DNA of 64,000 bases, from positions 142,398 through 206,397 of the forward strand of contig BPIH01000001.1 of assembly GCA_026004015.1 (NCBI GenBank), in the 5' to 3' direction. Shown here one piece after another: positions 1 to 64,000 of this stretch. The translations under genes were made by a program, and so were the position numbers. The notes under the pieces were generated by a model, which ran no database searches, was not told where the DNA came from, and saw nothing but the letters and a program-made list of their open reading frames with translations. How positions within the stretch are numbered: the stretch's first letter is position 1; every line of letters begins with the position of its first letter. Source of the stretch: Chloroflexota bacterium. Lineage in GTDB: Bacteria > Chloroflexota > Limnocylindria > Limnocylindrales > CSP1-4.

Positions 1-2041
1 CCGACGCCTTCGCCTCGTCCTCGCCCCCCGGCAGTCGGCCGGCCTCCGGATCGCCGGGCTCCGTCCCGCCCGGATCGAGGACGAGGGTCCAGACCCGGCG
101 GAGGAACCGATGGACGCCCTCGATCCCGGTCGGGCTCCAGGGGCCGCCCTGGTCCCACGGCCCCATGAACATGAGGAAGAGCCGGACCGTGTCGGCGCCG
201 TAGCGGGCCACGTAGTCGTCGGGGTCCTCGACGTTGCCGCGGCTCTTGCTCATCCGCTCGCCGTCGGCGCCGAGGATCTGGCCCTGGTTGAAGAGCCGCT
301 TGAAGGGCTCCCGCTCGCCGACGAGCCCCAGATCGGCGAGGGCCTTCGTGAAGAAGCGGGCGTAGAGGAGGTGCATGACGGCGTGCTCGGCGCCGCCCGT
401 GTACTGGTCGACGGGGCACCAGCGGTCGACGAGGGCCCGATCGAGGGGACCGTCGCCCTTCTTCGGCGACAGGTAGCGGTACCAGTACCAGGACGAATCG
501 ATGAAGGTGTCCATCGTGTCCGTCTCGCGGCGAGCCGGGCCACCGCAGCGCGGGCAGTCGACGTTCAGGAAGGCCGGGTCCCGCTTCAGCGGGTTGTCGC
601 CGCGGCCCCGGTAGTCGACCTGCTCGGGGAGGAGGACCGGGAGATCCTCGTCGGGGACCGGCACGATGCCGTCGCGCTCGCAGTAGATGATCGGGATCGG
701 CGTTCCCCAGTAGCGCTGGCGGCTGATGAGCCAGTCCCGGAGCCGGTACGTCACGGCCGGCCGGGCCCGGCCCGTCTCGCCGAGCCAGGCGACGATCGCC
801 CGACCCCCGTCGTCGGCCGGCTGGCCGCTGAAGGGCCCCGAGTTCACGAGCCGCTCATCGCCGCCGTGGGCGACGAAGGCCTCGGTCAGTGGCGCATCCT
901 CGGTCCCGGGCGCGGCCACGACCCGCCGGATCGGCAGCCCGTACCGAACGGCGAAGGCGAAGTCGCGCTCGTCGTGGGCCGGGACGCCCATGATCGCCCC
1001 GGTCCCGTAGCCCAGGAGGACGTAGTCGGCGATGAAGATCGGGATCCGCTCGCCGGTGGCCGGGTTGACGGCGTCGGCCCCGATCGGAACGCCGGTCTTC
1101 TCCCGCTCCGTCGATAGCCGCTCGATCTCCGTCTCGGCCCGGGCTCGGGCGACGTAGGCCTCGACCTCGGTCCGCCGATCAGGGGCAGTGATCTCGGCGA
1201 CGAGGGGATGCTCCGGGGCGAGGACCATGAAGGTCGCCCCGAAGAGGGTGTCCGGGCGGGTCGTGAAGACGCGAATTGGGGCGCCGCCCGGGTGGTGGTC
1301 GCTGGGCGCCGTCTCGAAGACGATCTCGGCCCCCTCGGAGCGGCCGATCCAGTTCGCCTGCATGACTCGGATCGGCTCCGGCCAGTCGATGCCCGAGAAG
1401 TCGAGGAGCTCGTCGGCGTACTTCGTGATCCGCAGGAACCACTGCTCGAGGTCGCGCTTCTCGACCCGAGCGCCGCAGCGCCAGCAGCGTCGCTCGGCCC
1501 CCTCGACCTGCTCTCGGGCGAGGGTCCCGTCGTTCGGGCACCAGTCGACGGCGGCCATGGCCCGGTAAGCGAGACCGGCTTCGTAGAAGCGGAGGAAGAA
1601 CCACTGGTTCCAGCGGTAGTACTCGGGATCGCAGGTTACGACCTCGTGCTCCCAGTCGAAGGTCGCCCCCATGCTCCGGAGCTGGCGCCGCATGTTCTCG
1701 ATGTTCCGCATCGTCCAGGTTGCCGGATGGATCCCGGAGCGGATGGCGGCGTTCTCGGCCGGCAGTCCGAAGGCGTCGAAGCCGATCGGGAAGAAGACGT
1801 TGTAGCCGTGCATCCGCCGGAAGCGGGCGAGGGCGTCGGTCGGGGTCTTGATGTACCAGTGCCCGATGTGAAGGTCGCCTGACGGGTACGGGTACATCGT
1901 CAGGAGGTAGTACTTCGGCCGGCTCGTGTCGGCGAGGTCGGTCCGGTAGAGGCCGAGCTCGGCCCAGCGAGCCTGCCAGCGCGGCTCGATCTCGGCCGGG
2001 TCGTAGCGCTCGGTGCGGATGCGGTCGCGGATCGTCGTCAC
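1..2041 (-). CDS. leuS: Leucyl-tRNA synthetase (C-terminus outside the window)
   Basis: Class I aminoacyl-tRNA synthetase that charges tRNA-Leu in the cytoplasm. About 680 codons read without interruption on the minus strand, running off the window at base 1. The HIGH-type ATP-binding motif GDLHIGHWY lies about 55 residues in, a Cys4 zinc-like element (WCPND...CWRCG) near residue 155, the CP1 editing region in the middle ([13 protein letters not shown]), and the second ATP motif [10 protein letters not shown] near residue 610. The order and spacing match bacterial LeuRS; the missing part is the anticodon-binding C-terminus. The start is taken as GTG at 2041-2039, with AAAGG about 12 bases upstream; no better start is visible in frame. 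It lies downstream of tRNA-Ala(GGC) in the same direction, with a hairpin between them. Unlike many neighbours it has no frame breaks. Confidence 0.96.
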
Positions 2042-2101
2042 GGCGATGGGCTGCCTTTCACCCCGAACCGGTGGTCTCGACGGGATCGCCCTACGAAGAA
2101 C

Positions 2102-2123
2102 CCCCCGCCGAACCGGCGAGGGG
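2102..2123 (-). terminator. Hairpin between tRNA-Ala and leuS
   Basis: CCCC-CGCC pairs with GGCG-GGGG across a five-base loop with one bulged A. It sits between the 3' end of tRNA-Ala and the leuS start, so it may end the tRNA transcript or attenuate leuS. There is no U-run, as is usual for very GC-rich terminators. The stem is seen directly; its role is inferred. Confidence 0.4.
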
Positions 2124-2149
2124 TCGTGTGGTCGGCGCGATCAGGGCGT

Positions 2150-2225
2150 TGGTGGAGCTACGGGGATTCGAACCCCGGACCTTCTGAATGCCATTCAGAC
2201 GCTCTCCCAGCTGAGCTATAGCCCC
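2150..2225 (-). tRNA. tRNA-Ala (anticodon GGC), CCA encoded
   Basis: Seventy-six bases fold as a standard cloverleaf. The acceptor stem GGGGCTA/TAGCTCC contains the G3-U70 pair, the identity element of alanine tRNAs. The anticodon stem TCTGA/TCAGA holds the loop ATGGCAT, giving anticodon GGC (reads GCC). The T-arm GGTTCGAATCC and an encoded 3' CCA are present. Confidence 0.97.
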
Positions 2226-2239
2226 ACGCCGGATGCGAG

Positions 2240-2245
2240 AGTATA
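2240..2245 (-). promoter_or_regulatory. -10 element upstream of tRNA-Ala(GGC)
   Basis: TATACT on the minus strand, 14 bases before the tRNA 5' end, close to the -10 consensus. No convincing -35 is visible. A similar TACACT-CTCC context precedes the other tRNA pair at 3811, which supports it. Confidence 0.5.
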
Positions 2246-2291
2246 GCGTACCCGAGGCCGCGAGGACGCCTCATGCGAGGTGCGGCGGGAC

Positions 2292-2508
2292 CTACGGCTC
2301 GAGGCGCGGTCCCGGCGGCCGGGGACGGTCTCGCTGCCGCGACGAGGACGAGCTCGTCGCAGCCCGGGCAGGCGTAGAGCTCGGCGCCCGCCGCGAGGGC
2401 CCGCTCGACGTCGTGATCGACGGGGCTGTGATGTGCCCGCCGCTCCATCCGTTCGCGTCGGTCGCCGTGGAGGTGGAAGAGCTCGAGGGAGAGGAGGGGG
2501 TTGATCAC
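2292..2508 (-). CDS. Small protein of unknown function with a CxxC pair
   Basis: A short minus-strand gene starting at GTG (2508) with a good ribosome-binding site: AAGGAG ends six bases before the start. The predicted protein begins VINPLLSLELFHLHGDRRER and carries a CPGC pair near residue 49, suggestive of metal binding. Read straight through, the frame runs on into tRNA-Ala on the same strand (stop at 2158), which is unlikely. A one-base shift near 2330 would end it at TAG 2292-2294, giving about 71 residues. A TACAGT -10-like box lies at 2580-2585. I do not recognise the family. The strong ribosome-binding site is the main reason to believe it. Confidence 0.4.
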
Positions 2509-2726
2509 GGTCGTCTCCTTGGCGGGCCGTCGGAGCCGGAGGGGCGCGTCCGGCCGTTCCGAGGCCGCTCATCGCCGGGACTGTAGCGCACCGGGCTGAT
2601 CGCGAGGCCACGGTGCTCGGGCGTCGGCGAAGCGCCACCGAGACCGAACGGGGCGCCGGATGGCACCATGTCCGCCATGGCCCCCGAAGCAGCGCACCGG
2701 CTCGCCGAACCTGAGCCGGCGGTCCG

Positions 2727-3505
2727 GTTCCGTACCTCCTCCGCCGGACCAAGCGCGCCCGCGGCCTCCGGGCGACCATCGACCCGCGCCTCGGGCTCGT
2801 CGTCAGTCGTCCCGCCCCCGAGCCGCCGCGGCTGGGCGGACCCCGGACCCCCTCGTCGACGCGTTCCTCCGGGAGCCGCGAGGCCTGGCTCCGGCGCCAC
2901 CTCGCCCGGCGGCGCGCCTTGCTGGCCGCCGTCGGCGAGCGAGGCGTCGTCCGCGACGGCGGCCTCCTCCGCTTCCGCGGGACGTTGCACCGCCTCCGGA
3001 TCGAAGCGGGCGACGCGCCCCGAACGACGATCGAGCTCGATCCCGAGTCGCGCCGGCGACGCTGCGGACGGCGGGACCCTCCGGCTCCGAGTCTGGCGGC
3101 TGCGCGATCGCCGGACGCCGGCCGACGTCCTCCGCGACTGGTGCCGCTGCGAGGCGCGCCGCGCCGTCGAACGGCGCCGTCGAGGACCACCGGGCTCGGC
3201 CCTCGCCGTGATCCCCTCGGGCGATCTCGATCCGCGATCCCTCGGACCCGCTGGGGGAGTGCCTCCCGGCAGGGCCGCCTCTCGTTCTCGTGGCGCCTCG
3301 TCCTCGCCCCGCCGCCGAAGCCCTCGAGACGGTCGTCGTCCACGAGCTCGCCCACCTCCGAGTCTTCGGCCACGGCCCGGCCTTCTGGTCCCTCGTCGCG
3401 TCGCGCCGACCGGACCACGCCGTCTGGCGGCGCTGGCTCCGCGACCACGCCCTCGAGCTCCACCTCGCCCTCGACGAATCGGCTCGGCCGTCTCGGGCGC
3501 ACTGA
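2727..3505 (+). pseudogene. YgjP-like (M48/DUF45) metallopeptidase, broken by frameshifts
   Basis: Pieces of one YgjP-like zinc metallopeptidase are spread over all three forward frames. The N-terminal piece (from about 2727) reads VPYLLRRTKRARGLRATIDP followed by SREAWLRRHL, typical of the family start. A middle piece (about 3052-3190) lies in a second frame. The C-terminal piece (3290-3505) carries the catalytic HELAH motif followed by FGHGPAFWSLV, the family's zinc site and its distal His. A family hallmark just before HELAH (GRLSFSWRLVLAP) is in yet another frame. At least two indels separate the pieces, and no ATG is in frame with the first piece. It is either decayed or hit by sequencing errors; the intact catalytic motif favours errors. 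Confidence 0.6.
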
Positions 3506-3590
3506 CGATGGGACGCCCGCGGATGGGGGCCGGGTTCAGCGGTCGATGGGGAGGGCGTTCAGCGGCCGATGGGGATGCGTGCCGGAGACG

Positions 3591-3675
3591 TGGTGGGCCG
3601 GGGAGGAATCGAACCTCCACAGCCAGAGGCGAGGGTTTTACAGACCCTTGGGCTCACCACCTGCCCAACCGACCC
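3591..3675 (-). tRNA. tRNA-Tyr (anticodon GTA), CCA encoded
   Basis: Eighty-five bases, class II tRNA with a long variable arm. Acceptor stem GGGTCGG/CCGGCCC, anticodon stem AGGGT/ACCCT with loop CTGTAAA (anticodon GTA), T-arm GGAGGTTCGATTCCTCC, 3' CCA encoded. It lies 18 bases downstream of tRNA-Ala(CGC), so the two are probably co-transcribed. Confidence 0.95.
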
Positions 3676-3693
3676 ACGGTCCGGCACGGGAAC

Positions 3694-3769
3694 TGGTGGA
3701 GATGAGGGGACTCGAACCCCTGACCCCCGCGATGCGAACGCGGTGCTCTCCCAGCTGAGCTACATCCCC
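3694..3769 (-). tRNA. tRNA-Ala (anticodon CGC), CCA encoded
   Basis: Seventy-six bases. Acceptor stem GGGGATG/CATCTCC with the alanine G3-U70 pair, anticodon stem CCGCG/CGCGG and loop TTCGCAT (anticodon CGC, reads GCG), encoded CCA. First gene of a two-tRNA transcript with tRNA-Tyr. Confidence 0.96.
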
Positions 3770-3810
3770 ACCGACGGGCGCGTGCGCTCGGGCATCGCGA
3801 CCAGCGGGAG

Positions 3811-3839
3811 AGTGTAGCACGGGGTCGGATCGAGCCGAA
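3811..3839 (-). promoter_or_regulatory. Promoter of the tRNA-Ala(CGC)/tRNA-Tyr transcript
   Basis: Minus strand: TTCGGC (3834-3839), 17-base spacer, TACACT (3811-3816), about 40 bases before the tRNA. The spacing is ideal and the -10 is good; the -35 is only partly conserved. Confidence 0.5.
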
Positions 3840-3933
3840 TCGGCCTGTCGGTGCTCCATGGGCGTGGTGCCGGCGTCGTCTCGCCCGGCCGGCCCCCGCC
3901 GATCGCGGACCTGCGGCTCGGGGAGGAGCCGTC

Positions 3934-3984
3934 GGCGACCGGCTCGCCCCGCCCCGACCCGCCGGCGACCGGCTCGCCCCGCCC
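3934..3984 (+). repeat. Short direct repeat in the 3.8-4.4 kb intergenic region
   Basis: GGCGACCGGCTCGCCCCGCC occurs twice with a 30-base period (starts at 3934 and 3964). The surrounding stretch 3840-4393 holds no gene that I can support; apart from the tRNA promoter on its left and a -10 box at 4381 on its right I see nothing else in it. Confidence 0.5.
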
Positions 3985-4380
3985 GATCCCGCCGGGTCCG
4001 CCTGTCGATCTCGTGACCGAGGCCTAGGGCGCACGCTTTCCGGCAGGCCCCGTGACCGTGGCCCACACCTCCGCCCTCGGCCGGGCCGCGGCGGGCCGCG
4101 GAGGGCCCGTCCCCGGCGTCCCTCGACCGGCCGTGCCGGTCGCTCAGCGCCCCGTCTTGCCCGAGCCGTGCCCCCCAGCGCACCGAATCGTAGGGCCGGC
4201 CCGCCGGGCGGCCCCGGTGCCAACCAAGATGTGCGTGGGGTGCACGCCCGAGCCGGGACGGCCCGTCACCGACCGTCACCCACCCTCACCGGCCGCCACC
4301 GGCCGCTCGACCCGAACTGGGCGGCCGAGGCGGCCCGTCGCACCGCTCGCATCCACCCCCTCGGCCCGTCGCCCCGGCCG

Positions 4381-4386
4381 TAGACT
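4381..4386 (+). promoter_or_regulatory. -10 box giving a leaderless start at 4394
   Basis: TAGACT ends seven bases before the ATG at 4394, with no Shine-Dalgarno sequence between them. Transcription would begin at or next to the start codon. No clear -35. Confidence 0.45.
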
Positions 4387-4393
4387 GGCGCCG

Positions 4394-5320
4394 ATGCCGG
4401 CTGGACTACTGAACGGCCTCGGGGCGGCGCTCGCCTGGGGACTGACCGACGTGACGAGCGCCCTCGCCGGTCGGCGCATCGGGAGCCTGGCCGTCCTCGT
4501 CGTCGCCCAGCTGGCGAGCCTCGCCTTCCTCCTCGCCCTCGCCATCGCTGACCCTGCCCGCCTCGTCTTCCGACCGGACACCGTCGTCCTGTCGGCCGCC
4601 CTCGGCCTCCTCTCGTCGGTCGCCTACCTCACCCACTTCACGGCCCTCCGGATCGGGCCGGTCGCCGTCGTCAGCCCCGTCGTCGGAGCGTACGGAGGGA
4701 TGACCGTCGTCCTCGCCGTCCTCCTGCGCGGCGAGACCCTCGTTCCCGAGCAGTGGCTCGGGGCCGCCCTCGCCACCATCGGTGTCGTCCTGACCGGGGT
4801 CGTCTTCACCGGCGGCATCCGGCGGGCGCGGCTCTTCGGCCCGGGCGTTCTCCTCGCCATCGTCTCGCTGACGATCTGGGCCTTCGTGTCGGTCGGCCTC
4901 GCCGATCCCATCCGGACCGTCGGCTGGCTGCCGGTCATCCTCGTCTCCCGACTGGCGAACAGCGCGACCTCCCTTCTCGTCTATGGCTACGCCAGTCGCC
5001 GGGAGACGGCTCGCCTGGGGCCGCTCCTCCGGGCCGCCCTCGTCCGGGCGGATGGCTCACGGGCCGAGGACGGTGGCACCGATGGCCGGGGTCTCCTGGC
5101 GGCTGCCGCGGCCGGACTCGTCGACGCCATCGGGTTCGTCGTCTTCGCCATCGGGATCGAGTTCGCCCCGGTCTGGCTCGTCGGGCTCGCCAGCTCCTTC
5201 GGACCCGCGGTGGCGGTCGTCGTCGCCGTCGGCTTCCTCGGTGAGCGCCTCCGGCCCATCCAGTGGCTCGGCCTCCTGGCCATCGGCGCCGGGATGGTCC
5301 TCATCGGCCTCCCGCACTGA
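4394..5320 (+). CDS. EamA-family (DMT superfamily) transporter
   Basis: A 308-residue integral membrane protein with about ten hydrophobic segments arranged as two EamA halves. The first half starts at the N-terminus (GLGAALAWGLTDVTSALAG); the second begins near residue 145 (LFGPGVLLAIVSLTIWAFVS) and ends with PIQWLGLLAIGAGMVLIGL. Both halves contain the VxxPVVG / LASSFGPA type segments and the GE(T/R)L..(E/I)QWLG pattern typical of drug/metabolite transporters. Substrate cannot be told from sequence. The reading frame is open further upstream, but ATG 4394 is chosen because the N-terminus then begins directly with the first membrane segment and a -10 box lies just before it. It stands alone between the tRNA genes and the SOS locus. 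Confidence 0.85.
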   Translation: MPAGLLNGLGAALAWGLTDVTSALAGRRIGSLAVLVVAQLASLAFLLALAIADPARLVFRPDTVVLSAALGLLSSVAYLTHFTALRIGPVAVVSPVVGAYGGMTVVLAVLLRGETLVPEQWLGAALATIGVVLTGVVFTGGIRRARLFGPGVLLAIVSLTIWAFVSVGLADPIRTVGWLPVILVSRLANSATSLLVYGYASRRETARLGPLLRAALVRADGSRAEDGGTDGRGLLAAAAAGLVDAIGFVVFAIGIEFAPVWLVGLASSFGPAVAVVVAVGFLGERLRPIQWLGLLAIGAGMVLIGLPH

Positions 5321-5418
5321 GCGAACCATCGCCGACGCCACCGCCCCAGGCCCTCGTCGAGGTGCCGACGAGCCGCCCGGGCGACCACACGGACGGACAG
5401 CCGAGGGCCACGAGACTC

Positions 5419-5447
5419 TTGACAGATAGAACAGATGTTCGAATAAT
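5419..5447 (+). promoter_or_regulatory. imuAB promoter with LexA-type SOS box
   Basis: A perfect -35 TTGACA (5419-5424), 17-base spacer, and AATAAT -10 (5442-5447). The spacer contains GAACAGATGTTC (5429-5440), which fits the Gram-positive SOS box GAAC-RNRY-GTTC. The ATG of imuA (5454) is six bases after the -10, with no ribosome-binding site, so the mRNA should be leaderless. A LexA-type repressor bound here would block RNA polymerase. The same 12-mer precedes dnaE2 at 9498. Confidence 0.8.
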
Positions 5448-5453
5448 GGGGCC

Positions 5454-7766
5454 ATGTCCTCCCTCCCCTCCGCCGTCGCCGACGTCCTCCTCTCCCTCGA
5501 ACGGCGCTGGGGTCGAGCGGCGCCTCGGCCCGGGATCGAACGCTTCGGGGAGATCGAGGGAGCCCTCGCCGTTCTGCCCGCCGCCCGAGCGGACCCCGGC
5601 TCGGCTCCTGTTCCCCAGGGCGCCGAGCGGATCGTGCCGAGCGGGTTCGCGGCCATCGACGCCATCCTCGGCCCCGGGGGCGTGCCCCTGGGCGGTGGCC
5701 TGGCCGTCCGCGGGGTCGGGACGAGCGGTGCGACAACCGTCGCTCTTCGCCTCGCCGCCGAGGTCCAGCGGGCCGGCGGGATCGTCGGCTGGCTGGACGG
5801 CTCGAGGAGCCTCGATCCGGTCGAGGCCGCCGCCCGAGGGGTGCGCCTCGAAGAGCTCGTCGTCCTCGTCCCGGCCGCCGTCGACGAGGCCCTCGCCCTC
5901 GCCGGTGCTCTCCTTCGCGCTCGCCTCGTCGACCTCCTCGTCCTCGATCTCGACCCCGCTCCCGACGAGGGTCGGAAAGGGCGTCGCGCCCGGGCGGCCC
6001 TCCTCGCCGACCGGATCGGTCGCCTGACGGCCCTCGCCCGCCGCTCGGGCGGTCTCCTCGTCGTCCTCGAGCCCGCAGGTTCGGAGAACCGGGGAGCGAT
6101 CCGACGGGAGGCGTTCGAAGCCGGCCTCGGTCTCCGGCTCGAGCTCGCCCGGCGGTCGTGGATCCGGCTCGGGCGGGACGTCGTCGGCCAGCGGACGGAG
6201 GTCGTCGTCACCCGGAACCGGTTCGGGCCGGCGGGACGTCGGGCCGAGATCGAGATCCTCTACGCCGAGGGCGGACCGCGGGACGCCTGCCTCGGCCGAA
6301 GGGAGCTCCTCGAGGCGGTCGACCTCCCGATCCATCCGGTGACGCGCGAGCCACCGCTGTCTCTCGAGCCTCCACCCTGCCATGCGACGTCTCCACCTCT
6401 TCTGGCCCCATCTCCTCCTCCATCTCGCTCTCCCTCGAGCCGCCTCGCCCCCGAGCGGCCAACGAGCCTCCACCTCCTGCGGGAGGCATCGACCTCGCGG
6501 GAGGCATCGACCGAGCCGATCGTCGTCGGCGGCCGCCCCTGGAACGGGGGCCTCGTCCTCGACGCCGACGGGCGGGCGCGGGCGCTCGGGATCCGACGCG
6601 GCATGACCCTCGCCGCCGCGGAGCGGCTGGCCCCCGAGACCCGCTTCCTCGAGCCGGACCTCGGGGCCGCTCGGGCCGCCGTCGAGGCCGTCTTCGAGCG
6701 GCTGGCGGCCTTCAGCCCGACCCTCGCCGGGACGACCGAGCCGACGGATCCCGCCTTCGGCCTCGTCGAGGTCGGGATCGACGGCCTCGAAGCCCTCTGG
6801 GGTGAGGACCGGAGCCTCACCCGCCGGCTCGTCTCGGCCGTGGAGCCGCTCCTGCCGGTCCGGCCGAGGGTCGGGGTCGCCGGGACCCGGTTCGCCGCGA
6901 CCATCGCCGCGGCCCGGGCCCGGCCGGCCGAACCGGTCATCGTTCCGCCCGGCGGCGAGGCAGCCTTCCTGGCGCCGCTCCCATCGGCGGTCCTGACCAC
7001 CGATCCCGAGACCCGGGAGCGCCTCCTCGGGTTCGGGCTCCGGCGGGTCGGGCAGATCGCGGCCCTCCCCCGGGCGGCCCTCGTCGCTCGGTTCGGGCCC
7101 GAGGGGAACCGGCTCCACGCTCGAGCCGTCGGCGAGGAGATCGAGCCCATCGAGCCTCGCCGGGCGCCCGAGCGGAGCGCCCTCGGCCTCGCCCTCGAAC
7201 CAGCGGTCGACCGCCTCGACGCCCTCCGCTTCGTGCTCCACCGGCTCGTCGTCGGCCTCGTCGGGCACGTCGTTGCCCGGGGTCGGGCGGCCACGGCGGC
7301 CGAGCTTCGTTGCACCCTCGAGACCCGCTCGACGGGGTCGACCCCGAAGACGACCGTGACGATCCGCCAGGTCCTCCCCGAACCGACGGCCGACGGCGAA
7401 GCGATCGAACGCCTCCTCTTCGCCCGCCTCGAGCGGCAGCCCCCGCCGGCGCCGGTGGAACGCCTCGAGCTCGAGCTCGGCGGCCTCGTCCCGAACGCCG
7501 GACAGCAGCTCGAGCTCTTCGGGCGGCAGCGAGCGGAGCGTGGTCGGCTCGTCTGGCAGCTCGCTCGGTTCGCCATCGAGTTCGGCGCCGACCGGGTCGT
7601 CGAGGCGGAGATCCTCGACCCCGAGGCTCGATGGGCGGAGGCACGGAGCCGCTGGCGCCCGTCGGTGGTGTCGCCGCTCCCCGAGGGCGATGCCGTCGAA
7701 CCGGCGTCGGCCCTCGCTTCGGCCGGTGGACCGGCGAGTCTCCCCGGCCCGAGGTCGGCGCGATGA
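5454..7766 (+). CDS. imuA-imuB: ImuA-ImuB: RecA-like accessory protein joined to catalytically dead Y-family polymerase
   Basis: One open frame of 770 codons covers two proteins of the mutagenic SOS polymerase complex. Residues 1 to about 290 look like ImuA: a RecA-fold domain with a degenerate P-loop (RGVGTSGATTVALRL) that lacks the usual Lys. From about residue 350 onward it is ImuB-like Y-family polymerase (RARALGIRRGMTLAAAERL, then the palm region VEVGIDGLEALWG, lacking the catalytic acidic pair of active DinB). Near residue 685 is QLELF, a beta-clamp-binding motif typical of ImuB. The junction is probably artificial: ATG 6382 in the +1 frame begins MRRLHLFWPHLLLHLALPR, the expected ImuB start, and the same bases in the long frame read as low-complexity Ser/Pro. 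One indel at 6440-6515 likely fuses two overlapping genes. Known role: ImuB bridges DnaE2 to the clamp. Confidence 0.85.
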   Translation: MSSLPSAVADVLLSLERRWGRAAPRPGIERFGEIEGALAVLPAARADPGSAPVPQGAERIVPSGFAAIDAILGPGGVPLGGGLAVRGVGTSGATTVALRLAAEVQRAGGIVGWLDGSRSLDPVEAAARGVRLEELVVLVPAAVDEALALAGALLRARLVDLLVLDLDPAPDEGRKGRRARAALLADRIGRLTALARRSGGLLVVLEPAGSENRGAIRREAFEAGLGLRLELARRSWIRLGRDVVGQRTEVVVTRNRFGPAGRRAEIEILYAEGGPRDACLGRRELLEAVDLPIHPVTREPPLSLEPPPCHATSPPLLAPSPPPSRSPSSRLAPERPTSLHLLREASTSREASTEPIVVGGRPWNGGLVLDADGRARALGIRRGMTLAAAERLAPETRFLEPDLGAARAAVEAVFERLAAFSPTLAGTTEPTDPAFGLVEVGIDGLEALWGEDRSLTRRLVSAVEPLLPVRPRVGVAGTRFAATIAAARARPAEPVIVPPGGEAAFLAPLPSAVLTTDPETRERLLGFGLRRVGQIAALPRAALVARFGPEGNRLHARAVGEEIEPIEPRRAPERSALGLALEPAVDRLDALRFVLHRLVVGLVGHVVARGRAATAAELRCTLETRSTGSTPKTTVTIRQVLPEPTADGEAIERLLFARLERQPPPAPVERLELELGGLVPNAGQQLELFGRQRAERGRLVWQLARFAIEFGADRVVEAEILDPEARWAEARSRWRPSVVSPLPEGDAVEPASALASAGGPASLPGPRSAR

Positions 7767-8011
7767 CCCGGCTCTATCGCGGCCACCCCGAGATCGAGGT
7801 CGAGGTCGACGAGGGAGGCCGGCCGCGTCGCCTCCGCTGGCTCGGTCGAAGCGAGCCGATCGAGGTCTGCAATCGGTGGCGGGTCAGCGAGGCGTGGTGG
7901 CGCGAACCGATCGAGCGCGAGTACTACAAGGTCGTCGGGCCGCGCTGGCTGGCGCTCATCTACCTCGACCGCCGGACCGGTTCGTGGCACCTCGAGCGGC
8001 TCTACGACTGA
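7763..8011 (+). CDS. DUF6504 family protein
   Basis: An 82-residue basic/acidic protein whose ATG overlaps the imuB stop (ATGA), showing translational coupling. The sequence has the DUF6504 pattern: an N-terminal beta-rich part (EIEVEVDEGGRPRRLRW), then RWRVSEAWWREPIEREYYKV and a C-terminal LIYLDRRTGSWHLERLYD. Proteins of this family are commonly encoded beside imuB and dnaE2 in high-GC bacteria. Their function is unknown; genetic coupling suggests a part in the mutasome. No signal peptide or membrane segment. Confidence 0.75.
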   Translation: MTRLYRGHPEIEVEVDEGGRPRRLRWLGRSEPIEVCNRWRVSEAWWREPIEREYYKVVGPRWLALIYLDRRTGSWHLERLYD

Positions 8012-8038
8012 GCCTCCCGCGGCCGCCGTCGGCGGCGA

Positions 8039-8152
8039 TCAGCTCGGGGGACTGCCGCCGAAGAAGCTGACGACGAGGAGGACGAGGAAGAGGCCCACGA
8101 CGAGTACGAGGAGCCCCACGTCCCTCGGCCGCGCTGTCTGCACCCCGATCAC
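8039..8152 (-). CDS. Tiny single-helix membrane protein (37 aa)
   Basis: GTG start at 8152, stop TGA at 8039-8041. The short basic N-terminus (QTARPRD) is followed by one strongly hydrophobic helix (VGLLVLVVGLFLVLLVVSFF) and a GGSPPS tail. No clear ribosome-binding site, so the exact start is uncertain (a second GTG lies three codons in). It runs opposite to imuAB and resembles the next tiny gene in layout: a basic start, an all-Leu/Val helix, and a tail ending PS. I do not recognise a family. Confidence 0.45.
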   Translation of the reverse strand: MIGVQTARPRDVGLLVLVVGLFLVLLVVSFFGGSPPS

Positions 8153-8323
8153 CCCCAAAGCGAGCGAATGGCGATGTGCCCGTGACGCCTCAACGATAGC
8201 CGAACCCGGCAACCGGCGCGTTGCGTTCTCGTCGATCGCGGGTCGAACCCGACTGAACCTCGCCCGAGGCGCCTCGGGTCCGAGGCCGCAACACGGACCC
8301 GGTCGGCACGAACCGGCCCGTTC

Positions 8324-8422
8324 TCAGCTCGGTAGAGCGGCGACGAAGGCAGCGACGACGAGGACGACGAGGACGAGGACGAGCAGACCGGCGCCGAGGA
8401 AGTCGCTGCGACGAGGCTCCAT
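8324..8422 (-). CDS. Tiny single-helix membrane protein (32 aa)
   Basis: ATG at 8422 with GGGAG eight bases upstream, a good ribosome-binding site. The product starts MEPRRSDFLGAG, then one hydrophobic helix (LLVLVLVVLVVAAFVAAL) and ends PS. It has the same architecture as the gene at 8039-8152, suggesting duplication. It lies between the SOS polymerase genes on the opposite strand. The function is unknown; small membrane toxins or signalling peptides are possible but unproven. Confidence 0.5.
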   Translation of the reverse strand: MEPRRSDFLGAGLLVLVLVVLVVAAFVAALPS

Positions 8423-8515
8423 CGATGTCACTCCCAGATGCGATGCGTCGGGACGGCTCCTCGGGCCGGCTCGGCCGGGGTCGACGACCAACCCGACCGA
8501 TCGGCCCCGCGGGCG

Positions 8516-9084
8516 TCACTCGAAGGGGCAGGCTGCCCCATAGCGTACGAGAAGGACGGTCAGATCGCCCATCGGCCGAATCGTCGACCGGATTCGGCAG
8601 CCGTCGGTCCCCGTCGACTCGATGACGTAACTGCCGTCCTCGAAGGGGCCGCTCGCCGCGGCCGTCGCGAAGCCGGCGGCCTCGAGGTCCGAGCGGAGGG
8701 CGGTCGCCACCTCGACGGCGCTGCCCGGCACGGCGAAGGTGCCGCTCGCCGGCTCGCCGGGTTCGCGGACCTCCGTCGGTTCGGCGCCGGTCGGCAGCGG
8801 GAAGGTCGGCGGGAGGGCGTCCCAGATGCGGCCGATGCTCGTCTCCGACTGGGTCGGCAGGGACGGCGCGGCGCTCGGCGGCGGGTCGGGGTGGGGCTCT
8901 CCCCGCTTTGACCCGGGCTGGCCGGTGGGCTCGGGGCGCCGCTCGGCTCGGACGATGGCGGACTCGGGGTCGGGGTCGGCCCCCCACACGCAGCGGCCAG
9001 GACCGCGACGCCGATGAGGAGCGCGGCGAGGGGGCCGGTGCGCGGGAAAGACCGGGGTCGGTGACCAGGTGGCCGGTTGCTCAT
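8516..9084 (-). CDS. Putative lipoprotein with a C-terminal globular domain (one frameshift)
   Basis: Starts at ATG 9084 with a signal peptide (MSNRPPGHRPRSFPRTG, then PLAALLIGVAVLAAAC) whose Cys is the lipobox cysteine, followed by a Pro/Ser/Thr-rich linker. Near 8900 the frame changes by one base; the remaining part reads SIGRIWDALPPTFPLPTGAE and then a compact domain ending in CRIRSTIRPMGDLTVLLVRYGAACPFE with two Cys. Total length is about 189 residues. The two parts clearly belong together, so the break looks like a one-base loss. Exported and lipid-anchored; the function is unknown. It sits between the imu genes and dnaE2 but is encoded on the other strand. Confidence 0.6.
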
Positions 9085-9147
9085 GACTCGACGGAGATCG
9101 TAGCGCGGCATCGAGGTTCGAGCCGGTGGCCCCGGGCCGAACGTGGA

Positions 9148-9182
9148 GAGACCCGCCGCACGGACGTCGCGCGGCGGGTCTC
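9148..9182 (-). terminator. Strong hairpin downstream of the 9287 gene
   Basis: A 12-base perfect inverted repeat (9148-9159 and 9171-9182, GAGACCCGCCGC / GCGGCGGGTCTC) with an 11-base loop. It lies between the tiny gene ending at 9287 and the lipoprotein start at 9084, both minus strand, so it is a likely terminator. Confidence 0.5.
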
Positions 9183-9286
9183 CGTCGGCGGCTCTCCCGC
9201 TCACCAGGGAAGGCCGCGAGGTCGACGGGCCGGTACACCCCAGCTCCGGCTCCGTCGCCGGGTCCCGTACGAAACGGGTCGTGCGA

Positions 9287-9406
9287 TCAGTGGGCGACTG
9301 CCGCCAGAAGGTCCGGGAGGACGATCTCGACGAGGAGGAAGACGAGACCGATCAGGCCGAGCCTGACGAGGACCGAACGGGCGATCGGGATCACCTGCGA
9401 ACGCAC
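9287..9406 (-). CDS. Tiny single-helix membrane protein (39 aa)
   Basis: The third very short hydrophobic protein in the SOS region. From GTG 9406 it reads VRSQVIPIARSVLVRL followed by a helix (GLIGLVFLLVEIVLP) and DLLAAVAH. The frame is open back to ATG 9490, which would add 28 low-complexity residues and place the start just downstream of the dnaE2 SOS box on the divergent side. Neither start has a convincing ribosome-binding site. A GC hairpin at 9424-9446 lies between the two candidate starts. Family unknown. Confidence 0.4.
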   Translation of the reverse strand: MRSQVIPIARSVLVRLGLIGLVFLLVEIVLPDLLAAVAH

Positions 9407-9497
9407 GCCGATGAGACGTCGACGGGGGCCGAAATGTTGCGCCCCCGGCGGGGTCGACGGGGGCGGGGAGGGTCCGAGCGATGGGCGCATGATGGTC

Positions 9498-9515
9498 GAA
9501 CAGATGTTCTATACT
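9498..9515 (+). promoter_or_regulatory. dnaE2 SOS box and -10
   Basis: GAACAGATGTTC (9498-9509) is identical to the box before imuAB and directly abuts TATACT (9510-9515). The ATG at 9526 follows 10 bases later with no ribosome-binding site. The shared position of the box next to the -10 supports coordinated SOS repression. The -35 is poor. Confidence 0.8.
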
Positions 9516-9525
9516 CGTGGGGCCG

Positions 9526-12500
9526 ATGGCCTACGCCGAGCTCCACTGCCACACGAACTTCTCCTTCCTCGACGGCGCCTCGGCCGCCGACGACCTCGTC
9601 GCCCGGGCCGTCGAGCTCGGTCTGGCCGGCCTGGCGGTGACCGATCACGCCGGCCTCTACGGGGTCGTCCGGTTCGTCGCGGCCGCCGAGGCCATCGGCC
9701 TCCACCCGGTCGTCGGCGTCGAGGTCGAGCTCGCCGATCCGGCCGTTCCGGACCCTGGCGGCATCGTCGTTCCGGTCCGGCGGACGCGTCCCGCTCCCCG
9801 GCGGGACCGCTGGCCGAGGGACGAACGGCCTCCTCGTCGACGAGCCGGTCGACGGCCGGCCCGCCCGCCTCCGCTCGAACCGACCCCGCTTGCCCGGTCA
9901 TCGGCCGCCCCTTCGGCCGGACCTCCGGGGCATCCCCGACGAGAGCCGAGGCCCGCATCTCGTTCTGTTGGCCCGATCGCCGGCGGGGTACCGGAGCCTC
10001 TGTCGCCTCATCTCCCGGGCGAACCTGGCCGGCACGAAGGGCGTGCCCCGCCTCGACCACGCCCTCCTCGAAGCCCACACCGAGGGGCTCGTCGTCCTCT
10101 CCGGCTGCCGGCAGGGCGAGATCGCGCGGCGCCTCGTGGCCGGCGATCGGGCCGGTGCCCGAGCCGCTGCCGAGCGGTACGCCCGCCTCTTCGGTGCAGC
10201 CGACGACGTGGCCGGGAGCGGCTTCTTCCTCGAGCTGAACCACCATCTCCTCCCCGACGACGACTGGCGAGTCGCCGAGACCGTCCGCCTCGCCGACGAG
10301 CTCGGCCTGCCGGTCGTCGTCACGAACGACGTCCACTACGCCCGGCCCGAGGACCGCGAGCTCCACGACGTCCTGACGGCCATCCGCCACGGTCGAACCC
10401 TCGACACCCTCGGCCCCCTTCGAAGCCCGAGCGGGGAGTGCTACCTGAAGTCGGAGGCGGAGCTCGCCGCCCTCCCGCCCGCGACGGACGCGCCGGCCGT
10501 CGCCCGCGCCTGGCGGGCGGGCCTCGCTGCGGCGGCCGAGCTCGCCGCGGCCTGTTCGGTCGACCTCGGCTTCGAGCGATACCGCTTCCCGGGCTTCCCG
10601 GTCCCGGCCGGGGAGACCCCCTTCAGCTACCTTTCGAGCCTCTGCTGGGAGGGAGCCCGGCGGCGCTACCACCCCCTCACCCCGGCCGTCGTCCGGCAGC
10701 TCGCCCACGAGCTCGACGTCATCGAACGGACCGGGCTCGCCGAGTTCTTCCTCATCTGCTGGGACCTCATGGCCTTCGCCCGCCGGCGGGGGATCCCGGC
10801 CCAGGGGCGGGGGAGTGCCGCCGATTCCATCGTCGCCTACGTCCTCGGCATCACCCGGGTCGACCCGATCCGCCACAACCTCCTCTTCGAGCGCTTCATC
10901 AACGAGGGCCGGACGACGTACCCGGACGTCGACATCGACTTCTCGGCGGCCCGGCGGGAGGAGGTCATCCAGTACGTCTACGAGCGATACGGGGCCGAGC
11001 ACACCGGCATGGTCTGCAACGTCGTCACCTACCGGGCCCGCTCGGCGGTCCGGGAGGTCGGCCTCGCCCTCGGCTTCCCGCGCCCCTTCGTCGACCGGGT
11101 GGCGAAGGCGGTCGAGACGTACGACTCGGTCATGGTCCGCCGCGACCTCGAGGCCGACGGCGGCTTCGCCCACCTCTTCCGGCGGCCGTCGAGGGGGCTG
11201 CCGGTTCGCCGGACGGCGTGGCCGCCGCCCGGGGGCTCGTCGACCGGATGGGGCGGCTCGCCGTCCCGGTTCGCCGGCGGACCGATCCGCTCCGGGACGG
11301 GACCCTCGACGGGCCCGCTCGGGACGGGACCCCCGGCGACCGGCTCGGTCGACCGAGCCCCCATTCGGCCGTCGCCCGCCTGGAGCCCGAACCCACTCCC
11401 GCACCCCGCGGCGGCTCGACCGTCGGCTGGTCGGACTGGGAGCGCTGGCTCGAGCTCTGCGCCAGGCTCGACGGCTTCCCGCGCCACCTCTCGATCCACA
11501 CCGGCGGCATGCTCGTCACCGCCGCCCCCCTCGTCGACATCGCCCCCCTCGAGCGGGCGACGATGCCGGGCCGGGTCGTCGTCCAGTACGACAAGCGGGA
11601 CGTCGAGACCCTCAAGCTCATCAAGCTCGATCTCCTCGGCCTCGGGATGCTCGCCGCCATCGACGAGACCCTCGCCTGGATCGAGCACGACTGCGCCGTC
11701 TGCCTCGATCTCGACCGGCTGCCCGAGGACATTCCCGAGGTCTATGCCATGCTCGCCGCGGCCGATACCGTCGGCGTCTTCCAGGTCGAGAGCCGGGCCC
11801 AGATGCAGACCCTCCCGAAGTCGCGGCCGCGCTGCCTCGACGACCTCGTCGTGGAGGTGGCGATCATCCGCCCGGGACCGATCCAGGGCAACGCCGTCCA
11901 CCCGTATCTCCGACGCCGCCAGGGCCTCGAGCCGGTGATGTACCTCCATCCGTCCCTCGAGCCGATCCTGGCCGAGACCCTCGGCGTCATCCTCTACCAG
12001 GAACAGGTCATGCGGATCGCCATCGACGTCGCCGGGTTCTCGGCGGCCGAAGCGGACGGCTTTCGACGGGCCATGGGGACGTGGCGTTCGACCCGGGAGA
12101 TGGAGAAACTCCACGAGCGGTTCGTCGAGGGCTGCATCGCCCACCGGGGACTCGATCGACCGACGGCCGAGGAGCTCTACCGCCAGGTCGCCGCCTTCGC
12201 CTCCTTCGGCTTCGCCAAGAGCCATGCCGCGGCCTTCGCCCGGACGGCCTACGAATCAGCCTTCCTCAAGTGCTTCTACCCGGCCCAGTTCCTCGTCGGC
12301 CTCGTCAACGCCCAGCCGATGGGCTTCTACCCGGTCGAGGTCCTCGTCAACGACGCGAAGCGCCACGGCGTCGCCGTCCTCCCCATCGACGTCAACGCCT
12401 CGGCCTACCGGACGACGACCGAATGGGTCGGCCGGCCGGGCTGGGTCCTCGCCGGGGCTGTCGGCGACGACGGATCGCGGGACGCCGAGCCGGGTGAGCC

Positions 12501-13413
12501 GCTCCCGCCGGGCTGCGGGATCGGCGAGCGGCCGCGGCCGGTTCGATCGGCCGGCTGCGTCATCCCGTCGGCCGCCGCCCGCGAGCGCTGGGCGGCCGAG
12601 AGCGCCCGGGGCTGGGGGGTCCGGCTCGGCCTCCACCTCGTCACCGGGCTCGGCGAGGAGGTCGGAGCGCGGATCGAGGCGGCCCGAGCCGAGGGCCCCT
12701 TCCGGGATCTCGTCGACCTCGTCGAGCGGACCGCCCTGCCCGAGGCGTTGCTCGAGCGGCTCATCCGGGCCGGAGCCCTCGACGGCTTCGGTCGGCCGCG
12801 GCGGGCGCTCCTCTGGGAGCTCCGGGAGGTGACGGGCGACGGCCGACGGCGAGGGGTCAGGGCGGGCCGCGACGGAGGGACGGGGGCCGTCCGCGGGCCG
12901 ATCCGAGCCATCGACCTTCGCCTGCCGCCGACGCCGGCCCCCGAGCTCCCGGCGCTCACGGAGGCGGAACGCCTCGGCGATGCCTACGCCGTCCTCGGTC
13001 TCGATCCGCGACGCCAGGTCGTCGAGCTCTTCCGGCCGGCCCTCGATCGACTCGGCGTCGTGCGGAACGCTGCCCTCGCCGAGCGGCCGCCGGGGAGGGT
13101 TCGGATCGCCGGTCTCGTCGTCACCCGCCAGCACCCGATGACGGCCAAGGGGACGGTCTTCCTCGCCCTCGAGGACGAGACGGGGATGGTGAACGTCACC
13201 CTCTGGCCGACGGTCTGGGAGCGGGCTCGGCGGGTCGTCCGGCGCCATGCCCTCCTCGTCGTCGAGGGGCGGCTCCAGCGCGACGGGTCGGTCGTCAACG
13301 TCGTCGCCCGGCGGATCGAGCCCCTCGTCGAGGCGGCGGGGCGGGTCGGTGGTCCGCCGAACCCGCCGGGCGTTCGGGCCCTCGGCTACGCCGGTCTTCG
13401 GCGGCTCGGCTGA
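9526..13413 (+). CDS. dnaE2: Error-prone DNA polymerase III alpha subunit, DnaE2 type (two frameshifts)
   Basis: C-family replicative-type polymerase used in SOS mutagenesis together with ImuA/ImuB. The N-terminal PHP domain begins HCHTNFSFLDGAS; the palm motif PDVDIDF with the following SAARREEVIQYVYERYG and the later LKLIKLDLLGLGML are intact; tHhH motifs follow and the C-terminal OB domain has LEDETGMVNVTLWP, typical of DnaE2. Length is about 1,296 codons. The frame shifts between 9770 and 9890 and again near 11185, where GGCCGTCG should probably read GGCCGGTCG. Both breaks look like indel errors since all catalytic regions survive. Start ATG 9526 is preferred over the in-frame GTG at 9517 because only it begins with the conserved MAYAELHCHTNFSFL; the SOS box lies just upstream. 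A DnaE1 assignment is less likely given the SOS box and the C-terminus. Confidence 0.9.
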   Translation: MAYAELHCHTNFSFLDGASAADDLVARAVELGLAGLAVTDHAGLYGVVRFVAAAEAIGLHPVVGVEVELADPAVPDPGGIVVPVRRTRPAPRRDRWPRDERPPRRRAGRRPARPPPLEPTPLARSSAAPSAGPPGHPRREPRPASRSVGPIAGGVPEPLSPHLPGEPGRHEGRAPPRPRPPRSPHRGARRPLRLPAGRDRAAPRGRRSGRCPSRCRAVRPPLRCSRRRGRERLLPRAEPPSPPRRRLASRRDRPPRRRARPAGRRHERRPLRPARGPRAPRRPDGHPPRSNPRHPRPPSKPERGVLPEVGGGARRPPARDGRAGRRPRLAGGPRCGGRARRGLFGRPRLRAIPLPGLPGPGRGDPLQLPFEPLLGGSPAALPPPHPGRRPAARPRARRHRTDRARRVLPHLLGPHGLRPPAGDPGPGAGECRRFHRRLRPRHHPGRPDPPQPPLRALHQRGPDDVPGRRHRLLGGPAGGGHPVRLRAIRGRAHRHGLQRRHLPGPLGGPGGRPRPRLPAPLRRPGGEGGRDVRLGHGPPRPRGRRRLRPPLPAAVEGAAGSPDGVAAARGLVDRMGRLAVPVRRRTDPLRDGTLDGPARDGTPGDRLGRPSPHSAVARLEPEPTPAPRGGSTVGWSDWERWLELCARLDGFPRHLSIHTGGMLVTAAPLVDIAPLERATMPGRVVVQYDKRDVETLKLIKLDLLGLGMLAAIDETLAWIEHDCAVCLDLDRLPEDIPEVYAMLAAADTVGVFQVESRAQMQTLPKSRPRCLDDLVVEVAIIRPGPIQGNAVHPYLRRRQGLEPVMYLHPSLEPILAETLGVILYQEQVMRIAIDVAGFSAAEADGFRRAMGTWRSTREMEKLHERFVEGCIAHRGLDRPTAEELYRQVAAFASFGFAKSHAAAFARTAYESAFLKCFYPAQFLVGLVNAQPMGFYPVEVLVNDAKRHGVAVLPIDVNASAYRTTTEWVGRPGWVLAGAVGDDGSRDAEPGEPLPPGCGIGERPRPVRSAGCVIPSAAARERWAAESARGWGVRLGLHLVTGLGEEVGARIEAARAEGPFRDLVDLVERTALPEALLERLIRAGALDGFGRPRRALLWELREVTGDGRRRGVRAGRDGGTGAVRGPIRAIDLRLPPTPAPELPALTEAERLGDAYAVLGLDPRRQVVELFRPALDRLGVVRNAALAERPPGRVRIAGLVVTRQHPMTAKGTVFLALEDETGMVNVTLWPTVWERARRVVRRHALLVVEGRLQRDGSVVNVVARRIEPLVEAAGRVGGPPNPPGVRALGYAGLRRLG

Positions 13414-13489
13414 TGAGTGCGGCGGCCGGGAGCGTCGGCGCTGGCGATGAGCGTCGGCGGCTCGGCAGACCGCGGGTGCCGGCGAGCGC

Positions 13490-14197
13490 TCAGCGGGCGC
13501 GACCGGCCGCCCGGCGGCTCCCTCGGCCCGGCCGGCGCCCCTGGTTCGGAGAGGTCAGGCGAAGGAAGCGACGATAGAAGCCGGCGAAGGCGCCGACGAG
13601 GATTCCGAAGGAGGGCGCGGCGAGGATGGCATAGACGGCGAGGTCGGGCTGCTGCTCGACGACCGAGCGGGTCTCCGGCACGGCCAGGAGGACGCCGGCG
13701 TAGAGCAGGGCGCCGACGAGGGCGACGACGCCTCCGGCCAGCCAGGCCCCTCGAGGGGCCAGGAGACCGGCGAGGAAGGGTCCGGCCATCGGCGGTGGGA
13801 CGAGGAAGGTCTGGAAGACGATGATGGCGATCGTGTTCTCCCGGACGTCCGGGAGGAGGAAGGCGGCCGCGATGGCGGCCAAGACGAGGCTCGGCAGCCA
13901 GATCGCCTTCGTCCCCCGGACGAGGGTCGGCAGATAGGCGAGATCGGCCCGGATGTCGGCCGGGGCGGCGGCGAGCCGGAAGGCGGCCACGATCCCCATT
14001 CGGCCGCTCGGCAGGGTCTGGCTCGGCGAGCTCGGGCTCGGCGCGGTCCCTGCCCGGGGGCCGCTCCGCGGGGCTGCCGTGGCAGCCGGGGTCGCCGCGG
14101 CAGCCGGGGCGGCGGTCTCCCCGGACCGCTGGGCGGCGAGGGCCGCCCGGTAGCGGCGGCGCGCTTCGGCTCGGTCGGTTCTCTTGGCGCGGGCCAT
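13490..14197 (-). CDS. Conserved-type membrane protein, function unknown
   Basis: A 235-residue protein starting at ATG 14197. The first 65 residues are charged then Ala/Pro/Ser-rich (MARAKRTDRAEARRRYRAAL); after that come four hydrophobic segments (AIWLPSLVLAAIAAAFLL; TIAIIVFQTFLVPPPMAGPFLAGLL; AWLAGGVVALVGALLYAGVLLAV; LAVYAILAAPSFGILVGAFAGF) and a basic Arg-rich tail. The layout suggests a cytosolic N-terminus and a four-helix membrane domain. It is convergent with dnaE2 and divergent from the surface-protein gene at 14405. I do not recognise a named family. Confidence 0.65.
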   Translation of the reverse strand: MARAKRTDRAEARRRYRAALAAQRSGETAAPAAAATPAATAAPRSGPRAGTAPSPSSPSQTLPSGRMGIVAAFRLAAAPADIRADLAYLPTLVRGTKAIWLPSLVLAAIAAAFLLPDVRENTIAIIVFQTFLVPPPMAGPFLAGLLAPRGAWLAGGVVALVGALLYAGVLLAVPETRSVVEQQPDLAVYAILAAPSFGILVGAFAGFYRRFLRLTSPNQGRRPGRGSRRAAGRAR

Positions 14198-14404
14198 CGG
14201 TCCTCCGCGGTGGCAGGCTGACGGGTTCGTGGTCGGTGCTTCGGGTCGTCCCGGTCGTCGCGCTCGGTCTCGCCGGCTCGACGGCGCCGACCAATCCTAC
14301 GGCACGGGCGGCGATCGAGATGAGTCGCCGATAAGGGCGATCCGCTAGAACGCTCGGTGCCCGCCCGAGGACCCGCCGCACGTGCCCGCCGGGGAGCTGG
14401 AGCC

Positions 14405-17400
14405 ATGCTTCGTCGTTTCGGGGCCGTCGTCGTCTTCGTCGCCGTCCTCGGCCTCGTCGGAGCGGCCTCGTCGGCTGGCCGCGGAGACGCCGCTCTTGTC
14501 GACCCTGCCGCCGGGGCCGTCGGGCCCCTCGCGGCGGTGACCTGGCCGCCGTCGAGCGGCCTCCTCCTGGCCGAGGTCGTGACCGGCGGCGCGTCGGCGT
14601 CGGACGAGTACGTCGAGCTGACGAACGCCGGACCGGCGCCCGTCGACCTCGGCGGCTACGAGCTCGTCTACGTCACGAGCTCTGGTGGCACGATCACTCG
14701 GAAGGCGGCCTGGGCGGGACCGCTCTTCCTGGCCCCGGGCCAGCACCTCCTCGTGGCGAACGGGCTCGGAGCCTTCGCCGCCATGGCCGACGCCACGTAC
14801 AGCGGCGGGCTGGCGGCCACCGGCGGGGCCCTCGTCCTGCGACCCGTGGGCGGGGCTCCCGTCGACGCCGTCGGCTGGGGGGACGCGACGAACGCCTTCG
14901 TGGAGGGGACGGCGGCGCCGGCCCCGCCACCCGGGGCGTCCATCGAGCGGCGGCCAGGCGGCTCGGCCGGGAACGGGGAGGACACGAACGACAACGCCGC
15001 CGACTGGTTCGTCCAGGCCGCCCCCCTGCCGCAGAACCTCGCCGCGCCGCCGGCGCCGGCGCCGAGCCCGTCGGCTCCGTCTCCGAGCGAAGGCCCCGAA
15101 CCGTCGACGATGCCGTCGCCGTCATCGACGCCCGCCCCGACGCCGACGCCCCCAGCCTTCGCCCTCGCCTTCGCCCTCGGTCGCCGTCGAACCGAGCCCG
15201 ACCCCGACGGCCACGCCCGAACCGACCCCGATCCCGACGGCGACACCCAGTCCCAGCCCGAGCCCGACCTCGACCCCGGTCGAGCCGTCCCCGTCCCTGA
15301 CGATCAGCGCCATCCGGAGCTTGCCGCTCGGGACCCGCCGCGGCCGCCACCGGGGTCCTCACGACGGATCTCGGTGCCCTCGAGAGCGGGCGAGGCGCCT
15401 TCCTTCAGGACGAGACCGCCGGGATCGGCCTCTACCTCGCGGCCCCCGTTTCCAGCCCGGTGCCGGCCGGTACCCGGGTCTCGGTCCGGGGCACCCTCGA
15501 CAGCCGGTACGGCCAGCTCGTCCTCCGGGTCGCCGAGGCCGACGTGGCAACCGACGGCGCGGCGACGCTCCCCGCCCCGGTGTCGACGACGACGGGCGGC
15601 GCCGGCGAGGACCTCGAAGGGCGTCGGGTCACCGTGCGCGGGCTCATCACGGAGAGTCCCTCGGCGCTCGCCGATGGACTCGGGCTCACCATCGACGACG
15701 GGAGCGGTCCCCTCCGGGTCGTCGTCGGGGCGGCCGCCCTCGGGGACCGGTCCCTCGCTCGCGGCGACGAGATCGAGGCCACGGGGCCCCTCGGCCAGCG
15801 AGACAGCACGGGCAGCGGGGCGTCCGGCTACCGCGTCTACGCGACGCTGCCGGGCGAGCTCGTCGTCGGCCCCGTCGAGCCGCCGAGTCCGTCCCCCGAC
15901 CCGACGGCGACCCCGAATCCGGCGCCGAGCCCGACCGCCACCCCGACGCCGTCCCCGTCCGGCGCGGCACCGACCCCGACCCCGGCACCGAGCCCGACTG
16001 CCAGCCCGAGCCCGGCTCCGAGCCCGACGCCGGACCTCCTCCCCATCGGCGAGGCGCGGACGAGACCGATCGGGAGCGTCGTCCGGATCGCCGGGACCGT
16101 CACCGCCGAGCCCGGGCGGATCGGGCATCCCGCCCTCGTCGTCGTCGCCGACCCGAGCGGGGCGATCGTCGTCCGCCTCGACGACGGCGATCCCCGGCCG
16201 ACGAGGGGCGACCGCCTCGTCGTCGAGGGGTCCCTCGCCGATCCGTACGGGCAGCTCGAGATCCGGGCCACCCGCGAGGTCGTCCCGACCGGTCCCGGGG
16301 ACCTCCCCGAGCCCCTGCCGGTCCTCGGCGTCGATCTCGGCGAGGGGACCGAGGCCCGGCTCGTCCGCATCGCCGGCGTCGTCACGGGCGCCGTCCGGCG
16401 GGCGACGAGCGGCGACATCGCCTTCGACCTCGTCGACGAGGCCGGGGCGCCGATCCGCATCATGGCCGACGCCTCGAGCGGCGTGACGGCCGGGTCGTTC
16501 CGGTCGGGTGCCCGCTACGAACTGACCGGCATCGTCGGCCAGCGGGCCTCCCGGAAGGGGGCCCTCGACGGCTACCGGATCTGGCTCCGCGACCGGGACG
16601 ACGTCCGCGAGCTCGCTCCCGACGAGGTCGCCTCGACGCCGTCACCGACGCCCGCCACGAGCCCGACGCCGACGGCGATCGTGCCGATCCGGAGCGCCCT
16701 CCGGGCGAGCGGCGTCGTCACCATCGAGGCCACCGTCACCGCCCCGGCGACCCTCCTCGACGCGACCGGGCGCCGGATCGTCGTCCAGGACGCGACGGCC
16801 GCCGTCGAGGTCCTCCTGCCCCCCGGCGCTGCGGCCCCGTCGGTCGGGGAGGGCATCCGCGTGACCGGACGCATGGGGCGAGCGTACGGCGCCCCCCGGC
16901 TCAAGGCGACCGGCATCGAGCGGCTCGGTCCCGGCCGGCCGGTCGTTCCCGCCCGGCTCGAGCGGGCGCCGGGTCCGGCCGACGAGTGGCGCCTCGTTCG
17001 GGTCAGCGGGACGGTCGTCGACGTCCGTCGGCTCGGTGGCCGCTGGCGGGCCGAGCTCGCCGTCGGCGGGGAGCGGGTCGTCGTGGACGGCCTGGCCGGG
17101 GCCGCGATCCCGGCCTCCATCCTCGTCGAGGGTCGCGCCGCGACGGTCATCGGCATCGTCCGCCGGCCGTACCCGACGGCGTCCGACCGGCGCTTCGCCG
17201 TCCTGCCCCGAGGGCCGGCCGACGTCGCCGTCGGGCCCTCCCCCGGGGCCGCGACGGGCTCGTCGGACGGGGTCGGCGGGGGTCCCGGCCGATCGGCGAT
17301 GGGGGCCGTCCCGCCCTCGGTCACCGACGTCGATCTGGCCGACCTCGCCCGCCACGTCGGGTCGCGGGTCCGGGTCGGGGGGCTCGTCGTGGGACTCGAG

Positions 17401-17847
17401 GCCGACGGCTTCCGCCTCGACGACGGGACGGCCGAGGGTCGGGTCGTCCTGACCGGCGAGGCGGCCGACTACCTCGAGCTCATCGAGCCCGGTGACGCCG
17501 TCAACGTCGTCGGTGTCGTGCGGGCGATCCCCGACGGGTTCGCCGTCGTCGTCGATGCGGCGGCCGGTCTCATCCCGGTCGGTGATCTCGGCGGGCCGTC
17601 GGCCCTCGTCGGGGCGAGGCCTATCGAGATGACGGCGGCCCCCGACGCGGCGAGCCCCGTCGCCCCGACGGAAGCCGGCCTCGGGGGCTCGGGCACCCCG
17701 GCCTCGCTCCTGCCCCTCGGCCTCGTCGTCGTGGGCTCCGTCGTCTCCGTCCTCGTCCCCCTCGTCCTCCGGGAGCGGGCTCGGCTCCGCCTGGCGACGC
17801 GGATCCAGGCGCGGCTGGCCGCGATCCGGCGGGAGGCCTGGCGCTGA
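14405..17847 (+). CDS. Large membrane-anchored surface protein: lamin-tail-like domain plus repeated OB-like modules (two frameshifts)
   Basis: About 1,147 codons. ATG 14405 has GGAG upstream and starts a signal peptide (MLRRFGAVVVFVAVLGLVGA). Residues about 50-190 match a lamin-tail domain (LLLAEVVTGGASASDEYVEL, then GGYELVYV and DAVGWGDATNAFVEG). A Pro/Thr/Ser linker crosses two frame changes (near 15150 and 15350). Then come at least four OB-fold-like modules, recognisable from GTRVSVRGTLDSRYGQLVLR, GDRLVVEGSLADPYGQLEIR and GEGIRVTGRMGRAYGAPRLK, separated by PSPTPT linkers. The C-terminus has one membrane helix (LLPLGLVVVGSVVSVLVPLVL) and a basic tail. It should be exported and anchored. 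The OB-type repeats resemble those attached to secreted nucleases, but no nuclease domain is present. Role unknown. Confidence 0.7.
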
Positions 17848-17921
17848 TGGGTCGGCGGTCCGGCGTCCGTCGCTCGCCTCCTCGGCAGCGACCTCCGAGC
17901 CGCGGTGGCCCGACCGTCGCC

Positions 17922-18779
17922 TCAGTCGGGGACGTACTCGAAGCCGTCGCCCCGGCGCCGGATGCGACCGATGGGTCGCTCGGGTTCGTGGGACAGGACG
18001 ATCCGCCAGTTCTCCTCGACGGCCCGCCGGAAGAGATCCATCTTGATCTCGACGCTGTCGATGGGAAAGTCGTCGAAGCTCGGCAGCCAGGTCGGCTGGA
18101 CGCTCCAGGGCCGCATGCAGAGGTCGCCGAAGAAGGCGACGGTCCCCGTCCGGCCTCGGACGACGACGGCCTGGTGGCCGGCGGTGTGGCCGCCCGTCGG
18201 GACGACGACGACCCCGGGCACGAGCTCCCGCTCACCGTCGGCGGCGTCGGCCTCGGCGAAGGGGGCGACGAGGCGGAGCTCGGGCTGGTCGTAGCTGGCG
18301 ACGATCCGTGGGTTGTCGTCGAGGGCGATCCGCCACTCGGCGAGCTGGGCGACGATCCTGGCCCCGGGAAAGGCGGGCCGGCCGTCCCGGTCGAGGAGGC
18401 CGCCGGCGTGATCGAAGTGGAGGTGGCTGAGGGCGACCCAGTCGATCGACTCGGGCGCGAAGCGGGCCGCTCGGAGGGCCTCGAGGATCGGCGGGCCCTC
18501 GACGCCCCGGAGGTGCCGCATCTTCTCGCTCAGGCGCTCCCCGATCCCGGTCTCGACGAGGACCCGGCCGGCCGGGGTCTCGACGAGGAGACAGTTGAGG
18601 GCCTGCCGGAGCCGGTTGGCGGCGTCGATCTCGTCCCGGACGAGCGGCAGCCAGGTCGGCCGCGGGACGTGGCCGAGGAGGACCCCGGCGTCGGAGCGGA
18701 AGGTGCCGGCGACGACGAGGGCGACCCGAGTGCCGCCGCCGAGGTCGGCGAACCAGTCGTGGACGTCGGTGAGGGCCAT
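17922..18779 (-). CDS. Metallo-beta-lactamase-fold hydrolase
   Basis: A 285-residue cytosolic MBL-fold enzyme. The metal-binding motif HLHFDHAGG lies near residue 120, followed by PTGGHTAGHQ, FFGDLCMRP and a late LSHEPE that supplies the last ligands; together they form a complete dinuclear site. The size and the WLP(S)FDD region resemble quorum-quenching lactonase/ flavin-independent MBL proteins, but the substrate cannot be assigned. Start is ATG 18779 (MALTDVHDWF); the frame is open 30 codons further upstream but that part is low-complexity and overlaps the divergent promoter. It is divergent from the uridine phosphorylase gene. Confidence 0.85.
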   Translation of the reverse strand: MALTDVHDWFADLGGGTRVALVVAGTFRSDAGVLLGHVPRPTWLPLVRDEIDAANRLRQALNCLLVETPAGRVLVETGIGERLSEKMRHLRGVEGPPILEALRAARFAPESIDWVALSHLHFDHAGGLLDRDGRPAFPGARIVAQLAEWRIALDDNPRIVASYDQPELRLVAPFAEADAADGERELVPGVVVVPTGGHTAGHQAVVVRGRTGTVAFFGDLCMRPWSVQPTWLPSFDDFPIDSVEIKMDLFRRAVEENWRIVLSHEPERPIGRIRRRGDGFEYVPD

Positions 18780-18855
18780 GGGCGGATGGTACGTCAGCCG
18801 GGACGGCGATCGGGGCGTCGGCGACGACGACGAGGGCGCGTCGCGGTCGACCGGC

Positions 18856-18885
18856 TTGACGCTCGTCATGAGGGCGGACTATGCT
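18856..18885 (+). promoter_or_regulatory. Promoter of the uridine phosphorylase gene
   Basis: TTGACG (18856-18861), 18-base spacer, TATGCT (18880-18885). The ATG at 18881 lies inside this -10, which argues that translation starts further downstream (TTG 18938). Confidence 0.65.
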
Positions 18886-18937
18886 CGGCCGAGTTTCGCG
18901 CGCCAGCGTCGCGAACAGCGGAGAGAGGGACGAGAGG

Positions 18938-19786
18938 TTGCCGAACGCGGACCGCCGCGTTGCGCTCCCGACAGGAGAACGGCAGTACCACATCGGGCTC
19001 GGGCCAGGCGAACTGGCCGAGTACATCCTCCTCCCCGGCGACCCCGATCGGACGACCCGGATCGCCGCCCGGCTCGACACCATCGAGCTCGAGCGCCGAC
19101 ACCGGGAGTTCGCCTCGGTCACCGGGACGTACCGCGGGCTCCGGATCTCCGTCGTCTCGACGGGGATCGGGACCGACAACGTCGAGATCGTCGTTGCCGA
19201 GGCGCTGGCGATCACGAAACGGCCGACCTTCATCCGGGTCGGGTCGTCCGGGGCCCTCCAGCCGGAGATCGGCCTCGGGGACGTCGTCATCTCCACCGGA
19301 GCCGTCCGGCTCGAGACGACGACGAGTTGGTTCGTGGCCGATGGCTACCCCGCGGTCGCCGACTACGAGGCGGTCCTCGCCCTCGTCGAGGCGGCCGCTC
19401 GGCTCGGCCATCGAGCGCACGTCGGGCTCACGGCGACGGCTCCCGGCTTCTACGGTGCGCAAGGTCGCCCGATCCCGCAGCTCCCGATCCGCTACCCTGA
19501 CCTGGCCGAAGCGATGGCGCGCCAGCGCGTCCTGAACTTCGAGATGGAGGCATCGGCACTCTTCGTCCTCGCCGGGCTCGCCGGCTGCCGGGCCGGAGCG
19601 GTCTGCGCCGTCTTCGCCCAGCGCACGACCGGTGCGTTCGTCGAGGGCGAGGCGAAGGAGCGCGCCGAGGCGGCCTGCGTCGAGACCGGCCTGGAGAGCC
19701 TGCTCGTCCTCGCCGAGCTCGACCGCCAGAAGCGCGCTGCCGGGACGGACCGCTGGCGGCCGTCCCTCTGGTCTCGCGCGTCATGA
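18938..19786 (+). CDS. udp: Uridine phosphorylase-like nucleoside phosphorylase
   Basis: NP-I family enzyme that splits a nucleoside with phosphate to base and ribose-1-phosphate, for pyrimidine salvage. The family start YHIGLGPGELAEYILLPGDP carries the phosphate loop; ISVVSTGIGTDN and IRVGSSGALQPEIGLGDVVIS follow; the nucleoside-site segment is LNFEMEASALFVLAGLAG, with the Glu-Met-Glu triad. About 282 residues. The start is set at TTG 18938 after a GAGAGG purine run; the earlier ATG 18881 sits inside the -10 box. Uridine specificity is inferred from overall resemblance, and purine nucleoside phosphorylase is the alternative. Confidence 0.85.
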   Translation: MPNADRRVALPTGERQYHIGLGPGELAEYILLPGDPDRTTRIAARLDTIELERRHREFASVTGTYRGLRISVVSTGIGTDNVEIVVAEALAITKRPTFIRVGSSGALQPEIGLGDVVISTGAVRLETTTSWFVADGYPAVADYEAVLALVEAAARLGHRAHVGLTATAPGFYGAQGRPIPQLPIRYPDLAEAMARQRVLNFEMEASALFVLAGLAGCRAGAVCAVFAQRTTGAFVEGEAKERAEAACVETGLESLLVLAELDRQKRAAGTDRWRPSLWSRAS

Positions 19787-19840
19787 ACCCGGCCGGGGGC
19801 GATGGCTCCGGGTCCGGCAAGCTCTAGAAGGAGGAGCTCC

Positions 19841-19981
19841 GTGGCAGAGGCGTACTGCGTCAAGGACAAGATGAAGGTCCAGATCCAGAACCCGCAGCAG
19901 ATCACGATGAAGAATGGCAAGCCGGCCGTCCAGGGCACCTGTCCGAAGTGCGGCGGCAAGGTCTTCCGCATCGGCGGCTGA
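19841..19981 (+). CDS. DUF5679 small zinc-ribbon-like protein (46 aa)
   Basis: GTG start with an excellent ribosome-binding site (AGAAGGAGGAGCTCC before it). The protein AEAYCVKDKMKVQIQNPQQI continues to MKNGKPAVQGTCPKCGGKVFRIGG, the pattern of DUF5679. The CPKCGG pair is kept, while the N-terminal pair that some members have is reduced to one Cys. It follows the phosphorylase gene by 54 bases in the same direction, so it may be co-transcribed. Function unknown; abundant-protein-type signals (strong site, small size) suggest good expression. Confidence 0.8.
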   Translation: MAEAYCVKDKMKVQIQNPQQITMKNGKPAVQGTCPKCGGKVFRIGG

Positions 19982-19994
19982 ACCCGGATCGCCA

Positions 19995-20032
19995 TCGACG
20001 GCCCCGCGCCGGCCCGCTCCGGCGGGGGTCGT
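19995..20032 (+). terminator. GC hairpin after the DUF5679 gene
   Basis: GGCCCCGCGCCGG...CCGGCGGGGGTC forms an imperfect stem (CCCCG-CGCCGG with CCGGCG-GGGG) followed by GTTCCCTGT. The position just after the stop codon and before an independent gap promoter fits a terminator. Confidence 0.45.
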
Positions 20033-20192
20033 TCCCTGTCCGGCTGGCCGGCGAGGCCTCCGATCCCGCAGGGCCAGTCGCCTCCTGCCAGACGGCCCCG
20101 GCCGGGGGCCGGCCGACCGCCCCGCCGGCGACCAGCCGCGGGCGCCCGTTCGGGTCCATTCGGCCCATCCTGGAGGCGCCGGGCCCCTCTGC

Positions 20193-20198
20193 TAGAAT
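20193..20198 (+). promoter_or_regulatory. -10 box and long leader of the gap gene
   Basis: TAGAAT in the context CTGCTAGAATGCC, a form seen at several promoters in this window. It would give a leader of about 240 bases before gap (20444). I found no known riboswitch or clear secondary structure in 20200-20443, and no other gene there. Confidence 0.45.
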
Positions 20199-20443
20199 GC
20201 CGGCAAATCCCACGACCATCCAGCGCGAGGCCCGCCCTGCCACCACGTCCTGCGTCCACGCCGGGCTGGGCGACCTGCCCGGCCGGGGGAGCCCGGTCGG
20301 CTCCCAGGCGGACGATCGCTCTCTCCGGCCGCCGTTCGCAGGCATCGGCGGTCGGGCCGCCGCCGACGGACGAGGCCGCGCCGCAGCGCCGTCGGGGACG
20401 CTCGGCGCCGTGACGACGGACGACTGACGAAGGAGGTCCTGCC

Positions 20444-21469
20444 ATGGCAGTTCGCGTCGGCATCAACGGCTTCGGTCGGATCGGCCGCCAGACCCTCAAG
20501 GCGCTCCTCGAGCGGGCCCCCGACGTCGAGGTCGTCGCCGTCAACGACCTCGTCGAGACGAGCCTGAACGCCCTCCTCTTCAAGCACGACTCGACCTACG
20601 GCGCCTACCCCGGCACCGTCGACCACACCGAGGACAGCCTCGTCATCGACGGTCGCCAGATCCGGGTCCTCAAGGAAGCCGATCCGGCGAACCTCCCCTG
20701 GCGGGATCTCGGCGTCGACATCGTCGTCGAGTCGACCGGCCGCTTCACCGACGCCGCCAAGGCTCGAGCCCACCTCGAGGCCGGGGCCAAGAAGGTCATC
20801 ATCACCGCACCCGCCAAGGGTGAGGACGTGACCATCGTCCTCGGCGTGAACGACGCCGTCTACGACCCCGAGCGCCACCACATCATCAGCAACGCCTCCT
20901 GCACGACGAACTGCCTCGCCCCGGCGGCGAAGGTCGTCCACGACCTCTGCACCATCGAGCGGGGCCTCATGAACACGATCCACAGCTACACGAACGACCA
21001 GCGGATCCTCGACGTCGCCCACAAGGACCCGCGCCGGGCGCGCTCGGCCGGGCAGAACATCATCCCCACGACGACGGGCGCGGCAAAGGCCCTCGCCCTC
21101 GTCATCCCCGACCTCAAGGGCAAGTTCGACGGCTTCAGCCTCCGCGTTCCGACGCCGACCGTCTCGGTCGTCGACTTCACCGCCGACGTCGCCCGGCCGA
21201 CGAGCGTCGAGGAGCTGAACGAGGCCTTCCGAGCCGCCGCCGCCGGCCCGATGAAGGGGATCCTCGGGGTCTCCGACGAGCCCCTCGTCTCGTCCGACTT
21301 CCGGGGAGACAGCCGCTCGTCGATCATCGACGCCCAGAGCACGATGGTCATGGGCGGGACGATGGTCAAGGTCATCGCCTGGTACGACAACGAATGGGGC
21401 TACAGCTGCCGCGTCGCCGACCTCGTGGCCATGGTCGCCGCCAAGCTGCCGGCGGCGACCCGGGCCTGA
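20444..21469 (+). CDS. gap: Glyceraldehyde-3-phosphate dehydrogenase, type I
   Basis: Glycolytic oxidation of glyceraldehyde-3-phosphate to 1,3-bisphosphoglycerate, as a cytosolic tetramer. The Rossmann start [20 protein letters not shown], the catalytic cysteine segment [13 protein letters not shown] near residue 150, the [11 protein letters not shown] segment and the C-terminal [15 protein letters not shown] are all present. At 341 residues it has the normal length. GAAGGAGG precedes ATG 20444 by seven bases. First gene of the gap-pgk-eno series; a 249-base gap to pgk suggests separate or partly separate transcription. No frame breaks. Confidence 0.97.
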
Positions 21470-21718
21470 GTGCGGGCGGCCCCCCGGAACGGGGTGGACG
21501 AACCGGCGACGACCCGATCGCCCGGCCACCCGACGGGCGGCCGACCGGCCTCGGGCGCCCGGGACCCTGATGCCGAGTTCCCCTCGAGCGTCTGACCCGG
21601 TTCGAGGCCCTCGACCCGCCCCGGGCCCGGCGACCGGCCGAGGCTGACCCGCCCCGCCGAGGGACGGCGACGAGCGGCGATCGGCGGCCCGGCGCCTCGG
21701 CAACGAAAGGGAAGCACG
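21470..21718 (+). other. gap-pgk intergenic region, no gene seen
   Basis: Two hundred and forty-nine bases of very GC-rich sequence without a supported ORF. GAAAGGG before 21719 is the pgk ribosome-binding site. I see no clear promoter or terminator. Confidence 0.5.
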
Positions 21719-27402
<5,684 letters not shown>

Positions 27403-27510
27403 CGGGTCGAGTACCTCCTCGCCAGATGTTGCCATGCCGGGCGACGGCGGACCGTTGCCGGCGGCACGGACGGGCGGGTCGGCGGGGCGTCGTCGGCGAC
27501 GGCGGGCCAG

Positions 27511-27516
27511 TATCCT
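27511..27516 (+). promoter_or_regulatory. -10 box for leaderless lepA
   Basis: TATCCT ends seven bases before the GTG at 27524; no Shine-Dalgarno sequence lies between. Divergent from pgi. Confidence 0.45.
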
Positions 27517-27523
27517 CGCCGCC

Positions 27524-29357
27524 GTGACGAGCCACGCCCGGACCGGATCGGCGATCCAGTCGCGGATCCGGAACTTCTCGATCATCGCCCACATCGACCA
27601 CGGCAAGTCGACCCTCGCCGACCGGCTCCTCGAGCTGACCCACACCATCGATCCGCGGCAGATGACGAGCCAGGTCCTCGATTCCATGGACCTCGAGCGG
27701 GAGAAGGGGATCACCATCAAGGCCCGGGCCGTTCGCCTCGAGTACACCGCCCGGGACGGACACCGGTACGCCCTGAACCTCATCGACACGCCCGGCCACG
27801 TCGACTTCAGCTACGAGGTGAGCCGCAGCCTCCAGGCCTGCGAGGGGGCCATCCTCGTCGTCGACGCCGCCCAGGGGATCGAGGCCCAGACCCTGGCCAA
27901 CGTCCACCTCGCCCTCCGCCAGAACCTCGTCATCATCCCCGTCGTCAACAAGATCGACCTGCCCTCGGCCCAGCCCGAGGTCGTCGTCGAGGAGCTCGAG
28001 AACGTCCTCGCCATCCCCCGCGAGGAGGTCATCTTCGCCTCGGCCAAGGAGGGGACCGGCGTGCCCGAGATCCTCGAGGCGATCGTGACTCGTATCCCGC
28101 CGCCCAAGGGCGACCCCGAGGCGCCCTTGCGGGCCCTCGTCTTCGACTCCCACTACGACCCCTACAAGGGCGTCGTCGCCTACGTCCGCCTCGTCGAGGG
28201 GATCCTCCGGAGCGGCGACACGATCCGGCTCATGGCCTCCGGGGCGACGTCGGAGCTCCTCGAGCTCGGCGTCTTCCGGCCCCAGCTCGTCCCCGTCGAG
28301 GCCCTCACGGCCGGTGAGGTCGGCTACGTGGCGACCGGCCTCAAGAGCGTCCGCGACGCCCGCGTCGGCGACACCCTCACCTCGGGCCGACCGACCGGCG
28401 GCGGATCCGCTGCCCGGCTACCAACCGGCGAAGCCCCTCGTCTTCGCCGGCCTCTACCCCGTCGCCGGGGACGACTACCCGCTCCTCCGCGACGCCCTCG
28501 AGAAGCTCCACCTCAACGACGCCAGCTTCAGCTTCGAGCCCGAGAGCTCGGTCGCCCTCGGCTTCGGCTTCCGGTGCGGCTTCCTCGGTCTCCTCCACAT
28601 GGAGATCGTCCAGGAGCGCCTCGAGCGGGAGTTCGGTCTCGAGCTCATCGCCTCCGCCCCCTCCGTCGAGTACGAGGTCACCTTGAGCCACGGGCGGGGG
28701 ACGGTCATCGTCGACAACCCGGCCCGGATGCCGCCGCCCAACGAGATCGAGGCCATCGCCGAGCCATGGGTCCGGGTCTCCATCGTCTCGCCGGCCGCCT
28801 ACATCGGCGCCCTCATGGAGCTGACGACGAACCGGCGGGGCGTCTTCCTCGACCTCGAGTACCTCGATCCGCAGCGGGTCCTCATGCGCTTCGAGATGCC
28901 CCTCGCCGAGCTCATCGTCGACTTCTATGACCAGCTCAAGAGCCGGACCGCCGGCTACGCCTCGATGGACTACGAGGAGATCGGCTCCCGGCCGGCCGAC
29001 CTCGTCAAGGTCGACGTCCTCGTCAACGGGGAGCCCGTCGACGCCCTTTCGGTCATCGTCCATCGGAGCCGCGCCTACGCGACCGGCCGGGCCCTCGTCG
29101 AGAAGCTCCGCGGCCTCATCCCGCGCCAACTCTTCGAGGTCCCGATCCAGGCCGCCATCGGCTCCCACGTCATCGCTCGGGAGACGATCCGCGCCCTCCG
29201 CAAGAACGTCCTCGCCAAGTGCTACGGTGGAGACGTCACCCGGAAGCGCAAGCTCCTCGAGAAGCAGAAGGAAGGGAAGCGGCGGATGAAGCGGGTCGGC
29301 CAGGTCGAGATCCCGCAGGAGGCGTTCCTCGCCCTCCTCCGGACCGCCGAGGGCTGA
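27524..29357 (+). CDS. lepA: Elongation factor 4 (LepA), one frameshift
   Basis: Ribosome-associated translational GTPase. GTG 27524 is followed by ATCCGGAACTTC and the G1 loop [29 protein letters not shown] (switch I), [13 protein letters not shown] (G3), and VVNKIDLP (G4) are intact. The frame changes near 28390 (around GDTLTSG), and the second part reads [40 protein letters not shown], and the LepA-specific C-terminal domain ending [20 protein letters not shown]. Total about 611 codons, the normal size. The break is a net +1 base in a G/C-rich run. First gene of the conserved lepA-hemW-hrcA-grpE-dnaK stretch. Confidence 0.94.
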
Positions 29358-29364
29358 GGCGTCG

Positions 29365-30126
29365 ATGGAGGAAACGCTCCGGTCCCTCGTCGCCGTCGCC
29401 CTCGGGCTCCTCGTCGTCCTCCTCCGGCTCGACGCCGAGCGCTTCGGGGCGGCCGAGTACGACGAACCGGAGCCGGGTCGGCCGCGATCCCTCCTCCGCC
29501 GCCTCGGCTGGTACGCCGTCGGGGCAGGCCTCGTCGCCCTGGCGGCCATCGTCCATCCCCGGCCCGAGACGGAGCTCGCCCTGACCCCAGGCCGGGACCG
29601 CCTCTCCGTCGTCACCCTCGGCTTCGCCTACGGGGCGATCGCCACCGCCCAGGCCATCGCCTTCGCCTGGCTCCGCTATCACCGCCTTCGGCTGCCACCG
29701 GTCTCGTCGTACCCGGGGGCGGCCCTGAACGCCCTCGGGACGGCCTTCGTCGACGAGGCCGCCTTCCGGGGCATCCTCCTCGGGACGCTCCTCCTCGCCG
29801 GCATCGACCGCGACCTCGCCATCCTGACGGCGGCCCTCGTCTACGGTCTGGCGACCCGGCTCGGGGCGCCGGGCCGCGAGCCGTACATGCTCGTCCTCGC
29901 CCTCCTCGCCGGACTGGCCGGGGGCTGGCTGACCGTCGAAACGGGCGGCATCGGGGCCGCCTTCCTCGGTCACGCCATCGGCCGCTTCGCCGTCTTCGTG
30001 GCGACCGGCCACCCCGGTCGGGTCGCCCCGCGGGGCACCGAGGTCGAGGACGTCGAGCGCCGGCGGCGGCCGCCCGCCGGCTGGCGGGTCATCCTCGGTC
30101 GCGATGCGGGTTCGCGGGATCGCTAG
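29365..30126 (+). CDS. CPBP-family intramembrane metalloprotease-like protein
   Basis: A 253-residue membrane protein seven bases after lepA. Several hydrophobic helices are visible (SLVAVALGLLVVLLRL; WYAVGAGLVALAAIV; VVTLGFAYGAIATAQAIAFAW). The core motif of the Rce1/CPBP (Abi) family is FVDEAAFRGILLGTLLL, with Asp in place of the first Glu of the usual EExxxR, and the later FLGHAIGRFAVF supplies the conserved His. Members cleave membrane proteins or act in bacteriocin immunity; the substrate here is unknown. The E-to-D change may leave activity or weaken it. Its end overlaps the hemW start by 23 bases, showing tight coupling. Confidence 0.75.
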   Translation: MEETLRSLVAVALGLLVVLLRLDAERFGAAEYDEPEPGRPRSLLRRLGWYAVGAGLVALAAIVHPRPETELALTPGRDRLSVVTLGFAYGAIATAQAIAFAWLRYHRLRLPPVSSYPGAALNALGTAFVDEAAFRGILLGTLLLAGIDRDLAILTAALVYGLATRLGAPGREPYMLVLALLAGLAGGWLTVETGGIGAAFLGHAIGRFAVFVATGHPGRVAPRGTEVEDVERRRRPPAGWRVILGRDAGSRDR

Positions 30127-31549
30127 TCCCGCAGCCCGGCGCGAGCCGACCCCGCCGCCCGACCGAGCCGCGCTGCGCGAGCCGCCGACCCGGCCGCCCG
30201 ACCGAGCCGCGCTGCGCGAGTCGCCGATTCCGCCGCCCGACACCCCGCCGCTGCCCGAACCCACCTGGCCGCCGCGGACGACCCCGGGCCCGCCCCTCGG
30301 CCTCTACGTCCACGTTCCCTTCTGCGTCTCGCGCTGCCCGTACTGCGACTTCGCCGTCGTGGCGGGCGCGGCCACCCGGGGCCCCCGGAACCGGATCGGT
30401 GCCTTCCTGGCCGCCCTCGAGACCGAGCTCCGGCTCCGGGCCGACGCCCTCGACGAGCGCTTCGGGCCGCCGGGGACGCCGGTCCGACCCGCCCTCGAGA
30501 CCTGCTACCTCGGGGGTGGGACGCCGTCCCTCCTCGGTCCGGCCGCCGTCGAGCGGATCCTCCGGTCGATCGCCGATCGCTTCGGTCTCGCCCCCTGGGC
30601 CGAGGTCAGCCTCGAGGCGAACCCGGGGCCCGACGAGCGCGGCGACCCCCTCGCCTGGCGTCAGGTCGGCGTCACCCGGCTCTCCTTCGGCGGCCAGAGC
30701 CTCGACCCCGCCGAGCTGCGAACCCTCGGCCGCCGCCACCGACCGGCCGACGTCGTGGCCGCCGTCGAGGCGGCCCGCCGGGCGGGGATCGGCTCGGTCA
30801 ACGTCGATCTCCTCTACGACGTCCCGGGCCAGACCCTCGCCTCCTTCGCGGCGAGCCTCGCCGCCGTCATCGAAGCCGGTGCCGACCACGTCTCCTGCTA
30901 CGCCCTCGAGCTCGGCGTCGGGGAGGTCGACGGGGCCGCGTCGCCCGACCGTGCGACGGGCGAAGCGGTGACGCCCGACCGCTCGGCCCCCGGCCGCGGC
31001 GCCCTCGTCTGGAGACGCCGGATGCGAGCCGGCCAGGACCCGGATCGGGCGGCGGCGATGTACGAGCTCGCCGCCGAACGGCTCGCCGCCGCCGGGTACC
31101 GCGGCTACGAGCTGAGCAACTGGGCGCGCCCAGGCCACGAGAGCCGCCACAACCTCCTCTACTGGGCGCGGTGGCCGGTCGAGGCCGTCGGACCGGGCGC
31201 CCACGCCTTCGACGGTGCCGTCCGCCGCTGGACGACGGCGTCCCTGGAGGCGTACCTCGCCGCCCTCGTGCCGCGCGACGGCCGGCCCCCCGAGCCCCCG
31301 CCGGGCGGCCGCGAGGTCCTCGACCCGGCGACGGCTCGCGCCGAGACGTGGATCCTCGGTCTCCGGACCGAGCGCGGCCTGCCGGCCTTCGCGGCGGAAG
31401 ATGCGGCGGCCGGCGAGGCCGTGGCCTGGGCGATGGCGGCCGGCCTCATGGAGGTCACGGCTGGCGAACCCGGGACCTCCGACCGACGGGTCCGCCTTAC
31501 TCGCCGAGGGCGACTCCTCTCGAACGAGGTCTTCGTCCGCTTCGTTTGA
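30104..31549 (+). CDS. hemW: HemW-like radical SAM protein
   Basis: Radical SAM protein related to coproporphyrinogen dehydrogenase, now thought to deliver heme. Cys74, Cys78 and Cys81 in VPFCVSRCPYCDF form the [4Fe-4S] site (CxxxCxxC; HemN enzymes have an extra Cys in CxxxCxxCxC, absent here). ETCYLGGGTPSLL, RLSFGGQSLDPAELRTLGR, VNVDLLYDVPGQT and the YELSNWARPGHESRHNLLYW segment follow, all typical. The 481 residues include a Pro-rich N-terminal extension with a 39-base (13-residue) direct repeat, PPDRAALRE(P/S)P. An insertion of about 40 residues after LELGVGE lies before the C-terminal helical part. Overlaps the CPBP gene. Position before hrcA is the conserved order. Confidence 0.9.
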   Translation: MRVRGIASPAARREPTPPPDRAALREPPTRPPDRAALRESPIPPPDTPPLPEPTWPPRTTPGPPLGLYVHVPFCVSRCPYCDFAVVAGAATRGPRNRIGAFLAALETELRLRADALDERFGPPGTPVRPALETCYLGGGTPSLLGPAAVERILRSIADRFGLAPWAEVSLEANPGPDERGDPLAWRQVGVTRLSFGGQSLDPAELRTLGRRHRPADVVAAVEAARRAGIGSVNVDLLYDVPGQTLASFAASLAAVIEAGADHVSCYALELGVGEVDGAASPDRATGEAVTPDRSAPGRGALVWRRRMRAGQDPDRAAAMYELAAERLAAAGYRGYELSNWARPGHESRHNLLYWARWPVEAVGPGAHAFDGAVRRWTTASLEAYLAALVPRDGRPPEPPPGGREVLDPATARAETWILGLRTERGLPAFAAEDAAAGEAVAWAMAAGLMEVTAGEPGTSDRRVRLTRRGRLLSNEVFVRFV

Positions 31550-31648
31550 GCTCGACTTCGTCCGAGCTCGACCCCCGAGGACTCGGGCACCGACCTGCCG
31601 TGGGTTCGGACGCGCCCCGCCGCCGATCGCGCCGCGTCGCCCGGCGGC

Positions 31649-31790
31649 GTGTTCTGGGAACACGAAGAGGGCCGTATCCTCCGAGCGAACCTCCCCCGTA
31701 CCCGCCCTTCGGTGTTGGTGGCGCACGAAGCCGCCGACTCGGTCGCTCGCATCGCCCCCGCACCCCCCCAGTTTGGTGTTCTGGGCGCAC
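31649..31790 (+). repeat. Array of three hairpin units, 63/64-base period
   Basis: Three related 15-base cores start at 31649 (GTGTTCTGGGAACAC, a perfect palindrome), 31712 (GTGTTGGTGGCGCAC) and 31776 (GTGTTCTGGGCGCAC), 63 and 64 bases apart. Each is preceded by a C-rich run ending in TTCG or TTTG and flanks extend the stem (for unit 2, CTTCG...CGAAG). A decayed fourth copy may end near 31862 (GGGCACACCGC). The same unit with the same spacing recurs at 51018-51159. The 31550-31926 region contains no gene that I can support. Confidence 0.7.
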
Positions 31791-31926
31791 CGCCCCCGAA
31801 GCGCCCCCCCGAGGCGCCCCCGACGGCGCATCCGCCCCCAAATAGCGGCGTCGGGCACACCGCGGCGGTGAGGCTCGAGGTCCGCTCGGAGACGCCGCTC
31901 CAGCCCGAGGGCTACCCCAGGCTCCG

Positions 31927-31956
31927 TTGACACTCTCCCCCTCCGACTGCTACCAT
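31927..31956 (+). promoter_or_regulatory. Promoter of hrcA-grpE-dnaK
   Basis: Perfect TTGACA (31927-31932), 18-base spacer, TACCAT (31951-31956). The CIRCE operator begins 13 bases after the -10, so bound HrcA would cover the transcription start. Confidence 0.85.
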
Positions 31957-31969
31957 TCGGCGCAGATCG

Positions 31970-31996
31970 TTAGCACTCTAACCATGAGAGTGCTAA
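31970..31996 (+). promoter_or_regulatory. CIRCE operator
   Basis: TTAGCACTC-TAACCATGA-GAGTGCTAA matches the consensus CIRCE inverted repeat exactly, with the standard nine-base spacer. It is the binding site of HrcA, encoded directly downstream, giving autoregulated heat-shock control of hrcA, grpE and dnaK. Confidence 0.97.
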
Positions 31997-32084
31997 CAAG
32001 GAGTCGGTACCCTCGTGGGTACTGGCGGTCGAACCGCCCAGCCGACGCCCACGTCGAAACACCGAACGTTCGAGGACGAGCCCA

Positions 32085-33152
32085 GTGCCGCGCATCCGCC
32101 GCACCACCGGCCCGCTGGACCACCGGGCACAGGCGATCCTCCGGGCCGTCATCGAGGAATACGTCGCCACCGCCACGCCGGTGAGCAGTCAGGCGCTCGT
32201 CGAGCGCTACCGCCTCGGCGTGTCCAGCGCGACCGTGCGGAACGTCCTCGCTGAGCTCGAGGCGGCGGGGCTCCTGACCCATCCCCACACCTCGGCCGGG
32301 CGCATCCCGACCGACGCCGGCTACCGCTTCTACGTCGAGACCATCGTCGAGGCGATGCCGCTCCCGCCGGTTGAGGAGCTCATGATCCGGCACCAGTTCG
32401 GCCAGGTCGAGTACGCCAGCGAGCAGTGGTTCCGGCTCGCGGCGACGACCCTCGCCGCGATGACCCGGGCCGCCGGCCTGGCGACGCCGGCCAAGCCTCG
32501 GGCCGCCCAGCTTCGGCGCATCGACATCGTCTCCATCCACGATCGGCTGGCGAGCCTCATCGTCGTCCTCCGCGAGGGGACGATCAAGCAGCTCCTCGTC
32601 GCCCTGCCCGAGCCAGCCGATCAGGAGACCCTCGGCCTGGTCGCCGACCTCCTGAACGCGACGGTCGTCGATTTGACCGCCGACCAGATCGAACGGCGCC
32701 TCGGGCGCTTCGAGGCGAACGAGCGGGTCCCGTCCCTGGCTCGGCGCTTCGCCGAGCGGGTCGTCGGGCTCCTGCGGGAGTACGACGCGGCGGTCATCGA
32801 GGAGCTCTTCAGCGACGGCCTCCTCAACGTTATGGCCGCCCCCGAGTTCGCCGAAAGCGCCAAGCTCCGGCGGGTCTTCTCGGTCCTCGAGAACCGGGCG
32901 TACCTCGCCGAGCTCCTGCCGGTCGTCGCCGCGGCCGGCCCGGGGCACGTCCGGGTCTTCATCGGCCGCGAAAACCCGCCGGCCGAGATGGCCGACGTCT
33001 CCCTCGTCCTGGCGCCCTACGGGCGACCGGGCCAGGCGATCGGCATCGTCGGCGTCCTCGGGCCGACCCGGATGGCATACCCGCAGGCGATCGGCACGGT
33101 CCGCTTCGTCTCGGGCCTCATGAACGAGCTCGTCGACCATCTCTACGCCTGA
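32085..33152 (+). CDS. hrcA: Heat-inducible transcription repressor HrcA
   Basis: Repressor that binds CIRCE and is kept active by GroEL. The 355 residues start with a winged helix-turn-helix (LDHRAQAILRAVIEEYVATA, then VSSQALVERYRLGVSSATVR, then the wing GLLTHPHTSAGRIPTDAGYRFYV), followed by the GAF-like dimer domain and the C-terminal VLGPTRMAYPQAIGTVRFVS signature. GTG 32085 lies about 90 bases after the CIRCE element, with GAGG nine bases upstream. First gene of the operon. Confidence 0.97.
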   Translation: MPRIRRTTGPLDHRAQAILRAVIEEYVATATPVSSQALVERYRLGVSSATVRNVLAELEAAGLLTHPHTSAGRIPTDAGYRFYVETIVEAMPLPPVEELMIRHQFGQVEYASEQWFRLAATTLAAMTRAAGLATPAKPRAAQLRRIDIVSIHDRLASLIVVLREGTIKQLLVALPEPADQETLGLVADLLNATVVDLTADQIERRLGRFEANERVPSLARRFAERVVGLLREYDAAVIEELFSDGLLNVMAAPEFAESAKLRRVFSVLENRAYLAELLPVVAAAGPGHVRVFIGRENPPAEMADVSLVLAPYGRPGQAIGIVGVLGPTRMAYPQAIGTVRFVSGLMNELVDHLYA

Positions 33153-33186
33153 CGAGGACCAACGAAGGCCGGACGGGGATCGATCG

Positions 33187-33885
33187 ATGGCAAAGCAGAG
33201 GAATAACGAACCGACGACCATGACGAACGAACGACAGCGGAACGACGCGCCGACGGCCGTCGGCGGACCCGAGCCGGCCGAGGCCGAGCGCCTCCGGACG
33301 GAGATCGAGCGGCTTGAGGCCGAGCTGGCCGAGGCGCGCCGCCGGGCCGACGAGTACCTCGCCGGCCTCCAGCGCGAGCGGGCCGAATTCCTCAACTTCA
33401 AGCGCCGGACGGCCGAGGAGCGGGAGGCGATGCTCGGGCTCGCTGCCGAGGCGCTCCTGAGCAAGGTCCTCGCCCTCGCCGACGACTTCGACCGGGCCAT
33501 CGAGGCCCGACCGGCCGACCTCGCCGATCACCCCTGGGTCGAGGGGATCGTCGCCATCGACCGCAAGCTCCGGGCGCTCCTCGAGAGCGAGGGGGTCCGG
33601 CCGATCGAGGCCGGCCCCGGTACCCCGTTCGATCCCCGGGAGCACGACGCGATCATGAACGTCCCCGCTCCCGACCGGGCCGAGGGCGAGATCGTCGAGG
33701 AGATCCGGCGCGGCTACCGGCTGCGGGACCGGGTCCTGCGGCCGGCCCTCGTCGCCGTCGCCGCCCCGCCGACCGAGGCCGCGGGGTCGGCCGAGGCGTC
33801 GGCGGCCGGCGAGGCCCGCTCTCGGGCCCACGACACCGAATCCAGTCAACCCGCCTCACCGGAACCCAAAGAATCAAAGGAGTAG
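33187..33885 (+). CDS. grpE: Nucleotide exchange factor GrpE
   Basis: Dimeric exchange factor that releases ADP from DnaK. The N-terminal 100 residues form a coiled coil (AERLRTEIERLEAELAEARR, then AGLQRERAEFLNFKRRTAEE), followed by LLSKVLALADDFDRAI and the beta-domain ending with FDPREHDAIMNVPAP and EIRRGYRLRDRVLRPALV. 232 residues. The C-terminal 40 residues are a low-complexity Ala/Ser/Pro/Glu tail. Only nine bases separate it from dnaK, which has its own AAAGGAG site inside the end of grpE. Confidence 0.96.
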   Translation: MAKQRNNEPTTMTNERQRNDAPTAVGGPEPAEAERLRTEIERLEAELAEARRRADEYLAGLQRERAEFLNFKRRTAEEREAMLGLAAEALLSKVLALADDFDRAIEARPADLADHPWVEGIVAIDRKLRALLESEGVRPIEAGPGTPFDPREHDAIMNVPAPDRAEGEIVEEIRRGYRLRDRVLRPALVAVAAPPTEAAGSAEASAAGEARSRAHDTESSQPASPEPKESKE

Positions 33886-33894
33886 CAACCGACC

Positions 33895-35805
<1,911 letters not shown>

Positions 35806-35940
35806 CCCCGAGCCCGCGGCGGACGCCGGCCCAACGGTCGCGCCGGCGCCGCCGCGTCACCGGGCCGGGGGCTCGGCCGTCATCACGACGGACCGGTGAA
35901 GCCCCCGCGATCTGGGGCGGACCGGCTGGCTTGCAGCGAA

Positions 35941-35974
35941 GGGGCCCGCCCGGCGTCGGCCGGGCGAGCCCCGA
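35941..35974 (+). terminator. Terminator hairpin after dnaK
   Basis: GGGGCCCGCCCGGC-GTCG-GCCGGGCGAGCCCC: an eight-base core stem extended by outer G/C pairs, about 135 bases after the dnaK stop. It closes the heat-shock operon. The rest of 35806-36218 holds nothing that I can support as a gene. Confidence 0.6.
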
Positions 35975-36218
35975 CCTGTGTCCGACTCGCGGTCCCGTGG
36001 TGCCGCTACAGGAGCGTCCAGACGAGCGTCTCGACAAGGGCGAGCGAGACACGAAGGCGGGTGGCAGCGCGCCGGCCAACCGCCACGGTCGTGTTTCCCC
36101 CACATCGGCTGGTGTCCGCGCGGGCGAAGCATAGTGGAGGCGGGGGGTTCCTGGTCGGCGGCACCGGCGGCTGGCTCTCCAGATCGGCGCCTCCGGCACG
36201 GTGAGGCAGACCGTGCGC

Positions 36219-36224
36219 TACCAT
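36219..36224 (+). promoter_or_regulatory. -10 box for the ABC transporter operon
   Basis: TACCAT in the context GCGCTACCATGCC, ten bases before ATG 36235. It favours 36235 as the start over the in-frame ATG at 36223, which lies inside the box. Confidence 0.45.
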
Positions 36225-36234
36225 GCCCGGCCGA

Positions 36235-37173
36235 ATGTCTAGAGGGGAACCGCTCCCGCTCGTCCACGCCCGGGGGCTGACGAAACGCTTCGGCGCCTTC
36301 ACCGCCGTCGACGCCATCGACTTCGACGTCGCCCGTGGCGAGGCCTTCGGCTTCCTCGGCCCGAACGGAGCCGGCAAGACCTCGACGATGCGGATGATCG
36401 GCTGCGTCTCGCCGGTGACCGCCGGGACGCTCCGGGTCCTCGGGCTCGACCCGGCGACCGACGGGCCCCGGATCCGGGCCCGGCTCGGCGTCGTGCCGCA
36501 GCAGGACAGCCTCGACATGGAGCTGACGGTCCGGGAGAACCTCGTCATCTACGGCCGCTACTTCGACCTCTCCCGAGCCGAGGCCCGGCGGCGAGCCGAC
36601 GCCCTCCTCGACTTCGTCCAGCTCCTCGACCGTGCCGACTCCCAGGTGGAACCCCTCTCGGGCGGGATGAAGCGCCGCCTCACCATCGCCCGAGCCCTCA
36701 TCAACGAGCCCGAGCTCCTCCTCCTCGACGAGCCGACGACGGGTCTGGACCCCCAGGCCCGTCACCTCCTCTGGGACAAGCTCTACCGACTCAAGCAGGA
36801 GGGCGTGACCCTCGTCCTGACGACCCACTACATGGACGAGGCCGAGCAGCTCTGCGACCGACTCGTCGTCATGGACAAGGCGAAGATCGTCGCCGAGGGG
36901 TCGCCCCGGCAGCTCATCGAGCGGTACGTGACGCGCGAGGTCCTCGAGCTCCGGTTTCCGGCCGGGGCGAGCGTGGACCTCGACGGCCGCCTCGAGGGAC
37001 TCGCCGAGCGGGTCGAGCAGCTCCCCGATCGGGTCCTCCTCTACACCGACGACGGCGAGGCGGCGGTCGTCGCCGTCCACGAGCGGGGACTTCGTCCCGA
37101 GAGCGCCCTCGTCCGGCGAAGCACCTTGGAGGACGTCTTCCTCAGGCTTACCGGCCGGACCCTCGTCGATTGA
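36235..37173 (+). CDS. ABC-2 type transporter ATP-binding protein (NodI/DrrA-like)
   Basis: Energy-coupling subunit of an exporter. Walker A is GPNGAGKTSTMRM, the Q-loop VVPQQDSLDMELTVRENL, the signature LSGGMKRRLTIARALI, Walker B LLLLDEPTTGLDPQ, and the switch His lies in LTTHYMDEAEQLCDRL. After the NBD comes a C-terminal 80-residue domain. The DSLDMELTVREN wording and the two following permeases resemble NodI/daunorubicin-resistance ATPases. About 312 residues from ATG 36235. It overlaps the next permease gene by four bases. Substrate unknown. Confidence 0.9.
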   Translation: MSRGEPLPLVHARGLTKRFGAFTAVDAIDFDVARGEAFGFLGPNGAGKTSTMRMIGCVSPVTAGTLRVLGLDPATDGPRIRARLGVVPQQDSLDMELTVRENLVIYGRYFDLSRAEARRRADALLDFVQLLDRADSQVEPLSGGMKRRLTIARALINEPELLLLDEPTTGLDPQARHLLWDKLYRLKQEGVTLVLTTHYMDEAEQLCDRLVVMDKAKIVAEGSPRQLIERYVTREVLELRFPAGASVDLDGRLEGLAERVEQLPDRVLLYTDDGEAAVVAVHERGLRPESALVRRSTLEDVFLRLTGRTLVD

Positions 37174-37955
37174 GGGCCGGGATCGCCGTGGGCCGCACGC
37201 TCCGCGTCGTCGAGTACTGCGCCCGGGTCTATCGCCGGAGCTGGCGAGGGACGCTCTTTGTCACGTTCCTCTCACCGGTCCTCTTCCTCGGGGCGATGGG
37301 GTTCGGCCTCGGCGGTTTCGTCGATCGGTCAGACGGCCTGCCGGGCGGGGTGCCGTATGCAGCATTTCTCGCCCCCGGCCTCCTCGCCGCCCAGGGGATG
37401 CAGACGGCGGCCTTCGAATCGACGTACCCGATCATGGGGCGGATCGTCTGGGACCGGGTCTACGCGGCGATGCTCGCGACCCCGATCGGGGTCCGGGACA
37501 TCGTCCTCGGTCAGCTCGCCTGGATCGGCTTCCGGCTCGTCTTGGTGACGAGCGTCTTTTTCGGGGTCATGGTCGCCTTCGGCCTCGCCCGCTCGCCGAT
37601 CGCGGTCCTCGGGATCGGGGCGGCGACCCTCACCGGGCTCGCCTTCGCGGCGCCGATCATGGCCTTCACGGCGACGCAACGGAACGACCAGGGCTTCAAC
37701 GCGATCTTCCGGTTCGGGATCACCCCGCTCTTCCTCTTTTCCGGCACGTTCTTCCCGGTCGAGCAGCTGCCGACCCTCCTCCAGCCCATCGCCTGGCTGA
37801 CGCCGACGTACCACGGCGTCGCCCTCGCCCGCGACCTCGCCCTCGGCGCGGCGACGCTCCCGGCTGCGCTCGTCCACCTCGCCGTCCTCGTCGGGGTGAC
37901 GGCAGCCGGCCTCGCCGCGGCCTTCGTCACCTTCCGGCGGGCCCTCGTCGTCTGA
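37170..37955 (+). CDS. ABC-2 type permease, first subunit
   Basis: A 261-residue membrane protein whose start overlaps the ATPase stop. Six hydrophobic segments are visible, from TLFVTFLSPVLFLGAMGFGLG to VTAAGLAAAFVTF. The ABC-2 signature region is GLTGLAFAAPIMAF...NDQGFNAIFRFGITPLFLFSGTFFPVEQLP, followed by TPTYHGVALARDL, both typical of NodJ/DrrB-type permeases. It pairs with the next permease; two different permeases with one ATPase indicate a heterodimeric membrane unit. Confidence 0.88.
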   Translation: MRAGIAVGRTLRVVEYCARVYRRSWRGTLFVTFLSPVLFLGAMGFGLGGFVDRSDGLPGGVPYAAFLAPGLLAAQGMQTAAFESTYPIMGRIVWDRVYAAMLATPIGVRDIVLGQLAWIGFRLVLVTSVFFGVMVAFGLARSPIAVLGIGAATLTGLAFAAPIMAFTATQRNDQGFNAIFRFGITPLFLFSGTFFPVEQLPTLLQPIAWLTPTYHGVALARDLALGAATLPAALVHLAVLVGVTAAGLAAAFVTFRRALVV

Positions 37956-37967
37956 TCCGGTGGCGCG

Positions 37968-38768
37968 ATGACCAGCCTCGCCCGGATCGGCCCCTGGCCG
38001 CTCGGCGGCCTCCGAGCCGCCCGCCTCGTGGAGCGGAACGTCATGGTCTACCGGCGGACCTGGCTCGTCATCGTGTCGGGCTTCTTCGAGCCGCTCTTCT
38101 ATCTCCTCGGGATCGGCTTCGGGCTCGGGGCGCTCATCGGCGACGTCCCCGGCCCCGACGGGCGGCCGATCCCCTACGGGGTCTTCGTCGCGCCCGCACT
38201 CCTCGCCACCTCGGCGATGAACGGGGCGATCTACGACTCGACCTTCAACGTCTTCTTCAAGCTCCGGTACGCGAAGACGTACGATGCCGTCCTCTCGACC
38301 CCGCTTGGCGTCGGCGACGTCGCTCTCGGCGAGGTCGCCTGGGCCCTCATCCGGGGCACCCTCTACGCCCTCGGCTTCCTCGTCGTGACCGTCCTGCTCG
38401 GGTTGGCCCGCTCACCGCTCGTCGTCCTCACGGTCCCGGCGGCGATGCTCGTCGGCTTCGCCTTCGCTGCCGTCGGGATGGCGGCGACGACGTTCATGCG
38501 CCGCTGGACGGACTTTGATTTCATCTTCGTCGTGACGCTGCCGCTCTTCCTCTTCTCGGCGACCTTCTATCCGATCACGGCCTACCCGGACGCCCTCCGA
38601 GTCCTCGTCGTGGCGACGCCCCTCTACCACGGCGTCGATCTGATCCGAGGGCTCTCGACGGGGGTCGTCGGGCCGGCGCTCCTCGGCCACGTCGTCTACC
38701 TCGCCGTCATGGGTCTCGCCGGAGTCGCCGTCGTCTGGCGGCGCCTCGATCGACTCCTCCTCAAGTGA
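37968..38768 (+). CDS. ABC-2 type permease, second subunit
   Basis: A 266-residue paralogue of the preceding permease (shared GIGFGLGALIG near the start, TFYPITAYPDALRVLVVATPLYHGVDLIRGLSTG near the end). Six membrane segments. Twelve bases separate it from the first permease. Its stop overlaps the start of the uracil-DNA glycosylase gene by four bases (GTGA), so that DNA-repair gene rides on the same transcript. Confidence 0.88.
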   Translation: MTSLARIGPWPLGGLRAARLVERNVMVYRRTWLVIVSGFFEPLFYLLGIGFGLGALIGDVPGPDGRPIPYGVFVAPALLATSAMNGAIYDSTFNVFFKLRYAKTYDAVLSTPLGVGDVALGEVAWALIRGTLYALGFLVVTVLLGLARSPLVVLTVPAAMLVGFAFAAVGMAATTFMRRWTDFDFIFVVTLPLFLFSATFYPITAYPDALRVLVVATPLYHGVDLIRGLSTGVVGPALLGHVVYLAVMGLAGVAVVWRRLDRLLLK

Positions 38769-39627
38769 CGGCCTCGCCGGGCGAGACCGCTGCGGCCGCC
38801 GCTGCCGCCGCTGCCGACCTCGAGGCCCTCCGGGCCGCCGTCGTCGGCTGCCGCGCCTGCCCGCGCCTCGTCGCCTGGCGGGAGGCGGTCGGTCTGCCGC
38901 CCGCCGGCCCGCTTCCGCGGCGAGCGCTATTGGAGCCGTCCGGTCCCCGGCTTCGGCGATCCGGCGGCTCGGATCCTCCTCGTCGGCCTCGCCCCGGCCG
39001 CCCACGGCGGGAACCGGACCGGCCGGGTCTTCACCGGCGACGCCTCCGGCGACTTCCTCTGGGCCGCCCTCCACGCCGTCGGCCTGGCGAACCAGCCGAC
39101 CGGGCGGCGGGCCGACGACGGGCTCGAGCTCACCGGTGCTCCTACGTCGCCGCGGCCGTCCGCTGCGCCCCCCGGGGAACCGGCCGACGCCGGAGGAGCG
39201 GGCCCGCTGCCTGCCGTACCTCGCCCGGGAGATCGAGCTCCTGCCCGAGTTCCTCCGGGTCCTCGTGCCCGCTCGGCGCCGTCGCCTGGGCGGCCACCTT
39301 CGCGGCCCTCGAGGCCGCCTCGGGATCGCGGCGCCCCGGCCGCGGCCGGCCTTCGGCCACGGGGTCGAGGTCGGCGATCGGCCGCTACGCCGTCCTCGGC
39401 TCCTACCACGTCAGCCAGCAGAACACCTTCACCGGCCGCCTGACGGCGCCGATGTTCCGGGCGATCCTGGAGCGGGCGAAGGTCCTCGCCGGGCTCGCCG
39501 TACCGGCGGCCGTCGCCGGCACAGCGGCGGCGGGGGTCCGGCACCTCGACCGGCAGCGCCGCCGCCGATCCCGCCCGAGGCCGCCGTCCGCGGGTATCCG
39601 AGGCCGGCTGCGGCTATCCTTCTCTGA
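38765..39627 (+). CDS. udgB: Family-5 uracil-DNA glycosylase UDGb (several frameshifts)
   Basis: Removes uracil and deaminated bases from DNA. The start GTG 38765 gives an Ala-rich leader and then [20 protein letters not shown], with the first Fe-S cysteines. After a break near 38905 the next frame reads [20 protein letters not shown] and then [19 protein letters not shown], the family-5 active-site motif. Further breaks near 39145, 39265 and 39310 carry the frame through [30 protein letters not shown], and [17 protein letters not shown], whose HVSQQN is the second catalytic motif. The probable stop is TGA 39625-39627 after one more shift. At least four indels in 860 bases make this the most damaged gene here, though all motifs survive. 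Confidence 0.8.
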
Positions 39628-39633
39628 CGTCGC

Positions 39634-40764
39634 ATGGCCACCGACCACGACTACTACGCCATCCTCGGCGTGCCGCGAACGGCGAGCGACGCCGAGATCA
39701 AGCGGGCCTTCCGCAAGCTCGCCCAGAAGTGGCACCCGGACGTCAACAAGGATCCGGCGGCGGCCGAGCGGTTCAAGGAGATCAACGAGGCCTACCAGGT
39801 CCTCTCCGATCCCCGTCGCCGGCAGGCCTACGACATGTTCGGCCGGGCGGGGGTGACCGGCGACGCCGGAGAGGGCGGCTTCGGCTTCGCCACCGGCTTC
39901 GGCGGCTTCGGCGGCTTCGGCGACATCTTCGACGCCTTCTTCGGCGGCGCCGCCGGGCCGGTCCGGCGCGCCCAGCCCGTCGCCGGCTCCGACCTCCGCT
40001 ACGACCTCCGGATCAGCTTCGAGGAGGCGGTCCTCGGGACCGAGAAGGAGATCGAGTTCTCCGCCCTCGCCCGCTGCCCGACCTGCGGCGGCTCCGGGGC
40101 GCGGCCGGGGACGAGCCCGGTGACCTGCCCGGTCTGCAGTGGTCGCGGCGAGGTCCGGACCGTCCGCCAGACCCTCCTCGGCCAGATGATGACGGCGACG
40201 ACCTGCCCCCGCTGCCGGGGCGAGGGCCGGGTCGTCGAGACGCCCTGCGAGACCTGCCGGGGCGACGGCCGGGTCGAGCGGCGCCGGAAGCTCCGGGTCG
40301 CCATCCCGGCCGGCATCGACGACGGCCACCAGATCCGCCTCTCGAACGAGGGCGAGGTCGGGCCGCGGGGCGGGCCGCCGGGGAGCCTCTACGTCGCCGT
40401 CCACGTCGCCCCGCACCCGGTGCTCCGGCGCGAGGGGACCGAGCTCTACGCCGAGGTCGACGTCTCGATCGCCCAGGCGGCCCTCGGGACGAAGGTCACC
40501 GTCCCGACCGTCGAGGGCGACGAGGAGATCGAGATCCGCCCCGGGACCCAGCCCGGGACGGAGATCCGCCTCCGCGGACGGGGGGTGCCGCACCTCCGGC
40601 GCCCGAACCAGCGGGGCGACCTCCACGTCCTCGTCAACGTCGTCGTTCCGACCCGCCTGACGAAGAAGCAGCGGGAGCTCCTCGAGGCGTACGCCCGGGA
40701 GGCCGGCGAGGCCGTCGGCACGAACGGCGGGCTCCTCGAGCGGGTCAAGGAAGCCCTTGGCTGA
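39634..40764 (+). CDS. dnaJ: Chaperone DnaJ (Hsp40)
   Basis: Co-chaperone that delivers substrates to DnaK. J domain at residues 3-70 with HPD in [13 protein letters not shown]; Gly/Phe-rich linker ([21 protein letters not shown]); four CxxCxGxG-type zinc repeats ([32 protein letters not shown]); then the C-terminal peptide-binding domain. 376 residues, intact. TATCCT lies 13 bases before ATG 39634 with no ribosome-binding site. It is separated from dnaK by the ABC/UDG insertion and so is probably transcribed apart from CIRCE control. Its stop lies inside the prmA start. Confidence 0.97.
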
Positions 40765-41803
40765 CCCGGCGGGGCGGGACGTCGGCGCCGGCAGCCGCGC
40801 AGCCGACCCGGCGACTGGAGGAGCCGTCGGGCCGGGCGCCTGGCTCGAGCTCGCCGTCGAGGCCGACCAGGAAGCCGTCGAGGCGGTGAGCGAGATCCTC
40901 GCTCGGGTGGCGGCGGCGGGACGAGCGTCGAGGCCCCCTTCGTGACCGAGGCCGAGGGGCTCGCCGCCCGCTCGACCCGACCCGACCGGCCGTCGTCCGC
41001 GGCTACGTCCCGGCCCGCGACGAGGCGACGGTCCGGGCGGCCGTGGCGACCGTCGAGGCCGCCCTCGGGCACCTCACGGGCCTTCGAGCTGCGGCCGATC
41101 GGCGAGCTTCGGACGCGCCTCGTCCACGAGGCCGACTGGGCGTCGGCCTGGAAGGCGCCACTTCCCCGTCCTCCGGGTCGGGCGGCGTCTCGTCGTGCGG
41201 CCGACCTGGCGCCGCTACCGGGCCGGACCCGACGACGTCGTCCTCGCCCTCGACCCGGGGATGGCCTTCGGGACCGGTCTCCACCCGACGACCCGGCTCT
41301 GCCTGCGCGCCCTCGAAGACCTCGCCGACGGGGGCACCCTCGGTCCCGCGACCCGCGTCCTCGACCTCGGCTCGGGGTCCGGGATCCTCGCCATCGCGGC
41401 GGCGAAGCTCGGGGCCGCGAGCGTCCTCGCCCTCGACCTCGACCCGATCGCCGTGGAGGCGACGGCGGCGAACGCCCGCCGAAACCGGCTCGCCGCCCGG
41501 ATCGAGGCCCGCCGAGGCTCGCTGCCGAGCGGAGCGGCCCCGTTCGACCTCGTCCTCGCGAACCTCGTCGCTTCGATCCTCGTCGAGCTTGCCCCCAGCC
41601 TCGCCGCCGAGCTCGCCCCTGGGGGTCGCCTCGTCGCGTCGGGGATCGTCGACGAGCGCGCCGCCGAGGTCGAGGCCGCCTTCGTCGCGGCAGGCCTCGC
41701 CGTCGTCGAGCGGCTGAAGGACGGCGATTGGATCGCCTTCGTCGCCCGAGCGGCCGAGCCGGTGCCGGACGGCGCGGCGGGCGATCGAACGGAGAGCGGC
41801 TAG
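40757..41803 (+). CDS. prmA: Ribosomal protein L11 methyltransferase (several frameshifts)
   Basis: SAM-dependent methylation of L11. TTG 40757 overlaps the dnaJ end. The N-terminal piece [20 protein letters not shown] breaks near 40917, where one G is missing from GCGGGAC. The following pieces [20 protein letters not shown] and then [20 protein letters not shown] lie in different frames. From 41195 the catalytic part is intact: [20 protein letters not shown] (the PrmA signature), [20 protein letters not shown] (SAM motif I) and [19 protein letters not shown] (with the NLVA motif). Net length is a multiple of three, so the breaks compensate. The stop TAG doubles as part of the -10 box of the next gene. 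Confidence 0.88.
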
Positions 41804-41806
41804 AAT
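41801..41806 (+). promoter_or_regulatory. -10 box for a leaderless start at 41817
   Basis: TAGAAT, ten bases before GTG 41817, overlapping the prmA stop codon. Same GGCTAGAATCCCGG style as the gap promoter. Confidence 0.45.
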
Positions 41807-41816
41807 CCCGGCACCC

Positions 41817-42299
41817 GTGTCGACCTTCTCGATCCTCCTGACCATCCACGTCGCCCTCGCCGTCGCCCTCTTCCTGCCGTCGCTTCCTCCTCCCGTTCGT
41901 CCTGCGGAGCCGACGGCGGGCGGCGGGGCGAGCGCCAGTCCGATCGAGCCCGCCGAGCACGGCCTCCTCGTTCGCTTCCTCCTCGTCCTCCAGTCCCACG
42001 GGACCGTGGCCATCGGGGCGGGGCTCGCCGCCACCGGCCTCGGGATGCTCGCCCTCCTCGGGCCGACGCTCCTCGCCCAGCCCTGGCTCCTGCTCGCCCT
42101 CGTCATCTACGCGACGAACCTCGCCCTCGCCTACTTCATCCAGCGGCCGAACCTCCGCCGCCTCCTCGGGATCGGCGGTTCCGCCGACGATCCGGTCTGG
42201 CGCGCTCGGGCCCGGCGCCAACGGTACGTCAGCTACCTCATGGCCGGGCTGACCGGGACGATCGCCTTCCTCATGAGCACGAAGCCGGCCCTCTGGTGA
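41817..42299 (+). CDS. Small integral membrane protein, DUF2269-like
   Basis: 160 residues, four hydrophobic segments (FSILLTIHVALAVALFLPS; HGTVAIGAGLAATGLGMLALLG; WLLLALVIYATNLALAYFI; YLMAGLTGTIAFLM). The layout with the conserved His-containing helices and RPNLRRLLG loop resembles DUF2269-type membrane proteins. Between helices 1 and 2 the given frame reads PPPVRPAEPTAGGG, but an adjacent frame reads FLLPFVLRSRRRAAGR, a more natural helix end; two compensating indels at 41882 and 41930 are likely. It occupies the place where rsmE often lies between prmA and mtaB. Its stop overlaps the mtaB start (GTGA). Confidence 0.6.
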   Translation: MSTFSILLTIHVALAVALFLPSLPPPVRPAEPTAGGGASASPIEPAEHGLLVRFLLVLQSHGTVAIGAGLAATGLGMLALLGPTLLAQPWLLLALVIYATNLALAYFIQRPNLRRLLGIGGSADDPVWRARARRQRYVSYLMAGLTGTIAFLMSTKPALW

Positions 42300-43765
42300 G
42301 CGCCGCCGTGAGCCCCCCGAGCCGTCGCCCTCGCCGGAGCGGCCCCGGACGGCGGCGATCGAGAACCTCGGCTGCCGGGTCAACCAGGCCGAGATGGAGG
42401 CCGCGGCCCGGCTCCTCCGCGAGGCCGGGGTCCGGATCGTCGACGCCGACGAGCCGGCCGACCTCGTCCTCGTCAACACCTGCACGGTGACGGCCGTCGC
42501 CGATGCGAAGTCGCGCCAGGCGTCCGGAGGGCGCGGCGCCGGAGCCCCGCCGCGACCCTCGTCGTCACCGGCTGCGCCGTCGCCGTCGATCCGGCGGCTT
42601 TCGCCCGGGTCGATCCCGCCGCCCGCCTCGTCGGCAACGAGGCGAAGGAGGCGCTCCTCGCCGAGCTCACCGCCCTCGTCGGCGAGGAGGGGCTCGAAGA
42701 CGGGGCGCGAGCCGCCGGCCCCTCCCGACGATCTCGGGGGTCGAGCCCGCGGAGCGCGGCGGGCAGCCCCGGGGCGCGCCCACCCGGCGGCCGGCGAGCG
42801 GACCCGGGCCTTCGTCAAGGTCCAGGACGGCTGCTCCTTCTTCTGCACGTACTGCATCATCCCCCGGGCCCGCGGGCCCGAGCGCTCCCTCCCGCCCGAC
42901 GCCGTCCTCGCCGACGTCCGTCGGGCCCTCGCTGCGGGCCACCGGGAGATCGTCCTGACCGGCGTCAACATCGGCACCTACGACGGCGGCTGGTCCGAGC
43001 GCGGACCCCGGGGCAGCCACCGACGCGCCGCCTGCACCCTCGCCGAGCTCGTCCGCCGGATCCTCGCCGAGACCGAGGTCGAGCGGATCCGCCTCTCGTC
43101 CATCGAGCCGCAGCACGTCACCGACGAGCTCCTCGAGGTCTGGACGGGACCGGGCGCCGGGCGCTGCCTCCCCCACTTCCACCTGCCGCTCCAGTCCGGC
43201 GACGACGGGGTCCTCCGCCGGATGGGCCGCCGGTACGACACGGCCTTCTACGCCGACCTCGTCGGGCGGATCCGCCAGGCCCTTCCGGGGGTCGCCGATC
43301 CACGCCGACGTCATCGTCGGCTTCCCGACCGAGGACGAGGCGGCCTTCGCGCGCTCGGTCGCCTTCATCCGGAGCCTCGATCCGGCCGGGCTCCACGTCT
43401 TCCGCTACTCGGTCCGGCCGGGGACGCCGGCGGCCCGGATGCTCGGCCAGGTCGACGAGCGGACGAAGCGGGCGCGGGCGGAGGTCCTCCTCCGGTTCGC
43501 CGCCGAGGCCCGGGCCCGGTTCGCCGCCGGGTCGGTCGGCTCGACGGCGACCGTCCTCTTCGAGACGCCGGAGTCGGCCGGCCGGTGGCTCGGGCGAAGC
43601 GAGGCGAACGTCCTCGTCGTCGCGGGCCGCCCCGACGGGCGCCCGCTCGGGAACGAGATCGGGCGGGTCGTCCTCGAGGCCGTCGACGGGACGGCCCCGG
43701 ACCGGGTCCAGGGCCGGGTCCTCGATCTCCTGCCGCCACCCCCCGTCCGCCACGCCGCCGCCTGA
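42296..43765 (+). CDS. mtaB: tRNA (N6-threonylcarbamoyladenosine37-C2) methylthiotransferase MtaB (several frameshifts)
   Basis: Radical SAM enzyme that adds a methylthio group to t6A37 of tRNAs. The N-terminal UPF0004 cysteines appear in ENLGCRVNQAEMEAAARLL, VNTCTVTAVADAKSRQA and TLVVTGCAVAVDPAAF. The radical SAM site is QDGCSFFCTYCIIPRARG (CxxxCxxC). LSSIEPQHVTDELLEVW, HFHLPLQSGDDGVLRRMGRR and, after another shift near 43300, DVIVGFPTEDEAAFARS complete the core; the C-terminal TRAM-like part follows. The frame changes near 42360, 42530, 42710 and 43300. Net length is divisible by three. All iron-sulfur ligands survive, so this should be functional in reality. Confidence 0.88.
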
Positions 43766-43782
43766 GCCCCTGGAGGATGCCG

Positions 43783-44127
43783 ATGAGCGACTGCCTCTTC
43801 TGCCGGATCGTCGCCGGGACGGTGCCCTCGACGAAGGTCTACGAGGACGACCAGGTCGTCGCCATCCGGGACATCGCGCCCCGGGCGCCGACCCACATCC
43901 TCCTCATGCCCCGGGAGCACATCCCGTCCGTCGCCGAGCTCACCGACGGCCACGCCCCGCTCGTCGGCCATCTCTTCGCCGTGGCGGCCGACATCGCCCG
44001 TCGGGAGGGGATCGCCGAGGCTGGCTACCGGATCGTGACGAACGTCGGCCGGTGGGGCGGTCAGACCATCGACCACCTCCACTTCCACCTCATGGGCGGG
44101 CGTCCCTTCGAGTGGCCGCCGGGATGA
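43783..44127 (+). CDS. HIT family (histidine triad) nucleotide-binding protein
   Basis: 114 residues. SDCLFCRIVAGTVPSTKVYE with the CxxC pair, DIAPRAPTHILLMPREHIPS, and the triad IDHLHFHLMGGRPFEWPPG (HxHxH) define the Hint branch, which hydrolyses AMP-lysine and aminoacyl-adenylates. ATG 43783 has GGAGG six bases upstream; another ATG two codons earlier overlaps that site and is less likely. It follows mtaB by 17 bases. Its stop overlaps the next ATG (ATGA). Confidence 0.95.
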   Translation: MSDCLFCRIVAGTVPSTKVYEDDQVVAIRDIAPRAPTHILLMPREHIPSVAELTDGHAPLVGHLFAVAADIARREGIAEAGYRIVTNVGRWGGQTIDHLHFHLMGGRPFEWPPG

Positions 44128-44676
44128 GCGGCCGACGGGCCCCGCTCGTCACAGGTACCGTCGCCTCGGGGGATCCTCGCTGCCGTCACCCTCGCCGGGT
44201 GCGGGATCGCCGCCCGCCAGGTGACGCTGCCGCCCGCCTCGCCGACCCCGGCGCCGTCCGTCTCGGCCGCCGTCGGCCTGACCCGCCTCCAGGTCGCCGG
44301 GGCCCTCCGCGCCATCGGCGTCCCGATCGTCGATGCGCAGGTTCCGTACCGGCCGGGCGAGTCGCCGCTCCTGGCGGCGGCGCCGCGGCTCGTCGTCCAG
44401 GCCGTCGTCCCCGACGCGCCGACGTCCGGCTTCATCGTCATCTACGAGTTCCCCGACGGGCAGACGGCGACCGCTGCCGCCGAGGAGATGGTCCGCTACG
44501 TCGGGAGCGGCTTCGGCCAGGTCCAGTTCCCGACCGACGCCCGCTTCGTCCTCCGCCAGCTCGGCTCGACCCTCGTCTTCTACGTCTGGTCGCCGGGCGC
44601 GGCGCCGAGCCCGACCCTCGGCGAGATCGCGACGGCCCTCGGCTCGATCGGCCAGGGGTACGAGGTCCGCCGCTAG
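44124..44676 (+). CDS. Putative lipoprotein (one frameshift)
   Basis: ATG 44124 overlaps the HIT stop. After MSGRRAPLVTGTVAS one extra G at about 44169 (a run of five) shifts the frame; corrected, it continues GILAAVTLAGCGIAARQ, a lipoprotein signal with the LAGC lipobox. The mature part has a Pro/Ser linker, then a compact alpha/beta domain (TRLQVAGALRAIGVPIVDAQ, GFIVIYEFPDGQTATAAAEE, YVGSGFGQVQFPTDARFVLR) ending YEVRR. About 184 residues. Lipid-anchored outside the cell; function unknown. Confidence 0.7.
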
Positions 44677-44702
44677 CGGCGGGTGCGGAGCCCGAGGCCG
44701 CG

Positions 44703-46395
44703 TTACGCCCTCCGCGTCGGCTCGCCTCCATCGACGATCGGGAGCGGCGCCTCGACGACCGCCCAGGCCCGGACGAGGTCCCGCTTCACCTTGAGGGTGT
44801 GGGTCCGCGGAAAGTCGGCCTCCGGCCAGAGCCGCCAGCCCGCGATCCGCTGGTGGACGGCGAGGCGGGCGTTCGCCGCCCGGACCGCGGCGTCGATCCG
44901 GGCCCGGAGCTCGGCCGGGTCCGTGGCGAGCGCCTCGACGCCCCGGCCGGGGCTCTCGCCGCCCTCGGGAAGGCCGTGGCTGCCCGGGGGCGAGGATGAC
45001 CGCCTCGATCCGGCCCGGCCGCGTCTCGAGGACGACGGAATCGCGGATCCCGGCGTCGCGGAGGGCGTTCTCGACGTCCTCGGGGTAGACGTTCAGGCCG
45101 TTCGGGAGGACGATCATGTCCTTCTTCCGGCCGGCCAGGACGAGGCGCCCGTCGGCGTCGAGGCGGCCGAGGTCGCCGGTGTGGTACCAGCCGTCGGCGT
45201 CGAAGGCGGCGGCCGTCGCCTCGGGGTCGTTCCAGTAGCCGAGAAAGAGGGTCGGGCCCCGGAAGCAGACCTCGCCGTCGTCGGCGAGCCGCATCTCGAC
45301 CGGCGGCATCGGCCGGCCGACGGTCCCGGGGCCGTGATCGCGGAGCGTGTTGCACGTCCCGTAGCCGACCTCCGTCGAGCCGTAGCCCTGGATGACGATG
45401 ACCCCGATGTCCTCCCAGGCCTGCTGGAGGGCCGGTGGCAGGTAGGCGCCGGAGGAGACGAAGAGCCGAAGCGAGCCGCCGAGGCGCTCGTGGAGGCGTC
45501 GGAAGAGGAGGCGGCGGGCGGCGAAGGGGAGGCGTCGGGCGATCCGACGGAGGCGCTCGAAGGCGGCCCGCCGGCCGCTCGCCTCGACCTCCCGCTCGAT
45601 GGCGCTCCAGAAGAGGTCGAGGATCTGGGGGACGACGATCATCGACGTCACCCGATGGCTCCGGAGGGCCTCGAAGACGACCCGCGGGTTCCGGCTCCGG
45701 ACGTAGAGGATGTCGGCCCCGACCTCGAGGGCGTAGAAGCAGCCGATCGCCTGCTCGAAGAGGTGGGAGAGGGGGAGGAGGGAGACGACCCGGTGCTCCA
45801 TCCGGGGCAGCGTCCGGTGGACGGCCTCGAGGGTCGCGAGGACGTTCCGGTGGGCGAGCATGACCCCCTTCGGGGCGGCCGTCGTCCCGGAGGTGAAGAT
45901 GAGGTCGAAGACCTCGTCGGGCCCCGGGCGCTCCCAGGCCGCGAGTCGGGTCTCCCAGTCGGGCGGGAAGGACGGGTCGGGGTCGGCGGCGAGGGCCTCG
46001 AGGGTCGTCTGGGGGAAGCCGGCGAGCCCCGCCTCCCGCGGGTCGGGGGCGTCGCGGCCGGTGCCGATGGCGAGGTGGCGGGCGCCGGAGCGCTCGACGA
46101 TCCGCTCGACGGTCTCGGGCGCCATCCGGAGGTCGAGGGGGACGAGGATGAGGCGGGCCCGGATCGCCCCGAAGTAGACGGCCGGCAGCTCGGGGGTCGA
46201 GGGCGACCAGGTGAGGAGCCGGTCCCCGGGCTGGAGGCCGAGGGCCCGCAGGCGCCAGGCGGCGAGGCGCGAGCGGCGGTCGAGCTCCCGGTACGTCCAC
46301 GTCGTCCGGGAGCCGTCGTCGCGGAGGACGCCGAGGGCGGGCCGGTCAGCGTATCGGGCGACGCTCGTCTCGAGGAGGTCGAGGAGGGTTGCCAC
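44703..46395 (-). CDS. AMP-binding (long-chain acyl-CoA synthetase-like) enzyme (one frameshift)
   Basis: ANL superfamily adenylate-forming ligase, probably fatty-acid activating. FDLIFTSGTTAAPKGVMLAHRN is the P-loop motif A3; VVSLLPLSHLFEQAIGCFYA, VIVIQGYGSTEVGYGTCNT (A5), GWYHTGDLGRLDADGRLVLAGRKKDMIVLPNG (A7/A8 hinge) follow. Near 44995 one base is missing; after that the C-terminal domain reads IDAAVRAANARLAVHQRIAG, ending with FPRTHTLKVKRDLVR, which supplies the catalytic Lys (A10). Start is GTG 46395 (ATLLDLLETSVARYADRPAL); TACGAT lies nine bases upstream, giving a leaderless message. The opposite strand at 46.5 kb begins the accessory stretch. CoA versus other acceptor cannot be decided. 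Confidence 0.87.
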
Positions 46396-46404
46396 GGCAG
46401 GGCG

Positions 46405-46410
46405 ATCGTA
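46405..46410 (-). promoter_or_regulatory. -10 box for the acyl-CoA synthetase-like gene
   Basis: Minus strand TACGAT, nine bases before GTG 46395, no ribosome-binding site. No clear -35. Confidence 0.4.
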
Positions 46411-46508
46411 CCCCGGGCCTCGGTCGGCGCCCAGGGTCGGGGCGGCCGGGGACTGCCCAAGGGGCGTTGCAAAACGTGGCCGGCTGCGTGAGTGTAGGTG
46501 GACTTCCT

Positions 46509-46600
46509 TACTTGACACGAGAGAGGAGAGAGAGAGGTGGCGCCGCGGCCGAATGGGATGGCCGCGGCTGAAGCATGGGGGACCATGAGATGCCTCAGCG
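46509..46600 (+). repeat. Promoter/leader repeat, copy A
   Basis: TTACTTGACAC, a GA-rich tract, the hairpin CCGCGGCC-GAATGGGAT-GGCCGCGG, then GGCTGAAGCATGGGGG and AGATGCCTCAGC. The same series of elements recurs at 48063-48155 (copy B). TTGACA at 46512-46517 may be a -35, but no good -10 follows at 17 bases. It stands directly before the secreted-protein gene at 46590. Confidence 0.65.
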
Positions 46601-47541
46601 ACGTTCCCGCACCCCTGTTCTCGTTCTCGCCCTGCTCGTGACGCTGTCCGCGTGGGTACCGCTGGCGGAGGACTTCACCGCGGACGCCACGGTTGGGGCC
46701 GAGCGTCGGCTCTCTGAAGCGTCGATTCCGGGCTCGATGGTCGTCGCCTTGTCGCCCGAGTGCCGGGTACCCACGAGTCAGCCGGAGCGCGCCGCAGCCG
46801 ATGTTGCTGCAGCGCAGTTCGTGTTCACACGGGTGGCGCTCAACGCTGCAGACTTGCGCGTCTGCCCGGTCGACGACGGATTTCTCGTTGTCGAGAAAGG
46901 GGCGAAACTGGCGTCCGTGTCGTCCGAGAGGGCCGAGGTGCCGTCCGGGCTCGCAGGCCGGTATGTTGCCTCCCTCTTCGCTGGTCATAGCATCGCGCCG
47001 ATGGGTGACACGGAGTTGCTGGCGAGCCTTGGTCAGACGGCGGCAGCCCCGTATTGGCGAGAACGGGAGTCCAACTGCTTTGCCTGGGATTCGGAACGGT
47101 TCCGCCTACCTGGCTCCCTGCTACTACATCCATCAGCTCATGAATGATGGCGACGGTGCCCGCGACTACTTCACCCTGAAATTCCGTGCCACCTCCGGCG
47201 GCGGGCGGCGCTGGGATGCGTGGCTCGAGTCGGTTCGGACTGCAGGCTCGGCCACGCAGTACTGGTACGACTGGGCGCCCGGGGGTGATGTCACGAGCAA
47301 CTGCCAGAACGTCTCGCTCGGGTTTCCGGTGCTCGGCGTGGTGGCGACAATGAGCGCCACTCGCTGTGAGCGGTGGGACATGACCCTGTGGGAGGAACCG
47401 GGCCACTTCCGCAACAAGTGGAACTGCGACTGCTGGTTCGGAATCGATGCGGACCGCGAGGTCGCATTCCAAGTCGCCGTGAAGATGAATCAGGGCACGA
47501 CGCCGCGATGGACGCTGTCGGCAGGCTTCACCGGGTTGTAG
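46590..47541 (+). CDS. Secreted protein with a Trp/Cys-rich domain (one frameshift), probably acquired
   Basis: ATG 46590 starts MPQRRSRTPVLVLALLVTLS and continues AWVPLAEDFTADA, a signal peptide with likely cleavage there. The mature region up to residue 165 has scattered cysteines (SPECRVPTS, DLRVCPVDDGFLVVEKGAKL). Near 47097 a one-base change is needed; the rest reads SAYLAPCYYIHQLMNDGDGA, RRWDAWLESVRT, and ends RWDMTLWEEPGHFRNKWNCDCWFGIDADREV. Cys and Trp are unusually common. Base composition is visibly less GC-biased than its neighbours, with many A/T third positions, which suggests transfer. I cannot name the family. Confidence 0.6.
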
Positions 47542-48110
47542 CGGGCCCGAGGCTCATCGCGCTGGCGTGTCTTGTCGTCCTCGCCGGCTGCGCCGAGCCG
47601 CCGGCACCGCCGCCCTCGGAGGCCGAGGCGCTCGCCCTCCTCGATCGGATCGTGGCGACGGCGATGCGCCGGGACTTCGATGCCCTCTGCGCCTTTGGGA
47701 CCTCGGCCTGCTACGACTTCCTCGATCAGGCGGGTCGGGACGCCGTGCCGCCCCAGCCGCCCCGGGTCGTCGGTATCACCCGACTCGAGAACAGCCGCCG
47801 CCCCGACGGCCTCTGGACGAGCGGCGGCGTCCTCCTCCAGCTCTGTGGCGTCGACGGGCGGGGCCGCCCGTATGCGTCGGAGATGCTCATCGTTCGCAAG
47901 GGTTCCGTGTCGAACCCCGGTCCGCTCGCCGCCTCCGAGCCCGTCTACTGGTCCGGGATGCGGATCGCCCGAGACGCCACCGTGGGTGGGGGATCCGAAC
48001 CGATCGACTGCTCAAGAGGCGCTGATCGGTTTCACATTGTCCGATCGGATCGCGCTCGCTCCGTACTTGACACATTGAGAGAGAGAGAGAGAATGTTGAT
48101 TGCCGGCTGA
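47508..48110 (+). CDS. Putative lipoprotein
   Basis: ATG 47508 overlaps the previous gene by 34 bases. Signal sequence VVAGPRLIALACLVVLAGC with the LAGC lipobox, Pro-rich spacer, then ALALLDRIVATAMRRDFDAL and CAFGTSACYDFLDQ with two close cysteines, and GGVLLQLCGVDGRGRPYASE. In the frame used it runs to TGA 48110 through the GA tract of leader copy B, which is unlikely to be coding. A one-base shift near 47990 would end it at TGA 48023-48025. The C-terminus is therefore uncertain. Exported; function unknown. Confidence 0.6.
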   Translation: MDAVGRLHRVVAGPRLIALACLVVLAGCAEPPAPPPSEAEALALLDRIVATAMRRDFDALCAFGTSACYDFLDQAGRDAVPPQPPRVVGITRLENSRRPDGLWTSGGVLLQLCGVDGRGRPYASEMLIVRKGSVSNPGPLAASEPVYWSGMRIARDATVGGGSEPIDCSRGADRFHIVRSDRARSVLDTLRERERMLIAG

Positions 48111-48261
48111 TGGGTGGCCGGGCTGAAGCATGGGGGTTCGCAGATGCGTCAGCACTTCTCCCTCCCCACCAGCTTCGCACGTTCGGGGGGCCGTGTTGGC
48201 ATGCCATCTACAACCCGGTGCAGTCGGCATGATCGGTGGCAACTACCAAGGAGATCTGACG
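48063..48261 (+). repeat. Promoter/leader repeat, copy B, and long leader
   Basis: GTACTTGACAC (TTGACA 48067-48072), a (GA)n tract, a weaker hairpin (GCCGGC...GGCCGG) with the same TGATGGGT loop, GGCTGAAGCATGGGGG and AGATGCGTCAGC. After this shared part a further 100 bases lead to AAGGAG and ATG 48262. A short frame beginning at the ATGCGTCAG is open but looks non-coding. Confidence 0.6.
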
Positions 48262-48912
48262 ATGAACGGGGAGGTCACGAACCCGACCGTCCAACGCCCA
48301 CGGCGGCCGAGCCGGGCGGTGCGGGCCGTCGTCGTGGGCGTCGCGGCGATCGCCCTCGTCGGCCTGCCGATCGGCATGGCCGCCGCACCCCCACCGAAGG
48401 ATGATCTCGTCGGCGTCTTCGGCGCGACGAACACCGAGTTCCCGGACCCCGCCTTCCTCGTCAACGGCGAGCCCGTCTCGGGTCAGGCGCTGGCCCGGAG
48501 CGTGGCCGTCTTCGAATACCAGGCCCGCCAGCTCGGCAATCCCCTCGACCATCGGACGGCCATCAAGCAGGCGGTGGAGCGCCTCGCGGTCCAGGTTCGC
48601 CTCCGCCAGATGGCGGAGGAGCGCGGCTACGCCGTCTCCGACGCCGAGCTCGACGCGTACCTCTCCGGGCTCGTCGCTCAGGCGAGGCAGTCGGCTCCCG
48701 ATCCCGGGAACCTGGCGCTCCTCGCCGCCGGGGGCTATCCGAGTTGGGAGGCATACGTCGCCGATCCGGCCGTCCGGGCCGAGTACCGGAACGCCCTCCT
48801 CGTCAACAAGCTGATCAGCGAGCTGCTCGCCGCCGACCCCGGGCTCACCGCCGAGGATCTCCAGGCAAAGGCGCTCGCCGATGCGAAGATCGAGCTCCGC
48901 TTCTCGCCGTAG
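48262..48912 (+). CDS. Exported SurA-N-like protein without a PPIase domain
   Basis: ATG 48262 with AAGGAG eight bases upstream. The N-terminus (NPTVQRPRRPSRAVRAVVVG, then VAAIALVGLPIGMAAA) is a signal peptide or anchor. The body reads FPDPAFLVNGEPVSGQALAR, then HRTAIKQAVERLAVQVRLRQ, MAEERGYAVSDAELDAYLSG and TAEDLQAKALADAKIELRFS, the pattern of the SurA/trigger-like helical domain of parvulin-type foldases. No rotamase domain follows, so it is shorter (216 residues) than PrsA or SurA. It may be a chaperone for exported proteins such as its neighbours. Followed by a lipoprotein gene 25 bases later. Confidence 0.7.
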   Translation: MNGEVTNPTVQRPRRPSRAVRAVVVGVAAIALVGLPIGMAAAPPPKDDLVGVFGATNTEFPDPAFLVNGEPVSGQALARSVAVFEYQARQLGNPLDHRTAIKQAVERLAVQVRLRQMAEERGYAVSDAELDAYLSGLVAQARQSAPDPGNLALLAAGGYPSWEAYVADPAVRAEYRNALLVNKLISELLAADPGLTAEDLQAKALADAKIELRFSP

Positions 48913-48937
48913 CGGGGCGCCGGCCGGAGCCCGCTCG

Positions 48938-49417
48938 ATGACCCGGCCGGCGGTCCTCCTGGTCGCGGCGGCCCTCGTCGTCTCGATCGCCGGCTGCGGG
49001 GCCGCTCCCGGATCGCCCGATCCTGAAGCGGCCCTCTGCCGCTACCTCGCCATCGAGCGGCCGCTTCCGGCGCTCAGCCTCCGCCTCCGCGAGGCCGTCC
49101 TGGCCCGGGATGCCGAGACGGCGCTGGCGGCGGCCGCCGACATGCGTCGCGAGGTCGAACGCGTTCCCGACGACCCGATCGAGCGGACCTACCCGACGAA
49201 CTGGTGGCAGCTGGCCCGACTGATCCAGGGCGCCACGTTCTTCTACCGGTTCGGGGCGGGGCTCGTCCAGAAGGGCTTCCTCGAGCGCCCGTGGAACGAA
49301 GACGACCTCCGGAACGCGCTCGAGATGCTCGCCCGGGGCGACGAGTCCGTCCGCGACGCCGACGCGGAGCTCCGCCGGCTGACCGAGGACGGTCGCCAGC
49401 CCCGTTGCTCAGGGTGA
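48938..49417 (+). CDS. Small lipoprotein of unknown function
   Basis: ATG 48938; MTRPAVLLVAAALVVSIAGC is a lipoprotein signal with the IAGC lipobox. The mature part is mostly helical and charged (YLAIERPLPALSLRLREAVL, DAETALAAAADMRREVERVP, NWWQLARLIQGATFFYRFGA) with single cysteines near both ends (ALCRYL, QPRCSG). About 159 residues. No upstream Shine-Dalgarno sequence is obvious. The end overlaps the convergent MFS gene by nine bases. Family not recognised. Confidence 0.6.
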   Translation: MTRPAVLLVAAALVVSIAGCGAAPGSPDPEAALCRYLAIERPLPALSLRLREAVLARDAETALAAAADMRREVERVPDDPIERTYPTNWWQLARLIQGATFFYRFGAGLVQKGFLERPWNEDDLRNALEMLARGDESVRDADAELRRLTEDGRQPRCSG

Positions 49418-50770
49418 CCCATCGTCCAGCGAGCTGGACGGGCCGCCGACGGCTGTGGGAACCCCGCGCGTCTCGGCCATCCGGACGAGGACGACCCAGC
49501 CCGAGGCGGCCGTGAGCGCGGCGACGACCCAGATGGCGGCGGCCATCCCGAAGGCGTCGGCGAGGATCCCGGCGACGAGGGCGCCGACGGCGAACCCGAG
49601 GTCGCGCCAGAAGCGGTAGACGCCGACGGCCGAGGCGCGCCAGGACGGGTGGGCGACGTCGCCGATGACGCGCGAGGAGGGTCGGGTAGACCATCGCCGT
49701 TCCGGCGCCGAGGAGGACGGCGGCCGCGGCCCAGGGTCCGAAGCCGTCCGTCGCCGCGATCGTGGCCAGGGCGATCCCCTGGAGGACCATGCCGCCGACG
49801 ATGAGGCCCTTCCGCCCGATCCGATCCGACAGCGCTCCCGTGCCGAGCTGACCGAGGCCCCAGATCGCCGGATAGAGGGCCGCCAGGATCCCGATCTCGC
49901 CGACGGCGAGGCCGCCGGCGGCGTAGTAGAGGGGCAGGAGTCCCCAGGCGAGGCCGTCGTTCAGGTTGTTCACGAGGCCGGCCTGGCAGGCGGCCGAGAG
50001 CGAGGCTCGCGGACGGTCGTCAGGGCGAAGACGTTCCGCGGGCCGAGGGGCTGGACGCCTCGGCGGCAGAACCCCCATGGCTTCGGCGGGGCGCCGAGCT
50101 CCTCGGCAGCCGCGCGCATCCTCGCCTCGTGCGCCGCGTGGCCCCGCGTCTCGCGGACGAAGATCGCCGACAGCCCGAGGCCGAGACCGGCATAGGCGAG
50201 CCCGAGGAGGAAGGGTGCCGGGCGGAGGCCGAAGCGCTCGGCGAGGAGGCCGGTGGCGAGGGCGGTGAGCGCGACCGCGCCGTAGCCTGCGGCCTCGTTC
50301 AGCCCCATCGCCAGGCCGCGGCGGGCCGGACCCACGAGGTCGATCTTCATGATGACCGTCGTCGACCAGGTGAGGCCCTGGTTGAGCCCGAGGAGGACGT
50401 TGGCGACGACGACCCACGCCCAGCTCGGTGCCCAGATGACCAGAAGGGGCACCGGGAGGCCGACGAGCCAGCCGGCGACGAGGACGGGCTTGCGGCCGAG
50501 GCGGTCGGAGAGGGCGCCGGCGACGAAGTTCGTCGCCGCCTTCGTCAGCCCGAAGGCGAGCAGGAAGGTGAGGGCGCTCGTGAACGCCTCGAGCCCAAAG
50601 ACCCGGTCGGCGAGGATCGGGAGGACGGTCCGCTCCTGGCCGACCATCCCGCCGACGAGGGCGTTCACGGCGACGAGGAGGGCGAACTGCCCGAGGTTCG
50701 CCCGCAGCCCGAGCCGGACGCCCTCGATGCCGCGATCGGTCGCGCCGACCGGGGGCGGAGGAGCGGTCAC
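49409..50770 (-). CDS. Major facilitator superfamily transporter (two frameshifts)
   Basis: A 12-helix secondary transporter. GTG 50770 starts TAPPPPVGATDRGIEGVRLG, and the first half shows LRANLGQFALLVAVNALVGG and the MFS motif GALSDRLGRKPVLVAG after helix 2. One base change near 50005 is needed to go on to ACQAGLVNNLNDGLAWGLLP, and the second copy of the loop motif is GALSDRIGRKGLIVGG. A second change near 49672 gives ARVIGDVAHPSWRASAVGVY and the last two helices, ending SSLDDGSP at TGA 49409-49411. The gene is convergent with the 48938 lipoprotein. Both changes compensate in length. Drug or metabolite exporter by type; substrate unknown. Confidence 0.85.
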
Positions 50771-51017
50771 AGTCCCGCCTTCGAGGGCGCTGCGGGATCG
50801 AGGGCAAGGCGGCCGGCGGTCCCCTCGGCGCGTCGACGCGGCGGTGGGTCGAGGACCGGAGGGTGCGCTCCCTCGAGCTCCACCCGGGGTGAGGCCTCGG
50901 CGAGTCGTTCGTCGACGGACGCAATCATCGCGAGCAATGATCGCGTTCCGGATACAGGCGCGCACGGTGGACGCATCCGTTGGGCTGGGCCGAGAGTCGG
51001 CTGGCCCTCCGGAGGGC

Positions 51018-51159
51018 GTGCGCTCCGAACACCAAACCGGCCCCGCGCACTGCGCCGGCAGCCATCGTTCCCGCTCTTCGGTGTTCGCTCCGCACCGAAG
51101 CGGCCGAACGGGGCGATCGCTACGACACCTGCTCCCCGGCTTTGGTGTTCGCTGCGCAC
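51018..51159 (+). repeat. Second array of three hairpin units, 63/64-base period
   Basis: Cores at 51018 (GTGCGCTCCGAACAC, inverted orientation), 51081 (GTGTTCGCTCCGCAC) and 51145 (GTGTTCGCTGCGCAC), spaced 63 and 64 bases, the same spacings as at 31649. Unit 2 sits in CTTCGGTG-N9-CACCGAAG, an eight-base perfect stem. Flanks CCCGCTCTTCG and CCCCGGCTTTG match those of the first array. The 50771-51293 region otherwise has no supported gene. Confidence 0.7.
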
Positions 51160-51293
51160 GGGGCAGCCGGCACGGCCCCCGCCGACCGGCTCGGCGCCCG
51201 GCCCGCGCGGCTGCTGTCCGCATCGGCCCTCGGCGCGACTGTCGGATCCGCTCCGCACGGACGTCGGGCTCCTTCGCGTCCGCTCGCTTGGGT

Positions 51294-51322
51294 TTGACCG
51301 CGACCTCACCCGCGGCTACACT
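51294..51322 (+). promoter_or_regulatory. Promoter of rpsU
   Basis: TTGACC (51294-51299), 17-base spacer, TACACT (51317-51322). It gives a leader of about 145 bases before rpsU. Confidence 0.7.
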
Positions 51323-51473
51323 TCGCCGGGCCCGCGCCGACGGCCGTTTGCCGACGGCATCGTCTCGACCGTCCCCATCGACCGGACCGTCGCCGGGCCG
51401 CGACGACGCGCCGCGGGGCTCAGCCGGCGCGTCCGTCCGAAACGAGAGATGGAGCCGAAGGAGGTGACGCTGA

Positions 51474-51659
51474 TTGGCCGAAGTCCGAGTGGGTGAGAAC
51501 GAGACCTTCGAGAGCGCCCTTCGCCGCTTCAACAAGAAGATCCAGCAGAGCGGCATCCTCGCCGAGGCCCGCCGGCGCGAGCACTACGAGAAGCCGAGCG
51601 TGAAGCGGAAGCGGAAGGAAGCGAAGCGCAAGAAGGCCGCCCGCGCCCAGCAGGGCTAG
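51474..51659 (+). CDS. rpsU: 30S ribosomal protein S21
   Basis: 61 residues ([20 protein letters not shown], then [20 protein letters not shown]) with a basic tail ([20 protein letters not shown]). TTG start with a near-perfect Shine-Dalgarno sequence, GGAGGTGA six bases upstream. Helps select mRNA on the 30S subunit. Followed by yqeY, the usual neighbour. Confidence 0.96.
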
Positions 51660-51684
51660 CCGATCGGCTCCCCGCCGATCCGCG

Positions 51685-51703
51685 CCGCGGTCGCCGACCG
51701 CGG
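51685..51703 (+). terminator. Hairpin between rpsU and yqeY
   Basis: CCGCGGTC-GCC-GACCGCGG, an eight-base perfect stem with a three-base loop. Likely attenuates transcription so that rpsU is made in excess over yqeY. Confidence 0.45.
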
Positions 51704-51746
51704 CCGCCGCGACCCGGAGTCACCGGGAATCCTCCGGGAGCACGAG

Positions 51747-52260
51747 ATGACCCTTCGAGAACGCCTCCAGGCCGAGCTCGCCGCCGCCGTCAAGGGCGGG
51801 GACGTCCGGCGGCGCGACACGCTCCGGATGGCCTGGAACGCCGTCTACAACGCCGAGAAGGCCGCCCGCCGAGCCCCTCACCGAGGACGAGGTCGTGGCA
51901 GCCCTCGCCCGCGAGCTCAAGACCCGCCGGGAGACCGTCGAGGCCGTCCGGGCCGGCGGGCGGGAGGACCTCGCCCTCGAAGAGGAGGCCCGGATCGCCA
52001 TCCTGGCCGAGTTCCTGCCCCAGCCCCTCTCCGAGGCCGAGCTCGACGCCCTCGTCGAGGCTGCCATCGCCGAAACAGGAGCCCGGACCCGCCGCGACCT
52101 CGGTCGGGTCATGGCCGTCCTCGCCCCGCGGACCCGCGGTCGGGCCGACGGCCGCCTCGTCAGCGAGCGGGTCGCCCGCGCCCTCGCCGCCCGCGAGGCG
52201 GCCGAGGCCGCCGCCGGAGGGCAGCCAACCCCTGCCGAGGAGACCGTCGGCGGCCGCTGA
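51747..52260 (+). CDS. yqeY: GatB/YqeY domain protein (one frameshift)
   Basis: Small protein related to the tail domain of the amidotransferase GatB; its precise role is unknown. ATG 51747 with GGGAG upstream. LRERLQAELAAAVKGGDVRR and DTLRMAWNAVYNAEKAAR are read up to about 51872; one base change there (CGCCGAGCCCC) restores EPLTEDEVVAALARELKTRR, then ARIAILAEFLPQPLSEAELD and RDLGRVMAVLAPRTRGRADG, the YqeY signature. About 171 codons. In the conserved order rpsU-yqeY-HD protein-ybeY. Confidence 0.9.
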
Positions 52261-52290
52261 GCCGACAGCCGCCGATCATCGTCGCTCCCC

Positions 52291-54449
52291 ATGCTCGCCC
52301 ACACCCTCCAGGCCAGCAGCCGCTTCACCCGCCGGGACGGCGTCCGCTTCGCCGCCGCGACGACCGTCCTCGTCGCCGTCCTCTCGGCGATCTTCGCCGT
52401 CGACATCGTCCCGCAGCCCATCGCCATCGAGGTCGGCGCCGTGGCGCCGGCGGACATCGTCGCCCCGCGGGCGCTGACGTACACGAGCCAGGTCCGGACC
52501 GAGGCCGCCCGCCAGGCGGCCCGCGACGCCGTGCCGCCCCAGTACGACTACACCCCCGAGAACGCCGCGGCCGTCGCCGCCGAGCAAGCCGCGGAGTATG
52601 CCCGCCGGATCGGCCCCATCGAGGCCGCCTTCGTGGCGCCCCTCACGCCCGAGGAGCGGGCCCAGATCCTCGGCTCGGTCCTCGCCGACGAGCTGAGCGA
52701 GGCCGCCCGGACGACCCTCGTGAAGCTCAGCCCCGAGCGGTGGGCCGCCGTTCGCGACGAGGCGGCCCGGGTCCTCGACACCGTCGAGCGCTCCGAGCTC
52801 CGTGACACCGAGGTCGCCGCCGTCCGGGCCCGCCTCGCCGGTCGGATGGTCGGCCTCTCGCCGGCCGAAGCCCAGCTGGCGAGCGAGCTCATCGGCCCCC
52901 TCCTCGTCCCGAACAGCTCGTACAGCGAGGAGCTGACGAACCAGGCCCGGGACCGGGCGGCGGAGGCCGTCACCCCGTCGTCGTCACGATCCAGCGCGGC
53001 GAGATCATCGTCCGCCGGGGCGAGCCCATCGACGAGTTCGCCTACGAGAAGATCACCGCCTTCGGCCTCCAGGAGGCCCGGCCCGACGTCGCCCGCCTCG
53101 TCGGCTACGCCTTCCTCGCCTTCCTCGTCGTCGTCCCCCTCCTCGCCTGGTTCTGGCGCTTCCGGCCGACCTTCTGGCACCGGACGAACGTCCTCCTTCT
53201 CGTCGCCCTCCTCCTCGTCGTCGCCGCCCTCGCCCTGAAGCTGACGGCCGGGCGGGCGATCCTGCCCTTCTTCGTCCCCACGGCGGCGGCGGCGATCCTG
53301 ACGACGATCCTCGTCGATGCCTGGGCGGCCACCATCCTCATGGTCGTCCTCGCCGTCATCGCCGGTGGCGTTTCGGGCGGCTCCCAGGAGCTCGCCGCCT
53401 ACGTCCTCGTCGGTGGTCTGGCCGGCATCCTCGGCATCCGACGCGGCGACCGCCTCCACGACTTCGTTCAGGCCGGCCTCGCCGTCCTCGTCGCCAACGT
53501 CCTCGTCGTCTCGACCTTCACCCTCCTCGGCGAGCGGGACCTGCGGGGGCTCCTCGAGCTCTGGGCTGCTTCGGGTCTCTCGGCGGGTGGGGCGGCCATC
53601 GCCGCCGTCGGCAGCTTCGCCGTCCTCGGCAACCTCTTCGGGATCACGACGGTCTTCCAGCTCCTCGAGCTGGCGAACCCGTCCCAGCCGCTGCTTCGGC
53701 GCCTCCTCCTCGAGACGCCGGGGACGTACCACCACTCGATCATGGTCGGCAACCTCGCCGAGCGGGCAGCGGAAGCCATCGGGGCCGACCCGCTCCTCGC
53801 CCGGGTCGCCGCCTACTACCACGACATCGGCAAGCTCGCCAATCCCGCCGCCTTCATCGAGAACCAGGCCGCCGGCGAGAACATCCACGACCAGCTCCCG
53901 CCCGAGGAGTCGGCGCGGCTCCTGAAGGCCCACGTCGCCGACGGGATCGACATCGCCTATCGCTACCGGCTCCCGAAGACCCTCATCGCCTTCATCCCCC
54001 AGCACCACGGGACGGCCCTCATGAGCTTCTTCTACGCCAAGGCCCGCGAGGTCGCCGCGGCCCCCTACGGCGGCCTCGAGACGGCCGAGGGGCGACGGGC
54101 GGCGGACGCCGTCGACGAGGCCCGCTTCCGGCACGCCGGCCCGAAGCCGCAGAGCAAGGAGGCGGCGATCCTCATGCTCGCCGACGGTGTCGAAGCCTCG
54201 GTCCGCTCGCTCTCGTCCCGGGACGAGGCGACGATCCGGGCCATGGTGAACCGGATCATCGACGAGCGGCTCGGCGACGGCCAGTTCGACGAGTGCGACC
54301 TCACCCTCCGCGACATCGAGCGGATCCGGGAGGCCTTCGTCAGCCAGCTCCTCGGGATGTACCACCAGCGGATCGCCTATCCGCAGAACAAGATCGTCGA
54401 GATCGAGGCCCGGCGAGCCGCCGGGCGCGGTCGATCGGGCGGAACGTGA
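52291..54449 (+). CDS. pgpH: 7TM receptor-HD phosphohydrolase, PgpH type (one frameshift)
   Basis: Membrane-bound HD-domain phosphodiesterase; close relatives hydrolyse c-di-AMP. ATG 52291; first helix VRFAAATTVLVAVLSAIFAV, then a large extracellular 7TMR-HDED domain (to about residue 230). Near 52975 one base is missing from ACCCCGTCG, after which VVVTIQRGEIIVRRGEPIDE leads into a run of about seven helices. The cytosolic HD domain has TYHHSIMVGNLAERAAEAIG, then AAYYHDIGKL (HD pair), FIPQHHGTALMSFFY and ILMLADGVEASVRS. About 720 residues. c-di-AMP specificity is inferred from architecture. Confidence 0.92.
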
Positions 54450-54537
54450 GGGGGCCGGTCGGGCGGCGCCGGGGGGCGGCCGCGCTGGGGGAGCGTCGGC
54501 GGGGTCGGAGCCCGGGACGAGGTCGGGCGGGGAGGCG

Positions 54538-55224
54538 GTGAGCGGAGCCGACGCGGGCGCCCCGGGCGGGGCTCGATGGGGCCTCCCGGCGGCCTCGGTG
54601 GCGGCCGCCGAACGCCGGCGCACCCTCTACCGGCCACCCTGGCGGATCGACCTCGTCGTCCGGGCCGGGGTGCCGAGGCTCGTCCCCGAGGCGAGGCTCG
54701 CCGATCTCCTGGCGGAAGCGCTCGCCGCGGCGGGGGCGCCGCGGCCGTCGGCCGTCGGCCTCGTCCTCACCGGCGACGCCGAGATCGCCGAGCTGAAGGG
54801 CGCCCACCTCGGGGAGTTCGCCCCGACCGACGTCCTCTCCTTCCCTCTCCTCCCGCCCGAAGCCTTCCCGGCCCACGCACCCGATCCGGACCGGGGGCGG
54901 AGTCCCCTCGTCGGGGGGTCGGCGGCCGATCTTCCGGCCGAGGGTTTCGTCCTGCCGCCGGGTCGCCGGATCCACCTCGGCGACATCGTCGTCTCCGTCG
55001 AGCGCGCCATCGTCCAGGCGCGCTCGGGGCGCGGCGGCCAGACGGGAGATCGGGCCTGGGCGCCGGCCGACGAGCTTCGCCTCCTCGTCGTCCACGGCGC
55101 CCTCCACCTCTGCGGCTGGGACCACGCCCACCCGGGGGAGGAGGCGGCCATGCGGGCCCTCGAGCGCCGGCTCCTCGGGACTCTCGACGCCTCCAGCGAC
55201 GAAGCACCCGGCGACGAGGACTGA
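54538..55224 (+). CDS. ybeY: Endoribonuclease YbeY
   Basis: Metal-dependent RNase for 16S rRNA 3'-end maturation and ribosome quality control. The catalytic signature ELRLLVVHGALHLCGWDHAH holds the three His ligands (HGxLHLxGxDH). FAPTDVLSFPLL and HLGDIVVSVERAIVQA are also conserved. 228 residues, longer than usual: about 35 extra at the N-terminus and an insertion of about 30 Gly/Pro-rich residues after SFPLLPPEA. GTG 54538 is used; a later start would remove the odd N-terminal stretch. Eighty-eight bases after the HD gene. Confidence 0.92.
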   Translation: MSGADAGAPGGARWGLPAASVAAAERRRTLYRPPWRIDLVVRAGVPRLVPEARLADLLAEALAAAGAPRPSAVGLVLTGDAEIAELKGAHLGEFAPTDVLSFPLLPPEAFPAHAPDPDRGRSPLVGGSAADLPAEGFVLPPGRRIHLGDIVVSVERAIVQARSGRGGQTGDRAWAPADELRLLVVHGALHLCGWDHAHPGEEAAMRALERRLLGTLDASSDEAPGDED

Positions 55225-55328
55225 CGGTCTCCGTCCGCCGGCACGGCCCGGGCCGTCGCGAGCCCGGGCGCCATGGACCACCGGCGACGGGCCGACCACC
55301 GGCGACGGGGCGGATCCGGAGGCCGCTG

Positions 55329-55334
55329 TACCAT
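55329..55334 (+). promoter_or_regulatory. -10 box upstream of pth
   Basis: TACCAT in CGCTGTACCATTCCC, 114 bases before pth. Same -10 form as the hrcA promoter; no good -35. Confidence 0.35.
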
Positions 55335-55448
55335 TCCCGCAGGCCCCTCCCGATGGGATCGGGCCCTTTTCGCATGCCCGGTCGCCCCGACCGGTCGCGC
55401 CAATCCGTCGCGTCGACCCGGTCAGGCCGAGCGGGCTGAGGAGCGGAG

Positions 55449-56141
55449 ATGAAGATCGTCGTCGGACTCGGAAACCCAGGCCGCGAGTACGCCGGAACCC
55501 GGCACAACATCGGCTGGCTCGTCCTCGACCGGATCGTCGAGCGGGCCGGTTGGCGCGAGCGCGGCCGCGAACGGGACGCGGCGCGGGTCGTCGGCGGCCG
55601 CTACCGGGGCCTCGACCTCCTCCTCGTCAAGCCGCTGACGTACATGAACGACTCCGGTCGGGCCGTCCGGAAGGTCCTCGCCCGGGAGCGGGCCCCCCTC
55701 TCGGACCTCCTCGTCGTCGTCGACGACTTCGCCCTCCCCTTCGGCCGGCTCCGCTTCCGGGAGGGCGGCGGCGCAGGCGGCCACAACGGCCTCCAGTCGA
55801 TCATCGACGAGCTGGCGAGCGAACGCTTCAGCCGGCTCCGGATCGGGATCGGCGAGCCGGGTCCGAACGCCGTCGACCACGTCCTGAGCCAGTTCTCGCC
55901 CGAGGAGCGGGCCCGCCTCGACGAGCTCCTCGACGCCGCCGCCGACGCCGTCGAGACGTGGGCCCGGGAGGGGACGAACCGGGCCGCGAACCGCTGGAAC
56001 ACCTTCGCCCTCGCCGCCCACGGCCCGGATCTGCCGGCCGCCGGGGAGATCGGCGGACCACCGGGTCCCGACGGAATCCGTCGCACGGCGACGGGCTGGC
56101 GGCGGGTCCTCCGGCCCGAGGAGCGGGAGCGCCCGCGGTGA
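55449..56141 (+). CDS. pth: Peptidyl-tRNA hydrolase
   Basis: Releases tRNA from drop-off peptidyl-tRNA. VVGLGNPGREYAGTRHNIGW carries the catalytic His and N-site; LVKPLTYMNDSG, LLVVVDDFALPFGRLRFREG and GGAGGHNGLQSIIDEL follow in the usual order. ATG 55449 has GAGGAG eight bases upstream. 230 residues; about 40 at the C-terminus are beyond the usual enzyme. No breaks. Seventy bases before mfd. Confidence 0.96.
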   Translation: MKIVVGLGNPGREYAGTRHNIGWLVLDRIVERAGWRERGRERDAARVVGGRYRGLDLLLVKPLTYMNDSGRAVRKVLARERAPLSDLLVVVDDFALPFGRLRFREGGGAGGHNGLQSIIDELASERFSRLRIGIGEPGPNAVDHVLSQFSPEERARLDELLDAAADAVETWAREGTNRAANRWNTFALAAHGPDLPAAGEIGGPPGPDGIRRTATGWRRVLRPEERERPR

Positions 56142-56211
56142 GGGAAGCCGTCGGTCCCACGGCCTCGAAGCCGGGACGGCGGGCCGGTCCGACGACCGAG
56201 GAGCGAGACCC

Positions 56212-59200
56212 GTGACCGGCACCCTCGCCCCGTCGGTCCCGAGCCCGGCCCCGCCGACGGGCGGCGGGCGACGGATCCCGGACCTCTCGGGGCTGCCGCG
56301 GCTCCTCACGACCCGGCCCGAGTTCGCGCGCTTCCGGGCCGACCTCGACCGGCCGCTCTTCGTGACCGGCGTCCCCCACGGCGCGAAGTCCTTCCTCGGG
56401 GCGGCCCTCGCCCTGGCGCCGCCCGGATGGCGGATCTGCTGGCTCGCCCGGGACGCCGAGATCGGGGACCGGGTCGCCGAGGAGTTCGTCGCCTGGCTCG
56501 GGGACCCCGCTGCCGTCGCCGTCCTCGAGCCCCGAACGGCCCTCGCCTACGAGCGCAGCGAGCTCGTCGCCGACGAAACGGCGGCCCGGGTCGCCGCCCT
56601 CGCCGCCTGGCGGAGCGGGCGGGCGCGGGTCCTCGTTGCCAGCATCGCCGCCCTCCTCCAGCCGACCCTCGCCCCGGCCGACCTGCCGGAGCTCCCGGCC
56701 GAGCTCCGGCCCGGAAGCCGCATCGAGCCCGAGCGGCTCCTCTGGGAGCTCCTCCGGGCCGGCTACACCCCGGCCGTCGAGGTCGCCGGCCGGGGCGAGT
56801 TCGCCCGTCGGGGCGGGATCGTCGACGTCTTCCCACCCTCGGCCGAGCTCCCCGTCCGGATCGAGTTCTTCGGCGTCGAGATCGATTCCCTCCGGAGCTT
56901 CGATCCCGCCGACCAGCGTTCCGTCGCTCCCCTCGACCGCCTTGTCCTCCTCCCGGCCTCCGAGTTCCTCGCTCCGGTCGGCGGCCGCGACGCTCTGCTC
57001 GAGCGGCTCGCGGTGCGGGGCCTCGCGTCGCGGGAGGGGCTGCCGGAGCGGCTGGCCGGCGACCTGGCCCGCTTCCTCGAGACCCTCGACCGGCGCGGCG
57101 GCGGGGCGGGCGCCCTCGATCTCGGCGACGCCGCCGAGGTCTGGGCTCCCCTCCTCGCCCCGGCCACGGGGCTCGACCACCTCGTCGCGGCCGACCTCGT
57201 CGTCCTCGACGAACCGGCCGAGATCGCCGAGGCCGCCGACTTCCTCTGGAGCCAGGCCACGGAACGCCGGGCTGAGCTCGTGGCGGCCGGCGAGCTACCG
57301 CCGACCTGGCCGGAGGCGTACCCCGGGCCCGATGCCGTCGGAGCGGTGTTCGGGGAGCGGCCGCTCCTCGGTCTCACCTGGCAGTCGGATCCACCGGCCG
57401 CCCTCGAGGCCGTCCTCCTCCCGAGCCGGACCGGGGTCGAACAGAACCCCTTCGGCTGGCGCGAGCCCGCCCTCCCGCCCGGCGGGGCGCCCCGCCTCGC
57501 CGAAGCCCTCGACCGCTGGCTCGCCGGCGAGGGCCAGACGAGCCCACCGAGCCCGGGTGCCGCCGCCGACGGGCCGCCCCGGATCGTCGTCGCCTCGGAC
57601 CAGGCCCCGCGCCTCGCCGAGCTCCTGGCCGAGGCGGGCCGGCCGGTCGGGACGACCCTCGTCGTCCACGAGCCGCCGCCGTCCGGGGCGGTCGTCCTCG
57701 TCGAGCGGAGCCTGAACGGCGGCTTCGCCGGCGGCCCCGACGGCCTCGTCTTCGTCACCGACCGCGAGCTCTTCGGGGCCGTCCGGGTCCGCCGCCCGAA
57801 GATCCGGCGCCGGGTCGTGCCGCGGGACCTCCTCGAGCGGCTCAGCCCCGGCGACCTCGTCGTCCACATCGACCACGGCATCGCCCGGTACGAGCGGATG
57901 GTCCGCCGGAGCGTCGGCAGCGGCGACGCCCGCGACTACCTCGAGCTCTCCTTCGCCGGCGGCGACCGGATCTTCGTCCCCGTCGAGCAGATCGGGCGGA
58001 TCAGCCGCTACACCGGCGGCGAGGCCCCGGCTCTGTCGCGTCTCGGCGGGACCGAGTGGGCCCGGACGAAGCAGCGGGTCCGGCGGGCGGTCACGAGCCT
58101 CGCCGAGGAGCTCCTCGCCCTCTACGCCGCCCGGGAGGCCGCCGTCGGCCACGCCTTCGGCCCCGACAGCCCCTGGCAGGCCGAGCTCGAAGCCTCCTTC
58201 CCGTACGAGGAGACCCCCGACCAGCTTCGGGCCCTCGCCGAGGTGAAGGCCGACATGGAATCCGCCCGGCCGATGGACCGCCTCGTCGTCGGCGACGTCG
58301 GCTACGGCAAGACGGAGGTCGCCCTCCGGGCCGCCTTCAAGGCCGTCGTCGAGGGCAAGCAGGTCGCCGTCCTCGTCCCGACGACGGTCCTCGCCGACCA
58401 GCACTACCGGACCTTCAGCCAGCGCTTCGCCGCCTTCCCGTTTACCGTCCGCCTCCTCTCCCGGTTCGTGCCGCCGGCCGAGCAGGCGCGAACGGTGGCC
58501 GGGCTCCGCTCGGGCAGCGTCGACGTCGTCATCGGGACCCACCGCCTCCTCTCCCGGGACGTCGCCTTCCGGGACCTCGGCCTCGTCATCGTCGACGAGG
58601 AGCAGCGCTTCGGGGTCGCCGCCAAGGAGCGCCTCAAGCAGCTCCGGACGCGAGGTCGACGTCCTCACCCTCTCGGCGACGCCGATCCCGCGGACCCTGA
58701 ACCTCGCCCTCGGCCGGCCTCCGCGACCTGTCGGTCATCGAGACGCCGCCCGAAGACCGGCTGCCGATCCAGACCCGGGTCGCCGAGGCCTCGGCCGGCC
58801 TCGTCCGGGACGCGATCCTCCGCGAGCTCGACCGGGGCGGCCAGGTCTACTACGTCCACAACCGCGTCGAGACGATCGAGGCCCAGGCCGAACAGCTCCG
58901 CCGCCTCCTGCCCGGGGCCCGGATCGTCGTCGGCCACGGCCAGATGCCCGAACGGACGCTCGAGGACGTCATGCGGGCCTTCGCCGCCGGCGAAGCCGAC
59001 GTGCTCGTCTGCACGACGATCATCGAATCGGGCCTCGACATCCCGAACGCGAACACGATCATCATCGACCGGGCCGACCAGCTCGGCCTCGCCCAGCTCT
59101 ACCAGCTCCGGGGTCGGGTCGGCCGCTCGAGCCGACGCGCCTACGCCTACCTTCTCTACCGGCCGCGGGCCCGGATCAGCGACGAGGCTCGGCGCCGGCT

Positions 59201-59943
59201 TCAGGCGATCTTCAACGCCTCCGAGCTCGGGGCGGGCTTCCAGATCGCCCTCGCCGACCTCGAGATCCGGGGCGCCGGGAACATCCTCGGCGCCGAGCAG
59301 TCCGGCCACATCGCCGCGGTCGGCTTCGACCTCTACAGCCGCCTCCTCGCCGAGGCCGTCGAGGAGGTCCGGGCCCGCCGGGAGGGTCGACCCCCGGTCC
59401 GCGAGCTGCCGGCGGCCGTCGTCGACCTCCCGGTCGAGGCACACCTCCCCGAGGCGTACGTCCCGGACGAAGCTCAGCGGCTCGATTGCTACCGGCGTCT
59501 CGCCCGGGCCCGGAGCGCCGACGATCTGGCCGTCCTCCGGGCCGAGCTCGTCGACCGCTTCGGGCCGCTCCCTCCGCCGGCTGGTGCGGCTCCTCGAGGT
59601 CGTCGAGCTCCGCCTGGCGGCCGAGGGGGCGGGGATCGCGGCCGTCGGGCGCGAAGAGGGCTGGCTCGTCGTCCGCTTCGCGGTGCCGCGGCCGCGGTCC
59701 GAGCTCGTGGCGGTCCTCGCCCGGGGTCGGATGCGGGGTCTCGGGCTCGGTGTCGGCCAGGGCGACGTCGTCGTCGGCACGGGCCAGATCCGGGTCCGAA
59801 TGCCGGCCGACCCGGCCCGGGCCTGGGCGCTGACCCGGACCCTCGTCGAGGTCTTCGGCGGGGTAGGGGAGGCGGCCGGACCGGAGCGGGCGGCCGGGCC
59901 GGAGCGGGCGGACGGGCCGCCGGAGGCCGGAGTGGTTCGGTAG
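56212..59943 (+). CDS. mfd: Transcription-repair coupling factor Mfd (three frameshifts)
   Basis: Removes stalled RNA polymerase and recruits UvrA. GTG 56212 with GAGGAG nine bases upstream. The UvrB-like N-terminus, the RNA-polymerase-interaction (CarD-like) domain ([20 protein letters not shown]) and the helicase with Walker [21 protein letters not shown] and DEEQ box [17 protein letters not shown] are intact. Near 58650 the frame changes to [17 protein letters not shown], near 58720 again to [20 protein letters not shown], and [20 protein letters not shown] follows; near 59580 it returns to [20 protein letters not shown] at the C-terminal domain. About 1,244 codons. The three breaks compensate exactly. 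Confidence 0.94.
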
Positions 59944-59953
59944 GTCGCCGGCG

Positions 59954-60310
59954 ATGGCGAAGCTCCCGACTCCCGAGCTCCCCGAGCCCGTGGAGGACCT
60001 CCTGAAGGAGCCGATCCGGCTCGGCTGGTACCGGGTCGCCGAGCCGCCCGTCCGTTACCGCGCCTACGAGCTCGGCGAGCGGCTCCGCTTCGGCTGGACG
60101 ATCCCGCCCCTCCGGAGCCGTCTCTCCCTGGCGATGCTGCCCGCGCAGTACGCCATCACCCTCCGCCTCTCGCCCTTCGGGGACTGGCGACTCGTCGAGG
60201 CGAAGCCCTTCGAGTTCCTGGAAGACGCCCGGCGCTGGGCGGCTGCCCTCTGGCGGGACGCCGTCCGAGGGGGGTGGGGGAGCGGGACCGGGGAATCGGG
60301 TGGGGCCTGA
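59954..60310 (+). CDS. Small conserved-looking protein downstream of mfd
   Basis: 118 residues starting MAKLPTPELPEPVEDLLKEP, then IRLGWYRVAEPPVRYRAYEL, TIPPLRSRLSLAMLPAQYAI and RLVEAKPFEFLEDARRWAAA. No signal peptide or membrane helix; moderately basic with several Trp and Tyr. Ten bases after mfd, same strand, so probably co-transcribed. I do not recognise the family. The C-terminal Gly/Ser stretch (GGWGSGTGESGGA) is probably disordered. Confidence 0.6.
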   Translation: MAKLPTPELPEPVEDLLKEPIRLGWYRVAEPPVRYRAYELGERLRFGWTIPPLRSRLSLAMLPAQYAITLRLSPFGDWRLVEAKPFEFLEDARRWAAALWRDAVRGGWGSGTGESGGA

Positions 60311-60353
60311 CCGCTGCGGGCCGCCTGCAGGGGGAGGCGAGGCGCCGCGAAGG

Positions 60354-60387
60354 ACGGGCGCCCCGGTCGATCGACCGGGGCGCCCGT
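60354..60387 (+). terminator. Perfect 34-base palindrome, bidirectional terminator
   Basis: ACGGGCGCCCCGGTCGA followed by its exact reverse complement. It lies between convergent transcripts (mfd and the 59954 gene on plus, ulaA on minus), about 45 bases after one stop and 70 after the other, so it can end both. Confidence 0.75.
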
Positions 60388-60458
60388 GGGCTGCTGGGCG
60401 CTGCGCCCGGGTTCGGTCGCGGCCGAGTCCGGGCCGGATCCGTGGTCGGATCCGAGGT

Positions 60459-61931
60459 CTAGGCGCGGGCCGCCTCCTCGACCGGCACCGACGCGCCGCC
60501 GCCCGGGACCCAGCCGGTGTCGACGAAGCGGCGCTGCCACCAGATGGCGAGGGCGAGGAGGATGGCACAGAGGACGACGACACCGGCAGCCGCCACGAGC
60601 CCCTCGATCCGGGCGATGTTGCCGACGAGGAAGCCGAACCACTGGAAGTCGGTGTCGCCGAAGGTCGTGTTCTGGAAGCCGATGGCGCTCATGACCGGGA
60701 CGAGGATCGCCGCGAAGAGGGTGATCTCGAGGCCGTTCACGAAGCCGCCGGCGACGGCGCCCCGGCGGCCGCCGGTGGCGTTGCCGAAGACGCCCGCCGT
60801 TCCGCCGGTGAAGAAGTGGGGGATCATCCCCGGCAGGATGAGCGGCAGGGCGAAGGCCGGGCCGAGCACGAGGCTCAGGAGGGCGAAGCCGACGAGCCCG
60901 CCGACGACGCTCGCCAGGAAGCCGATGATGACGGCGTTCGGGGCGTAGGGGAACGTCACCGGGCAGTCGAGGGCGGGAACGGCGCCCGGGATGACCCGCT
61001 CGGCGATGCCGGCGAAGGCCGGCACGATCTCGCCGAGGATCGTCCGGACGCCGAGGAGGATGACCGCCACGCCGCCCCCGAAGAGGAGTGCGTTCCCGAA
61101 CTGCGTCGTCAGGAAGCCGAGCCAGCCCCCGACGGCGCCACCCGAGCCCGCGCCGACCTCCTCGATGGCGGCGTCGACCCCGACCCGGGCCCCGAGGACG
61201 ATGGCCAGCAACCAGTAGATGATGATCATCGCCACCGCCGTCCCGACCATCGGGTCGCGGAGGAACCGCAGCCCGCCCGGGAACTCCATCTCTTCGGTGC
61301 TCCGGCTCTTGCCGACGAACTGGCCGACGAAGCCGGCCGAGATGTAGCCGAAGGTGCCGAAGTGGCCGATGGCGACCTTCTCGCCGCCGGTCACCCGCTT
61401 CATCCAGGGATGGGCGAAGGCCGGCATGACGACCATCATCGTCGCCAGGCCGATGGCGGCGACGATGATCTGGAGGACGTTGTCGACCTTGGCGTTGAAG
61501 AGGACGACGGTCAGGACCGTCGCCATGAAGAGCATGTGGTGCCCGGTGAGGAAGACGTAGCGCAGGGGCGTCAGCCGGGCGATGACGAGGGCGAGGATCA
61601 CGCCGAAGAACATGGCGAAGGCGACGTTCGTCGCCACCGCCGGGATGTCGTTGGCGATGGCCGTGATCGCCTCGTTCGTCGGCACGACGCCTTCGACCCC
61701 GAAGGCACCGGTGATGAGGACGCCGAGCGGGTCGAGGGCCGAGATGACCGCCCGAGCGCCGACGCCGAGGATGATGAAGCCAAGAGTCGCCTTGAGGGCC
61801 CCGCCGACGATGTCACCGAGGCCCTTCCGCGAGGCGATGAGGGCGACGGCGGTGATCAGGCCGACGAGGTACTCGGGATGGCCAAAGACATCCTTGGCGA
61901 TCCACTCGACGAGGTACGTGATGGCATCCAA
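60459..61931 (-). CDS. ulaA: PTS ascorbate-type transporter subunit IIC (UlaA/SgaT)
   Basis: Membrane channel of a phosphotransferase system. 490 residues with about ten helices; AKDVFGHPEYLVGLITAVAL, ALDPLGVLITGAFGVEGVVP, HFGTFGYISAGFVGQFVGKS and PHFFTGGTAGVFGNATGGRRG are typical of UlaA. TTG 61931 is chosen: AAGGAGGG lies seven bases upstream and the protein then starts LDAITYLVEWIAKDVFG, as the family does. Third gene of ulaC-ulaB-ulaA. The 109-base gap to ulaB has no promoter that I can see. L-ascorbate as substrate is inferred only; related IIC proteins carry other sugars. Confidence 0.9.
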   Translation of the reverse strand: MDAITYLVEWIAKDVFGHPEYLVGLITAVALIASRKGLGDIVGGALKATLGFIILGVGARAVISALDPLGVLITGAFGVEGVVPTNEAITAIANDIPAVATNVAFAMFFGVILALVIARLTPLRYVFLTGHHMLFMATVLTVVLFNAKVDNVLQIIVAAIGLATMMVVMPAFAHPWMKRVTGGEKVAIGHFGTFGYISAGFVGQFVGKSRSTEEMEFPGGLRFLRDPMVGTAVAMIIIYWLLAIVLGARVGVDAAIEEVGAGSGGAVGGWLGFLTTQFGNALLFGGGVAVILLGVRTILGEIVPAFAGIAERVIPGAVPALDCPVTFPYAPNAVIIGFLASVVGGLVGFALLSLVLGPAFALPLILPGMIPHFFTGGTAGVFGNATGGRRGAVAGGFVNGLEITLFAAILVPVMSAIGFQNTTFGDTDFQWFGFLVGNIARIEGLVAAAGVVVLCAILLALAIWWQRRFVDTGWVPGGGASVPVEEAARA

Positions 61932-62040
61932 GTTCGTTCCCTCCTTGGTTCGTGGCCACCGACCTGGTGGCCGTCTCCGTGTTCCCTCCGACCGGACCAA
62001 CCGGCCCGTGGGCTCGGGCCAGCAGATGGGGTGGCTCGGC

Positions 62041-62319
62041 TCAGCCCTTGCCGAGCGCGGCGCCCAGCTTCGTCACCATCTCCTGGAGGTCGATGAAGTT
62101 CGAGATGGTGACGATCTTCGGTTTGACGCCCTGGAGCTGTTGGGCCAGCTCGTTCGAGGTGATGATGAGGTCGGCGGTCTGGGCCGCTGCCCGGGCGGTG
62201 CCGATGTCGGCGACCTCGAGGTCGGCCTGAACGCCGAGGGTCCGAAGGGCCTTCTCGGCCTGCATCCGGAGGAGGAGGCCCGAGCCCAGGCCCATGCCAC
62301 AGACCGCCAGGATCTTCAC
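62041..62319 (-). CDS. ulaB: PTS ascorbate-type subunit IIB (UlaB/SgaB)
   Basis: 92 residues. KILAVCGMGLGSGLLLRMQA has the phosphorylated Cys in the CGMGLGS loop; then GVQADLEVADIGTARAAAQT and ADLIITSNELAQQLQG. GTG 62319 overlaps the stop of ulaC (GTGA), so it is translationally coupled. Takes phosphate from IIA and passes it to the sugar entering through UlaA. Confidence 0.92.
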   Translation of the reverse strand: MKILAVCGMGLGSGLLLRMQAEKALRTLGVQADLEVADIGTARAAAQTADLIITSNELAQQLQGVKPKIVTISNFIDLQEMVTKLGAALGKG

Positions 62320-62906
62320 GCGATACCACCACTCCTTTCTGCTTTCGTCTCCGCTGCACCCGTGTCCGTCTCACCGCCGCCCTCGACGGGGCGGGTCGGT
62401 GCGGGAGCAGCCCCGTCGTCCCGGCCCCGCTCGTAGGCGAGGACGAGGGCGTGGATGGCCGCCGGATCGTGAGCCTCGAGGAGGGCTCGCTGCCGGTCCG
62501 GGTCCGCCAGGAAGTCGGCCAGCGTCGCCAGGGCGTCGACGTGCCCGGTCTCGTCGGGCGCGGCGAGGCCGACGACGATGCGGACCGGGTCGTTCTCCGT
62601 GTGCCCGAAGGCGACGGGCTCGGCCAGGGTGACGATGGCGAAGCCGGTCCGACGGACCGCCCCCGAGGGCCGGGCGTGGGCGAGGGCGATGCCGGGGGCG
62701 ATGACGATGTACGGCCCGAGGGCATCCACCGTGGCGATCATCTCGTCGGTGTAGGCGGCCGTCGTCGCGCCGCTCGCCACGAGCGCCTCGCCGACGGCGC
62801 GAACGGCAGCCCGCCAGTCGCCGGCCGTGACCCCCACCCGAATCGCCTCCGGCGGCAGGCGGCTGGAGAGCGGACCCTCCGTGGCAGCCAGTTCCAGGCT
62901 CCTCAC
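62316..62906 (-). CDS. ulaC: PTS subunit IIA (UlaC/fructose-mannitol type)
   Basis: About 196 residues from GTG 62906, which has GGAGG five bases upstream. The active-site His lies in IAPGIALAHARPSGAVRRTG, followed by TLAEPVAFGHTENDPVRIVV and LAAPDETGHVDALATLADFL, as in the EIIA-2 fold. An Ala/Pro/Glu-rich tail of about 35 residues ends the protein. First gene of the operon; it accepts phosphate from HPr. Confidence 0.9.
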   Translation of the reverse strand: MRSLELAATEGPLSSRLPPEAIRVGVTAGDWRAAVRAVGEALVASGATTAAYTDEMIATVDALGPYIVIAPGIALAHARPSGAVRRTGFAIVTLAEPVAFGHTENDPVRIVVGLAAPDETGHVDALATLADFLADPDRQRALLEAHDPAAIHALVLAYERGRDDGAAPAPTRPVEGGGETDTGAAETKAERSGGIA

Positions 62907-62945
62907 CTCGACCTCCAGGGCGGGTCCCCCGGCCCGTACCGACGA

Positions 62946-62974
62946 AGTATGGCAACTCGGCGAGCGCCGAGCAA
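62946..62974 (-). promoter_or_regulatory. ulaC promoter with palindromic operator
   Basis: Minus strand TTGCTC (62969-62974), 17-base spacer, CATACT (62946-62951). CTCGGCG-AG-CGCCGAG (62956-62971), a perfect seven-base inverted repeat, lies in the spacer and touches the -35, so it is a candidate site for a repressor of this operon. Confidence 0.55.
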
Positions 62975-63067
62975 GCACAATAGACGTGCTCCGGACGGGC
63001 CGAATCGCCCGTCGGAGCGGCCGGGCGGACGGTTCTCGCCCGGTACCGGGCACGGAGGTAGTCCCCG

Positions 63068-64000
63068 ATGCGCATTCTCCATGGTGCGCCGGCCTCGGCC
63101 GGCGTCGCCGAGGGACCGATCGTCGTCGTCGCGGCGCCGACGCGGATCGAAGGGGGGCGGATCGAGCCGGAGCAGGCCGCCGACGAGATCACCCGCCTCG
63201 AGGCGGCCGTGGCGCGGGCAGCCGCGGCCCTCGAGGCCCTCGCCGGCGAGGTCGCCGCGGCTGGCCACGGCGACGAGGCGGCGATCTTCGAGGCCCAGGC
63301 CGAGATGGCCCGGGACCCGGCCCTCCTCGATCTGGCCCGAACCCGGATCGAGGGCGGCGAGGACGCCGTGGCGGCGATCCTCGGGGCGACCGATGCCTTC
63401 GCCGAACAGCTCCGGGCGATCGGGGATGCGCTCCTTGCGGCGCGGGCCGCCGATCTCGCCGACGTCGGTCGTCGGATCGCCCTCGAGCTCCTCGGTCGGA
63501 GGGAGGCCGTGCCCGCCCTCGAGCGGCCCTCGATCGTCGTCGCCGAGGACCTCGCTCCCTCGGTCACGGCCAGCCTGCCCCGGGACCGCCTCCTCGGCCT
63601 CGCCCTCGAAGCCGGTTCGCCGACCGCCCATGCCGCCATCCTCGCCCGGGCCTACGGGATCCCGGCCGTCGTCGGGGTCGCCGGGCTCCTCGAGGCGGTC
63701 GGGGGTGATGGCGCGACGACGATCGCCCTCGATGGGGAGCGGGGCGAGGTCGTCCTCGATCCGGATCCGGCGACGGCGCGCCGCTACGCCGAGCTGCGGA
63801 CGGTCGCCGAAGCGGCGGCCCGGGCCGATCTCGCCGAGGCGCACCTGCCGGCGGTGACCCGCGACGGGGTCGAGGTGACGCTCCTGGCGAACATCGGCAC
63901 GCCGGAGGAGTCGGGTCGGGCGGTCGCCCTCGGGGCGTCCGGGGTCGGGCTCTTTCGGACCGAGTTCCTCTTCATCGAGCGGGCCGAACCGCCGTCGGAG
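63068..64000 (+). CDS. ptsI: PTS enzyme I (phosphoenolpyruvate-protein phosphotransferase), partial
   Basis: First component of the PTS: takes phosphate from PEP and gives it to HPr. ATG 63068 with GGAGG nine bases upstream. LHGAPASAGVAEGPIVVVAA is the usual N-terminus; the HPr-binding helical domain follows; the active His is in LEAGSPTAHAAILARAYGIP near residue 185; then the PEP-binding barrel begins (LANIGTPEESGRAVALGASG, GVGLFRTEFLFIER). Runs off the window after 311 codons without breaks. Divergent from ulaC with 161 bases between, so the PTS genes can be regulated together. Confidence 0.95.
   Translation, partial: MRILHGAPASAGVAEGPIVVVAAPTRIEGGRIEPEQAADEITRLEAAVARAAAALEALAGEVAAAGHGDEAAIFEAQAEMARDPALLDLARTRIEGGEDAVAAILGATDAFAEQLRAIGDALLAARAADLADVGRRIALELLGRREAVPALERPSIVVAEDLAPSVTASLPRDRLLGLALEAGSPTAHAAILARAYGIPAVVGVAGLLEAVGGDGATTIALDGERGEVVLDPDPATARRYAELRTVAEAAARADLAEAHLPAVTRDGVEVTLLANIGTPEESGRAVALGASGVGLFRTEFLFIERAEPPSE

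Follow-up and report, generated by a model that had tools for sequence, protein, structure and literature searches.

Predicted promoters with a GA-repeat spacer precede unrelated exported-type genes in a Chloroflexota genome and may be switched by repeat slippage

The closest described systems are promoters that carry simple sequence repeats. According to the cited sections of the respective reports, the hifA/hifB promoters of Haemophilus influenzae contain a (TA)9-11 dinucleotide repeat whose length has been proposed to alter the spacing between the -10 and -35 boxes (PMC2651432), the promoter of porA in Neisseria meningitidis has a poly-G tract, changes in which alter expression levels (PMC3639595), and GAA repeats occur in the promoters of the vlhA set of surface-protein genes in Mycoplasma gallisepticum (PMC6258824). 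For sigma70 promoters, a spacer of 17 nt is described in the cited part of the source as optimal, with other lengths lowering expression several-fold and with generally no specific requirement for the sequence of the spacer (PMC9303308). The literature on repeat-driven phase variation that we searched deals mostly with pathogens and host-associated bacteria. Here we describe candidate promoters with a GA repeat in an uncultured Chloroflexota bacterium.

The window, a stretch of 64,000 nucleotides from this genome, contains two copies of a GA-rich promoter/leader block (Table 1), which the initial annotation had noticed ahead of two exported-protein genes and had ascribed to a regulatory RNA or a shared regulator site. 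The likeness of the two copies is real and above chance, as local alignment of their neighborhoods gives a score of 77 versus a maximum of 35 in shuffles (n=100). The alignment has 61 identical columns out of 102. Placed on copy 2 without gaps, copy 1 matches at 47 of 78 positions, and its next best places in the 64-kb window match at 38 (plus strand) and 39 (minus strand). The aligned part spans only ~105 nt, with no likeness beyond, which excludes a plain segmental duplication within the window. The likeness into the genes ends at 46615 and 48167, and the proteins encoded downstream are unrelated to each other. All the elements first named for the block are found in both copies and in the same order (TACTTGACAC, GA tract, G+C hairpin, GCTGAAGCATGGGGG, and AGATGC(C/G)TCAGC), and the loops of the two hairpins contain AATGGGA and GATGGGT, matching the loop motif that had been reported. 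TACTTGACAC starts at 46509 in copy 1, as annotated, and at 48064 in copy 2, rather than at 48063. These are its two exact occurrences in the window, against an expectation of 0.16 even when up to one mismatch is tolerated. The distance from TACTTGACAC to GCTGAAGC is exactly 48 nt in both copies, and TACTTGACAC and GCTGAAGCATGGGGG (the latter at 46567 and 48122) are likewise given as 48 nt apart.

Table 1. Features of the two window copies and their genes, and the six further GA-spacer promoters (eight promoters in all).
Feature	Position	Strand	Description
Copy 1, conserved promoter/leader block	46505-46615	+	Local alignment with 48060-48167
Copy 1, -35 box TTGACA	46512-46517	+	From sequence
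Copy 1, imperfect GA tract (putative spacer)	46519-46536	+	No recognizable -10 box behind; GAGGTG at spacing 16
Copy 1, G+C hairpin	46542-46568	+	10 pairs, predicted fold
Gene 1	46590-47541	+	Exported-type N-terminus MPQRRSRTPVLVLALLVTLSAWVPLA; Cys/Trp-rich conserved C-terminal half in a different frame
Copy 2, conserved promoter/leader block	48060-48167	+	Local alignment with 46505-46615
Copy 2, -35 box TTGACA	48067-48072	+	Promoter scan
Copy 2, (GA)8 tract	48077-48092	+	Occupies the putative spacer and extends into the -10 box
Copy 2, probable -10 box GAGAAT	48089-48094	+	Spacing 16; scan finds 1 site versus 0.1 expected in shuffles
Copy 2, hairpin	48103-48121	+	CCGGCT/GGCCGG; fold no better than shuffles
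Gene 2, exported SurA-N-like protein	48262-48912	+	PF13623; AAGGAG 5' of ATG
GA-spacer promoter	C1:29994		TTGACA, 17 nt, GATAAT
GA-spacer promoter	C1:48641		Best hexamer right after tract at spacing 14, poor
GA-spacer promoter	C1:53483		TTGACG, 16 nt, GAGAAT
GA-spacer promoter	C3:31569	-	Weak TAGGAA at 17; 3/6 box only
GA-spacer promoter	C6:31321		Best hexamer right after tract at 9; poor GACGAT at 18
GA-spacer promoter	C7:59726	-	TTGACA, 18 nt GA repeat, TATTGT

Both downstream genes are of the kinds first described, while the reading frame of gene 1 and the start of gene 2 had to be corrected. In gene 1, the signal-peptide frame, open from 46590, disagrees with the frame of the conserved C-terminal half (47089-47541), which may reflect a frame error, decay, or overlapping ORFs. 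Its homologues cover only this half in tblastn (47089-47529). Of 399 other genomes in the phylum, four contain such a homologue (32-39% in G131, G239, and G243), and the surroundings in these four have no such leader. The match of gene 2 to PF13623 (E 1.8e-6, 28.3 bits) is just below the Pfam cut-off of 28.5. To judge from the AAGGAG ahead of it, the most likely start of gene 2 is at 48262, ~95-120 nt past the conserved block. SurA-N-like homologues were found in 2 of 106 other genomes of the family, with neither TTGACA nor a GA tract of at least 4 units in ~3.5 kb around each, and thus the element does not travel with the SurA-N-like gene. The SurA-N-like protein gave no match when used as query in a genome scan.

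Several observations concern gene neighborhoods. In two genomes of the family, G011 (L136:7875-9156) and G046 (L137:2756-4118), a SurA-N-like exported protein is encoded directly 3' of a small secreted aromatic-rich protein, and these small proteins are related, with 27% identity between them (E 3e-11). In the window (46590-48912), the SurA-N-like gene is preceded by a lipoprotein-like ORF and by a gene for a secreted Cys/Trp-rich protein. Such neighbors are perhaps a secreted protein and its own chaperone. The locus L180:1047-1490 (minus strand) encodes a small secreted aromatic-rich protein, with a GA-rich spacer promoter ahead and a lipoprotein-like ORF after it, and resembles the window arrangement; this protein has a very weak match to the secreted protein of G046 (E 0.08). 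The acyl-CoA-synthetase-like ORF at 44149-46518 (minus strand) of the window turns out-of-frame in its last third, probably due to an assembly frame error.

When a covariance model was built from the two copies, it matched one further site of this genome less strongly (E 0.002, at C1:53476). At this third site (C1:53483), TTGAC is followed by a GA tract, a short leader, and a gene with a signal-type N-terminus. Because the match repeats this layout, the TTGAC-GA part was singled out. The genome is 55% complete, and the counts below come from 1.37 Mb, about half of the genome. Matches to GAGAGAGAGA form seven distinct tracts, and all seven are directly behind TTGACA or TTGACG, at a distance of at most 14 nt; from the frequency of TTGAC in the window, the chance of one lying this near is about 0.005 for each tract. 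TTGACN{0,14}GAGAGA occurs at nine distinct places, its reversed control at none, and TTGACN{0,14}TCTCTC likewise at no place in the same genome. The ninth place (C6:26584) is antisense inside a sensor-kinase coding sequence. CTTGACN{2,14}GAGAGAGA has six matches in the 1.37 Mb of this genome versus five in 106 family genomes together, most of which look fortuitous by eye, being located in coding or other sequence. The resulting eight promoters comprise seven with a GAGAGAGAGA tract and one with a less perfect tract. By these patterns, the two window copies are members of a predicted promoter class having a GA repeat between the -35 and -10 boxes.

All eight sites have a -35 box of the form TTGAC(A/G). 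A -10 box with at least four of six consensus letters at a spacing of 16-18 nt follows at four of these (C1:29994, C1:53483, copy 2, and C7:59726). Since the boxes flank the tract at this distance, the GA tract appears to occupy the spacer of a sigma70-type promoter. The other four sites have a weak -10 box, one at an unsuitable spacing, or none at all, and the spacings at C1:48641 and C6:31321 would be off-length if the hexamers there are true boxes. Long pure GA tracts (16-18 nt) are present at three sites, and several tracts of this genome are interrupted. These lengths may carry assembly errors, and the assembly shows apparent frame errors (gene 1 and ORF 44149-46518).

The eight downstream proteins all have a hydrophobic N-terminal stretch, with a 12-residue mean of 2.06 to 3.25. 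By this crude hydrophobicity rule, applied to starts picked by eye, control of surface or secreted proteins is indicated at all eight sites. A looser rule (first 80 residues, cut-off 2.0) is passed by 8 of 32 window genes versus 8 of 8 (Fisher p 1.7e-4). For TTGACA-16/18-TANNNT sites of the same genome that do not have a GA spacer, 3 of 15 products are exported-type by eye, again versus 8 of 8 (Fisher p 3.4e-4). The eight proteins have no match to each other in BLASTP at an E value of 0.1, and the six encoded outside the window have no Pfam match at this value. The shared regulator site of the initial annotation is retained, understood more broadly as a promoter class in common (eight sites, all before exported-type genes), and the regulatory RNA is not.

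A structured RNA in the shared leader, either a riboswitch or a hairpin that masks the start codon, is very improbable. The first hairpin is present in both copies, with four consensus pairs changed on both sides in a comparison of just these two sequences, and the predicted fold of the 50-nt copy 1 leader is much better than those of shuffles (z -3.8). However, copy 2 folds no better than shuffles, and the same holds more generally, with six of the eight class leaders in this genome not folding clearly better. A second hairpin, GCTGAaGCAT/ATGC(C/G)TCAGC, would set the AUG of gene 1 inside its stem, but its paired columns are invariant and provide no covariation, and gene 2 probably does not start at the AUG in the corresponding place of copy 2. 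No credible Rfam match was obtained at gathering or permissive thresholds for either copy or for the other six sites. The covariance search of 177 genomes of the class returned only the two copies and one more site, all in this genome, and no homologue in the 176 others. A general leader hairpin was rejected, as a clear fold is seen only in copy 1, C7, and one of two Propionibacteriaceae leaders. GGGTGGCCGG, common to copy 2 and an Acidobacteria leader (L229), was set aside as probably a chance match in G+C-rich hairpins.

The same layout occurs in other bacteria. Searching for TTGACA-GA6-TANNNT across 84,980 species of bacteria and archaea gave 35 places, as compared with ~4 by chance (estimated from the number of fixed letters). 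The scan was run for GA alone, and its spacer-length distribution is no evidence because the pattern itself favors 17 nt. Many of the places are in Saccharibacteria, where most of the genes that follow do not encode exported proteins. Outside Patescibacteria, in Acidobacteria, Propionibacteriaceae, Planctomycetota, and Clostridia, 8 of 9 places with a called ORF precede, by eye, an exported-type protein. The 17 readable Saccharibacteria spacers are 17 nt (12), 19 nt (4), or 15 nt (1) in length, and several start with TTGACAAATCGAGAGAGAGAGAG; they form a series in 2-nt steps, but one that comes mostly from the 17-favoring pattern and from sites that are not independent. Among viral contigs, GA is not special, to judge from the numbers of spacer matches (2 GA, 3 CT, 0 CA, and 3 GT). 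The 14-mer GCTGAAGCATGGGG was rejected as a marker of the element: its two matches in 200 relatives are both in unrelated sequence, and those in viral contigs, among the matches listed, all resemble chance. Two different MAGs (L220 and L223) are identical in a GA promoter and in the 60 nt upstream of it, with different genes behind, as if the promoter cassette moves or is shared.

These distributions bear on a passive history, in which one GA-run promoter was copied together with its start region before several genes and the microsatellite is only a spacer. Such a history would explain why copies 1 and 2 and C1:53483 are alike beyond the promoter, and it agrees with the general lack of a requirement for a specific spacer sequence in the cited part of the sigma70 work (PMC9303308). 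It is nevertheless unlikely, given that exported-type genes follow at every one of the eight sites, that the combination of GA spacer and exported-type gene recurs in other phyla, and that pure tracts of 16-18 nt, as at three sites, would be expected to decay without selection.

We lean instead towards sigma70-type GA-spacer promoters that precede unrelated exported-protein genes and are switched independently by slippage, as a contingency (phase-variable) set, a reading we hold to be somewhat the better bet. In this mechanism, TTGAC(A/G) and the -10 box would be separated by the GA dinucleotide repeat as spacer, and promoters of this kind lie ahead of unrelated exported-protein genes. The promoter-leader cassette was probably copied, with a likeness that reaches into the leader for at least three sites (both window copies and C1:53483). 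Replication slippage, by removing or adding GA units, would shift the -35/-10 distance in 2-nt steps, because the repeat sits between the two boxes, and each gene could thereby be set to high, low, or off independently, yielding a contingency set of secreted proteins. The class, its bias towards exported-type genes here, and its single orientation are features of the sequences, as are whole-unit length differences between paralogous promoters in two other genomes. We infer from these that the boxes are used by RNA polymerase, with tract length setting promoter strength and slippage switching the genes.

The length differences were seen in three of seven promoter pairs compared in other genomes. 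These three pairs, paralogous promoters from two genomes, have GA tracts of 10 versus 18 nt (flanks 53/60 and 53/60), 14 versus 20 nt (flanks 54/60 and 55/60), and 13 versus 15 nt (flanks 37/60 upstream and 59/60 downstream), so that the lengths differ by 8, 6, and 2 nt while the flanks are conserved. The other four pairs have equal tracts, which speaks against the slippage switch. Also against it are the absence of a -10 box in copy 1, the poor boxes at C1:48641 and C6:31321, the 3/6 box at C3, the mostly non-exported proteins behind the Saccharibacteria sites, and the antisense position of C6:26584 in a kinase gene. Interruptions, as in several of the tracts here, damp slippage. Constraint is favored over free slippage by the equal 48-nt spacing in copies 1 and 2, and slippage alone does not predict that the orientation is all GA and no TC.

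The last two points speak for the GA spacer as a recognition feature, with a dedicated DNA-binding protein or sigma factor, or a DNA-shape effect on RNA polymerase, reading GA on the coding strand and turning on a secretome regulon together. The nine GA places against no TC place behind TTGAC would then follow, and the downstream genes, unrelated yet of one kind, would suit a regulon, as would the prevalence of 17-nt spacers and of TTGACAAATCGAGAGAGAGAGAG starts in Saccharibacteria. We consider this possible but doubtful: whole-unit differences of up to 8 nt with conserved flanks in the three paralogue pairs would break a fixed site, and the single orientation could stem from duplication of one cassette.

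More tentatively, and with less confidence than in the slippage switch within this genome, GA-repeat spacers may be a widespread and so far undescribed device with more than one origin, serving slippage-switched secreted sets in environmental and candidate-phylum bacteria, with a 'phasome' of at least eight proteins here. We found no description of GA-spacer promoters in the literature searched, which was for the most part openly accessible. If the class is true, it would provide a sequence-only route to the regulons of secreted proteins and would bring unculturable bacteria into the range of repeat-driven switching.

As far as the cited sections of the reports describe the known systems, the likeness to hifA/hifB would lie in a dinucleotide repeat in the promoter region, with surface-protein genes and a proposed spacing effect in Haemophilus. 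The present promoters differ in having GA for TA and in numbering at least eight within one uncultured genome, where the exported-type genes behind them are unrelated. With porA they share a promoter repeat tract ahead of an exported-protein gene, but that tract is mononucleotide and concerns one gene, whereas here the repeat is dinucleotide and concerns a set of genes. The vlhA promoters are alike in that a purine-rich simple repeat is common to several surface-protein genes; unlike vlhA, which is one gene family, the GA-spacer genes are unrelated. The GAA repeat of vlhA is located upstream of the -35 region, whereas the GA repeat here would lie inside the -35/-10 spacer.
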